From positions 2,170,001 to 2,234,000 of the forward strand of contig OZ005705.1 of assembly GCA_963930775.1 (NCBI GenBank): DNA of 64,000 nucleotides, written 5' to 3'. Each line of letters begins with the position of its first letter. The stretch's first letter is position 1. Source of the DNA: Cliona cf. orientalis (Eukaryota; Porifera; Demospongiae; Clionaida; Clionaidae). A model generated the notes under the pieces. That model made no database searches, had not been told where the DNA came from, and was given only the letters and a program-made list of their open reading frames with translations. Shown here in pieces: positions 1 through 64,000 of this stretch. Position numbers and translations under genes: made by a program.

Positions 1-292
1 GAGGCTGATCACCATTGTCCCTGGCGTACACAGTAAAGCTCACGGAGGTATTCTCTTCCCTGTCGAACTCAACAAGGCTGGAAACTTGCCCCGTTGTAGC
101 ATCTACTGTGAAATACTCGGAAAATGTGAAGTACGTGATCTGTGAGTTATACATTATCATTGTGATTTCCGAGTTGATTACAAAAATGATATCCAGAGAT
201 CACTAAAACTATAGCTCTGATGTAATTATACTACATGTACCGTACCCTCGCGAAAGAGGGCCCATAGGCGGTGCACCTTACATTGGGCCAAG

Positions 293-324
<32 letters not shown>

Positions 325-3300
325 AGGGGGGAGCGATATTCGAGGTATCAGTATCGCGTTTATACGCGAAAGAGCACCCAGGTAAGTTACTCACGCTAGC
401 TTCATAATTTGAATAGTAACAGCAGCTACTATTGATTTCAGCCTTATTCAAGCACGGTTACCAATCCAGAGCAAGGGCGGCTGCGATACTTCACCATGTG
501 TCGTCATAGATTATAATTGGGGAATATATAATCTATGGTGTCGTTGAGTGCAGCCCTATTAAGTGGGCGTGGCTACGATCACTAGCCATGTATGCTCGTT
601 TATTTCTGCTGAAACGCTAGCTAGGCTTAGTTTTACAGCTGTTTAGTACGTTACTTATCGATTTTACATAGACTATTCGAAGTTCAGTCCTCATAAACCA
701 GCCATTTGAGCTGCGTTTTCAAGGGCAGCTACACATGGGCACATATTCGAGTAATCACTAGACATTAGCAGGAAATTGAGCCCAAAGTGGGGGGTGGGCC
801 GACATTCCGTAGTGGGCCCTCTTTCGCGAGGGTACAGTATATACAATGAAAAATATTTTTCAGACGATCATTTTTTTTATATAGTCCGTATCCTAACCTG
901 GAGGGCATAAAGATGTGCTCTGCTACAAGTTCAGAAGGCCCATGATCGGTCAGAATTGCAGTACCGTGTGCACAAACAAATGTGGCCATAGAGATGCATT
1001 CTCGAATAAACGGCGGAAGTGCTGCGCATTTGGAAAGGCCCTGCTCAGCAGGCCACCGAGCCTCAAGCGAAGCGCTAGCGAGAGACGAGGTCTGTTCTTT
1101 GTCATAGTCTGGTGGTAAATTCGACCAGAGAGAGAACGTCACCATTGCAGTGGCGATAGCTGCTGCATCGAGGGGTGTGTTCTACGAAGCAATAGGTTCA
1201 AAGTTCGTGCTGCTGCATGCGCACTATTGGTTGACATACAGCTAGGGAGATAGATTTTCTCTGACTATGTGAGCTGACCGTCAATAATTTATGCATATTA
1301 GCCACATTATCCCATGATTGTTACATCAAACATACTTGTTGTATATACAAGTACCGTGTTTATGCTAATAAAATTCTAATTAGATTCGTGTTCTAGGACT
1401 TCCATAATGTAGACTGTGATGACTTTGATCAAAAAATCGTGCAAAAGTTAAAATCAAAATTGTATTAGAATAGACACGGTATGTCCATAAACTTGTTATC
1501 ATACATGGTAAAAGTAATAGCTATTAAATTTTAGCGTACCTCAGCATTTGATCCAGAGTCAAGGTCGCTAGCTGAGACATTGCCGATAGGTGTTCCAATC
1601 GGCTGATTCTCATAGATCATAAACTGATAATTGTTTGAATCGAATGTAGGTATGTTGTCATTGACATCGAGAATTTCAATGTTGACTGTAGCAGTGCCGG
1701 TCAGGGATGGATTGGAGCCTGGTTCACTGGCAAGAACTTCAAAGGTGTACGATTTCCTACAGCAATACATGCATGTAGTACCCAATTGAATTCGTCATAA
1801 TAATTAGCTATTCATAATACCACCAGTGACAGTAACAGAGTTTATTAATTTTACTATGCAGCTGCTTACGTTAGGCTCTCAAAATCTAGCCTGACACTAG
1901 GGCTTCTCAACAGAATCGTTCCGTCAGTTGGAAACACTGCAAATTCTCTGACGTCGGCTCTTGTAGTGTACTGGATCTCTTCAAGTCTATCACTGTCTGT
2001 GGCTCTTACTTGTCCAATTCGCACACCAACGCCAATGTTCTCTCTGGCAGTGAAATCTAGAGGAAGAATCAAGATGAAGATACAGCCGGATTGTAATAAG
2101 GATGGTAAAGGGTCGTTAATTATGTTAGCTACAAAACTATAGCAATACTGCTTCATATCTGACTATTATGTTGCAGATTGGCTAGCGCTACTGCTATAAG
2201 GATTATACTGTAATTCAGTGTTAGTTTATATTAATCCTACTCACTGTAGACAGCTTGATCAAAGACAGTTGGTTCATCGTTCAAGTTTCCAATGCTCACA
2301 GTGATTGGTGTGGGTTCACTCCTTCGCTGGTTCGTGATTCCGTTATCCTCCACAATCAATGTGATGTCGTTGTACTCAGCATTGTCTTCATAATCAAATG
2401 TAGCACTGAAACAAATTATAATATTATGCTGAATAAAAATCTCTGTCTCTCCCCTCCCCCCATCCCACTCTCTCTCCTTCTCTTTCTCTCCTGCTCTCTC
2501 TCTCTCTCACTCCCTTCCCACCATTACTACTGTTCCTTACTTTGCTCTAATCTGGCCAGTGTTGGTACCAGTGATCTCAGCAATGAAGAACCGGGCATCG
2601 CTCCCAATAAGGAATAGCTGACCAATCTCTGAGGCAGGACCTTGCTGATCTGAGTCAAACACTATGAACGAAACTATTACATTTCCTGGTGGTTGATTTT
2701 CATTGACAGTGGCAGTGTATCTCGACTGGTTCAGTATGGGATTGTAGAAGTTGTCTGGGGATACCACGGTGATTGTTACATCAACAGTGGCATTCATAGG
2801 CTCTGGCATTCCGTTGTCAGTAGCAACAACAGTAATCATGTAGGCCTGTATAAATTATGTATAAATTGATTTTCAGTATGGGCCATGGCTACCATAGCTA
2901 TCTTTACCAACCTGACTCTCAAGTAGCCTAATATTCCTGATGACTCCATTTTCATCGATGCTGAAGTTTCCACTAGAGATATCCGGAAGAAGGTCGTAGC
3001 TGATGATATTATCACGTCCATCTCTGTCAGTTGCTGTCACCTGAATGAGATAGGTTCCAGTAGGGGCAGTGTTTTGAGCACTTGTCATGTAGGATGATTG
3101 TTGGAATACGGGAAGATATTCATTGATGTCGTCCAATTGGAGTGTTAGAGTGTGAGTGATACTCAACATCGGAACACCACCATCCTCTGCAATGATCAGT
3201 ACTTGGAGCGACTCAACTGGTGTACCCTGTGAATTTTTGAACAAAGGTTAAATTAATATTATTGAGCTTAAAATACTATCAATAATTATAATTTTTGTCT

Positions 3301-5668
3301 GCTTACTTCAAAATCTACTTCTTCATTCAAGAACAACTCGTTATTCTTAGTCAAGCCGAATACATTCCCACTCTGTTCTAAACGAATAGTCACTTCTCCA
3401 GCAGAGAGAGTATCATCGTCCCTTGCTGTGATGTTGAGCAGAATATACTCAGGCTGGGTATCCTCAGGAACTGTTACTGTTGAGGGCAGTGGAGGGTCAA
3501 AATATGGCTGATTATCATTGATCTCTGTCACGAAAACTTCAACAGTGGTTGTGTTGGAGAGTGCTGGGGTGCCTCCATCAGTTGCTGTGACGTTGAAGCT
3601 ATAGAACGATTGACGCCGTCTATCAAGATCAGTGTTAACTGTGATATTTCCTGACTCCATGTCAATCTCAAATTCAGTAATACTTGGGAGAATCTGATAG
3701 AAAATCTCTGCATTTGTGCCGCTGTCCAAATCCTCGGCTACAACTTGGAGTAGAAAGGTGCTGATGTTTGTAAGCTCAGGTACTCGTACTGAGTAGGGGG
3801 CATCGACAAAAACAGGACTGTTGTCATTCACATCGTTAACTGTCACACCGATGGTCGTCTCTGAGGTTCTACGGAAGAGTTCGTTTCCCTGATCAACAGC
3901 ACGAACAGAAAGAGTGAAGTTGGTCGTAGACTCACGATCAAAAGGATCAACTAGGTAGAGTTGGCCTACTGTAACTTCAAGAGTGTCATCATAAGAGAAA
4001 GTCAAATTGAAGGCATCAGAGTAGTCAGATGGGAGAAGTGTCAAACTAACTCTTCCTTCGTCTCCCTTGTCACCATCAGTGACAGTAAAACGAAATGTCT
4101 CATTTTGTGGGATTTCTTCCTCAACAATGAAAAAATCAAGATTTTCTTGGAACATAGGCTGATGAAAGTTTGGTGCAGCAACATTCACAAAAAACGAGGC
4201 ACTAGAGCTAAGTGATGGAGTTCCAGCATCTCTTGCTACAACCACAATATTGTACAACTGAACCCCTAGTAATGGAGCAAGGCTGCGAGTGGTAAGGTTC
4301 CCAGACTCTGGGTCGATGGAAAATGGGAGGGAAGGATCAGCAAGTGAGAAGGTAATGTCAACATTGGGTGTGCCGGGTTCATCAGCATCAGTGGCATTGA
4401 CAACAAATAACTCGGTACCCACAGGGGAGGACTGGGCAATGGTGATGCTTTCCCTGAGAAAATAATATGTAGTGTATTAGTGAAACCATCAAGCCAGCTT
4501 ACTATCATACGTGCATATAAAGCTTACCCTCCATTGTGGATCTCTGGAGGATTATCATTGAAATCTGTTACAGTGACAGTGACAGTTGCCGTTGCACTTG
4601 CTCCCTCAGAGTCTGTAGCAACTACAGTGAAAGTATACGCAGCAATGGTCTCTCGATCCAAAGCAGTTGCATCCAGGACTATGAGGGTATCATCAAGACT
4701 CCGAAATCCAAAGATATCATCGATTGGCCTACGATTAGTGGCGGTCAGATTTTGGCCAATCACTAGGCTGGGAGCACCTGCAATGAGTGTATATGTACAA
4801 GCAAAGTATGATTAAGTAACCTATACACTTCTTGTCATAAAATTGGTACTGACAAGGGCTTATAAGCCCTTGATACTGACGATAGAAGATTTGTTGTAGC
4901 TACCTGTATCATCGGTGACTCCGATGAGTCCAATCTCATCATTATCTTTGGAGTCCTCAGAAAGCCTGAATCTGTAGTTCCTTTGAGAAAAGGCTGGAGG
5001 GCTGTTGATAATGGCAGCTCTGACTGTGATAGCGAATGTCCTCCGAATGGATCCATCGACATCGGCTATAATTAACTGCAAATTGATTTCACGTCACATA
5101 ATTATTATACACCAAGCATATCATCCAAGCAAAATTTAATGCTAAGGTTACAACTGTAGACCTAACTAGGTCACACATGGATCAGGTTAACTGACTTACA
5201 TCAATAAAGTACTGCCCAACTTGAGTGCCTGGAGCTACAGTGAGGGTATTGTTCACTAGAGAAATGCCCTCAGGGTTGAAACGGATCTCATAGGTGAGGG
5301 AAGTATTATCACTCGTTGAGTAGGCCATGATGGGAAAGGATTCACCAGTCTCATTGTTAGCTATAAGTACAGTGTTGGGACCAAGGTACACCACAGTGGC
5401 TGCAGAGTGAGAAAGGGAGAGAGACAAAATGAATTATGCTAGTTGGCATTCAAGCATGGAAAGGGAGAAAATTAAATAGCAATAATTACTGATTTTAGAT
5501 TATGAGTTATTAATAATTTAGGAAATGGCTATTCTCACCTTGGCAAATGGGAAGGAAGCACACCAGTAGAAGAGCAGCTGCAATGGCAGTCTTTCTGCAA
5601 GAAGTGGGTGTGGCTGGAGCAGGTCCCATCACCAAAGTGGCAGGCTTCCTGCCAGAAGAGGTGCACAT
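1..5668 (-). CDS. Cadherin-repeat cell-adhesion protein, N-terminal part (gene runs off left edge)
   Basis: Eleven exons were read on the minus strand: 5539-5668, 5200-5399, 4904-5075, 4528-4777, 3307-4453, 2912-3226, 2541-2845, 2245-2405, 1870-2056, 1540-1756 and 1-139. All junctions are GT-AG and the phases agree, giving about 1,074 residues. The start at 5668 is followed by a hydrophobic stretch (AIAALLLVCFLP-like, residues about 28-41) consistent with a signal peptide. The first ~120 residues lack clear cadherin motifs; from about residue 120 onward repeated LDRE/FDRE, DxDSG and DxNDNxP motifs mark roughly eight to nine extracellular cadherin repeats that bind calcium at repeat junctions. 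No transmembrane segment or cytoplasmic tail is in the window, so the subclass (protocadherin-like, FAT-like or other) cannot be decided. The cadherin family assignment is firm. Two small inverted-repeat elements lie in its last visible intron. Confidence 0.93.
238..839. mobile_element. Non-autonomous TIR element (MITE), ~602 bp, in cadherin intron
   Basis: The ends are inverted repeats of about 27 bp with one mismatch. The left end reads TAC(C)GTACCCTCGCG and continues AAAGAGGGCCCA at 238-264; the right end at 813-839 is its complement. The arm is itself partly palindromic (CCCTC...GAGGG). Termini are compatible with a TA target duplication. No coding capacity is seen inside. A 28-base G run sits just inside the left arm. 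Confidence 0.8.
297..324. repeat. Poly-G tract (28 G)
   Basis: Uninterrupted G run, followed by A and more G, inside the 238-839 element. Length may be affected by polymerase slippage or assembly. Confidence 0.95.
1352..1481. mobile_element. Short TIR element, ~130 bp, in cadherin intron
   Basis: Left end TACCGTGTTTATGCTAATA matches the complement of the right end (TACCGTGTCTATTCTAATA) with two mismatches, and similarity continues into an AATT stretch. TA at both edges suggests a TA target site. No ORF. Confidence 0.65.
2442..2511. repeat. CT-rich low-complexity tract in cadherin intron
   Basis: Runs of CTCTCT and CCCTC between exons 7 and 8 of the cadherin gene. Read on the gene's own minus strand the tract is GA-rich, so it is not its polypyrimidine tract. 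Confidence 0.8.
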
Positions 5669-7233
5669 CTTTTAGCTATGAACTCTGCAGTGAAAATGTG
5701 TTGAAAATGACGAATCTTTACTGATGCAAAGTCACTTCATATAAAGTTGCGTACTCGGTGAATTCAACATGCCCCGCCCACATTTTCTGCGCAGAACTTA
5801 GCATCGTTGCGCAATTAGTTATCATGAGCCTTGAATACATGCAGTCACCACTATGTTTTAAGAAAGAAATTTCTGCTTAACTTGCCTCAAGTCTCTTGAT
5901 GATGTGCTCTCTTCTGCTGCAACAACTCTAGCCGTTTCGAATTTTCAAACTTGCAGCTGAGTGACGAGCGTACCGAGGGTGTGGCGCGCAAATACGAATC
6001 TGATCGCGACACGCCCACCGATGTTGATGATAATGATGGTGTTTACTGGAATGTGCATGAATAATTAAAAATTGTGTACTGCAAAAATCTATGGGTGGTC
6101 CACATTTCTATTATTAGTAAAACTATATTAAGTTATGACCACAAATGGTGTGTATTCGAAGATGTTCTAGTGTTGGTGATTACTTCCATTGGTGACAAAT
6201 TAAACTTGATTTTTATTATGCATGCTTATACTCATTTCTTAGATGATTCTCATAGATAATCACCGGAGCCCAATACTGATAGATTTAGACTATTTTAATA
6301 TCCATGATATGCACGTGCACACATTGCAATTTATCTTCTGCATTGCAATCATTCGAGATAGCTAATCCTCTTGATTTTAAAGCATAGCTACTGGTAAACC
6401 CTATAGTAAGCTTAACTGTTGTAACTAGTCTGCAGATCAGTAGGGTATATATCCCAGGTAAACTTGTGACTGCTTTTACACAATTATTTTAGGAGTAGTT
6501 TAAGTGGTATATTTTTAAGGACTGCCTATGGCCTCTAATATATACATGGCTCATAAGCTCCTGGTTATAAATATCAACTTCATTACTAAATTATTCATGA
6601 CTACCACCTTCCCACTGATAAAGTCAATTATCATGAGGTATTTTGATGTCTCACCCAAGTTGGCATTCTTAAAGTGAGGTTTGAGTATTAAAAATAAGTG
6701 GTTTGATGTGCCAAATAAGCAAATTTACATAGTTGATACACCATAAACCGCAAAATCACCGTTTCACTACATTTTTAAGCAACGAAAGCATAAACCATAT
6801 CAGAATAAGGTAGATAGCAAATTCAACTTAGTAGGCATTAGTTCTAATTAGCTAGGTATAATACAATGACCCCCAAACCAGAAACTTCCATCTCTGTTAG
6901 TATGGATGTCCCATAATACCAACTGTCTCATACAATGTCATACCCTAAACGCTAATCTACGGGCAGCAGTTAGAATAGACCAAACATTTCCTAATATGGT
7001 CATTTTTGTCAGCACCAATGATTATATTCAGTACAACTTAATACTCCTACGTTATATTATAGACACGCTCACCAAATTATCATAATCAAATATTTGTATA
7101 AGGTTAATCATTATGGACGCCATTACACAATGCTGTCTGCGCGTATTTTGGTCCGTTCCGTTCCGTTCTGTTCCGGGAACCGGAATCAGGACTTTATGGG
7201 CGTGGTTTCCACAAGCCACACCCTCCTTCCACG
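5669..7233. other. Divergent intergenic region between cadherin and GTF3C3
   Basis: About 1.56 kb separates the two start codons, which point away from each other, so it should hold both promoters. It is AT-rich with no supported ORF. A short tandem of TTCCG units lies at about 7151-7177, just upstream of GTF3C3. No TATA box was recognised with confidence. Confidence 0.6.
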
Positions 7234-10200
7234 ATGGCAGAAGTTTCTATGGACGTGGAAGCTTCTGCTGATCCCAAGAAACCGAGATTAGAGCCCCAGC
7301 ACTCAGTAGGAGAGGGGAGCAACATCCAAGCCGCCATTGATCCAGAACAAGCTGTCTCTGAGTGTGAATCTGGAGGCTTGCTGCTACAGGAGGTCACTAC
7401 CTTGCCTGGCTACTCCAGTGATGAAGAGGGTGAGTCATCTTCCAGCGGAGAGGGAGAGGAGGAGGAGGAGGAAGAAGAAGAGGAAGAAGAAGGGAGTGAT
7501 ATGAGGATACAGGTGTGCAGCTGCAGCAAGATTACATCTAGATCTATGTGATTTTGAATCTCAGCTAGTTTCTGCATCATGGTCGAGATCTCATCTCAGG
7601 CCCCTCCCTCTGCAGAAAGAGGGTCTAGTTGCTTGACGATCTCAAGGCCATGATAATAATATTTGACGAGAGCAACACTATGTTTTTTGAATTAATGGCC
7701 TGGACAAAATTAAGTTACTGTCTTAATCTATTTATCATAAGCAAATTTTGAACGTACCCAGGTAAAGGAGTTCTTTGCTGAGTTGAAGCTTAAGGAGGGT
7801 AAGCAGAAGAGGCGGCTTATGGAGCAGGGTGTCCGCCTCCCTCGACGGAAGAGCCGTCTTCCTCCTCACCTCCACTCCGTGATGGGGAACGCCAACCTCA
7901 GACTGGCCAGGGGAGACACTGGCGCAGCCATTGAGCTCTGCATGGAGGTCATCAGGCAAGGTACTAGCATGAGAATAATTTTGATTCATCTTCCTTGTCC
8001 AATTGGATATCTTGATGTGCACCTTGGATGCTTATAAATTGTATTGCCATAGCGTAGTTCCTACAACTGGCTAAGCAAATTACATGGTGATCTTGGCGAA
8101 AAGTGATGATAACCAAGTTTCGTGCATGCTTGGGAGAAATAATTCGGTCTTGTCTCTATTGTAGTATTAAACTTCACATGGGCATGCAATGTTCTTTTTG
8201 ATCCGTGTCTGTACATGTATGATATGAGAGTAATTCAGTTCTTCCTAATGTACATGTATATCCTCCTTCCAGCCCCACATGCGTCAGAGCCCTACCTCAC
8301 GCTAGCCACCATCTACGAGGACATGGGAGACACCAAGAAGCTGCTGCAGATTGTGATGATAGTAGCCCACCTGAAGAGGGTTGACATCGATCTCTGGACA
8401 AAGTCAGCTAGCTTGGCCATTGAGCAGCAGAAGTTCCCTATGGCTGCACAGTGCCTCTCGAAGGGTAACACTGCCATGTCGTATGCTACATGTATATGTA
8501 GCTAGTATAGATGGCTTTTCAATGTGGTCGAGGATTATATTGGATAGATGATTCATCAATGTAGAGTTTCAAGTTTCTGCATATAACCAACCAACTTCTT
8601 TGCTAACCTCTACATAGACCAACATGTATTTGTAATCATATTTGATGCAGCTATCAATCTGGATCCCACAAACCCCACCTACCTCTGGCAGAGGGCCTCA
8701 GTCTACTGTGAGATGAACGAAAACAAGAAAGCCATTGAGTCTTTTGAGCTACTACTGAAGGTTCGTTTCGAATGAGGTGTAATTCCAGGATGCCATCTTT
8801 ATCCCTTTCTGCAGCTGCTTCCCCCAGAGGCTGCCCAGCAGCGCATTGAAGTCAGCAAAGAAATGGCTACGGTAAAATAGTAATGTTTCATCATTAATTT
8901 TTGTGTTGTAAATATTATGCTATTGCTATGCTCAGCTATATCATGAGACTAAGGAGACACACAAGGCCATTGAGGTGTTGAGTAATGCCTTGGAAATGCA
9001 CCCAGAGTGTGTGGATGAAGAACTTATCAATATTCTCGCTGAACTCTGCATCATGATAAAGACTTATCAGCAAGTCTATGACGTAGGTCTCTCTGTAGTC
9101 ATCTCTCTCTGTCTCTTGCTCTCTCTCTTTCTTTCTCTCTCTCTTTCACTCTCTCTCTCTTGCTCTCGCTATCAATCATGTCTTTCTCCTATAGATATAC
9201 TGTACTTATGTACTATAATATATACATGTACATGTAGGTCATCACAAATTTCTATAGTATGCTGACTTCCACTCCTCAAACCACCTCTGGTGATAGTCAT
9301 GTGATGTCACATGACTCAGACTCCGCCCTTACTACCCTATCGACAGCACTGAGATTATCCATAGCAGGGGAGACATTGGACCAGGATGCTACTGAGCTAC
9401 AGCCTAGCATTAGTGACATTGTTAATCATAAAGAGCCTGTGTTGGTGATTCCTGATGATGTGCCCGTGGACTTGAGGGTCAAGCTGGCTGTTAGTATGAT
9501 CCAGCTAGGCAAGACTGTCCCAGAGGTGATCTTTAATTATAATTCTGCATTTAGGATTTCTTTCAAGGGGAGGGAGGGGGAGTGAAATGGTTTTTCCAGG
9601 ATACTGGGAGGAGGCACAAATGTCAAGCCACACAAATCTCAGGGCCAGTAAATATCCAGCAAGGGGGTGGACATTGCCCCCCCCCCCAAAATACAGCACT
9701 GTTATTACAATGTTCCTTTTGATATTCTGCTTGTTTTATGTCGTATAATAACGCTTTATTTACATTTATGCAGGATTTGCTTCAGCCGATATTTGTTAGT
9801 GCAGAGGATTATGGTGATCTGTATCTAGACATTGCTGATGCTTACATGGAAAATAGTGAGTTTCTCACTGATAATGCATGAAGCATTAATTAATGCTGAT
9901 TAAACCACACTCTTGCGTGCATACAACTTCTCTCATGGTAACGTTGCAGATGAGTATGGCAAGGCTCTTCCCCTTCTCTCCGCTCTTGTTCAGACAGACA
10001 AGTATTCCCAAGCTGGAGTCTGGCTCAAGTATGCTGAGTGTCAGCACATGCTTAGTGATCTAGAAGCAGCTGCTGCCTCCTACTCCAAAGTCATTACACT
10101 GGCTCCCAACCACACTGACACAAGGTTTGCTTAACCTACGAAAAGACAATGACAAGTTAATGATCTGTTGCTGGGCCAACTTGTCTCCTACAGTGTACCT

Positions 10201-13200
10201 ACCCCTCCACCTCCTATCCATCATAACACTAGCTTGCACACACTCACCAACCTTCCCTCTGTCATATAAGTGGTCCCCCCTGAAAGCGGTCCTCCTGGAC
10301 TGTCCATAGCAACTATGCATAGTCCCTCTGTCATTTACGAGAGGGGTTAGGGGCTGGGTTTCAGGTATAAATGATTAGCAGGGTTGGTCTCAAGGATTTA
10401 TCCTGGGGGGACCAAATACGGTGCAGTGGACAGTCTGGAGGGACCACGATTTTGGGGGGACCATTGACAGCGTGACACCTCCCATCCACTATGTGGTCAA
10501 ATACACTTGTCTTTATTCAGGCTCCAGCTGGCCACTCTGTATGTTCAACTGGGAACTATTGATGAGGCTCTACTGGTTTTGGAGTCTGATCCAAATACCA
10601 GCAAAGAAGACAGAGAGAGGGAGGATGAAGGAGAGGGGGATCTTCCAGCTTATCCTAGCTCCGACTCTACGAAGAAAGAACATGAAATACAGGTACTGTA
10701 AGTATCCTTGGTAAGCACCCATGGCTGCTTAAACATAATTCAAAGTTTTGGCTTGCATGCATGGGTGCTTACCTGGAACTGCTACATTGACCCCTTGATA
10801 TTTAGTACATGGTACTTATCCAAGAGTGGGCACTTGCCTGGGACACTTATGGTAAATGTGAAAAGAAATCTAGGAATGCGATAAGAAAAGATGAAGTACG
10901 CTGTAACTTGATAGATATTTTCACAGGATCTCCGTGTATTGATTCATAAATACAAGCTTCTTCTGAGCAAGGGAAGGCTGAAGGAATACGTGATAGCTGG
11001 TTGTGAGATGCTGGCCTTCTACTTCAGAGATGTCTACAACAAGCCAGAAGTAAAAGGTATTGCAATGCTCACACATACCCAGTAGCTACACATTGGAATG
11101 TGTGACTACGTGTGCCTCAAAACTACAGTAAGTCGCTGGTATGCACAAGAATGTTGTAAGGTAAAGGTTGCTAAGCCCTCGTGCGCAGGTATGTGTGGTA
11201 AACCCCCAGCATGGGAAGCCTCCACTGCATGCATTATATGTATGTATGGCTAAAAACACGAGGCATTCATCTCACCAGAAAGGCGGGAGTTACATAATAT
11301 ACACTACACATTGGGAATTTTAGAATTTCTGTTAAATTTGCTTGGCCAAATTTATGTGACTACATATTGCAGTGATTGTACAAGAAGCAATTTTGTATGC
11401 ATGGTTGATAAAGGATGGGGATGGATGTAATGTAGCTCTTGCATCTCAGATTGAAACCTGTACAATGTGTTGTTGCTTTGACAGTGATCATGCACTTGAA
11501 GGTGAATAAGAAGAAAGGCATTCGCAGCAAGTCAGAGCCGGGTAAGGAGGAGAAGGAGTTGGAGGGACTTCTCTCCATCCAGGAGTGGTTCCAGGTCTAC
11601 GTGAAGACTGTCTCTGGTCTCTGGCAGCTTGGACCAACTTACTACCACAGGATGGTCTACCTCATCTACTGTGCTACTCTCTCTGCCAAGTTTTCAAAAG
11701 AAGTTGAGAAGGTGAGCTTATTACATATGGGTGTTTTTTTAGTTAAGTTTTTGAGATCCCATTTCTCAGGTTTCTGACTGATATGTATACATGACATTGT
11801 ACATGTACAGTATGGCTATTATGTTAATATTCAAAGCCCTGGACACAGAACAGCTATTCAACTAGTGACAGGTTTTGACTCCAAATATCACATGTTCAGT
11901 CAGCCGATCAGTACTTCTTGTCAACTTTAGCTACATATATGTATCTATTATATACATGTACATGTACATCTGCATGTACCATAATAATATTATTATATCG
12001 ACTTTTGCAGAAGTTTATTTTCTTCTCTGCTTCTCTGGCGTACCTCTTGAAGGACTACGGCACCACCTTCATGCTGCTGAGAGAATACTGCTTCAATGTA
12101 TGTACAGATGTATACGTATCTAAGGACACCTAATATTATGGACGCACACACATACATACAGTTTACATGTAGTAATAGTTACGTGGCATTAATTTGGGTG
12201 CACAAGATGCATGGTTGAGTGCATCCTAATGTAATTAATTTGTTTATCCATGACCCCTTTTTACCACGTATGATCATCTACACTCATCCCATAGCCAATA
12301 TAAGGACGTGTCATATTCAAATGAACACACTTGCAGGATCCTAACTGTACCCACTTGTGGAACTTCATGAACATGCTACCTGTTGACATTAAAGTGCAAA
12401 AATTTGTGCTTCGATTTTGCTTCAGAGTGAGTACATGTACTTCGTATTTCAGAGTCTTACACTGTAACTTGTTACTACATTTTTATCCTCTCCCTGTACT
12501 ATGATATAATTGCTATGGCACAGCCGCAGTACAGAGAGCAATCCTTGAACCCTCACCACATGCGAGTGCTCTCCAACTATCCCCACATGTCAGGCCACTA
12601 CAGGTTTGCACTGAGCCAGTATGAGATGGCCTACAGAGAGAACAAGAATGACTACCTGCTAGTCCTCTGCATTGCTATCGTATATGTCAACATGGCATGT
12701 CAGGTCAGGCTCAAGCAGTCGTCCAGGAGGAATGCTATCATTATTCAGGTGAGTTAATAGCATAATTTGCCTATTGGTAATAATATCGTATAGCCGGAAA
12801 TAATATTGGCGGGAATTAAATTTGGCGGTTGAGCCCAAAATCGCTATTGCAAGAATATTAGCGGATTTAAATTTGGCGGTTCGGTACGGGATCGCCATAC
12901 GTATATATACGAGTAGGAAATTTTGGCGGATTTTAATTTGGCGGTTGTAATATAGACCGCCAAACCGCCAAATTTAATTCCCCGCCAAATTTTCCGGCTA
13001 TATTATGGTAATATTGAATGATATGGTCACACTTATACAATAACTCTGGATAACCACTATCTATAATTCAATTTTATTGATGCTTCCTTTTTTGGACTAA
13101 AATTAATGAAATTAATCTTGTGCCAATTAATGTAGCTACAATGTCATAATATTATATGAAAGCTAAGACAAGCTAAAGGTAAAGCTGTCAATTTCCACTT

Positions 13201-15760
13201 CAACTTCAACTGTAGTGCTGGTTCCACCAACAACCATCACTTTCTTCTTGGATGGAAGTACTGCAACTAAACTGTTGTATTTAGGACTTGGCGTGCTGTT
13301 GATGAGATCCCAGGAGTTTGTTGCACGGTTATACTTGCGAATGGCGGACGTTGGTTTGTAGTGCTTATCACATCCACCGAACATTAGCAGCTCATCATTG
13401 ACAGCTGCACAGGTGGAGCGGTAAACCGGGGCTATATCATCCCACACTGACGACGACAATGATGACGACTGTACTAGTTCTGATAGAGAGCAAGTCAGCA
13501 CTGATTTCATCTTTATGTTGGCATTCTCACCTCCCAGTATATATAGCCTATCTCCATGTATTATGGTTGCCGATGCTCTTTTGTAGGGGTAAGGGAGGCT
13601 GGCCACTACTGACCAGACTAGAGTGGTAGTGTCCATCACTTCCACAGCCGATGTCTGATCTTTGAGTGCTGATCCAGTCATCCCTCCAGCCACTACAAGA
13701 TGTGTTGATGATGTCACTGCAACAGCATCACTTCGCTTTGTTGGCATGGGTGGGTAGCGGTGATCGCCCCAGTGTGGACCTACTACGACAAAGAGAGTAT
13801 TCACGTACGTTTTCTTGAATGCACTGCTCTCTCGTCCACCGATTGCAAGTAGTTCCTTGTTGACAATCGCCAGGCTAGCACCAGTGTAGTTATGGCATAG
13901 AACATCTCTCCATGTGTTGTTTGCTGAGTTGTAGGAGCATATTGTCCCATCCCTGAGCATGAAGTAGGCTATGTCTCCATTCACCACAGCTGCTCCTCGT
14001 TTCATTTTTCTTTTGGCCTCTTCTCTCTGAGTCAATGTCAACTTCAACTCTTTGGGTGGTGATGGTCTGTGGCTGTACTGACTTGGCTGCTGCAGCAGTT
14101 GTTTCTTCAGTTGTTGAATTTGGTGATCTTTCATCCGCAGCTGTTGTGTTAGTGATGATATGATTTGGTCATCTTTAGCCTGAGTTTCACCTTGGTGCTG
14201 TCTCTGTCTGCTCTCTTTATACTCCAGAGCTTCTTTGAGATCAGCCAGCCTCTGGCATAGCTCCTCACCTGAAGGCCTCTTCTTCTCCTGATACTCAAGA
14301 CACTTGATTGCAATGGGTAGAAGACCATGTGTAGGTTCAATCAAATCTATGTGATTCTGTCTTCTCTCTTGCTCAAGCACGGGCATTTCTGTACTGCCAG
14401 TTGGAGATCTAGTATCCGGTACTAGTTTTGTGCGGGGCCCGGGCTCTGGCCACAGTTGGCTGCATATCTGTATCATGATCACACCTTCAGAGAAGCAGTC
14501 CAGCTTCTTTGTGTATGTTGGTGGATCTCTTAGTGCTTCTGGAGGCATGTAAGCCTGTGTTCCTGGGCACATGGTGAGAGGGGTCATACTTGAAGTTGTT
14601 CCAGCTAGCTTAGACATGCCAAAGTCTGTTACTTTAGCTCTTCTCTCAGCAATGATCAGCACGTTGTTGCTGGAGAGGTCTCGGTGGATGATATCATTGG
14701 AGTGGAGGTAGGCAATCGCTAAAGCAATATCGTGACATACATCCACTTGCACGTAATAGGGTAGTGGCACTTTTGAGTGTTCTAGCAGCTTTGTCAAACT
14801 CTCGTCGAGTAATTCCATCAGCAGCACTGGTAGCTTGGACTCAGGGTCCACAGTCATACCGAGATATTGCACAATGTTTGGGTGTCGGATACTTTCAAGA
14901 AAGGCACATTCCTGTTGAAATCTCTCCATGATCTTGCTTGCTCCTGGGTCTCTGGGGTCCAAGATAGTTGGGTGGAGGACTTTAGCAGCACAGGGCAACT
15001 GGTCACACTTGGCCATGTAGACAGCTCCATAGGAGCCATGACCCAGTGATTGGTTCTTGTTGATCTGGAAGCTTTGATAGCGGAAGATATGTTGTTGAAC
15101 TTGAATTAGTTGATAAGCCATTCTCTTGACAGCTACCTACAATGTCGAGTGTACAGCCTTCACCCAGAACTGTCACATGACAGAGGCATGCATAATATGA
15201 TTTCAATGATGATAACGGTATTCATGACTCATGGCTTGCATATAGCAGCACTGAGGTATAGGAAGACATCATACCAGACAGGAATTAATACTATATTTAT
15301 CACTATAGGGTGCAGCCTTCTTGCACAGGTACTTAAAATTGAGGGGTCGTTGTCAAGAATCCGTGTTCAATCTAGCAAGGGCCTATCATCAGTTGGGTAA
15401 GTCAATTGCCATTGTACAATGTCATGTATAATCACATTATTATGACATTGTGTCTTTAATGATTGTAAGCATGCTTACTTTGCAGGAATCATGCACGTTG
15501 CATGTCATTTCTACAAGCAAGTCCTGATCTTGGAACCAGAATGCAAACTAGCACAGGTACAGTATGGTATATATATTATTATTATACTGAAAGGGATCAG
15601 GAAATGATCGTCACATTTAAAAGCTGCTTTTATTTTACTGCAGTGGTCCGAGGTTTCTGATTTGAGAAGTGAGGCTGCTTTCAATCTCTCACTGATCTAC
15701 AGAGCTAGTGGCAATAACATGCTTGCACTCCAAATGCTCAGGAGGTATTGCAGAGTCTGA
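7234..15760 (+). CDS. GTF3C3: General transcription factor 3C polypeptide 3 (TFIIIC TPR subunit), 18 exons
   Basis: Exons: 7234-7512, 7762-7960, 8273-8464, 8651-8760, 8815-8871, 8936-9082, 9238-9525, 9774-9855, 9950-10124, 10521-10692, 10927-11056, 11485-11711, 12011-12097, 12337-12426, 12524-12748, 15309-15396, 15486-15556, 15644-15760. Phases agree throughout and total 911 residues, close to the human protein (886). The product is the TPR scaffold of TFIIIC that binds the A-box side of tRNA genes and recruits TFIIIB for RNA polymerase III. Visible signs are an acidic N-terminus (long Glu run near residues 70-90), a first TPR block starting LPRRKSRLPPHL, YLTLATIYEDMGD, LPLLSALV...WLKYAECQ, and the C-terminal FLHRYLKLRG, ESVFNLARAYHQLG and AFNLSLIYRASGN segments, all characteristic of GTF3C3. 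Intron 15 (12749-15308) contains a complete antisense kinase gene and a MITE. Confidence 0.93.
9100..9170. repeat. CT microsatellite in GTF3C3 intron 6
   Basis: CTCTCT-rich stretch with TTTCTTTCT interruptions between exons 6 and 7. Confidence 0.85.
10699..10855. mobile_element. Degenerate foldback/MITE copy in GTF3C3 intron 10
   Basis: Left segment GTATCCTTGGTAAGCACCCA and right segment TGGGCACTTGCCTGGGACAC are near-complements, and a middle copy ATGGGTGCTTACCTGG lies between. The same arrangement of three arms occurs at 34213-34334, so both look like one family; this copy is more diverged. Confidence 0.6.
12784..13009. mobile_element. TIR element rich in TTTGGCGG motifs, ~226 bp, in GTF3C3 intron 15
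   Basis: The ends are inverted: ATAGCCGGAAA then TTGGCGGG, AATTAAATTTGGCGGTT on the left, complemented at 12957-13009. The interior carries further copies of TTTGGCGG separated by TTAA-type spacers. No ORF. It sits between GTF3C3 exon 15 and the antisense kinase gene. Confidence 0.75.
13163..15121 (-). CDS. Protein kinase (TKL/IRAK-like) fused to Kelch repeats, intronless, nested in GTF3C3 intron
   Basis: A single 652-residue ORF. The kinase domain spans about residues 20-300: glycine loop GHGSYGAV (27-34), AAK lysine K47, C-helix Glu71, catalytic HRDLSSNN (H146-N153), DFG (166-168) and PPEA for the APE motif, so it should be active. Overall it resembles tyrosine-kinase-like/IRAK-type kinases, a family expanded in sponges. 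A Gln-rich coiled coil follows (about 310-345, SLTQQLRMKDHQIQQLKKQL), then about five Kelch blades marked by VVAGG, LYILGG, LLMFGG and VMVVGG, forming a probable beta-propeller for partner binding. No signal peptide or membrane segment: cytoplasmic. The whole gene lies inside GTF3C3 intron 15 on the other strand. The single-exon structure suggests a retrocopy origin or loss of introns (inference). The substrate is unknown. Confidence 0.88.
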   Translation of the reverse strand: MAYQLIQVQQHIFRYQSFQINKNQSLGHGSYGAVYMAKCDQLPCAAKVLHPTILDPRDPGASKIMERFQQECAFLESIRHPNIVQYLGMTVDPESKLPVLLMELLDESLTKLLEHSKVPLPYYVQVDVCHDIALAIAYLHSNDIIHRDLSSNNVLIIAERRAKVTDFGMSKLAGTTSSMTPLTMCPGTQAYMPPEALRDPPTYTKKLDCFSEGVIMIQICSQLWPEPGPRTKLVPDTRSPTGSTEMPVLEQERRQNHIDLIEPTHGLLPIAIKCLEYQEKKRPSGEELCQRLADLKEALEYKESRQRQHQGETQAKDDQIISSLTQQLRMKDHQIQQLKKQLLQQPSQYSHRPSPPKELKLTLTQREEAKRKMKRGAAVVNGDIAYFMLRDGTICSYNSANNTWRDVLCHNYTGASLAIVNKELLAIGGRESSAFKKTYVNTLFVVVGPHWGDHRYPPMPTKRSDAVAVTSSTHLVVAGGMTGSALKDQTSAVEVMDTTTLVWSVVASLPYPYKRASATIIHGDRLYILGGENANIKMKSVLTCSLSELVQSSSLSSSVWDDIAPVYRSTCAAVNDELLMFGGCDKHYKPTSAIRKYNRATNSWDLINSTPSPKYNSLVAVLPSKKKVMVVGGTSTTVEVEVEIDSFTFSLS

Positions 15761-16004
15761 CCAGCTCATTTAATACAAGAATATTCCACTTCATGATCTC
15801 TATATTAAATTATTATTGTACAATTTACTTCTTTTGATCACTTTCTGCACTGACCATAACTACATTTCTTTCCTTTTCTAACAGCATCTCAAATTATAAG
15901 CAAAAAAAACAAAAAACAAAACTAATACGGTAGCTGCCAAAGCTCAAAATTAAATTTCGGTACCATATTGAGTGGCTAGCTATGGATAATAGTGTGTATA
16001 TTGA

Positions 16005-17273
16005 TCATTTTTCTTTCCGTTCCTCCTGGCTGGCTTTGTACTGCTCAACCAGTTCAGCGATGTACTCCTTCATGGGCTGGGCTGGTGGTCCCACACCCAG
16101 CAGATCATATGCTTCCGTCACCTGTCCTGGGTCAACCTCATCCGATTCTGTGATCTCGAAGATTTCAAACAGGGCAGCATTTACATCAGGACCAAAGGGA
16201 GCCCATCCGAAGAAGTCAGCAAAGAAGGTGTTGATTTTCACAAGCCACGTCATCATCCACTTAGGAGGCTCCTTAAGCTTATGAGGCCAAGTGGGCAGCT
16301 GAAAGAACGTTTTCCAAGACATCCGCTCACCTTGTAGTGGAAAGAACTTTCCTGCTATCTGCTTATCACCGGCAGCTAACTTCATCTCGGCATTGACAAG
16401 TGCACGAGCAAGGTATTCCACCGGCATGAAGGACACTGGCATGTTATCAGACATGGGTACCTCCTTTATCTTTCCAGAAATGACATCCTTGAAGAAGGGA
16501 CTACTTTGACCAACGATGTTTGCCGGGCCTATGACACATGTGCTCAAGCCATCTTGTCCATTGGCGTCTGTAACTGTTGTCTGGAACTCAGTCATGGTAA
16601 CCCAAAATGCCTTCATCACGGGATCTTTGATTCGTTGTGCAGTAGGGAAACCAGATAAATGCACCAAGCGTTTCACACCTGCCTCCTTCACTGCTCGTAG
16701 GACGTTCTCAAAACCATTTTTGTTCACACGTCGAATTTCATCTGCTTTCGTGAAGACAGTGGGAATATAAGCAGCCGCATTTATCACTGAATCCACGCCC
16801 TGAAAAGCCTTTACCAATCCATCTATGTCACGCAAGTCAACCTGAATGAGGCAATCGGCATTCGGATTAGTCCTTTCGGGACGAAATGTACGCCCCAGCA
16901 CATAGACATAGTAATCGCCTCTCTCCACCAACTCGTTCACCACTTGCGACCCTATGAACCCTGTACCACCCACAACAGCACACACCCGTTTCCTAGTTTT
17001 GGCTCCTTCTCCCTCAGAGACGAGCTTAGAGGGCGGCTTGATCACCTTGTAGGCGATGATTTTCTCCTTGGCATCGGTCTGCCATCGTTTGTACTTCCTC
17101 CAGGCGATGTAGCTACACAGGATGATGAGCAGGAAGCTGAACAGGTAGCCTATTTGTTGTGATAACGGCTCGTACACAGATTTCAAGTCCGTTCCTTCCC
17201 AGTCCATGAGCTGATGCAGTAAGGTGGCTCGAACGACTTTGTCGTCGCGAAGATCGGCTGCTTCGTCGCCCAT
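16005..17273 (-). CDS. Membrane-anchored extended SDR / 3beta-HSD-like NAD(P)-binding protein
   Basis: Intronless CDS of 422 residues starting at the ATG at 17273 (an upstream TTG in frame is not used in animals). Residues about 41-57 (IGYLFSFLLIILCSYIAW) form one membrane helix followed by basic residues. A Rossmann fold begins at about residue 97 with GGTGFIG (102-108); the VINAAA and LVHLSGFP segments are typical of 3beta-hydroxysteroid dehydrogenase-like or NSDHL-like extended SDRs. At the position of the catalytic YxxxK the sequence reads FWVTMTE (223-229): Phe replaces Tyr and Met replaces Lys, so dehydrogenase activity is doubtful. The protein probably sits on ER or another internal membrane and may bind NAD(P) without classic catalysis. 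It is divergent from MTF-1 and convergent with GTF3C3. A possible 3' splice site just upstream (17298-17307) suggests a 5' UTR intron. Confidence 0.82.
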   Translation of the reverse strand: MGDEAADLRDDKVVRATLLHQLMDWEGTDLKSVYEPLSQQIGYLFSFLLIILCSYIAWRKYKRWQTDAKEKIIAYKVIKPPSKLVSEGEGAKTRKRVCAVVGGTGFIGSQVVNELVERGDYYVYVLGRTFRPERTNPNADCLIQVDLRDIDGLVKAFQGVDSVINAAAYIPTVFTKADEIRRVNKNGFENVLRAVKEAGVKRLVHLSGFPTAQRIKDPVMKAFWVTMTEFQTTVTDANGQDGLSTCVIGPANIVGQSSPFFKDVISGKIKEVPMSDNMPVSFMPVEYLARALVNAEMKLAAGDKQIAGKFFPLQGERMSWKTFFQLPTWPHKLKEPPKWMMTWLVKINTFFADFFGWAPFGPDVNAALFEIFEITESDEVDPGQVTEAYDLLGVGPPAQPMKEYIAELVEQYKASQEERKEK

Positions 17274-17581
17274 CACGATCTCTTTCCGCCCCTGCAAAGC
17301 TGTAAAGGTGAAAGGTCATATGGTGTTCATTGCGTCATCGCAAAAAAAGTGTCACTTCAGCAAAAAGGCTGGTGGACGGCGACTGATCGCGGCTAGACTG
17401 GATCGTGACTGATTTCGTTGGTGGTTAATAGTCTGTGGTAGGTTTTTAAAAGTCTACCCGTTTTCCGTGGACTCTATTTAACATTGATTTTAAACATGTT
17501 TTTCATAATCTGGATGGGGCGGGGGGCTTTAATTAGCACTAGTAGGAAGGCGTGCCATCTTATCTTTTCTTCCACAGCGCC
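17274..17581. promoter_or_regulatory. Bidirectional promoter interval between SDR and MTF-1 genes
   Basis: 308 bp separates the two divergent start codons. A near-palindrome TTGCGTCATCGCAA (17330-17343) resembles a bZIP (ATF/C-EBP type) site. Splice-acceptor-like sequence directly before the MTF-1 ATG (TTCTTCCACAG, ending about 17577) implies a 5' UTR intron on that side. No MTF-1 response element (TGCRCNC) was noticed. Confidence 0.5.
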
Positions 17582-19609
17582 ATGGCGACTGAAAAGCCGT
17601 TTGAGTGTTTCTACGACGGCTGTGACCGTAAGTATACGTCCATGGGGAACCTAAAGACCCACATGAAGGCCCATGAAGGCAAATTCAGCCACCAGTGTGA
17701 TTTTGACGGCTGTGACAAGGCCTTCCTCTCCTCATATAGCCTCAAAGTACACCGCAGGGTGCACACAGGGGAGAGGCCCTACGCCTGTGAGCAAGATGGC
17801 TGTGACAAGTCTTTCAACACACTCTACAGACTGAATGCTCACAAGAGAATCCACTCCGGAGATACATTTGACTGTGAATATGACAACTGCAGCAAACAGT
17901 TCACAACGAGAAGTGATCTAAAGAAGCATGTTCGAAAGCACACTGGTGAGAGGCCTTACCAGTGCACTGCTGATGGGTGTAACAAATCATTCATCGCTTC
18001 ACACCACCTAAAGACACACCAACGGATGCATAAGCCCAACACGCATAGCGAAGAAGGTTCCTCTATGCTCTTACCTACACTTGCTGAACTTCAGAAGCAC
18101 CTGACATTAGAGCATGAGCAGACCAAGGATGAGAGCAACCAGCAAGAGTCCGCGTCCAGCTCAGATCCCTCTCCAAAAGCTTTACCGGCACTGCTCCCCA
18201 ATGGAGTTCCCCCTCCTTTGGATTTGGGATCAAGTGACGGGATAGATGTACTTAAGTTGTTAGCTGAGGCCAATCTCACCAATTTGGCCACCCTAGCGGC
18301 CAATAAGAAAAAGATTTCGACTACATATCCTCCACATTCCACTGACAATTCTGAACCAGCAGCGGCCACACCAAAACCTCGGACGAAACCAGCTTTGCGT
18401 TCCCAAGAGTTTGTTCGAAACTCTAGATCTATCGTCAATGCATTGAGTGCACTAAAGCAGCTGTCCCAGGCAGCAGAGGTGGTATTAAAGAACCCAGCCA
18501 TTAGGAAGCTTGTTCACGAACGTATACAACACAATAAGCAACAACAGCAGGGACAGGGTGGTGAATCATCCTCATCATATGGTTCAATGACCTTTGACCT
18601 CACAGCAGCCGATTTCACTGCTGCCTTGGGTGAAAGTGGAGAAGGAGATGATCCTGAAGTGTTGCAGCTTTTGAATGACATCGTCTCGACGTCATCGATG
18701 GGCGACATTACTCCTGCCGAGCTTGCCGCTGCCCTCCAAGACTTGGAGCCCCAGATCAGTATGCTTGCCTCAAGTAGCGACTTTTCGGATATTCCGGAGC
18801 CCACTGACAATGACCTCCACGTACCTGTAGGCAGGGATGGGGTGGCGATGAATATGGTTACAGAGAGCGCCAGTGACCTATTGAGTCTTATCGAGGCTGC
18901 CACACCTGTTCAACCATTGCCCATGACCGACTTCGATCCTCCTGGGCTAGCTCCTACCACTTGCACTCAAGCCACACCTACTCAACATCAACCCTTACTC
19001 ATGTCTAATGATGCTAGTCTAGTTTCTATTACATCTCCTGCTCAACCAATGAACTTTAACCTTTCTACGCTAGTTTCTACCACTGCCACATCCACTCATT
19101 CATTATCCATGGCCAACTTTGATCCTCCTAGGCTAGTTTCAACCATTGGTACTCAAGTTACAGAACTTGATGAATCGTTTTTCAATGAATTAGCACTGGA
19201 TAGCTTAGCAGACGTAACCCACCCTCCTGGGGCACAACAACAACAACTGGAGACGACCCCTTACCAACAGAATGTCCCTCCTATGACAGACACAGCTATT
19301 GGCATGTATCCGAGTATGGACGTAGCCACTGCTGCTTATGACTACACCCAGCACCAAGTTCCCAACAGTGGCATGCCACCATTCACCTACCCAGCATCAA
19401 ATAAGGAAGCTTCAACAACTCATCGTGACCAGATATGTCAGACAGACCTACCGTCCCCACCCTCCAAATCTCCATGCTGTTCGGTTGAGGTCAAAGATAG
19501 CAATAAATCTTCAACCTCGGCTAACGATTTGGTTATTGTTGACGTCCGGTCGTGTAGCGATTGCTGTACGTGTTGTTCGTGTACAGGGTCATGTTCATCC
19601 AAACACTGA
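17582..19609 (+). CDS. MTF1: Metal-responsive transcription factor 1-like C2H2 zinc-finger protein
   Basis: One exon, 675 residues; the ATG lies in a strong context (GCGCCATGG). Five tandem TFIIIA-type C-x4-C zinc fingers occupy about residues 9-155, with linkers HTGERPY and HSGDTFD and the phrases GNLKTHMKAHEG, FLSSYSLKVH, FNTLYRLNAHKRIHSG, FTTRSDLKKH and HHLKTH that match MTF-1 fingers 1-5 in order. MTF-1 binds metal response elements and induces metallothionein and zinc exporters on zinc or cadmium exposure. Vertebrate MTF-1 has six fingers; here the sequence leaves the finger pattern after the fifth. The middle is Ser/Pro/Thr/Gln-rich with acidic patches (probable activation domains). The last 18 residues, CSDCCTCCSCTGSCSSKH, form a cysteine cluster like the metal-sensing C-terminal cluster of MTF-1. 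The orthology call rests on finger phrases plus this cluster. Confidence 0.85.
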   Translation: MATEKPFECFYDGCDRKYTSMGNLKTHMKAHEGKFSHQCDFDGCDKAFLSSYSLKVHRRVHTGERPYACEQDGCDKSFNTLYRLNAHKRIHSGDTFDCEYDNCSKQFTTRSDLKKHVRKHTGERPYQCTADGCNKSFIASHHLKTHQRMHKPNTHSEEGSSMLLPTLAELQKHLTLEHEQTKDESNQQESASSSDPSPKALPALLPNGVPPPLDLGSSDGIDVLKLLAEANLTNLATLAANKKKISTTYPPHSTDNSEPAAATPKPRTKPALRSQEFVRNSRSIVNALSALKQLSQAAEVVLKNPAIRKLVHERIQHNKQQQQGQGGESSSSYGSMTFDLTAADFTAALGESGEGDDPEVLQLLNDIVSTSSMGDITPAELAAALQDLEPQISMLASSSDFSDIPEPTDNDLHVPVGRDGVAMNMVTESASDLLSLIEAATPVQPLPMTDFDPPGLAPTTCTQATPTQHQPLLMSNDASLVSITSPAQPMNFNLSTLVSTTATSTHSLSMANFDPPRLVSTIGTQVTELDESFFNELALDSLADVTHPPGAQQQQLETTPYQQNVPPMTDTAIGMYPSMDVATAAYDYTQHQVPNSGMPPFTYPASNKEASTTHRDQICQTDLPSPPSKSPCCSVEVKDSNKSSTSANDLVIVDVRSCSDCCTCCSCTGSCSSKH

Positions 19610-20941
19610 CACTGAGCAGGTGGACTGGTATACATGCAGTCACTTACTGTGCTTACGTATTCTAAACAATTTGTTCCAAACATTGCCTGTGCGCATCATC
19701 AATATTTCATTAATGTTGTATCTCATTAATTTTTTCCCTTATGTATGTGTATTATAAATAATATTATATCTGTATCAACTTGATCTTTGAGAGCTAGGCT
19801 GGTGCAGTCATGTTATGTTGTATTGTCATTGTACACACCATACCAATTAAATAAACATTTCAGCAGATGTGTTTGTGCAGTTCATCACCTAATAATATTA
19901 TAATATTATTATCAATTCTAACCACTACCTTTAATAATTGTAGGATATAAGTATAATAATAATATTATGCATGTAGCTAGTAACTGCCATGCATACAGCG
20001 ATTATGCCCGCCATGATGGTAATGTCCTAGCTAGGATGACAATGTAACGTATTATGACATTGTATACTTAATGTACGCGTGAATGTGTTATAGCTGATTA
20101 TAATACCAATAGCTTTTGTGGCATGGATAAACGCGATAAACACGTACGGGACTCTTGTCATGCACTATTATAGCGTTCCTAATTAAGTATTCAGCAAATT
20201 TGGAGTGCAAACAGGTAAGTCTAAAACTTTGAAGCCAGAATCTCCTTTATTGGACAATAATATTATTATCATGTTGCAATAAGTCATGCAGATCACCTGA
20301 TGCAGAATAAGCAACTATGGTGAGTAAAGGGTGACTACCTAATTTCAACAATTGTAAGCACTGATGTAATAGTGTATTGTGTATGGTTGGTCCCCCCCCC
20401 CCCCCCCCCCCCCCACCCATGGCCATGCCACTGCAGCATTTGAAAGTGGGTCTCCCCCTCATCAGAACTTGAGGACAATACTTAATTATTATACTGATTG
20501 CAAGACAGTTGTGCAGGTCATTTTTACTGTATCATTACAGCTGATGAAGGACTTTGCTATAGCCTACTCATGATACACTCCATGCTGTTAGCTATGGGAA
20601 ACTAGTATGTATACCAATGGCCTGGTTAAAAAATTACGTATGCCAAGAAGCAAATGGCGCATAAACAACTTGATTCCTTATGCGAATAATATTGCTGCGT
20701 GCTTCAGGCTGTTGTTTTTGCCAGTATACGTACCAAGCATGCCGGTGTGCAGCAAATTTCGTTCTGAGTGGATTTTGATGAGTGCACGAGCTACAATATG
20801 TAGCAATGGCAACGTACCTCCCAGTTGCCAAGGGAAGCAACACTGAACCTTCAAAGCTAATTACATACTTCTCCACCATCTATCAACCTGTATACATGTA
20901 CATCATCATAAACATTGCTAAAAATATGCTATGTTTGATCA
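19610..20941. other. Intergenic region after MTF-1
   Basis: Holds the MTF-1 3' UTR with an AATAAA signal at 19850-19855, a run of 23 C at 20392-20414, and a copy of the dispersed TATGACATTGT palindrome near 20040-20070. No supported gene. Confidence 0.6.
19850..19855 (+). terminator. Polyadenylation signal of MTF-1
   Basis: AATAAA about 240 bp after the stop codon, the first canonical hexamer downstream. Confidence 0.6.
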
Positions 20942-21187
20942 TTATTCCCCGACTCTGTGAGGGATATTTTTCGATGCTTTGATCTCTTTGCATGCTTTTG
21001 ATCTTGCTTTGCTGAGATCCTGTTGTTGCAATTTCCTGTAGGCCTGCTCTAGCTCTGCAGCTGGCCGGTAATTACATTCACGAGATGGTATTTGGCCACT
21101 GATATCATAATAATGTTGCATATCTGTGGTACATGTATTATCATTCTTCACACCTCGTGGCTGCTCTTCATCTGCGCTCCAGTTCAT
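20942..21187 (-). CDS. Possible small protein gene, 81 aa, unknown function
   Basis: ATG at 21187, stop at 20942, no homology recognised. The composition looks protein-like: charged, with a helical Lys/Ala/Glu-rich C-terminal half (AELEQAYRKLQQQDLSKARS) and few low-complexity residues. Its start is 128 bp from the divergent start of the ankyrin gene, which fits a shared promoter. It could also be an exon of a longer gene or a chance ORF. Confidence 0.4.
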   Translation of the reverse strand: MNWSADEEQPRGVKNDNTCTTDMQHYYDISGQIPSRECNYRPAAELEQAYRKLQQQDLSKARSKACKEIKASKNIPHRVGE

Positions 21188-21314
21188 TCGTTATCAGTTG
21201 GCAAGTGAAATAGGTGTGTGACTAGCTATCGATCGATATCGTTAGATCAGTGCGTGTCGCATCGCTTTCTCTTCGTCTTTCTCTCTCTGGATCGCCCGCC
21301 TTCGCTCCACCACA
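21188..21314. promoter_or_regulatory. Candidate bidirectional promoter, small ORF / ankyrin gene
   Basis: 127 bp between divergent ATGs, with a pyrimidine-rich CTTCGTCTTTCTCTCTCT stretch shortly before the ankyrin start. No TATA box seen. Confidence 0.35.
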
Positions 21315-24300
21315 ATGAGTCTATCAGAGAAGCTGATCATTGCAGCCAAGAACGGCAGCACTAGAGAAGTTCGCAAGCTACTTGGAAGAGGGGCTCTCTT
21401 CACCAAGGACCAGGTACTCTTGACTGAGCACTTGCATGATTTTACGAAAGCCTACAATATCACCCTGTATTGTACACTGGCTGAGTGATATTTTGCATCA
21501 ATTTCCATTATAGCAATCACTTCACTCAGCTGAGTGAGATTTGTGTGTATGTGTTGATGAGAGAGAGAGAGAGGGAGAGGGAGAGGGAGAGAGAACAGGA
21601 GCAGGAGGGAGGTCGGGCCTCCTGTGCATGCATGATCGAAACCTGATAATTAAGGCCTGTGGCTGGGCATAATATTATGTAAAATTAATAGTATGCGAAT
21701 AGGAGAAAGTTGGTGTGAATGAAATCGGTGCAAGTGTGAATAGTTCTTCTCACCTTCTCTCACCACAGTTTGGCAACACCGCTCTCCACGAGGCAGCATG
21801 GAATGGAAATAACGACATTGTGAAAATTCTCCTCAGCAGCTACTGTTTTGTGGACAGCATCAACTACACTGGGTTCACGCCGCTCCATTTGGCAGGTCAA
21901 AATGGCCATGCAAAAGTTGCCAAGACCTTGCTCAAGTGGAAGGCTGACCCTTCTCTACTGAATCAGGTTAGTCTGAATGTGTGTGTGTGTGTGTGTGTGA
22001 ACGTGTGTGTTGAACGTGTGGTTGATCCAGTATGCATGTGGCAAGCCAACCTCAGAGAAAGTGAAGAGCAATGTGGGTTTGTTCAGGCCATCTCAAAGGT
22101 ATTGATGAATGAGCACAGCCATGGAGGGGAAAATGGATCTGGTTGGACCAATAAAGCGGGAAAGATTTCCCGCTTCCTTTGGCCAATCAGAGGCCAGTTT
22201 CATTGTTACCTGAAAGTGAGGTGAAGGTTTTCAGTGTGGGATAGTTTCATGATTCATTGCTCTGTGTTAAAGAATGTCAGACCACAGTGTCATTTATGTA
22301 CTCTATCCTCGGGTGGGCATGCAGTGAAACGTCTCTACCACAGACACATGAAAGCATCTCACAGTTTGTGGTGTCCTCTCTGCAGTCTTAATTAGTTTCA
22401 GATGGGTGCCCCTAATAATTATTATAAATTACACTTTACTGACTTTGACTAAAAAATTACATATGCATCAACCTTTTCCTCTGTAGCATGGAGAGACTGC
22501 CATACACCTTGTTGCCAAGTACAACCATGCCAATGTGGTGTCTGCATTTGCTTCGTTCAAAGTCAATGTGAACATTGGAGGAAAGGTAACTGACCACTAC
22601 CGGTTTAATTCATGTAACTACCGTTGCTGTGCCCGGCCGCACCCCTAATCGACCTCTGGCCTCAGGGCATTAATTGTAATAATTTGTCGTTGCATATTTG
22701 CATCCCATTACTTGCACTGTCTCACGGGGATCATGTATGGGGACAAGTCTAGTCAATGGGTGGATTGTGGCATTCTCAGAGAAAGATCCGTGTCGGCTCC
22801 GCTCTTAGAGAAGAGTGGGCTAGCTTGTTTAAGATTCCCCTTGAGTGCATCTCTGCCACTACCTCAGATGATAATATCGTTTTAAGTGATGTGTTTCAGT
22901 GAAAGGATCAGCACGCAATTGGCAATTCAAAAACGTGTTGCTATTTCAAAGTGGACAGTGATGTAGTTGTATCCCCTCATGTTTTCGATAAATTTGCTGC
23001 TTTCATTTTAACGTTTGTCAAGTCAAACTGGCAACGTTTGATATTATGTGATTGTTTGTTGTGCATGGTGAGCCTGCAAGCGACTGAGAGAATATGGTCA
23101 GCATCTAATCCCTGGATCAGCACTGTGGCGCACTAATTAGGTCACATGTCCGCACAAAAATGATTTGTAACTACCAAAAATGAGAATCTTCCACTAGCTA
23201 CAGGGAGCTTCTATTTCACAATATTACTAGTAACAACTGTAATACGATAGTATTGCATAATTTTACTAATATTATAATATTTGGAAAAATGTTTATTATT
23301 GAATCCGTTTTCTTTTTCAGGATGGCAACACTCCTCTCCACATTGCAGCAAAGCTGGGTAACATTGAGACACTGAAAGCCCTACTCAGCGCAGGTGCCAA
23401 CCCAACCGTCATCAATGATGTAAGCAGATCAAAATACACATTGCATGCATGCATGCACGCCTGGTTGCAATTGTCAGAAAGTATTCCCAAATTCCCAACA
23501 TGCCTTGATCTTGGATCATCAATAATTCTCAAAACCTGGCAGTAATTTTTGTTGTGTATTCAACACACAAAGGAAATCCCACCTCAGCTAGAGCTTGCTC
23601 TAGAGTTTTATTCAGGGTATCTATTCATTGTATGCACCTGAGTTCCTCACTGGTGTCAGGAACAAGTGGTTAAGACTATAGAGTCCTGGACAGTGGTGTG
23701 CATTTTGTAATAGGGGGAAGAGTAGGGAGTGTGGGGGGAGGAGGAAGGAACTATTATCACTTCATAAGAACTGGGGAAAGTGTGTTCATAACATGCCATT
23801 ACTGTGTGCATTTTTTGAATGAGATAGCAGCTGCTGCTTGGAGTCCCCCCACAGCTGGCTTTCTAATGGTAACCTCCCTCCCCCCCTCCTCCCTCCCTCA
23901 CTTAGCATTCATGCATGGTTGGCTGCCTCCATGTTGTCATAGCATACATGTGAGCTGTAGCTGTTGCTGCTCATGCATACTGCACTGCAGCTCTAAGAGG
24001 ATGTGCGTGCGTGAGTGAGTGGGCGCTCAGTAATGAATCAAAGTGTTAATAATTTGTCCTGTCAAATTAAATGGAGCTGCTCTCAAAATGCGTGCATGCT
24101 ATGTTTCCCACGTATGCTGAGCACTGCCCGTTGCACCTAACCCTTGACTCCTCGCTACCAGCTACAAATTTATTACCAATTGTGTGGTATGTGCAGTATG
24201 TGGTCGATTCAGCTGCTTAGATCTGTGCGTGAATGTCAATACACAAAGTTGAGAAAGTACAATAATATAATGCTTTTATAGCAATTTTGTGTCTGTATAG

Positions 24301-24872
24301 GTAGTAACTCAAAAGATTGCTGTCTCGAATCTATTGAGATAAGATAGCTGTACCATAATATTATGAGGAGAACTTAATAGAATTGACACAGACATCCCCC
24401 CACCAACCACACACATGCACTCCTACAGAAGGGGATGAGGCCAGTGGACTATGCTGAGACCAGCGGGACCAAAGAGACAGTGAAGGTCCTCCATTCAGCT
24501 GCTCTGGTAAGTAAGGGAAAGGGAGTTATTGTGCACATGTAAGACACCCAGTGTGACAGTCATGAACTTGTGGTAATAGTAAGTTCTGCTTTGAACATTT
24601 AAACTGTTGGTATGATGTACTAGGTAGGGGGAGCTGTGGCTTGTACAGTTGTGAGAATGTACACAGAGTGAAGGATGTGTGTAGCCTTGCGGCATGTCAA
24701 GTTCACCAATGGAGTAAACTTAAACTGTAGAGCTACATGTTGCCCTTTAGCCAAGTTTGTTTACTTGAGCTTTCAGTGCTGGGATGGGTTGCTGAATGAA
24801 CTGTAGCCCTTCCATCCAGCTGTAGCCTAGCATACTTGGATAATAGAATTTTGTGTGTGTGTGTGTGTCTGT

Positions 24873-24919
<47 letters not shown>

Positions 24920-27900
24920 GGGTGGGACGTGGGACCTGGACATGAGGTGGATAATTTGCAGCCAGGAAATTCCATGCAGTGCCCAGAGATTCCTCTCTTG
25001 AGATAATATAGCCACCATATTCCTTTTGAAGTAGCCTGTCATCAGCGATTACCTAACCCACAAAAAACCAAATTTACGTTCCCCCAACTCACCACCGGCC
25101 TTATCCTGCAGGTGTGTGTAGCCAGATATGGCACAAGGCACAAACACCAGCTACATGTACTCTTACTCAGCTTTCTTTCCCAACCAGCTTCCTTGATAGG
25201 ATAGGACATAATATATGGAGTGCAGGTGTCTAGAAAGCTACATAAGTGCACTCCACTACTGCATACTTGGTACACAAAATTAATGTTGTAGCCATCTTTC
25301 AACAATGAAGTTGAATGACACAACTACCCTGATGTCCAAACTGGGCCACACGTGTAAACAGGTGCAGACTTGGTCACCTCAACTTGGGAGTTGTTTTTTG
25401 TTTTTCTATTTTCTGCTGCCTGCTAGCTGTCTGTCTGTCTGTTTCCCCCAAAGGCTGTCTCTGGCCACCTTGTTTAGGCCTTCTCCTGTCTGGTTTTAGT
25501 CTTGGTCTACACACATGGGGGACCAGTGAATATCGTTAATTGGTGAACCTGCTCTGTGTTTGCACAATGGAGCACACCGAAAGGTCAAGCCTCCCTGGAC
25601 CCAGCCCTCTCCTCCCTCGAGGCCCAGAGGGATTATTAATGATATTCACGACGAAATTGTACACTACTGGCATATGGACAAGTCAAAATTATTGGTCCAT
25701 TATCTGGTTAGTGTGGCTTGATGTGGTTTTGACATTATTTGCCTCATTTGCAGGCCAGCCATTGCCTAGGTATAATAATATGCATACATTGCAAGTAAAG
25801 CTTGCAGTGTGTGTGTGTGTGTGTGTGTGCGGCGCGCATGTGTGTGTCTGGAGACAAATGTAGTGTATTAGTCAACCCCCACCTCCCCAACATTCACCAC
25901 ACACAAGTCGACCACTTAGCACTGTGCATATATATACATGTAGGGAGTTTGCCTACTCATTAAGTCATAGTTCCAGCTTTCCTCCCTGATCTTACTCGAT
26001 ACTGTAGTTTGCTTACTTTCCCTTGGCCTGCTATCTGAAGTTTATCCACCCCATTGCACGCTCCGCTGAGCTCCAGCTATGTGCTGTGTTTACAGCTGAT
26101 GCCTTATATTGTGGTGAAAACATTTTAACCTCTAACCACTTAGATGCCACTCCTGTGTTTGCCCTCCCCCCCACTCCTCTTTCTGATTATCATAATTATA
26201 ATCTGCGTGCGTGTGTCATCCTACCTAGAGGCACATGCAGTTGTTTATCTGAGAGTGAGTGAATGCATGTTGTGTGTGGTGTACCCTACAAGTAGAGTTC
26301 TAGGTTTCTCTGATCAGGAAACAAACGCTAAAATAGCAAAGCACGTAAACAAGTCTTATGGTGTTACGTCATATAGATAGTACATGTAGCTAGTCTGTTG
26401 GTAGGGGCCACGCCAATCCTGCCTGGTCTATACCCTGACTGCCTGCAATGTGTCTGCGGTGCAACCAAGACAACTTTCCCATCGGATTATCAGCTTTAGT
26501 CTTCTATAGTAGCCGACTCTAAGGCTTTTGTTACATGTGGCTGCATTGAACATAGTAATGCTCAATAATTGCAAACATGACTCGCTCAGATCATGCAGAC
26601 ACGTACAGGTGTACATACATATATTACTATGGTATAGTTAGCCTCGGGCAGGACATGTAAATGTTCACTGCACATGGGTACATCTGTTTCTTGGTGTCCA
26701 TGGCGATTTAATACTGCGTGGTGCGTGGTCATCTCTTAAAGTTTACAGTGTATAAATAATATTTTAAGACTAGTATAGCTGCATGGCTGCATGGACGATT
26801 GGGCAGCGTGAGTGGCTGCCAGACAAATTGGTTGATGTAGCTAAGTGAAGAGCAGCTTTGAGCTCCCTGATTAGGCTAAATGCATCTATGATGTCAGCCT
26901 AATGAGCTCTGTCTGGAAAAATGACTCCCGCTACACAGAATGCCGAGACAGACATACAAGGGGAGGGACCAGGGAACCAGGAAGAGACGAGGGAACGAGG
27001 GAGGGATGAGGGAACTGGAAAGAGACGAGGGAACAGGGGAGGGATGAGGGAACGGAGAAGGGAAGAGGGAATGGGGCGGAGTCCACTGCATGTGATGGTG
27101 GGCAGGTTATTATAATAAAATTATTATGACATTGAGTCATCATGACTAAACTGCATTTTGTGTATTTAGCACATTTATTATGTGTGTTCTGATCGTGAAG
27201 TTTCATTGTGTATGTTTGTGCAGCTTGCGTCGCTGTGTTCCTTTCTTATGAAACTAACGAAAACATCTTTTTACTGATGTAGATATTGTATTCAAGTATA
27301 ATGCATATATGGACAAAATTTTGGTTAAAGAAACGTGGAATGATGTGGACTATAAAAAAAACTGTTTATTTAGCTGGGGAATTGAAGGATGATTCATTTC
27401 TCCCCTGTAGAAACTGAAATCAAAGCAGCAACGAAGCTCCTCCTCTCTCTCTGCCCACCGACCACCGATTGGAAAGATGACATCACTGAACGATGGACGT
27501 CCACTCACGGCTGTTGATACGGAATCCACTCAAGTAAGTCAGACATTGTGTACACTTTGTGTAATCAATCTTTCATCTCACTCTTTCTTTTGAATTACTT
27601 GTGTCTATTTTGGGTGTGAAGCAGTGAAGTGCTTGACTCAACTATGTCCATTATTAATCATAAATTAACTGGAGCTATCTAGAGCACATCCCATGTGCTA
27701 ATGATAGCCACTTTGAATGTGATAGATGCTACGTGTACATAGATGCACTGTTTGTGCATGTGGTCCTTGGTGGGCCTGTAACTGCATAAAAATCAGAAAA
27801 TAGAGAATTTGAATCAAACAAAATAGGCCGATAACCTTGACTAGCTACCCCATAAACATGTGTATAGTAATAATATTATTACTATAAATATTATGCTGAG

Positions 27901-30900
27901 CAATTACAATCTGTATACTAGCAGTGATTGCTGGGTTCCAGCGCATGTGGCGCACATGCATGGGCTAGCAGCTTTTGGGGGATTATTTTCTTTCTGTGTG
28001 ATCTGGCAATATGTAGCTTCTAACACCCGAGCCTCAGGCATTAGCTATCATCCAATCTGGCTCATTGGCCAAATACAAAGGATATGCATGACAGTGTTAC
28101 AACTCTGCTTAATAATAGTTGTGGTTGCTATGACTGTACTGCCGGGCAGTTGTATCTGTGTAGTGGCAACAGATGTGTGGATCAGTCCATCCAGCCATAT
28201 CATATTTAACTGATAAGAAAGCTAGGGAGCAGGCAAGCAGGCGATTGCTCGAGATGACAATGGCGATCAATTCGAGTGGTATAATGAATATTGTATAGTA
28301 TGACTGCATGATGTGATTGATTGTGGAAAGGATGATTAGTCTGCCTACACAAATGACCTAATGGAGGATGGCGTGCACAGTGAGCGTGTGTTTATCCAGC
28401 ACAGATGCACCTGGTTCCCTCCCTCTCTCCCTAGTTCTCACACTTTTCCTCCTCTACGCTGCTGCTTCTCCCCCTGGCTATACCCCCAGCCTCATGGCTA
28501 GCTGTTGCGTGGTGTCCTTGGCCATGGGTGTCAATTTCTGGTGTGGCAAAACTGTTAAGGTGTTGTAGGGTCATTCCTGATGATGTAGTGGCTTTGTCAG
28601 CATGTAAATATTCACCTTTCCTCCTCTCCTCCCTGTTCCTACATGTATCGTGATTCATACAATTACTCCTTTCTCTCCCTCCCTCTCCCCGCCTCTGTTT
28701 CTCCTTCCCTCTCTTTCCCCCCTCTATCCCTCCTTTCTTCCCTCTTTCTTCTTCCCTCTCTCTCTCTCCCTTCTCTCTCTCCTTTCCACTCATCTTCTCC
28801 AACCCAGCAGGTTAGACCTCGTTTGATACGAGCATCCAGTACTACAAGCAAACTTCAGATATCAGCTTCAGAAGATGCCCCTCACAAACTGAAGTAAGTA
28901 CCGATCGTCTTGTGAAATTTTAGGAGGACTGTTTTTCTTAAATACTAACTGATTATTGAGCTACATGTATAATAGCAGCGGACTGTACTAGGTGCCCAAT
29001 TGGCTCTTGTACAGCTTTGAACAAATACTGGTAAATTTGAAAGGAAAACATTATTAGTACTGAAGATTGATTACACATAAACGTTTTGTAAGATACTGAT
29101 AAATATTGAACAAAGCAGAGATCTAAACTCAGAGGCTATGTTTATGGCCTGTCTACCAAAAATCATTGTTTATCAGTTCATACACTCAGTGCCTGATTGC
29201 ACAAATAACTCATAACTGAAACCTATAATTATTTGAAAATAAGAGTATTACTCGTAACTGAAAACCTATAATTATCTGAGACACTCCATGTAAGTAAGCC
29301 GGTGTATTCCTACATGTTGCTCATGGAAGCAGACTGATTAGAAATGCTTAGCCGGTTGATTCTTGTAGCACCAGGGAAATGAGTGGGCTAAGGGCCTCAC
29401 TAATCCCCACTGTTGCCTGGCAAAGAGTGGCCAGATTTGCCAGATTTGCCAATTTTGTTTCTCTTGTTTAGCTACCTGTGATCGTGGCCAGCTTCGTAAC
29501 CTTTGTTCCCTGGCCAATTCCCAAACTAAAATTGTCTACACTCAGCCCTACAGCTGTCACCTTATTGTCGCGACACTTTGTGTCACCGAGCACCAAACCT
29601 GTTAGCCTCATTAGCCGAACTCTGTGAACTTACTAATTTCTATGTTACTGGGAGGAATAGGATTTCGGCAGTTTGAACTTCAGCCATGATGCAATTTTTC
29701 TTAGCTGGCCAAGGTTATCTGTTACACATATAATTGTATAATATTTATAGCATCACACAGTCTGCAAGTTTGGTGTGTATGTGTTGTGTTGTGATGGGCT
29801 AGGTCTTGTTCAACATTGGTGTGTTCTGTTGCCCCTTCCCTGTCAATTACCCCACCTCTTGTCACTTAATCTTTCTCTCTCTCTCTCTCTCTCTCTCTCC
29901 AGGCAAAAGAAGAACTCCTATACTCTGGACCCAAGATTAAAGGTGTGTATAAATAATATGGCATAATAATATTACTATCAGCCACTATGCGCAGGGTTTC
30001 AATGTTTGAACACTTGTGCATGTATTGAAAGTCCAATAACATGCTCACTTCCCAAGGGAGAAGTTATCTAACTTCGGTAGTACATGTTATGATGTTACAG
30101 TTATTATAGTGTGTAGCAGTGTAGTTGTTGTTGACGTGGTTACCCAGCCAGCAAACCAATACAACTACTGAAAACAAAACTTAATTGATACTTACTCAGT
30201 TGAACTGTACACAATACTGTATACTGTGAACTACATGTACCTACATGTAGCTGTTTAAATAATTACTCACTTTTTTAGTGAATATTTAAAGTTTGTGAAT
30301 CAAACCTCATTGGGGCTTATGATTTGACGATACTTATTACTACTATAACGATCGATAGATACGTAACCACATGCATGTACTGTAGCTTTCTTGCACAGGC
30401 ACCCCAGCCACTGCTCCCAGCTAGCTAGGCTAAGCATTAGAGGTGATGATGTGAGTCGTTGCTCCATGCATGGAGCTCTTTAGCATCATTGCCATAGCCA
30501 CGCAGTCAGGTGATGCAGCTATCTTCCCTGTAGCCACATGGTCAGCTAATGCATAGGACCTGGAGTTGTTTGTTTGTTTTCACAAGTGCCTGCTGTGATT
30601 ACAAATGAAAAGAATGTTTTTTATCATCAACTGCCTAAGTTACGTGTACATGCATGTATATGACATGTACATGGCTGCATCTCTGCACGTGAATGTTGCC
30701 AAACCACCCACTGTATTTCTACTAGCTGACAAGGTTAGTACACTTGCGGTTCGTATTGCTCTGTAGTCGCATAGTCTGATGGTGTGTTCAAGCCTAGCAG
30801 TATAGTATGTATAGCTATACATAGGTGTAGGTGTATATATAGGACAGGATGGTGGACTGATTGAGATTCCAGGCCTGACCTAGTTTGGTGCCCTCCTGTT

Positions 30901-33900
30901 GTTCACTGTGGCTTCTGCTTGTGTTGTGGTGAATTCCTGTTTGCCTAGCCAGCTAAATTGGGATGGACAGCAGCCTAGCCTCATTAGCATGCTTCACCCT
31001 AACCCTCCCTTCCTCCCTCCCTGTGAGATGCTTGGGACTGATCTCTGTCTCCTGATAGCTATGTAGCTCTTAGCTAAGCATTCCCTGCATATCATGAAAA
31101 TCAACCCAATGACACAAACCCATCCTATAGTCGTATATACAAAATGTAGCTGAGCTCATAACTAGATTACATCACAGCTAGCAATGCTGATACTGTATAC
31201 TATTCAAGAGCAAGTCAAAACATTACTAGTTATCATAGTCAGTGTATTGCGAATTTTCTATGCTTGCTTAGCACTGATTTAATCACTGTCTGCATGACTC
31301 AGCGATTACATGCATGGGAGGTTGCATTGGTTTGCTACAACAGCAAGTCTGTCAGTATTTTCATTACTAGTACTGATTCTGCAAGGCTGAGCTAGGCAAA
31401 CAACAATCATGCGCATAAGGGGTAATTACTTAATGAGCGTGACATAGCTGTGGCATGTTCTATACATATATACATGTAGATGTATAATGCATTTCACTTG
31501 ACCATTGTGTCTCTTTCCCGGCATGTCCATTACAACAGATGTCTGAGTCCGTTCCCACTCACTCTTTCTATGGCTTCTCTGCTAGCCAGGACACGCCCCT
31601 CTTTGTCGGCCCCTCCGACGGCTATGTCTACCAATCTCCCCAGAATTCATCCTCCTCCAAGAGTGCCAGCATCGATCAGCTACTTAACGAGATAGAGAGG
31701 GAGTACAGTGACTCAGAATACAGGTATGGTGGGCTCGTCTACATTGTGTACCACTGTGTAGCCTGTATAGTCATGGTATATTATTCCACCAAAGTATGCG
31801 AAGTAATTATTGAATATCATATTGCTTGAGGGTTTTCAATTTTGGCTGTTAGATAATGCCAAGTTAAACCTTTTCTAATTTCATCAATTGCAAATATTAT
31901 TATGCTGTGTTGCTTAGTGAGTGCCAAATTTTACTACCGTAAATTTAATTGAATTTTGGAGATTTTATGGCCATGATTATAAGTACAATCATGTACATGG
32001 TTCATTACGTTGCTCATACCTCATGGCTCCATTGGTCACACTATTTTGACTGGCTATCCTTTAAGATATGAAAATGATTTTATCACCTTACGCAACTACC
32101 CATATTATGCATACACATGCACTACTGTACTCAGGCTCCAGTCTGCAGGTCTAGAAAAATCTGACGCCAGAAACAGTCGCGGCATAAGTCCTTACGCCGA
32201 ATTCCACCAGCTGGTTGGTGACTGTGCCTCCAAGTCTCAGTCTCAGCCGGACCCAGTGGGAGTGAAGCAGATGAAACCCCCGCTCCCATCCAAACCCTAC
32301 CACAGGTCAACTTCCGAGGGGAGGGTGAACAGAACAAATTATGATTTCCTTCCGTCAGGAAGTGGTAGCCCCGTCGAGTCCTACGACTACCTCAGACCAC
32401 CCAACAATAGGGGACCAGGATCCACGAATTCTTCCCAGAAGGGCAGCCGAGATGGAACCCCTCCTCAGATGACCATACTTGCTGGTTCTCCTCGAGAGAG
32501 ACGCAGTGCGTCAATCGATCCATTGATGGTTCCCTCTCGCAGCGGACTGAAGCACCGTCGCATCTATGAGCAGCTGTCGCCCAGGGATGGGGATGATGGG
32601 GACACTTATGTCTACATGGCACCGCTCAAGGATTTCCCAGAGTGTGCTAAACAGGAGCAGGAACAGAATCAGAATGGAGTTAGCACTGGGTCCCATTCCG
32701 GTACTAATGGACTAGAGGGATCTGGCAGCACAGCTTTGGATTCAAGCAGTGAACTTAGGTGAGTGGTGTAGGCCTATAGCTAGCCAGGGCTTTGTTGTAT
32801 CTGTAAGTGGTTCAGAGCCTAAGGATATGCATAGCGCATGTCTGGTCAGAAAATATCACACAAAGATATCATAATAGATCATCAAAGTGTGTAAGGCTGA
32901 TCTGATCAGTATCTTTCCTATATAGGGATGATCCGTGATTGGGTTCGCTGTTTGTTTGGTTGCAGCTGCTACTGTTTGTGTGTTTGGTCGAAATTGGTAG
33001 CAATTACTCACGAGCATGGCTTTCATATCACCACAAATGGGAGGCTGATTTCACCGGCACATTCTATTATGCGATTCTATGGCCGTGTATACATATCTTT
33101 GGGGCAGTGTCTTGCCAAACTTGATTCTTTAATGTGGTTTTGCCCCTGGGGGGGCCTCATACTGTCCCATATGTAATTTTTTATATTATACTTGCTCAGT
33201 ATGGCTGTATCATAAATAATTAGCCAATGCAATGAACTTAAATTCTAGCAATTTGGTTGTCTAAACTGACTTTGTGGCAATAATCGATACCTGATCAAAT
33301 ATCGGCCACCTTGGGCCAGCGCACACATTTTTTCTGCGAACGAATTAGACAAAATTTTGGTCTCTGTCTCAGTGCCACATATGCAGGCCAGTTGCAATTG
33401 GTGTGTTAGTGCATTAGGCATGTCACTCCAGTATACACACATATGGCGGCAACAAATTGCCCTATAGAGTCATTGTCGTGAGGCATGTTTCATAACAAAC
33501 TGTAGTGCCATGCCCTTTGTCTAATGGGATTTGCCTGCGGCCTAATGCCATTAGTTGTGATACCTGTAGTAAAGAAATGTAGTACTCACCTGCAGCTTGA
33601 GTGCAGCTGTTGACATAATATTATTCTATTTTCTTCCTCCCTTTACTTCTCTTCTCCTCCCCCTCCTTTGTCTCTCTCTCTCTGCCTCCCTCCCTCTCTC
33701 TGTCTCTCTCTCCCTCTCTCTCTCCGTACCTCCCTCCCTCCTTCTCCCTCTCCCTTTACAGTGTGCAGGCAGATAGCTGCTCTACTACTTCAGAGACGTC
33801 AAATGGTCCACCAAATAATGCTAAAACATCCGGAAAACCCAAGAAAGGTATCGTGTACCTAACATGTTAATTACAATGCATACCGGTAATCGGTGCTAAT

Positions 33901-36900
33901 GAGGGTGTACAGCATTAGATTGTACTTCAAGTAATTTTGATTGTACATAAAAGCATGCAATACTCTCCGTGGGTTCAGCCTGTCGGTTGCTAGGGATGTG
34001 ATGACAAGTGTGGGCAATGGAAACTGTTGTACTGGTACATGTTGGCGAAGTGCACATAATAGATTGATACCATGTAGGAATCATCAATGGTACAACGCAT
34101 TAATTTTAATAATGTTGGCTTAATTGCTATGGTAAGTGTTAGATGATGAATTGGGTACAGTGCAGCATAGAGATACTACACGATAATAATATGTAAGTGC
34201 CACGTTTGTTCCTATACCGTAGTGTCCTAGGCAAGCGCCCATTAGCTAGTTTCAAGCAGTCAATGTAGCAGCTTCTATACAAGTTATATCCCGGGTAAGC
34301 GCCCATGGGCACTTACCCAGGACACTACGGTATATTTAGGTACAGTGTACAGACTAGTGTGACTACACGATAAGGTAGTGTCACGTTCATTCCTATATGC
34401 TTAGATCTTCGCCCGTGGCCTGATTTGCATGAAATGTATTTTCATTGGTTTCCTAGCTTGGACCTGCAGCGCTGTTTGTTTGAACATCAGTTTGGCTGTT
34501 GTTGAAAGAACAGAGTCGCCTGCTAGTTCGGTTGATTGGCTACCCTTTGATGTCTACTAACAGCCGCTCGCGATTTTTTGTGTAAAGTTGATCACCGATC
34601 ATGGCCAGCTGACGGTGCACTGTCAAAGACGTTTGCATAATGACGATAGCTTTGAAGGGAGGGAAGATAATTACGCGCCAGTTAGCTTTGTTTTCGTCCA
34701 GGAATGAATGAATATGGTGTGTACGAACTGACCGGTACGATGTATCGTTTGATAGATACCCGGCCCCTCTCGCTCTATTTCTCTATGACATATTCCAAGT
34801 GCCTACCACTCAAGTCTTGATTAACCTAAAGAAGCTGTTCTTTGTGCTTGCCAGAGACCCATTGTTTATGAAAAAGAAGGACAACTTAGTCTTGTTGGTG
34901 GAGTGAGCGCGTCACGTTTTGTGAGCTGAACTCCAAATATGGAAGTCACTCGACTGTGGCGCGTGCATAGTCTCCACTGCACGCTCTCTGTGTCACATTG
35001 CTTTGTCTAGCTCAAAGTTTTAAGTAACTAAGTTATGATGTTCAGACCATCTCATTACTCAAAGTGGACTGTAATTCTGTACCAGAATATAGTGATAGAC
35101 ACTGTGTTTATGCTCCCCACCCCTTCCCCCCATATAGATGTTATTGATCTAATATAATTCTATAGGTCTAGACTGGTAGATAAATCTTTTACCACATCAT
35201 ATCTAGTGAAGCAGTTATTTTACCTGGCATGCCTACAGTTAATACAGTATTATGCATGCTCACCCACCCACCCCTTAGTTATCAAGGCCAGGGGAGGTGC
35301 CTCAGACCACTGGCTCTGCTCCTCCTACCTGTTTGGATAGTTAGCTGTGCCTGAATGAACATATGCTTTGTTGCATATGCACCCACTGGATTTCGGGATA
35401 GATTGCTACCAAGATATATCCCGGTCCTCTGAACTTTTCATGAATGTTGTCACGCTTGCATAATCACATTTAGCAGTTTTGTGGCGATAATGGTTGTCGC
35501 ATCGTATTTGGTCCATGGGAAAGTGGTATATGAGCTGTGATCTGTGGCAAGTGAACAACAGTGGTTGGTATACTTGATCAACCTTACGTGTATGAAGCCT
35601 TTGACATGCCTCTTCCGACCCACAGGGACTGTATGCATGCACTACAAATTGAGTGCCCACAGACATTTGATTGTTTTATTAGAAGTTTTGAGGTCTATGG
35701 TGTCAATGTAGCATACCAGCACTTTGCTTTAAATTTTTGACAGTTTGGCATACGTGTTTAACTAATGACCTTTTTCTTTACCCCTGCAGCTGTCATTTGT
35801 GACTCAGCGCTAGAAGTGGAGCCCACGCATGAACCAAACACGGCACTCGAGCCTCCAAAGGGAATCCTGTCTCAGGTAATTACATATGGATATATTCTAG
35901 AGTGTTTATTTGCTTGTATTAAGGCAATTGTGTTGTGTGTACTGCGGCCGAATAGTATACTGGTAAATGATCTTTTAAGGCGGCAGTGGTAATTAGTGGA
36001 AATGCATACTAATTAGTGTAAATATGTGAGGAATTTAATAGGCCAATTGGGACCGTTTTGTTTTGGTTAATGCTGCCAGTTGGAAGTTTATTTACAGCTG
36101 TGATTTCATTCCAATGCAACGCATGTACGCGTTTCACTCTCTCTCTCTCTTCTCCCCTCCTCTCTCTTCCATACAGCCTGCAGAAGCAGAGCTTGAAAAG
36201 TCTGTCCTTGAGCAGTACCTTCAGGAAGAGCTAGAAACGATGAGAACAGCTTTCCAGATTCGTCTCTCCCAGATCGAGAAGCGATACCAACGTCAGCTGA
36301 TTCTGGAACAGCAGAGGAATAGGCAGTCGCCCCTGCTCATTAGAAATCCCCTCGTCCCCCAGCAGAGACAGACCAACACCCGTCGTAACAGCTGGCACAG
36401 CTGTATCCCTGGAAACCAAGACCACGATGGTTTGGTGATGCCCGAGGTACGCAGTGGATCGTCACAAGGGTTCGACTCAGACTTCAGTATTGATGGCAGT
36501 GATGTTGAGTCGGATGTTATTCCTGTGGATAGAGTATCAAGGAGAAAGAAGGCAGTACAGTTTTCACTAGGAGGTCCTGACGTGTATGAGCATGACTCCA
36601 GCCCCGGGCCAGCCGATCATGCAAGGAGCTTTAATCGTCAAGCCAACTCTACCTCCGCTATCACTATGAAGAAGACAAAAGAAGGACTGAAGGGAGGCAA
36701 TGGTTCGTGGGGAGAGGGACCGCAAGACCAGGACAGTCCAAGAATGTCTCCTCTTGCTGATTTAGATGATGAAAGGGCGCAACTCTCCACAGAGGCCAGG
36801 GACGTCATCCAGCAGAAGATCCACCAATATCGTGAAAAAATGGGAAAGTATTTTCAGGAGAAGTCAGAGGCTCAGATAGCAGTCATTGAGAAACAGTATT

Positions 36901-37019
36901 TAGTGCACATGGATGAGTTTAAGAGACAGTGTAGCGAGAGAGAGGATGAAAAAGTGAACCATCTCGAGAATCGCATCAAAGACTTAGAGAATATGCTCGA
37001 AGTACGAACCCTTGTTTAG
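21315..37019 (+). CDS. Ankyrin-repeat and coiled-coil protein, ANKRD6/Diversin-like, 13 exons
   Basis: Exons: 21315-21413, 21769-21966, 22487-22585, 23321-23419, 24429-24506, 27411-27533, 28811-28893, 29903-29942, 31539-31723, 32135-32758, 33762-33847, 35790-35875, 36177-37019; phases agree, total 880 residues. Residues 1-190 hold about five to six ankyrin repeats (GNTALHEAAWNGN, GFTPLHLAGQNGH, GETAIHLVAKYNH, GNTPLHIAAKLGN, MRPVDYAETSG). The repeat wording (ALHEA.W.G, HLVAKYNH) is close to ANKRD6/Diversin, a Dishevelled/CK1-epsilon-linked modulator switching canonical Wnt to planar-polarity signalling. The middle is Ser/Pro-rich and basic (phosphorylation-prone, with a KPPLPSKP-like proline segment about residue 380). 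Two coiled-coil segments lie in the last exon (AELEKSVLEQYLQEELETM and near the C-terminus). Introns are long (up to 2.9 kb). Diversin orthology is likely but not proven. Confidence 0.75.
21557..21598. repeat. GA microsatellite in intron 1 of the ankyrin gene
   Basis: GAGAGA with GGGAGA interruptions. Confidence 0.85.
24852..24919. repeat. GT microsatellite (~68 bp) in ankyrin gene intron 5
   Basis: TGTGTG run with two single interruptions. Shorter GT runs lie at 21977-21998 and 25807-25829 in the same gene. Confidence 0.95.
26972..27075. repeat. 38-bp purine-rich minisatellite, ~2.7 copies
   Basis: Units begin GGGAAC at 26972, 27010 and 27048 and share AAGAGACGAGGGAAC and GGGAGGGATGA blocks. 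Strong purine strand bias; intronic. Confidence 0.85.
28655..28800. repeat. CT-rich tract before ankyrin-gene exon 7
   Basis: Mostly CTCTCC and CCCTC units, ending directly upstream of the exon 7 acceptor, so it doubles as a very long polypyrimidine tract. Similar tracts precede exon 8 (29872-29901) and exon 11 (33660-33758). Confidence 0.85.
34213..34334. mobile_element. Foldback/MITE, ~122 bp, in ankyrin gene intron 11
   Basis: Left end TATACCGTAGTGTCCT and AGGCAAGCGCCCA, right end TGGGCACTTACCCAGGACAC and TACGGTATA: inverted repeats of about 28 bp. An extra arm CGGGTAAGCGCCCA abuts the right arm, so three copies of the same unit can pair alternately. Related to 10699-10855. Confidence 0.8.
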
Positions 37020-37700
37020 TAATTGTTGTGTTGTGCTAAGTAATTATTTGTTTGTGATGAAAATTTGTGTCCAGGTTATTTGATTTGTAAGTATGTTTCT
37101 CATAGCAGCAGTTCTTTCATGTTAAATGTTGTATTAATCGGTTGTTAATGTTCATACTATAATGTACATAAGTCATCATTGTGTGTAGTTAAATTAAAAA
37201 TTTTGTGTGCCATCATCTCACACTGTCCTTGTGCATTCCAGACGTCAGAAATCTATAATGGCTAATTACAGTCAAGCTATATGTGTGAAGTAATCAAGAT
37301 ATTAATTATAGGGGATTACACCAACCATAAATTGTCCCGACATAAATACCCCACGCGCATGCGCAGGTAAGGGTCGTCTACTGTACAGGTGCACACTTAC
37401 AGCTGCTATGTAGCTCAACCACTTAATCTCTTGTCTGCTCTTGAGTTGCTTCTTATAATATAGATAGCATGTCTTGATAGAGATACTAGCCAGTACTATT
37501 CTAAGATGAGATAATTAACTTTTCATCAGTGCACTGGGTCTATAATAATAATATAATTAGGTAAATTATCATTGGGATAAAATACTTATTTCTGATAGCT
37601 ATAGTAGTTAAGGTTCCATTTATAGAATAAAAACGTATCGTAATGCCAGCAAAGTGTAAGTTCTTATGAATTGACAGTTATAATAATGTAACATTATGTT
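37020..37700. other. Intergenic region between ankyrin gene and EXTL2-like copy 1
   Basis: Convergent 3' ends. AT-rich; a fragment CGCGCATGCGCAGGTAAGG near 37352 resembles the inner edge of the TACCCCGCGCGC element family seen at 63196 and 39720. No gene seen. Confidence 0.5.
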
Positions 37701-39624
37701 CTATGCTCTGTGAATTCGTTCTGATGAATAGTGAAGAGGTAGATGACCGCCATAAAATGTAGCAAAGTAGTTCAAGCACTTTGTCCGTTCCTTGTAATGG
37801 TCTGAACGTCTTGACAGTCCTTTGTGTCCTCCAGGAACGTCTGTAATAATTATTAAATTATACTATCCAATAATGCAGTTGTACTAATAAAGTAATCTCA
37901 ACACTGCACTCTTGAAGAACTGCATGCGTATAATATTATTATGAAAACTCGTTGACTTAAACACTACTTGAAAACCTAATACTACACCTAAATCAAGCCT
38001 GCATGATTGTATATCATGCCCTACATTACTTACATGCTTTATTCTCCCAGTTATGAATTTCTCCAGCAAGTTTGACAGGCAGAGCAGCAGTCTGTTTCCA
38101 GCTCACATCTTCAAGAAACTTGGTTACCATAATGCTCAGTGCAATGTCGTCACAGTTCATAACATTGTTGATGTACTCAAATACACCTTGAGGTAAAACA
38201 TTTGGATCAAAGTACATCTCCAAGTAGGCTCTATGGAATATGGTAGTTGCACCAACTATCATTGCATAGCCAGGGTAAGGTTTGGTGCCTCGATAAACAC
38301 CGTAGAAGAATGAGCCATCAGGCTGATATGTATAAGTTCGCTCTCCATAACCAATAATTTTGTGTCTAAAGTTCTGAAATCAACAGAAAAAATTGTATTA
38401 CAAAGAGCATGTGCCAGAGACCATTGTTTTATACCTGCCATACTGAGAATCCAAATTCTAAGTCACCGATATTTGTATAGAATCAATAATACAAACACCT
38501 ATTATATAACATTTATAATGAATATTAATATTATGTAGGTATATACAATAATTTTATGGCTCCTCAATCATAAGAAAATTCTACAGTAATATAGTTAAAG
38601 GCATAGCACACGTGGGCATATACTACTTAGAATGTTGATGCCTACTGTAGAAGTTGGGTTAATTTCATTTTTGCAGTATAATAACTAGCATAGTTGAGAC
38701 TACAGCAAAGTAATGTTGTCTCACCACATCATGCATAGGCATTCCTGTGTTAATATTTTGATTCTCGTTTCTACAGTATAGCTACCACATCACAGCAACA
38801 GACAGCGTACGACTGCAAAATTCATTTTTGTGTAGTAGTAATATTATTATGGCTTCGATAGTCACAACTCGTATAATTATGGACTCTATTTTTGTCACTA
38901 TCATTCCATACTTGCTGGGTGATGGGCTGGTGTGTACGTACTAGCATACAAAAATGTCATGCAATGAATGCATGCATGGTGAGGGTCTAAGACTCCAGTA
39001 TTGATCTTTTACCCAGGCTATGGAAATAATATTATTATGACCAGCTACTATCAGTTACTTTGATTTGCTAATCAAGATTACATGTAAGGACAGGATCTTA
39101 GCTATTGTATGATGCTCATTAGTTTTATTTAGTTTCCACTTACAGTCTGTCTCTATCTCAGGTCTTGGCTTGAATCTGTTTGTCACTTTGTTTTCAGTTT
39201 CTTTGATGAACTGCAGTGTTGCTTGACACTCATTTTCCACTTTTAAGATATTGCTTGGTATTTGAGTATCCACATCATTCCATATCACAAGAATCTTGTG
39301 TAGATTTTTTATTTTGCAGTAATGGAGTAGCAAATCAGGAAGAACCTTTTCTCTTTTATAAGTCATCATGATGATTGTGAACTCTTCTCTCTCATCATCT
39401 TTAGGTTTATAGCGGAAGATCTTTGAGAAATAGGGATCTAAGTGAGGATCCATAGCGTGGGGATTGCTAGGGGTTGATACCTCATCATCTTTAGCATCAT
39501 CTTCTAGAATCGTGTATTTTTCAGTAACTGTTATGAAATCCCGTTTCAGGAGATGAAGTAGAGTTGCCACGGTTGCCCAAGTAAACAGACTTACACAAAT
39601 CATCCAATTCTTCATCGAAGTCAT
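37701..39624 (-). pseudogene. EXTL2-like GT64 glycosyltransferase, tandem copy 1, with DxD-exon deletion
   Basis: Exons matching copy 2: 39144-39624, 38435-38498, 38034-38373, 37701-37840. The first encodes a short cytoplasmic tail, a membrane anchor (about WMICVSLFTWATVATLLHLL) and the GT64 start FTIIMMTYKREKVLPD; later exons hold GATTIFHRAYLEMYF, NCDDIALSI and the C-terminal HYSSERIHRA, all conserved. The second exon is 64 nt against 74 nt in copy 2: ten bases are missing exactly where copy 2 encodes the DDD metal/UDP-sugar motif, which shifts the frame to a nearby stop. Skipping the exon also meets a stop at once. All other exons keep frame, so the loss is recent or the locus makes a truncated product. 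The family transfers GlcNAc/GalNAc to the glycosaminoglycan linker in the Golgi. Confidence 0.82.
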
Positions 39625-39719
39625 TTCTATATTAAAATCTTGCCACAAGTACTAGGCCTCATATGCTGTACCCACACACGATATACTGCTGCATCTCGTG
39701 AAGACCTTTACCTAAACCT

Positions 39720-39960
39720 AATTACCCTGCGCGCATGCGCAAGGGGTAATGTGTCTGTCGTCTCGTCGCCTGTTAGCACAAAAATCGCCAAATCTGGACA
39801 TCTTGACGTCTGAGTGACACATAATCACGACATACCCGTCGAAATCGTCGAAAAACCTGCTTCATGATGCTTTGAATCGTTTGGTAAGCCCCACGAGCGT
39901 AGCAAACACTGTGATTTGTTGACCACGCCCATTAGCATCACAGCAGGCCCTGCCCATTAT
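39720..39960. repeat. Diverged, one-ended copy of TACCCCGCGCGC-type element
   Basis: Begins ATTACCCTGCGCGCATGCGC AAGGGGTAA and stays similar to the element at 63196-63574 for at least 110 bp (shared AAAATCGCCA, CGTCTG and GACCACGCCCA blocks). The opposite end was not found. It lies directly upstream of EXTL2-like copy 1, in its promoter region. Confidence 0.6.
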
Positions 39961-41589
39961 GTTTCTTATTATTAACGGTATTTCTCATTTCCAATTCAGA
40001 GTCGAAGTTTTCTTAATATTATAATTAACTTAGATACTTCAATGTGGGTACTCTTTACAGGTGTTGTTGCTAGTAGCTAGCTATGATCATGTTTGTTGTA
40101 TGCGGATCATGGTAGTAGGTGCCAGTTTTGTGCGAGCTAGCTACATCAGTGACGTCAGAGGATACTGTTGCTGGCTACTTCATGCAATCTCATCACAACT
40201 ACATGTACTACCTCCTATTTTCATTAAGGGGGGAAGAGATCGATAGTCAGGGCCATGATGCTAATTTTAGCATGAACTACGAACCAGCCTTTGGCCTTGA
40301 GCTACTACCACTGTGAGCTGTTAGAGATCTCGGAGCCGCACCTCTCTAACCATTTTTGCATTTAAGGGGTGTGGCTCTGTGACTGCCATGATGCTAAGAG
40401 GGAGGGGGAGGGGTCCAAGACTTAATACGATTAATTTTTCCAAAATAGTGTGGAAGTGCCCCCTTAATCGAGGGTAATTTAAAAGATCGACAGAAAAGTC
40501 TTATCTAGCTTTAAGCTTAACATAGCTAGCTACCAGCGTGGTGCGACCTCAGCCATAGGGTACAGAATATGTTGTGTAGCTCAGCCTAGTTAATAACCAC
40601 CTACCGCCTTCAACGCATATATACCTACATGTTCACCCTCTTTGCTTCCATGCGTGCACACTACTACATGTATGATAGTCCGCAAGAGTGCTCAAATTGA
40701 AGTATCGAATCTAATTGCAAAGCTTCGAATTGGAAATAAGAAGTACCCAAATTAGAAGTCCTATAGTAATGAGAAACTTATAATTGGAACAGGAAATAAC
40801 CAAATTGGGAGTTGGAAATGGGAAATCTCGAAATTGGTATAAATGGGAAATAATATTGTAATGGGTAAGGGGTAGCTATGGCCTTTCTGGGCCACTGTTA
40901 AAATTGGTTGCTAGCTACAAGTCATTAATCGATCATTCCACTATTCCACCATTCCGCTATTCCATTCCACCATTCCATGCACGCATCATTGACTCCCTTG
41001 TGTGTGTAGCTATACTTTACACACAAAAGACACAATATTTTGTGTGTGTATCCTTCCAGAGGTATCCATGTGTAGTACTGTAGAAGGAACTAGGGATAAG
41101 GATGTATGTGTATAGTTCTGTATATGTGATGCATGACAATGTCATGTGTATGTGCATGTGCGTTATTCAGTGGCGCCGCCAGCACATAGTAGGTCTGTGC
41201 ACCTATGAATCCTAATAATAATATTATGATGCACACAATTGAGCATTGTCCTCCAGTGTAGACCTATAACGCAGGCTAATGTGGCACATGTATAATATAG
41301 CTACATAGCTAGGAGTAAATCCATGCAGGATGCATGCATGTGTATATGCATGCCTATGCTTTATCCCTTGGTAGCAAGATCCAGTGCAATTAGGTACAGT
41401 ATACTTGTCAATAAGAGTGAGAACTTTCTTTTCTATGGACATAATGTGACTACTGGTATATCATTTCAGTTTTGGCTTATAATTGGCCAAGAATAGTTCA
41501 CTAGTTTTCTTCACTGACCAGTATGATCGATAATATCTTTATGCAATAGTTTTGATCAAGAGTCACCCAAATTTTCCAATCCATAGCAA
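39961..41589. other. Spacer between EXTL2-like copies, left part
   Basis: No supported gene. Notable are an irregular array of AAATTGG-type words at about 40690-40865 and an ATTCCAC/ATTCCGC array at 40934-40979. Both look like short degenerate tandem repeats. Confidence 0.5.
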
Positions 41590-42735
41590 TGCTTACTTCT
41601 TTTTTTTTTGTTCTATACCACTTTCTGTATGATAACAGTATACATACAGTAGACACACAAATAGCAAAATAGCTAACTTTAAGTGCACCTATTAGAAATT
41701 AAAGTTTCAATGGTAGTAACTTCTTAAAAGACATAAAGTTATTTACACTGGTCATGTCCTCTGGTAACCCATTCCACAGGCCCAGGGCATTCGGGAAAGA
41801 AGGAATGTTGATATGCTGAAGTTTTGCCCATGGGATTGTAAGAGAATTGTTATTAATTGTTCTGTGTTAACTGGTATGGAGTCCTCTTCGCAGCGATCAG
41901 AGCATCTGGAAACTCCGTCATCTTTTTAATGATTTTGAACAAGTGACAAAGTTTCATCCACATTCGTCTTGTCTTTAATGAAGGAATTTTTGATCTTATC
42001 AGGAGGTCATCATAATTCTCATTCCAAGATTTGAGGCACATCCTTAGACCGAATTTCTGCACGCTTTCCAATGCATCAATCTGTAGTTTTTGTGAGGGAT
42101 CCCAGACTGAGGAAGCATATTCCAGATTTGGTCTAATAATAGTAAGATAGAGTTTAAGTAAGGTGACGGGGTTGGAATATCCATAAAACTTCCTATAAAT
42201 CATGCCAATGAGCCTCCTAGTCTTGTTGCAGATTGTTGTCATATGTGGCTTCCAAGACAGGTTGTGAGAAATAATGACACCCAGATATTTGTAGGTTGTA
42301 ACTCGTGAGAGTACTACTCCATTGAGATAGATTGGTGGGGATGGAATCGAATTACTTCTCTTCCTTGATAGCAGCATTACACAGCATTTATTTGCATTAA
42401 ACTCCAGTAGCTTGCAAGACATAAATGAAGATATGAAATCCACATCCTCTTAAACAATGTCATAGTCACTCTGAGATCAACTCCAAGTAATCAACGTTAA
42501 TCCTTACCTCCGAAAGTGGATTAGCAACTACTTGTCTGACAGATCTCAGTTTGTTACTGTTGAGGGTGAGGCATCAGATAGACTACCGGTGGTGTCCGGT
42601 GTACCACAAGGAAGTGTGCTGGGTCCACTACTTTTTGTAATGTACATCAATGATGTAGCCACTACCATCTCCCAAGGTAGTATGATAAATATGTTTGCCG
42701 ATGATATAGCTAGCCTATTATCGAATCATTCAAGC
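41590..42735 (-). mobile_element. LINE (Jockey/CR1-like non-LTR) fragment with 5' inversion
   Basis: On the minus strand 41853-42460 encodes the later part of a reverse transcriptase and its tail (YLGVIISHNLSWKPHM, TIIRPNLEYASSVWDP), followed by a short 3' region ending at an A run (T run on plus, 41601-41611). On the plus strand 42500-42735 encodes the preceding part of the same enzyme (LRKWISNYLSD, GVPQGSVLGPLLF, the FADD active site). Opposite orientations meeting head to head near 42460-42490 are the signature of twin priming during LINE insertion. No endonuclease domain remains, so it is truncated and dead. Exact subfamily not determined. Confidence 0.82.
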
Positions 42736-43214
42736 TACACGTGGGCGCTTGTTGTCACAGGCGTGTGATATTATCGGCACTAATGTGATTATATTATTAC
42801 TATAACACCTCCCACTTGTTTGACTATTATTTTATGTATTATTGAGGCCAATAATATGCTACTGAGTGCGAATTATAAGACTAATGTGCTTGATCCCTCA
42901 TGCTAATTAAGTTTTGAAAATTTCAAGTAGCTATACTCTAGAAGCTTCTATTTTAGGTGTGTCATGTAATATTGCATGTTGGTATCCAGGAATCTGGCCC
43001 AGGGCTGTGTATTATCATTACTATTCAATAACGTGACAGCTAGCTGTTGCCTAGCTGTGATGATAATTAATTTGAATTCTTCACTGATACACTAGCTGGT
43101 GTTGGATATTAGGCAAATTATCAAATTAATATTGCTGCTGATAGCAGTGAAGGTATACCGGTAAAGAGTATATCCTTATGAGTTGACGGATATAAAATTT
43201 AATAATATTATGTT
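42736..43214. other. Spacer between LINE and EXTL2-like copy 2
   Basis: AT-rich; from about 43140 it resembles sequence downstream of copy 1 (TATCCTTATGAGTTGACGG), so the duplicated block includes some 3' flank. No gene seen. Confidence 0.5.
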
Positions 43215-44942
43215 CTATGCTCTGTGAATTTGTACTGACGAATAGTGAAGAGGTAGATGACCACCATAAAATGCAGCAAAGTGGTTTAAACAATTTGTCC
43301 GTTCCATATAATGATCAGGCTGTCTTGACAATCCTCTGTGTCCTCCAGGTACATCTGTATAGTATTATATTATAATGCAGTTGCAAGCTGACAAAATTGG
43401 AAGAACAATTAACTGTATAATATTATGCATGTTATTATGAAAAACCCATTCAGTGACACTAAAACTGCATGAAATATATATACTAGCCTATAAGCGCCTA
43501 TAATATTCTAGCTATGAATACATATTCAATTTGGCCTACATGCTTTATCCTCCCAGTTTTGAATTTCTCCAATATTCTTGACAAGCAGAGCAGCAGTTTG
43601 TTTCCAGCTCACATCCTCAAGAAACTTGGTTGCCATAATGCTCAGTGCAATATCGTCACAGTTCGTGACATTGTTGATGTACTCAAATACACCTTGAGGT
43701 AAAATGTTTGGATCAAAGTACATCTCCAAGTAGGCTCTATGAAATATGGTAGTTGCACCGATCATCATTGCATAGCCACCACGACGTTTGGCCCCTACGT
43801 AGAAGAGTGAGCCATCAGGCTGATATGCAAAAGTTCGCTGTTCATAACCAATGATTTTGTGTCTAAAATTCTGAAACCAACGGACAAAATTGGGGTATTG
43901 CATTACATGCAGCATATCAGGTCTATAAAACTCGTTTTTATACCTGCCACACTGAGAATCCAAATTCCAAGTCACTGATATTTGTATAGAAGCGATCATC
44001 ATCAATGATACAAACACCTATACATGTATTACGTAGTGCATATTAATGGGTATATTATAATTATTTTGATTTTCCTTTCTATGCCGTAGACTACGGTAAA
44101 GCCAGTATAATAATTATGACTACAATTAATCATGCACCTTTATGATTTCATATTATGGGTTTGATAGTCACACCCCATGTAGCTAATATGGACTCCATTT
44201 TGTACATAAGCCCCATCTACACATACAAGCTGGCTTAGACTAAACCGCTTTGGAATGCACTTTATATACATGAATGACATTGTAGGGCCTTAATCCAGCT
44301 TAGCTTTGTTTTCGAGTAGATTTACCCAGGCTAGGAATCTATGATGATCAAAAGTTATTGCATGGTTACTACAAATGTAATGATTAGCTAGCCATAATAA
44401 AGTAAGAATAGATGTAGGGATAGGGTATTGTGTATATATAATATCATGATGCTCATTAGCTTTTATTATTATTATGTTTTAGTTAGTTCCCACTTACAGT
44501 CTGTCTCTATCTCAGGTCTTGGCTTGAATCTGTTTGTCACTTTGTTTTCAGTTTCTTTGATGAACTGCAGTGTTATTTGACACTCATTTACCAATTTTAA
44601 GATATTGCTTGGTATTTGAATATCCACATCATTCCATATCACAAGAATCTTGTGCAGATTTTTTATTTTGCAGTAATGGAGTAGCAAATCAGGAAGAACC
44701 TTTTCTCTTTTATAAGTCATCATGATGATTGTGAACTTTTCTCTCTCATCATCTTTAGGTTTATAGCGGAAGATCTTTGAGAAATAGAGATCTAAGTGAG
44801 GATCCATAGCGTAAGGATTACCAGGGAGTGATACCTCCGTGGCATCATCCCGGTTAGTGTATTTTGTCATGAAATGGAGATGAAGTAGAGTTGCCACTAC
44901 TGCCCAAGTAAACAGAACTCCACAAATCACCCAATTTTTCAT
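43215..44942 (-). CDS. EXTL2-like GT64 glycosyltransferase, tandem copy 2 (intact)
   Basis: Four exons: 44498-44942, 43944-44017, 43540-43870, 43215-43354; total 329 residues, the usual size of animal EXTL2 (about 330). ATG at 44942 (an upstream GTG in frame is not a start). Type II membrane topology: residues about 3-22 (WVICGVLFTWAVVATLLHL) anchor it in the Golgi. The GT64 domain starts at about residue 65 with FTIIMMTYKREKVLPD, NLHKILVIWNDV, NRFKPRPEIETDC, then VCIIDDDRF with the DxD-type metal site, FGFSVWQ, GATTIFHRAYLEMYF, NCDDIALSI and a C-terminal HYSSVQIHRA. It should transfer an N-acetylhexosamine to the glycosaminoglycan linker tetrasaccharide. The intron 3 donor (GTAGGC) is weak. 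Divergent from IDS. Confidence 0.87.
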
Positions 44943-45726
44943 TTCTATAGCTAAATCTTGCTTAATGACAAGCACTAGAGCTCATCCCGCGTGCGCTCAT
45001 GCAGCGGTACCTGCATTATAAATCTGCACAGGGCGACCATAATATTATTGTACCACTCCATATAATTAACCCAGACCCCGCCCCAAAACGAAGGGGAATG
45101 GGGTCTGGAACCATATGCTACAAGCTCGGAATTCTATTTCCTTCCTCGCTCTCGAGACCCGGCTTCGAAACGGGACCAGCGTTTATTCATGCAGCTCCTG
45201 GCCGCCTACGCAATGCCGCGCTGACCGCGTAATATTAATTTTCAATCGGTAAAATAATATAGATCCCCTTTAGAGCGAGTTTCCGCCACCTCTAGAGTCT
45301 TTAATAGCATATCAAATTCCTTTCGTTTCTGAGCCATTGTGCAGATATAACTTAAGTTATAGGAGAAGCTTCAGAACGTCCGTAATCGTTTTGCGCACCA
45401 CGCGATCGCGAGGGCGCATTCAGAGACCACACCCCCAACTCAGTTGGCCCGAAGGCATCCAGCTTCTATTTGAGACTCGGAATTTATTTTATGAGATACT
45501 GGCCAACCCTAGGATTCTAAATGAGACCGATTTTTAATATGTGGGGAGGCTTCTATTCGGTAGCTGGATCTTGGGCGCAAGCGTGTAATTGGTGGGTGTG
45601 GTCATGCTTCCGGTAAATAATTACCATAATCCTACGGCGCATGCGCCAATAGATTCATATTCATAATGTATCACATGTCTGGTTTGTCAAAATTCATTAG
45701 CTACTACTTAACAACCACAGTTGAAC
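44943..45726. promoter_or_regulatory. Shared upstream region of EXTL2-like copy 2 and IDS
   Basis: 784 bp between divergent starts. It includes a hairpin at 45071-45108 (CCAGACCCC pairing with GGGGTCTGG, inner CCCC/GGGG), possibly a short foldback repeat, and a GC-rich stretch to about 45230. No TATA box identified. Confidence 0.45.
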
Positions 45727-47552
45727 ATGCATAGCGGTTTGTGCTTTCTTGTGCTTCTAGCATTCAACCAGTATGTCACCGCCCTGCCAACAAGTGGTCA
45801 GCAGAAGCTAAAGAACGTGCTGTTCTTTGCAGTTGATGATCTGCGCCCCGAACTTGGCACCTATGGCATTGATTTTGTGAAATCTCCAAACATCGACAAA
45901 CTAGCATCTCAGTCAATGGTGTTTGAGAGAGCTTATTGCCAAATAGCTGTGTGTTCACCATCTCGAGCTTCACTACTCACTGGAAGACGTCCCGACTCCA
46001 ACCATGTATGGCAGATTGCTAGCGATGAATATTGGAGACCTATTACGAATGCTACCTCGCTCCCTCAGTATTTCAAGGAGAATGGCTATGTGAGTGCTGG
46101 AATGGGAAAGATATTTCACCGAGGAGCTCCAAGCGGAGGTGATGATGTTCCCTATTCCTGGAGTCTGCCATATTTTCATGCTCCTGGAGATGATGCGGAT
46201 CACATGGCTTGGCATTCTTTTGATACAGATGAGAAAAATTTGCAAGATGGAAAAATTGCTGACAATGCCATTAGTACCTTGCAAGCCATAAAGCAAAACC
46301 GAAGCAAGGGAGATGACAGTCCATTCTTCCTTGCTGTTGGCTTTCATAAACCTCATCTACCCTTTTACTGTGCCTCAAAATACTATGACATGTATCCACC
46401 TGCTGAACAGATTGAGCTTCCAAAGAATCCTGATGTGCCAAAAGATTTCCCTCCTGTAGCAAGAGCATTGGTGGAAATCTATAATTACAAAGATATCAAA
46501 CCATTCTATCCAGACTTACAGAAATGCCTGACTGATGTTCAGGCATCTTTTTATGGAAAAGATTGTCGTATTCCGGATGACTACACTCGCATCTTACGAA
46601 GAGCTTACTACTCCTGTGTTAGCTACACCGATGCACAAATAGGAAGAGTGATCAAAGAAATGGAGTCCCTTGGATTTGGAAATGATACAATCATAGTCCT
46701 GTGGGCTGACCATGGGTGGCAGCTGGGTGAACACAACCACTGGTGCAAGCACACTAATTTCGAGGATGCTGCTCGTGTACCATTCATCTTGAAAGTTCCT
46801 GGAGTGACAGATAAAGGAATGCGTACAAGTGCATTCGTTGAGCTTATTGACATTTTCCCGACGCTTACTGAACTAGCTGGTCTTGATGTGCCACCAATGT
46901 GCCCTGAGAAAGGCGACAAGCCTCTTGCATGTGTCGAAGGAACTAGTGTTACTCCTCTTCTCTCAAACCCAGATCAACAGTGGAAAAAGGCGGCCTTTTC
47001 CCAGTACCCACGTCCTGCTCATACCTGCCAACCTGCGGATAGTCTTGTGCTTGAAATTTGTATAAAATGTGCTTGATTTGGGGCATTTTTGCTTGATAAT
47101 GCTGCTAGCTTCTCAAAAATGTATTAGCATATATGGGCCAGGTTCTCACAAAAAATGAGGGATTTAGTGATTTTTGTGAGGGATGGGTACCATTTTTGCT
47201 TGAAATCAAGCAGAAAGCTGGATGGTTGGTAGGTATGCCTGCTGAAGGAATGACTCAGATACCAAATGAGCCACCTTACGATAAAGATGAGCATTCTGAG
47301 AACGTCATGGGGTACTCCATTAGAGTGGATAAGTTTCGTTTCACGGAGTGGTATCGGTTCAATCGCACCACAGCAACCCCCAACTTCACTGATATTTATG
47401 GAACAGAGCTCTATGACCACTCTGCACCAACCACATTCTTCGATGATGAAAATGTCAACTTGGCTGGTGAAAGTGAGATGGAAAGTGTTGTAAAGTCACT
47501 TCGACAAATGCTACAGGCAGGTTGGCGAGCAGCCCTGCCTCCATCACCTTGA
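45727..47552 (+). CDS. IDS: Iduronate-2-sulfatase, coding region interrupted by a TIR element
   Basis: ATG at 45727 (the TTG six bases upstream is not used). Residues 1-20 are a signal peptide. Metal ligands D37-D38, sulfatase signature CSPSRASLLTGR with the formylglycine Cys76, and WADHGWQLGEH with D328-H329 match iduronate-2-sulfatase, the lysosomal enzyme removing 2-O-sulfate from heparan and dermatan sulfate. The first reading frame ends at 47076 (449 residues). The usual C-terminus (MGYSIRVDKFRFTEW, FTDIYGTELYDH) lies at 47238-47552. Between them a 218-bp inverted-repeat element (47020-47237) is flanked by CCTGCT duplications. Without element and one duplication the frame is continuous, 533 residues (human 550). 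As it stands this allele is truncated, unless the element is spliced: a GT at 47060 and an AG at 47231-47232 would keep frame, though both sites are weak. No other intron. Confidence 0.9.
47020..47237. mobile_element. 218-bp TIR element (MITE) inserted in IDS coding sequence
   Basis: Termini CATACCTGCCAACC and GGTTGGTAGGTATG are inverted with one mismatch; weaker inverted similarity (GCTTGA...TCAAGC) continues inside. The 6-bp direct repeat CCTGCT flanks it at 47014-47019 and 47238-47243, a target-site duplication. No coding capacity. Family not recognised. Confidence 0.85.
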
Positions 47553-48321
47553 GTTCAAATTCTCGACTTCAAACTAAATTTGAGTTATGTTGTTATAATT
47601 ATTATGGGTATTCTTTTGAGTTGCAGTATGCTTACTCCATTATGTATAAACTGTTTTTGGTTGACAGAGATCTGTTGATTTTGCCACTTTCAGTTGTTTA
47701 CTGACTGCTGCAGCAATGGTAACTAATAAAATTACAATAATTTACCAATACTAACACAGGGCTACAATAATATTGGTGTTACATAGCTAACCTAAGAATT
47801 AAATTTGAGCAGAGAACAGTAGTATGCAGTGGCACTACGAACGTTAGCTTTGCAGCGTTAAGAGCTACCTTTGGTGGCTGCTACTGTGTATTTAGTGGAC
47901 ACTGCCAGGTGATCAGAGGTTCAAGTTCAGGATCTTCAATTCACTCTTGAGTGATATTCAGGATCTTCAATTCGCTCATGAGTGATATCTTCATATCCTC
48001 AATGACGTCATAGCTATGATTTCGTCTACACCTCCAGAGGCAGGCACGACTTGGTCACAACAAGGACATAGAATTGAACAAAGTGATTCCGATTGAGTCG
48101 GTAGCTTATAGAATTTGTAGAGTATTCCAGAACTCATGAAAGTCAAGTTCAGTTCTAACGCATACTAACGGGAAGCGTTTTCAAAGAAATTATTTTGTAT
48201 CACTCTGAGGCATACAATAAGAAGGTGACATAAAAATTAATTATAATGATATTAGACTACAAACAATTACATAATCAGGAATATAAGCCAAAATACCCAA
48301 ATTTCCAATTATAACTTGTAG
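47553..48321. other. Intergenic region between IDS and first GABA-B-like gene
   Basis: Convergent 3' flanks. A two-copy tandem of 31 bp at 47929-47990 (each starting AGGATCTTCAATTC) is the only structure seen; no gene. Confidence 0.6.
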
Positions 48322-50679
48322 TTACACACTGAAAGTGTTTGAGTTAATGCATTGTCGAAAAATTTTTAACTTGTTCTTAATGACAGGTAGTAAAGGTGGA
48401 ACTATAATCAATACTAGGAAACACACTACCAGTACCAACAGCAGCACACTTAATATGTAAAAGTCAATCCTTGATTTGGGACTAAGGAATAAGAATAGAT
48501 AGTATAGGGAAAACCCAATTACAAATGCAGCAGAAAATACATAGGCAAATAAACGAAGTAGAGTTGTTGAAAATGCCTGATTAGGGATTTGATGGGTAAG
48601 TACAGATAATACTACCATTGCAATTAGCAAGCCAATTTTATAAGTGAAAACAATGCCAACCCACAAAGGAACTATATCATGAGATGACACACAACTCTGA
48701 TCTATTAGTAAATCATACGTTTGGCCACTTTTAAACTTGTACTCGACAAACTGAAAATGAAGTGGGTCACTAGTTGTCCAAACAATAGCAATGATGACAT
48801 CAATTATTACCAATATTGACAAAATGCTGAGAAGAGCATGATTTGATATGAATTTCCCTGGGTTCATGTAGTGCTTGAATATACGGTAGAGGCGCCATGC
48901 CCTCAATGTGATAATGCCCATCATCAATGTAAAGCTGATGGGAAGCAGCCAGACCCACACAGCCTGGCAGATTAGTGTGCCATTCACTTCACTCAGTTTG
49001 TTGGCAAAAAATATTGTATTTAGCATCATACCTGCAATAGAGAAATATACTCCAACAAATGCTGGCTGAACAAGCTTTGGACTAGATGCTTTCACAAATT
49101 TCGTGCTTCGATACAGAAAAGTGAGCAGGTGCAGAATTGCCACAATAAATAACAATACACAGTAAGTAAATAAGAAGAACGCAATAATGCCAATGTGTGG
49201 AAGAGCTACAACTCTTGCTACATCATGAATGGTTTTGAGATGTTGTGAAGTAACAAGTGTTACTGTACTGCCGTTAGCAGAGGCAACGTGCCTTTCCTGT
49301 CCATCAGTAACCTGGTAGAGGTTGACCAAGCGATCGACAACCCCAATGTTGGCATTGAAACAAATGCGACCAGACATTCCTTGAAAATCAAGGGAATAAA
49401 ATTTTCTAAGAATGGCTTGTGTTAATTTTTTGTTCCCATATTCAAAGACTGGTTGATTTATTTCATCCTGATTTTTTGTCAATTCATGTAACACCATACC
49501 CCAAGCCCATACAGTATCATACAATAATACGCTGTACGCCCACTGTCTTGTTGAGTAATGGATGGCATCCTTGGAAAGTTTTTGGTTCATAATCACCTGC
49601 TGAGTTTCTTTCAATCTAATTCCCTGTGGGTTAGAGATGTCATCAGGATGATTTGTTATTGAAAACTGATAGTCCACCAGCAGAGCTTCCTTTAAGATAC
49701 TACTCACCAGTTCTTCATTTGAACAGGTATAGTATCTTCCCCTATAGGTAAAGCCTGTGTCTGCATTCAAAAAGTCCCCTAATCTCTTGTTTACAAAGAT
49801 CCACTGGTATCTGGGGTATATTAATCTTGTCGCTGTGTGGTATGCCAAACACATAATTCTATAGGAATGTTCAGGTGATGTGAATACGAATACAATGCGT
49901 ATTCCACTAAGTTTCACTTCATTGAGAGGGTAGAAACTCGATGTGACAGAAGAGAGAAATTTTATGCTGACATCTTCATCAAGAGCAGCTAAAAATTCTC
50001 TCATTAGAGAGCGATAGTAGAAATCAGAGGGGTCATAGAGTATAGCAATATTGTGCCAGCCACTTTTCTGCGTCAGTGCAACTAACAGGTTAATGATTGA
50101 TGCAGTGGAACCAAGGATTCCTAAAGACAATGGGTACTTCTCTCGATTGGTTAGCGAGGATGAACTAGAACTATGGAGGAGAACCATTTGTACTTCTGGA
50201 CGGTTAGTAATAGTTGATGCTTGTAAAGCTGAAAGGGAACAGGTGGGACCAATCACACCAATAACTCCTCTCCTCTCTGGATTGGATGGAAATAAACCAC
50301 TTGTTAGACCCACAAGAGTACTTGTGGTGATTTCACAGCCAGCTTCTTGATGAACCAGTTCCAGCTCATGACAAGGGAGGAAATCTGATCTATTGTTGAT
50401 TTCCTCAACTGCAAGATTTAATGCTGAAAGGATAATGTTATCATCACCAGAGCACTGCCAAGGTGTACATTCCTCCACAGTGACTTGGAAAGATTCTGTT
50501 TCCTTACAATGCGGGAGCAATACAAGGAGTCTCAGAGTAACCAATGGTGATGACATACAATAGCTACAGTTTGGTTGTTGATGATTAACGAAAGAACAAT
50601 TGGCGGCTGAGGCATTCACCTGTTCTGAGATGGAAAAGATGCTGATAAACAGCAGTACTCTTACTACCACAGTCACCAT
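48322..50679 (-). CDS. Class C GPCR, GABA-B-receptor-like, copy 1
   Basis: Single exon, 785 residues from the ATG at 50679 (the preceding in-frame GTG follows a stop). Residues 1-24 form a signal peptide. A Venus-flytrap ligand domain follows (about 48-480: LRLLVLLPHC, ALNLAVEEINNRSDFL, GVIGPTCS, WHNIAILYD, YQWIFVNKRLGDF, RWAYSVLLYDTVWAW), then seven membrane helices (about 495-765) with the RAWRLYRIF second intracellular loop typical of GABA-B receptors. There is no cysteine-rich linker domain, as in GABA-B and unlike mGlu. The C-tail is only about 20 residues (KNKLKIFRQCINSNTFSV), without the coiled coil that pairs vertebrate GABA-B1 and B2. It should couple to G proteins at the plasma membrane; the ligand is unknown. 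Tandem with 51910-54213. Confidence 0.9.
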   Translation of the reverse strand: MVTVVVRVLLFISIFSISEQVNASAANCSFVNHQQPNCSYCMSSPLVTLRLLVLLPHCKETESFQVTVEECTPWQCSGDDNIILSALNLAVEEINNRSDFLPCHELELVHQEAGCEITTSTLVGLTSGLFPSNPERRGVIGVIGPTCSLSALQASTITNRPEVQMVLLHSSSSSSLTNREKYPLSLGILGSTASIINLLVALTQKSGWHNIAILYDPSDFYYRSLMREFLAALDEDVSIKFLSSVTSSFYPLNEVKLSGIRIVFVFTSPEHSYRIMCLAYHTATRLIYPRYQWIFVNKRLGDFLNADTGFTYRGRYYTCSNEELVSSILKEALLVDYQFSITNHPDDISNPQGIRLKETQQVIMNQKLSKDAIHYSTRQWAYSVLLYDTVWAWGMVLHELTKNQDEINQPVFEYGNKKLTQAILRKFYSLDFQGMSGRICFNANIGVVDRLVNLYQVTDGQERHVASANGSTVTLVTSQHLKTIHDVARVVALPHIGIIAFFLFTYCVLLFIVAILHLLTFLYRSTKFVKASSPKLVQPAFVGVYFSIAGMMLNTIFFANKLSEVNGTLICQAVWVWLLPISFTLMMGIITLRAWRLYRIFKHYMNPGKFISNHALLSILSILVIIDVIIAIVWTTSDPLHFQFVEYKFKSGQTYDLLIDQSCVSSHDIVPLWVGIVFTYKIGLLIAMVVLSVLTHQIPNQAFSTTLLRLFAYVFSAAFVIGFSLYYLFLFLSPKSRIDFYILSVLLLVLVVCFLVLIIVPPLLPVIKNKLKIFRQCINSNTFSV

Positions 50680-51909
50680 CACTATTATCTAGGCTAAAGA
50701 TCAAGATCACTGATTAATGTACTCTCTCATTAATTGTAGCTATTATGTGTATGCAGCATTTATACATAACACGGTTCCCTATACTGGAATATCTATCTTA
50801 GATGTATTAGTAGATTTGTAGACTGATAGCTAGCTATGACATCATTGGAAATTATGAGGTTGTATAGTAATTGCGTGCGTCGTGCGTGTAGCTATTTGCC
50901 GGTTATTACGTGTATTCAGTGTGTATGATAGTGCATTGCGTGGTTGTGTTTACTAAAGCATTCTGAAAGTAGCTATCTTCACATGTACACTGTCCCAACT
51001 TACACAGTCGGTCAGTAATACTAAACTTTAATACGTCTAGGGGAAGAACTGCCTCGGAGTTCCTACCCATGACGTACAAACACTATGATTATGCATACGG
51101 TACTTTGTGTTGAGTCACAGTGGCAATTAAAGGAGTATGCAGATGAACAACATGAAATCTGCAATTGCATACACACTGTATAATAATAATAGAAAACAGT
51201 ATTCAAGTGAATCAGATACCTTTTCCCTTTTCGTCTTTGCAAGCATCAACAAAGTATCATATATGCAGAGCATCATATTATGCGCATTATTTAACAAATC
51301 TCACTGTATACTATTAAATTTTCTCCTGAACACATTTTTTTCAATCGCTGCACAGATGCAGCCTCCATCTGCTCCTCTATTGCTGAACAATTAATGAGAG
51401 CAGCAGTTGTCAATGTAGAGGGACATACATATTAGCCTTCCAGTTCTAAACCTGGAAATTGAACAAAATAACAGATTGGACTTCCTCTCCATACTCATAA
51501 CTGCAGCTACCCGGTAGTTCACAAAGAAGCAGGTTGTGATCATCTGCTCCCTTTCATCTTTACGAGCATCAAGTTACATGTACATGCATGTAAAATTGAA
51601 AACATGTAAGTGGCCTGGGGATGAGGCTAAGACTATTACTATCTGTTCTGGAGTACAAATTGTTCTTCTCCATAATAATAATATAGTTACTATGCCGTTT
51701 GTACACCTACATGGCCAGGAGCATGTTATGCTCCACAGTATGCAGTGTCCATATGGCATGTGTTTACTTACAAGGATTCTGAAAGTATCATTTAAGTTTC
51801 TCAACTTGTATGATCTGTGGTAATATAAACTTTCGTCAACGTCTTAGAATGCCGCTCTCCCACTTCTGTATTCATGATCTTGATACACACACAAGTCATG
51901 ATAGTTTTA
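50680..51909. other. Intergenic region between the two GABA-B-like genes
   Basis: 1.2 kb, AT-rich. Two stretches starting about 51218 and 51545 share CTTT(C/A)-CTTT-GCATCAA-type wording and may be a diverged short duplication. No exon or ORF with support. Confidence 0.5.
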
Positions 51910-54213
51910 TCAACAGAATCGATGTACTTTGAATTTTATGACAGGAACCAAGGGAGGGAAAATTACAAAAATGATAAAAGTTAATAACATCATGGTTAAA
52001 ACTGCACTCAGCACTATGTAACTGATGCTTGAGTGACGATCTATGAACAAAACAAGAAAGTAAATGGCAAACCCAATAATTAAAATGAAAGAATAAGAAT
52101 AAGAGAAAGCACGAAGTAATGTCGTAGAAAATGTACGATTAGGAATCTTATAGGTCAGAATAGATAAGACTATCATGACGAAGAGTAAGCTTAATTTGTA
52201 TGTGAAAAATAATCCCACCCACAAGAAAGTGTACTTAGAGTTACAACTCTGATCCAAATAGACATCTTGAATGTTTTTGTTTTCTACTACGTACTCCAGG
52301 AATTCAAATCTATTCGGGTCAACAGCTGTCCATGTGATGGCAAGTAGGACATCAAATAACACTAAAACTAGCAACATGGCAAGAAGCTTAGGGTTTGAAA
52401 TGAAATCTCCAGGCTTTAGATAGTGTATAAAGATCCGATAGAGACGCCAAGCTCTCACTGTGATTATGCCCATCATGAGCGTAAAGCTTATTGGCAGGAA
52501 CCACGTCCATACCGTCTGACATATTATTCCACCAACTAGAGGACTCACCTCTGTTGTAAAGAATATAGAGTTGAGAAACATGGCCAGTATATGTATGTAT
52601 GCACCTAAAAAGGCCAATTGTATCAACTTTGGACTAGAAGCTTTCACAAACTTTGTATTATAGCACATGAATGTGAATATGTGAATTGTCACAACAGTAA
52701 CAAGCATCACACAGTGGGTAGCGAGAAAGAAGCCAACAATCCCGGTATGAGGAAGACCCACAACTCTTTTACGATCGGGAAGAGTACTGAAATGATGTAG
52801 AGTTACTACCTCTGTGCCATTGCTGTAGGCTAAAAGCCTTTTGCTTCCACTGATTATCTGGTATAGGTTAGCTGTACGATAGATAAATCCAGTGTTTACG
52901 TTGAAATGGATGCGACCTGACAGTCCTTGAAAATCAAGCAGATAAAATTCACGTAAAGCAGCTTTACTGAAACATAGACTCCCTAATTCTACAGTTCCCA
53001 TGATATTATCTACGATGATTAGTTTATTCAATATTATTGCCCAAGCCCAAACAGCATCGTATAAGGGATAATCCCACCTTGATGGTGGCATATCCAACGC
53101 CTTTTCATGTTCGCTGTTGTATTTGTCAACTCCTTGCTTGTATAAGCATAGAAACTCATCTAACGTGATATTTGGAAATAGATTAGCATGTGTTGCTGTT
53201 GACATTCGATGATTCACAAAGAAACTTCCCTCTAGAGCTTCTAAGTTATTAAACGAGCAGTTGTATTCCTTATTACTGTAATAAAACGTGATATCTGTAC
53301 TTGTGAAATCATCAACCCATTGACTCACTAAGACCCACTGATATTTAGGGTACCCGAGATTCATGTGGTATGCCAAACACATGATCCTTTTTGTGTGTTC
53401 CAATGGTGCAAACACAAACACTATGCGTAGTCGGCTGCTCAAAATTTCATCAAGAGGGTAGTGAGTCAGTGTGAAAGCAGAAAGATAAGCAATTCCAACA
53501 GTCTTATCAACAGAAGCAACGAACTCTTTCATAATGGCGCTGTAGTAGAGCTGATCCATATCACACAGAACTGAAATGTGACTCCAGCCACTTTCATGCA
53601 TAAGCTTGAGTAAAAGATCCACCAAGGATTGAGAAGAGCCCAGGATTCCTAGTGAGTATGGAAATTCTGTACGGTTGGCAAGCCTAGGTGATCCCGAACC
53701 GTGTAGCAGAACTGCCCTCATTTCTGGATGGTGGTTTGTAATAGAGGATACTTGTATGGAGGAGCGGGTACAAAGTGGGCCAATAATTCCAACAATTCTT
53801 TGTTTCTGTTCACCTCCGGATCCTCCAGGGAACATGCCACTTGTTAGTCCCTCAAGAGTGTCAGTGGTGATTTCACAACCAGCTTCTTTGTGAATCAACT
53901 CCAGCTTGTAACCAGTGAGGAAATCTGATCTGTTGTTGATTTGTTCAACTGCCATCTCTATTGCTGGGAGGGTGTTATGCCAGGATGGATACTGACCTAA
54001 AGACTCCATTGATTTTATGGATCCATTTATAGTAGTTGGCAGTAAAACAAGAAGCTGGAGGGGATTTAGTCCAGAATACTCATCCTCAGTTGGTAGCTGG
54101 TTAGAGTACTGCTTGGCCATGGCCCAGCCTTGGCTAATCATAAATGGCTGCTCTAAGCCTATAGCTAGATACACTGAGACTACTAACCACTTGCAGCCAA
54201 GCATTGTCAACAT
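51910..54213 (-). CDS. Class C GPCR, GABA-B-receptor-like, copy 2
   Basis: Single exon, 767 residues, ATG at 54213 (the in-frame TTG at 54228 is not used). Signal peptide in residues 1-22. The Venus-flytrap domain (LLVLLPTTINGS, IEMAVEQINNRSDFL, GIIGPLCTRSS, WSHISVLCDMDQ, YQWVLVSQWVDDF, PLYDAVWAWA) and seven-helix region (TKFVKASSPKLIQ, TLMMGIITVRAWRLYRIF) align along the whole length with copy 1, so the pair is a tandem duplication. The two are clearly diverged in the ligand lobes, suggesting different ligands. The cytoplasmic tail is about ten residues and has no coiled coil. GABA-B-like genes are known to be multiplied in sponges. Confidence 0.9.
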   Translation of the reverse strand: MLTMLGCKWLVVSVYLAIGLEQPFMISQGWAMAKQYSNQLPTEDEYSGLNPLQLLVLLPTTINGSIKSMESLGQYPSWHNTLPAIEMAVEQINNRSDFLTGYKLELIHKEAGCEITTDTLEGLTSGMFPGGSGGEQKQRIVGIIGPLCTRSSIQVSSITNHHPEMRAVLLHGSGSPRLANRTEFPYSLGILGSSQSLVDLLLKLMHESGWSHISVLCDMDQLYYSAIMKEFVASVDKTVGIAYLSAFTLTHYPLDEILSSRLRIVFVFAPLEHTKRIMCLAYHMNLGYPKYQWVLVSQWVDDFTSTDITFYYSNKEYNCSFNNLEALEGSFFVNHRMSTATHANLFPNITLDEFLCLYKQGVDKYNSEHEKALDMPPSRWDYPLYDAVWAWAIILNKLIIVDNIMGTVELGSLCFSKAALREFYLLDFQGLSGRIHFNVNTGFIYRTANLYQIISGSKRLLAYSNGTEVVTLHHFSTLPDRKRVVGLPHTGIVGFFLATHCVMLVTVVTIHIFTFMCYNTKFVKASSPKLIQLAFLGAYIHILAMFLNSIFFTTEVSPLVGGIICQTVWTWFLPISFTLMMGIITVRAWRLYRIFIHYLKPGDFISNPKLLAMLLVLVLFDVLLAITWTAVDPNRFEFLEYVVENKNIQDVYLDQSCNSKYTFLWVGLFFTYKLSLLFVMIVLSILTYKIPNRTFSTTLLRAFSYSYSFILIIGFAIYFLVLFIDRHSSISYIVLSAVLTMMLLTFIIFVIFPPLVPVIKFKVHRFC

Positions 54214-54963
54214 CAGTATTTCAAACAAACTCTAGAATAATGATTTTTATGTCCTGCTTTAATAATTATATCAAGCGTATAAAATAATAACTAACTAATT
54301 ATAAGTTTTGGTACTTGTTGGAAGTGGAAGGAAATGACATGCATAATTAATATGACATTGTTCATCCTACAATATTATTATTATTCAATTAATACAAGCA
54401 ATCTTCAGTAGTGTGAGATAGTGAATACATAATATTATTCTTTATGATGAAACGCTGCCTCTCTTAAGCTTCCTCATGACTATAGCTAATGACTGTTTGA
54501 TATTTGCCACTCAATTTACAAGTGAAAGCACCAGGAAGCACTAAATCTATAGGCACCCAATGTACATGTACATGTAATACAATGCATGTATGTACGTACG
54601 TATAGACCCATTGCAATTACGTCATAAAAATTAATAGGAAATTTCCGGATATCTCCGTACATGGACACACAATACTTAAACGAGGAAGTTGGGGTTAAAT
54701 ATTGCAATACGCGAAAGTTTCCAACGCGCGATCGTTTGCGGACTGCGGGTATTTAAGGCGCATGCCCAGGGCACGACCTTTGACCTCGCCGCCAAGATTC
54801 AAATTCGGCGAGTTTGCCATGGCTATGAAGCCATTCTCTTACCACTGTGAAGCCCTCACAATGCACTTTACATAGCATGCGCGGTACCATACAAGCGCGC
54901 CAAACAATAGAGATTTGAACAGCTGCTGTCTGACAGTTTCATAACAAAAAAACTTAGCAAATA
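54214..54963. promoter_or_regulatory. Upstream region of the P2X7-domain gene, with inverted-repeat copy
   Basis: Contains a 60-bp mini-element at about 54317-54377 (TTGTTGGAAGTGGAAGGAAA ... ATGACATTGTTCATCCTACA) whose outer part is repeated in inverted orientation at 58865-58890. Near 54673 TTAAACGAGGA is also found inverted at 58839-58849. A TATTTAAGG TATA-like word occurs at about 54749-54757, about 210 bp before the ATG. Confidence 0.5.
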
Positions 54964-55714
54964 ATGGCTTCACAGGCAAAACTCAAGGTGAGCTAGCTGA
55001 ATATCAACAAAACATAATAAATAATAATTAAATATCCATTAGCTTGAAGTATACTACAAGGAACAGCCTCCAAATGACTTCTTGGAGGAATTCAGAGTCT
55101 TGGTAGCCTCCCATCCAGGGATAGAGCTCTCTTCCACAAGGTGCATCCTTGACAGCTGCCAGTCTACTAGTTCTTCCAGCTCTTCTGTTACTGGTCAAGT
55201 CACTGCTTCCACAGCAGAGAAGTCCAAGAAAGGTTATCCTGCAGTTACTAAACATTCCCACCAATATTTACAGAGCTTTATACATTAATATAGTGGTAAC
55301 TTATCTTTGTAGGTCCATGTGGGTACGATCCTCCAGAGCTCAATGGACCCAATGCCTGTCCGTACTGCCACCTCTCCCCTTGTGTAGTAGACCGACCACC
55401 CAGCTGGGTCAGGGGCTCCTCGGCACCCAGCCTCGCAAACAATTCTAAACGCTACAGTCTGTACAGGAAATTTTGGACCTTTCTGAATCAGTTAGGAGTG
55501 TGGAACCATCCTGAATATGCGCACTATAAATACACCAGGACGAGTGTACTGGACACCAGGGATGTGCTGCCTGCATGTGTAGTAAGGGTAAGTATAGGTA
55601 GTCTACAACCATAGGAACTTACAACAAGTGTGATCTTTTCAGGAGGTGCGTGGTCGATTTCCAAATCCACCCGGAGTCCCTTACACCGACTTCCAACCAT
55701 CATCACACATCTAA
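54964..55714 (+). CDS. P2X7 intracellular (ballast) domain protein, 186 aa
   Basis: Four exons: 54964-54987, 55043-55232, 55313-55587, 55643-55714; phases agree, 186 residues. The N-terminal third is acidic/Ser-rich (FLEEFRVLVASHPGIELSS). The rest matches the cysteine-rich zinc-binding ballast domain of vertebrate P2X7 C-termini: CGYDPPELNG, NACPYCHLSPC, YSLYRKFWTFLNQLG, and VLPACVVREVRGRFPNPPGV then YTDFQPS, corresponding to the P2X7 order Cys cluster, AYRCY, LPSCCRWRIRKEFP, YSGF. There are no P2X channel helices, so it is a stand-alone ballast-domain protein, a form known in invertebrates. Function unknown; zinc and nucleotide binding are possible by analogy. It is convergent with the transposase-like gene, 64 bp between stop codons. 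Confidence 0.8.
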
Positions 55715-55778
55715 TATAGTCACACTCATGTACACATACTATTAGGCAGTTTCACACACTTACATGTTGCTAGTTCAT

Positions 55779-58582
55779 TTATTCTTGCTGTTCCACCTCA
55801 TCAACTTCATCCTCCGGTATATCTTCCCCATCAGCTAATAAATCATCCTCCTCATCACCCACATCCACATCACTATCGTTCTCGTCCACTTCCCTATAAG
55901 ATTATGAAAAGAAAAACACTGGGGTATACACTAGGTCACTCTCTCCAACCTCAATATAACTTCAGGTTAGGATTCACTTAGAAGGGGGAGAAAGGGTGGG
56001 AGCAAGGGCCGAGATACATGCAAACATGCATAATACATGTACATGTACATGCAAGTGTATATGAACATGTGCATACACACAATAATACTGTACATGAAGT
56101 ATATACTACACCATTATCCACCATACAAGATGCACTCACTCACCTGAGGTCGGTAACCTTCCAACGAGTGTATGTCCTCCAGATATCACCAACAAAATTA
56201 AAAGTCTTCTTGACTAGCACCTTCATGGGAGTTCTTCGGTCAGGTCTCCTCATATCCAGAACAAAATGCTCACTTGTGCTGGCTCTTTGTACATTCTCAT
56301 TCTAGATATTAGTGTGCCGGGAGGGGGGGGGGGGTGGGGGGTGAGAGTCAACATGTGTGAACACTATAAATTGTGAGCAATATTATACCCAATCCATAAT
56401 AGCAAGGTTCATTCTCATCTTGAAGGTGGTGGAGCCGAAATGAATACGTTTGGGAAGGTAAGTGAGCAACTGATGGTTGAACGACTCGATCCAGAAAGTA
56501 TCCCGACACTAATGATAGATTAACTTGCTCAACACATGTTGTCAAACCTTTCCAAGTACTTACCCGACAGTATGATTCCGCATTCTTGTAAATGAGAGTG
56601 GCCTTGAGTGCCTTCTCATATGCCTGTATTGCAGCAGGATCGGTGAGTCGCAACTTCGAGGGACTGTACCCAGAGCGTCTACAGAAGGATTCTTCGTGGC
56701 ACTGGGAGTGCTTGTTCTTTGTATAGCAAGAAGAATTGTGTAAAGTCATACATAAGAAGGACACTATATGCTTCTGACTCACCTGGTAGTGGCTAATAAT
56801 GTTTAGAATGCTCTCCCTAAGCTTTGTTGGAGACTGGGCACAGTTTTTCATGCAGTAGTACAGATGGACTTTTGTGCTTTTGCCTAATTACATGTACATG
56901 CATGTAGAAGATCATAATGGTGGAGACTCATGAGTTGGTAACTTACATTTGTCTGATAACTCTACAAACCAAGATTTTCCTTCTGTCTTTTTGGTACCAC
57001 ATGAGATCTTCCTCATGCCCTTTGCTACATTCTTGGTACCTAATTAAAGCACACTGATCACCATCACAAGTATTGGGAATCAGTAACTGTACCATGCCAC
57101 GTGTCGTATGAGTTCAGGAGATGTAAATCCTCGGTGATGTAATTCTTGACTGTTGCTGCATTATCATGCGCTACTTCCACAACCTTCAGATCTGCATACA
57201 TGTATAGATCTAATTCAATAATCAATGTTCACATAAATACGTGAAATATACCACCTTGTTCAAGGACTTGAGGCAGTACTGCTTTGGTGGCCTCAAGTTC
57301 CCTTGTTTGAGCGATGGCATGCTCCTTTCTGGATACTGTTGAACAGCCAAGAATTCGTTTGGTGCTATCATAATAATTATAATACAATAACGTATGTGTA
57401 CATGTAACGTATCAGGTTCTATACACCTATTCACAACAACAATTGAACACATAATTACCTTCCAGACAAGCAGGGGACAGTGGTATGGAAGGCATTGGAT
57501 GTCGAGTCGTGTCGAGCATCAGTAATAACCCACTGTTGAGAGATACAACATTATTTATCATTAATTTGTAGCAGGGTTACAAATGTGCACATACGTACCT
57601 CACCACTAGCAGCGTAATGTGGCAATGCTTTCACTTCTGTGATAGCTTTCATCATTGATAACTTGGCACAGGTGTTTACTGCTTCCAAGTACCCACCACT
57701 TTTGTAGACTAGCAAATAGCAAAGAGTCAATCGACCATCACTCCATTTCTTTTGCAAACTCACCCGAATTGATATACCATGGCCCCAGTGTGCCCAAGTT
57801 TGCATGAGTGGAAAAATGGATGTACTGGCTCGGCAGAATACCAGCACAGGTGAACGAATGCACGATCCTGAAAATATTTCAGTACCTAGCTCTTACAATG
57901 GAAAGTAATGGATACTTACTTCTGGTTAATAAGGTAGCGTCCTCCAAGTGTTCGTGAACTGGCCCACCGCTGCTTCTGTTTACACTGCTGACACTGAAAC
58001 TCGACACGGAGGACATGTCCTCTCTGAGGTACACGCATAAACACCAACTAAATATTTGATAAGTTCACTTGAATGCCATTCACACCTGAACAGTCTTGAT
58101 CATCTTCCGTGCACTAGCTTGGCACTGACATGGTTGTGTGAGCCCAGCGCAAAGATCCTCAAACGTCTTGCGCTCACAAACAAACAATGATTGGGCTTCA
58201 TCATTGCCTTCATCACCGGGTACAAAGAATCCTAAGCACAATAGTTAGTTAGTTAGTTTGTTGACTAAGTTATTACGTGAATCTAATACACACCTGAGTT
58301 TTCCAGCATTGTCATAGATCCTGTAGGGACTGCCTGGCTTCGAAACTGATCTCCAGTGCACGTGGTAGCAGGTGGAGGAGTGGCTTCAGCCAAATCCAAT
58401 AGAGAGCTAAGTAGCTCGCGACTGTCCAGCGGCGGTGAGCCTCTGGGAGCGAGTCTCAGCTTAGCGCTCTCCACCCTCGACAAGAACGACTTCTTGCTAT
58501 CCTCACTGGCGAAGTTCAGCTCCATCGTATAGCGAAATCCTAGTCTCGCGCGCTTCTTTCTCTGCTCATTCAAAGTAGCCAT
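55779..58582 (-). CDS. DDE-transposase-like protein, 14 exons, possibly domesticated
   Basis: Exons: 58294-58582, 58086-58231, 57920-58047, 57764-57867, 57599-57708, 57459-57532, 57252-57364, 57093-57191, 56947-57039, 56783-56883, 56564-56716, 56389-56508, 56144-56301, 55779-55893; total exactly 601 codons in phase. Order of features: basic N-terminus (NEQRKKRAR), a zinc-type patch FQCQQCKQKQRWAS, VYKSGGYLEAVNTC, then a DDE/RNase H-like core with first acid VITDARHDS, second VVEVAHDNAATVKNY, NSYDTWHGTKNVAKGM, and third ESFNHQLLTYLPKRIHF, ending in an acidic tail. This order matches a widespread, poorly named animal transposase group (DxRxDSPG ... TDRH ... FDVWH ... YHxxLLxYAPKR). No stop or frameshift. 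Introns are 38-250 bp, mostly about 60, far smaller than in neighbouring genes. It could be a young autonomous element or a domesticated gene. Confidence 0.78.
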
Positions 58583-58890
58583 TTTTTTCCTTACAGGTGC
58601 CTTCGAAAAGGTGTCTCTGGGGTGCCTCGCGCTTTCTTTATATTCGCGCTATGGCGCCAACGCTGGTTCGCTGTACTGTACTGTGTGTCTGTCATGTGTA
58701 AAGTAGCTGGCGCCATTGCCATGGCATGGCAGATAACTCGCGAATTTTTTGTAATACAGCCATATTGGCTCATGTGACGGATGTGGTAAAATAAAGATTG
58801 CTTCCGTCCAGGGCGGGCCCTTTTATACCCCGCCTCCTCGTTTAATCCATGGCCAGTATGACATTGTTCATTTCCTCCCACTTCCTACAA
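58583..58890 (-). promoter_or_regulatory. Promoter of the transposase-like gene with TATA box and terminal repeat
   Basis: On the minus strand GGGTATAAAAGGG (core at 58821-58827) is a strong TATA box, about 240 bp before the ATG at 58582. Two TGGCGCCA palindromes lie within. The outer edge (58865-58890) carries TTGTAGGAAGTGGGAGGAAA, inverted relative to 54317-54340. Confidence 0.55.
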
Positions 58891-59106
58891 TAATATTATT
58901 ATTAATAATTATTATTAAGTTGTGTTAATGAAATAGACTCTTCTAGCAAATGGTTGGGCCAGGCCAATGATAAGATCATGCACACTTATCAAATTAATCT
59001 TTCTTTCATTTATTATTATAGAGATACGTAGAATAATAATACAATGAGTATTATAATAGTATACAGGACCTGGTGTGTACACAAGCATCTAGATCTAGCA
59101 TCCAAC

Positions 59107-59199
59107 TACGCCTTTTAAGAGACCCGAAGGCCCTGGGCTGTAGCATCCCGAGTGAAAGCGAGGGTGCTACTAAGGGCCTGAGGGTCTCTTAAAAGCGTA
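59107..59199. repeat. Large perfect-type hairpin (foldback), ~93 bp
   Basis: Outer arms TACGCCTTTTAAGAGACCC and GGGTCTCTTAAAAGCGTA pair with one bulge; GGCCCT/AGGGCC and GTAGCATCCC/GGGTGCTAC continue the stem to a loop of about 12 bases (GAGTGAAAGCGA). Confidence 0.8.
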
Positions 59200-59319
59200 G
59201 AGACCATTGGACGAGGTCTCTAACTGATTTAGAATATAGCAACTGTAACCGTGGTAGTTGACCTGAGGACTAGGCTACTGTTCGCTGTGCATCTTTCTTT
59301 GCCCTTGGCTATACTTGTA

Positions 59320-59342
59320 GGTCTCTATGAGAAATAGAGACC
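59320..59342. repeat. Short hairpin, 9-bp arms
   Basis: GGTCTCTAT and ATAGAGACC separated by GAGAA; it reuses the GGTCTCT word of the larger hairpin 120 bp away. Confidence 0.75.
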
Positions 59343-59861
59343 AATCAGATCACAGTATTTGTTACAACTATATTCTAATTATAGTACAATGTCATGCATC
59401 CCTGCAACGCTGTATGTAGTTCCATACAATTTAGTTGTGATTCAATAATGAATTAATAATATTATTATTATTATTATTATAAATCACATAAAAATTATTG
59501 CACCATAATAAGACTTAGTGAAAACAAACGATAATATGGATAACAGAACATGTACATGAATGCATGCCTTTGGTACTGTGAGAAATAGACACAATTATTA
59601 TTATAATATTATGTGTACACAACATAATAATTAACAGTAACTTACTTTTATTGTAGCTTTTATTAACACACGCTACAGCATAGATTGGATAGAGCTGCCA
59701 CAATTATTCACATCCCACATAATAATGTACAATAAATAACAACTATTACTATTACACAATCTGATAACATGTAGCAGACTTGGCCAGCTTGACAAGCATA
59801 ATATTATCATGCATTGCTAATACCGATAATATTGTGGTAATAGTGTGCTGCATGATAGCTA

Positions 59862-62793
59862 TTAGTGACGCAGTTCAACTTTCTCAAACACCTCTCCTCT
59901 TTTAGCATTCCTTCCAATCTTAAATCGTCGTTTTGAGCTTCCCCCTTCACTACCGCCATCCTCGATCATCCTCTGCTGGCTGCCATAGCCTCCCTCCATT
60001 GTCACAACTGGTGAGCAATGACCGGCAGGCACAAGCATGTTATTCTGGCTCCCAAACCCTCCTCCCAAAAATTGCGACTCTTGCACTTTCTGGTAAGCTT
60101 CATTGTCAATAAACTCTGAATCTTCTTCATCGTCATTGTCAGAACAAGAAATGTTGAAGCTAGCTGGTGTCATGATGTTGTGTGATCTATCGTGGTCGGT
60201 TCTATTCCTGGTGTTGTTTCGCTGTTGGTAAGAGAGTTGTGGGGAGCGGGGAGGCTGGGAGCAGCTCTCGCCGATCGGGATGGATATCTCGCTCTCCATG
60301 TCGTCCCCTCGATAGGGAGGGACATACGGAGGAGGCTCGTCTTCCGGCAGGTCAATCTCATGGCTGAAATTGGGCCGAGATGGATTGCCACCAGCAAGCT
60401 GTATAACAAGATAAAAGGATTTTTACTATAAAAACTATCAATAGTCCCAAACGCTCCATTATTGAGAATCTTAGACTCAGTTTACACAACTGTTAAAGTA
60501 CAAACAAAGCTATAATATATGGGAGGACAAACAAAATTTAGGTCAAGGTCTAAATCCCAAATGATCAACAGAATTTCTAACTACAATATTACACTCTCTA
60601 ATGCATATGGACCTTGGGGATGAAGCTAAACTTATTTACTACACATCCTTGTTTTTTTTGCCAATGTTAAGGCCATGATGTAATAATCTTATGATAAGAA
60701 GCACAAAATACATGTAATAGATCCTTTGCCTCCAATTCTCTTACCATTTTCTTTTCAAATTCATCATTAAGTGGATTATCTGTCATCTCGACATCTTCCT
60801 CAAAGTTTTCCTGGATGCACGGTCCGACGCTCGAGGGAGGGGTCGGGAAATAGGCGGGGTAAGCTGGAGGGTGCTCGTTATGATAGGGGTAGTGAGGGGG
60901 TGTGGCATGATAGGGTAGCGTATGAGAGGGTGTAGCTGGATCCTCCGGTATGGGATAAAGCGCTCCATTCATGACTGGCAGAGTTGCTGATCCCAAGCGA
61001 TGCGCACGACCAGCAGAGGCGGACTGAGGGTAATCTGGCTGCTGTGTGAAAGAGGACTGCTGAGTTCTAGAGTTAACCACACCATCAAATGTGAACGGAT
61101 TCGCAGATACTGTAGTGGCAGCAGTGTTGGGGGTATTCTCGCCTGATACACTGTTCCCACTGCCTGAAGAGGTGTAAGAGCCAATGCTCATTTGGTGCTG
61201 AAATCTCAGCTCATGAGAAGGATCAATAATGAGAGCTTGGTTGGAGCGTTCGGATGATCTAAGTGGGGAAAAGACAGAGGGTGTTTATTACACTTAGCAT
61301 AAGTACAGTGTCATGCATAACAAGAGCTCTCTAGAGCACATGCTCGGTGTGCTGCATCTGCCCTATAATATTATGTCTCCTTTACATAATACAATGTAAT
61401 CTGGTGACTTTCGTGGTGACAGCAACGATGACAGACAAAATTGATTTGTCTACACCTAGCGCATACTCACAGCTATGTTGCCAAACATGCAATGAATAGC
61501 ACCACGTACATGTACATGTACTGGGACTGCCAGTAGAAGACACGCCTCACGTAGAGACTGCATACCTTAGGGTGACAATTATTTGCGGGTGCATTTTTAC
61601 GATTCTGGCTTAAAACACAATTTGTGAGTACTAAATTTTGTGGCAAAAATGGTACAGGATTGACAAAATTCAATTATAATGCTCTGTAGTGCATATAGCT
61701 AATGTTAGTAGGTACAAAATTTTGCATTTTTGGACCAATCCATAGAAATATCAAACGTTAGTTCCCGCAAAAATAGTCACCCTACATGTACAATGTAGTA
61801 TGCACTAGGTGTAACCCTCAGCTGGCTGATGGGTGCATGTAAGAGGTGGTTGACTACCTCAAGATGCGGGGAGAGGAGACAAAATAATGTGGCAAATACT
61901 CTCAAGTTAATAATTATAATATGTGACCTGCTCTGAGAAAAGGGACCACTTGGGATAAAATGTGGGGAAAATAAATATTTATCATTTTTCTGTATTTTAG
62001 TCTACCAGAAATGTAGAATTTTAGTTTCATATTGATATGCTATGTTTATGTAGTTGCTGTAAACTATCATAATGCTTGGGTGCAAACAATTGCTCGGACA
62101 CATACAACTTAATACAAAATTTGATTAAATAATTATGTGCATTTTCCGAAAAACGAATATATCTACCTGCGTGTATAAAAATGGTCATAATTCCACTTGT
62201 GATCGATATTTTTTCATGAAACTTGAACCATTGGATTCAGCACACACAAAGCTATCAATCCATGCTAAAAATTCAATTTTTATTAAATATCCCGAGTGGT
62301 CCCTTTCTCAGAGCAGGTCACATATTATGTACATGTACAGACCTCCTATCTGGAAGAGATCCAGTTGGGAGCTTGGCGGTGTTGTGGCTGTGCCTGACAC
62401 GGACACAGATACACCACATGAAGATCACTCCAACAGCAACCAGCAGCACAACAGATAGGCTCACTGCTATAGCCACAGCGTAGCCAGTAGAGAGAATGGG
62501 CTTAGCGCTGCTGGACTGAACATCTGCAGTGATGGAGTGGGAGAGACATGCACATTATGCCTAGACACAATGAATGATGTACTACAAATGTAGTGTTCTT
62601 TCGATTGCTATGAAATAATTTGACTGATGAATATGGATCACTATTAATTTTGACCAAATTGCAATCACTAACCTTGATTATCAGAGTCGGGTACACACAA
62701 GTCCTCAGAGTAGGCACTCGGGAAACCTGCCCCTTGACTGTTACTCACAACCACTTTGAATTCGTAGCACATTCTAACTATTAAACCAGTCAC
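59862..62793 (-). CDS. Fibronectin type III receptor, C-terminal part (continues off right edge)
   Basis: Four 3' exons: 62673-62793, 62343-62523, 60745-61258, 59862-60398; phases agree, about 450 residues. The first visible exon ends an FN3 domain (CYEFKVVVSNSQGAG, SAYSEDLCVP). The next encodes one membrane helix (GYAVAIAVSLSVVLLVAVGV, then IFMWCICVRVRH stop-transfer). The cytoplasmic region of about 350 residues is Ser/Pro/Tyr-rich with a PPPYVPPY motif suited to WW-domain binding, acidic patches, several Tyr and a basic C-terminus (EVFEKVELRH at the very end). No kinase or phosphatase domain. The layout fits DCC/neogenin, sidekick or Robo-type adhesion receptors, but the ectodomain is outside the window and no specific orthologue is recognised. 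Confidence 0.75.
61568..61784. mobile_element. TIR element, ~217 bp, in FN3-receptor intron
   Basis: Left TAGGGTGACAATTATTTGCG and right complement TAGGGTGACTATTTTTGCG form 21-bp inverted ends with two mismatches, edged by TA. No ORF. Confidence 0.8.
61917..62327. mobile_element. TIR element, ~411 bp, with ~40-bp near-perfect inverted ends
   Basis: Left TAATATGTGACCTGCTCTGA then GAAAAGGGACCACTTGGGATA; right end at 62288-62327 is the complement with one indel and one substitution. The interior is AT-rich without an ORF. High arm identity suggests recent insertion. It lies about 15 bp from the donor site of the transmembrane exon. Confidence 0.88.
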
Positions 62794-64000
62794 CTGAGAG
62801 GAAAGAGAGAGCAATACAACGTGACGACCCTTTACCGATTCGAACCTATAAGCTATGAAAATATAGAAATCATCGATGATTTTGTCCGTATACTATGAAA
62901 ATTATCGGCAGAAAATTATTAAATTTCTGTGATCTGCAGCAGTAGCCCATCCAACACATGAAACTTCCACTCAATACTCTCACATTACAGGGATTGCTGG
63001 GAAAGCAATGACACTACAGGAAGACCTACAATGTTGGTGATCACGTAAAACTTCCCCCAATTTGACTCAAAGTTATGTCTTACATAAGCAACGCTTTGTA
63101 CACCCACACAATCCTTGTGAGGCAAATTAATATGATTTTAGTGAACACATACAAGTACATTATGCGTGTACTTCAAAGGGTGAACCCCTATTAATTACCC
63201 CGCGCGCATGCGCAAGGGGTAAAGCAATCGGTTTGTCCGTCTGTTGTCGGCACGAAAATCGCCAGATCTCGAGTTCTAGGCGTCTGTGTGTGCTATAAGC
63301 ACAACCCATCGGTAGATATCGGTGAAAAACTGGTTTGTACGCGCTTCGAATTTCTCAAAAAGGCTTACTAGTGCTATAAATTGTGCATTTCTGTTCAGCA
63401 TGCCTGTGGTTTATCGACCACACCCACTCTTTTAGCATAATAAAATGCGGATGCAATTGCGCATGCTCAAGCACGCTGTTGGAAAGGGTCGTCACGTCAT
63501 GAAAACAGCTACATATATGCCTCAGAGTGTTGCAATACTACGTACGCTATAGTGGCTACAGAGCGCGCGGGGTATGTGCTCTACAGAGCTCTAGTTTTAC
63601 TATGTTTATAGACTACTTACTATATATACCGACACTATAAGCAATGATAATGTACTGATCACGTATCCCAGTACATTGTACATGTATTATGACAATAGGT
63701 ATACATATTATAGTAGTTTGAAAACCACTGGGTTTACCCCTAATAATTAATAACTATGTACCACACATAGCTGCACTTGTATGCCATTAAGTGACCATAT
63801 TTGACAAGATTCCAGCCCCCAGATAATTCCCAGATCCTAACCTAGACAAAGAACACAGGCTGACTAAGACAAACGGAAGCACTGCACATCTCTCCCAGGG
63901 AATGGACCTACAGTAGCCAGTTCTCCAGAACACTCATTACAGATTAAGCATGCAGTGTAAGAGGAAAAACCCAAACTCAGACAGACAGATAGACAGTGTT
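62794..64000. other. Intron of the FN3 receptor to the right edge
   Basis: No further exon was recognised on the minus strand and no gene on the plus strand. It contains the 63196-63574 element. Confidence 0.5.
63196..63574. mobile_element. TIR element, ~379 bp, TACCCCGCGCGC ends
   Basis: A perfect 12-bp inverted pair: TACCCCGCGCGC at 63196-63207 and GCGCGCGGGGTA at 63563-63574. The first 110 bp are related to 39720 onward. An inner ATGCGCAAGGGGTAA partly re-pairs with the left end, giving a local hairpin. Confidence 0.75.

Follow-up and report, generated by a model that had tools for sequence, protein, structure and literature searches.

The locus examined here raises two questions: whether two small neighboring genes of the sponge Cliona cf. 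orientalis belong to a single mobile element, and what one of them, which recalls the cysteine-rich ballast domain of the P2X7 receptor, does within such an element. The window, that is, the whole stretch of DNA analyzed, comprises 64,000 nucleotides of contig OZ005705.1.

Two convergent genes in a sponge genome

The initial annotation had described two intact spliced genes ending 64 bp apart, and both are present in the window at these positions. A KolX-like gene on the plus strand (54964-55714; 4 exons, 186 aa) contains GT-AG introns of 55, 80 and 55 bp. Its stop codon is separated by 64 bp from that of a convergent transposase gene on the minus strand (58582-55779; 14 exons, 599 aa, no internal stops), whose GT-AG introns range from 38 to 250 bp. 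Homologues from other sponges (Halichondria panicea, Ephydatia muelleri and Amphimedon queenslandica) align along the length of the transposase and thereby back its exon model; a partial protein of the coral Porites lobata also aligns with it. To the left of the pair, an intronless open frame of 773 aa on the minus strand (51910-54231) appears, as an impression from its translation, receptor-like with several membrane spans. The exons of the two genes are as follows.

54964..54987, plus strand: KolX-like exon 1
55043..55232, plus strand: KolX-like exon 2
55313..55587, plus strand: KolX-like exon 3 (C87, C90, C95, C160)
55643..55714, plus strand: KolX-like exon 4 including stop; piece aligned to the P2X7 C-terminus by hhalign
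58294..58582, minus strand: transposase exon 1
58086..58231, minus strand: transposase exon 2
57920..58047, minus strand: transposase exon 3
57764..57867, minus strand: transposase exon 4
57599..57708, minus strand: transposase exon 5
57459..57532, minus strand: transposase exon 6 (first catalytic D, D264)
57255..57364, minus strand: transposase exon 7
57093..57191, minus strand: transposase exon 8 (second D, D330; DTWH 350-353)
56947..57039, minus strand: transposase exon 9
56783..56883, minus strand: transposase exon 10
56564..56716, minus strand: transposase exon 11
56389..56508, minus strand: transposase exon 12 (catalytic E, E477)
56144..56301, minus strand: transposase exon 13
55779..55893, minus strand: transposase exon 14 including stop

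A repeated unit bounded by TTAA

The two neighboring genes are one DNA transposon. The repeated unit spans 54676-58845 and thus extends beyond the earlier span of 54964-58582; its boundaries are listed below.

54676..58845, no strand: whole repeat unit, the transposon including both TTAA; copies stop here and flanks are unrelated
54676..54679, no strand: left TTAA, target site duplication
58842..58845, no strand: right TTAA, target site duplication
54680..54694, plus strand: left terminal inverted repeat, ACGAGGAAGTTGGGG
58827..58841, minus strand: right terminal inverted repeat, minus-strand reading, ACGAGGAGGCGGGGT

A search with 54964-58582 yielded at least 79 matches in the same genome (216.8 Mb), many of them partial. 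Among the matches listed, six other near-full-length copies were 93-95% identical to the window and bounded by TTAA, and a seventh was interrupted. In the copies examined whose match reaches the end of the element, TTAA was found at 17/17 left ends and 13/15 right ends, counts that leave out copies whose match stops short, such as the right ends of L014 and L017. The bases outside TTAA vary between copies, and the flanks are unrelated. At the two termini, the sequence from ACGAGG onward is repeated imperfectly in inverted orientation (ACGAGGAAGTTGGGG versus ACGAGGAGGC-GGGG). Repeats near 54316 and 58890 had been considered as termini and were dropped, as the copies stop at 54676 and 58845. When the joined window flanks were searched against the same genome for an empty site, no match crossed the junction; the search recovered both flanks themselves and 28 places of a repeat in the left flank. 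This dispersed repeat occupies window positions 54601-54671 and is 78-93% identical across these 28 places among the matches listed. A further small repeat family is represented by the self-complementary stretch 59106-59309, which recurs beside L013 and inside L017 at 91-92% identity. At L038 (C4:5592500-5598500), several tandem pieces of transposase exon 1 (window 58444-58620) adjoin a decayed core that is about 74% identical.

The association of the two genes was also evaluated by linkage within this genome. A KolX match lay within 5 kb of 42 of the 46 merged transposase loci, compared with 0.16 expected under random placement, and a listed transposase lay near 42 of 75 merged KolX loci among the matches listed. 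These loci were hand-picked from the listed matches (73 of 498 transposase candidates were scored), and members of a single family, having been copied from one another, are not independent observations. Taken together, repetition at 93-95% identity and this degree of linkage place the two-gene unit beyond chance. A transposase and a KolX of the same kind are again convergent on the 3-kb contig L043 (JACERO010000088.1), which is titled a Nitrosopumilus metagenome-assembled genome and is probably host carry-over in that bin. Dispersed copies that end in TTAA and in inverted repeats, together with the DDE fold of the transposase, support the proposal that the two genes move together, and the genes are neither single-copy nor unlinked in this genome, with L043 repeating the pair. 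That an ordinary host gene pair was instead multiplied by segmental duplication, a reading to which the spliced and intact state of both window genes would lend itself, has a negligible probability, since the copies stop at the same bases, at TTAA, within unrelated flanks, and the minus-strand gene has a DDE transposase fold.

Affinity of the transposase and the element

The minus-strand protein matches PF20700 in Pfam and retains a complete order of catalytic motifs, namely D264 (ITDARHD), D330 (AHDNA), DTWH at 350-353 and E477 (WIESFNH); the DTWH between the second D and E477 constitutes a C/DxxH signature. A fold search placed it nearest to ISCth4 and Hermes, both with a DDE fold, which together with the full motif order confirms the earlier suggestion of a DDE-like transposase. 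By fold, ISCth4, from a bacterial insertion sequence, and the hAT transposase Hermes share the DDE/RNase H core and an inserted domain with the window enzyme; they are only about 10-16% identical to it. The target sites of ISCth4 and Hermes differ from TTAA. A piggyBac affiliation was discarded, as Pfam at E<=1 gave PF20700 and a weak ZNFX1 match only. In IMG/VR, 28 stretches fitted the transposase pattern and none was confirmed.

Kolobok elements are described as having a DDE transposase with C/DxxH, a TTAA target duplication and termini of the form 5'-RR..YY-3' (PMC9587614). The window element shares with the Kol0 group of Kolobok the C/DxxH DDE transposase, the TTAA duplication and a second protein, whose likeness to the P2X7 ballast is weak in the window copy (PMC9587614). 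Its own termini, with TTAA counted as duplication, are 5'-AC..GT-3', in contrast to the published RR..YY (PMC9587614). We assign a probability of about 85% to the reading of 54676-58845 as a Kolobok-type (Kol0-like) cut-and-paste transposon with an accessory gene, KolX. Owing to the AC..GT termini and the presence of four near-invariant cysteines in KolX, the label "Kolobok-type" was chosen over formal membership. The 599-aa transposase would cut at the ACGAGG termini and insert into TTAA, which would thereby be duplicated, a chemistry inferred for this enzyme.

The same features could also define a TTAA-inserting, accessory-gene transposon of a separate offshoot near Kolobok, MuDR and hAT rather than Kolobok proper. 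The AC..GT termini, recurring as a left end of ACGAG in a second family described below, the smaller number of conserved cysteines in the accessory protein, and a fold near IS256-type and hAT enzymes that does not single out Kolobok all speak for such an offshoot. However, TTAA, DTWH and a ballast-like second gene jointly match the description of Kol0 (PMC9587614), and we consider a separate offshoot improbable.

The KolX gene and the P2X7 ballast domain

The idea that the P2X7 ballast domain originated from a transposon is not new. Kojima and Bao (2022) described KolX as an accessory gene of Kol0 Kolobok transposons, whose named hosts include sponges, and proposed a fusion between KolX and a P2X4-like gene as the origin of P2X7 (PMC9587614). 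The initial annotation, which offered such an origin for the ballast domain, agrees with this published proposal; direct similarity of the window gene to P2X7 is weak. The plus-strand gene, which it identified as a P2X7 ballast domain, is KolX-like by place and motif; its match to Pfam P2RX7_C falls below the cut-off (E 0.02; 15.2 bits against 23.5). The name KolX is applied by analogy of place in the element and of motif, and the tie between the window copy and P2X7 leans on the published work (PMC9587614) because the direct resemblance is weak. P2RX7_C was recovered at E<=0.1 in 3 of 37 KolX relatives, with a best value of 0.00081. A comparison of KolX with the P2X7 domain by hhalign aligned 16 C-terminal columns (E 0.0082, probability 4.9%). 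Sequence searches of the PDB with KolX returned nothing at E 1; at E 5 they gave two weak matches, both to unrelated proteins, and no P2X7. An AlphaFold2 model of a KolX homologue reached a pLDDT of 75.9; Foldseek and VIA searches with this model listed no P2X7 among their rows, an absence that excludes nothing.

Homologues of KolX in the database numbered 18 by single-sequence search and 78 by profile and were mostly nameless. Across 37 aligned relatives, four cysteine columns are near-invariant (32/34, 32/34, 34/35 and 32/33), and a fifth column is cysteine in 16/34. The published KolX, in contrast to the four near-invariant cysteines of these relatives, has seven conserved cysteines (PMC9587614). 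The cysteine cluster probably binds zinc. The P2X7 ballast, ZCD and nanor proteins discussed by Rump et al. (2020), including an Amphimedon protein, are likewise small and combine a cysteine motif with a C-terminal piece (PMC7016195). Whereas the window KolX lies inside a transposon, ZCD and nanor are treated there as host genes, and the strings "transpos" and "mobile" are absent from the portion of that text consulted (PMC7016195). In a literature search for papers containing both "Kolobok" and "KolX", only PMC9587614 was found.

Selection and mosaicism among intact-type copies

Both genes are under coding constraint, with pooled dN/dS values of 0.156 for KolX and 0.233 for the transposase across the window and ten further copies (L009-L018). 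Under a strict exon model, the transposase reads through in 2/11 (the window and L009) and KolX in 6/11, including L014 with an 18-base in-frame deletion; the window copy is the only one of the 11 in which both genes are readable. Four copies (L011, L012, L013 and L015) share an offset of +2 or +8 next to the acceptor of transposase exon 3, which may be bypassed via an alternative AG, and their transposases were counted neither as dead nor as intact. These four are 99.1-99.8% alike over both the KolX and the transposase portions. In one 150-bp bin of KolX exon 3, L011-L015 are only 80-82% identical to the window, whereas nearly all other bins are 94-100% identical, which marks these copies as mosaics.

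A subfamily without the catalytic core

Ten copies (L027-L036) have window-like ends and lack the catalytic stretch. Two intervals in window coordinates define this transposase-dead subfamily.

56485..57850, no strand: catalytic-core stretch missing in the dead subfamily
55043..56143, no strand: KolX cassette, 73-83% identical to the window in the dead subfamily (six copies examined)

Judged by coordinates, none of the three catalytic codons remains. A single junction (56484/57851) with 7-bp microhomology is common to eight copies, and the other two, L034 and L036, have undergone a larger loss. A stop in transposase exon 12 is common to six copies (L027, L028, L029, L030, L033 and L035), five of which also carry a stop in exon 13; L031 has neither. 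L036 has no transposase match at all. In this KolX-only derivative (1077-3436), the left end, whose first 80 bp are repeated, is followed by KolX, which has inserts in intron 1 and upstream of the gene, then by a 24-bp right repeat and finally by an inverted copy of the right end. Three loci were kept outside the dead-subfamily counts: L026, which is decayed with a different deletion and a broken KolX; L039, which is without KolX; and a match to KolX at C1:21732400 that contains an internal TAA.

KolX is present in 9/10 dead copies and lost in L032. In 5/9 (L027, L033, L034, L035 and L036), exons 2-4 are uninterrupted as matched; in L036 the match stops 4 bases short of the end of the exon 4 query. 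L027 carries an additional stretch of about 3.5 kb between positions 55255 and 55280. In L035, a repeat of about 340 bp lies in KolX intron 2 (~3420-3765); it recurs at about 30 places among the matches listed at 97-99% identity and is a young mobile repeat. L029 and L031 contain frame-changing indels in KolX, and in L028 and L030 exon 2 is interrupted by an insertion at a common position, the left flanks of these two copies being unrelated. As the two inserts do not align with each other, a single shared event is not proven; were it one event, a copy with a broken KolX must have moved, which would argue for help in trans. With KolX interrupted in 4/9 copies, including two that share the position of the interruption but not the flanks, a copy's own KolX does not seem strictly needed for movement.

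Constraint on KolX and its possible role

In the nine dead copies, changes from the majority in KolX give a pN/pS of 0.229, and the aligned KolX codons contain no stop codon. None of 1000 neutral simulations of KolX (mean pN/pS 0.706) came down to this value, and for these nine copies pN/pS in the dead transposase exons is 0.88. When each change was counted once, KolX had 31 synonymous and 35 nonsynonymous changes versus 30 and 103 (nonsense included) in the dead exons (Fisher p 0.0006), and the difference persisted in the six shared-stop copies (p 0.0009). For changes found in at least two copies, the corresponding ratios were 10:2 in KolX versus 4:15 in the dead exons (p 0.001), and for singletons only, p was 0.042; without L035 and L031, the values were p 0.006 for unique changes and p 0.22 for singletons. 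Greater constraint on shared changes than on singletons is expected if selection acts on moving copies.

The dead derivatives would have to borrow transposase in trans. Judging from coding constraint in these derivatives, we tentatively propose, at somewhat less than even odds, that KolX may be a regulatory or licensing factor aiding the expression or movement of its own subfamily; the sequence pattern suggests that this role can be uncoupled from the transposase encoded alongside it. More speculatively, KolX could act as a subfamily-level licence or anti-silencing factor whose cassette is swapped between lineages and which is selected in transposase-dead elements. If so, P2X7 would have captured a regulatory transposon module that was under selection in its own right. 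The plant accessory proteins VANC (VANDAL21) and MURB (Mutator) and the KP derivative of the P element matter for movement or silencing. Each is a non-transposase protein or a deletion derivative, and the likeness to KolX concerns mode of action only.

Alternatively, KolX may be useless in dead copies, its constraint being a leftover of conversion or recombination from intact elements now unseen, or the copies may simply be too young; we give this an even chance, as an answer to a separate question whose odds do not add to the others. The cassette evidently came from another lineage, as it is 73-83% identical to the window, compared with 85-99% for the 5' end and for exons 1 and 13 of the transposase (six copies examined), and KolX of the dead-subfamily lineage differs from the window with dS 1.06 and omega 0.14. 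Gene conversion is visible in the aligned copies of the subfamily, and synonymous variants common to several copies imply mutually incompatible groupings. A useless KolX would also fit its interruption in L028 and L030, the indels of L029 and L031, and the weaker constraint on the youngest changes (KolX pN/pS of 0.50 for singletons versus 0.36 for all unique changes). Nevertheless, synonymous change is not lower in KolX (51.5/1112 sites) than in the dead exons (33.5/1176), and age alone therefore fails to explain the constraint. The deletion junction common to eight copies and the stops common to six likewise count against a useless KolX, and the matches listed for this genome include no intact relative of the donor lineage.

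What is new here is the constraint on KolX in a subfamily without all three catalytic residues, the link between a mobile element and P2X7 being already in print. Non-autonomous copies that keep KolX are seen here and find no mention in the portion of Kojima and Bao consulted (PMC9587614). A broad-term literature search brought up no paper on accessory genes of non-autonomous elements, a result that speaks weakly for novelty. The intact element supports the published idea that part of P2X7 derives from a DNA-transposon accessory gene, and the enzyme-less derivatives with a constrained KolX constitute a natural experiment on KolX function.

A second two-gene family

A second two-gene family comprises 19 copies that are 98-100% identical over about 2.9 kb (L044, C1:15174300-15177600, and 18 further places). 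This number and identity of copies suggest that the family moved very recently, which would make KolX function directly testable. Its KolX is about 47% identical to that of the window, and its transposase is 65-73% identical over residues 466-510 or 466-564. The stretch of L044 examined contains the two genes in convergent orientation, and the transposase motifs recognized in it are the second D, DTWHG and E. The left end reads TTAA-ACGAG in 6/6 further copies and TGCA-ACGAG in L044 itself.
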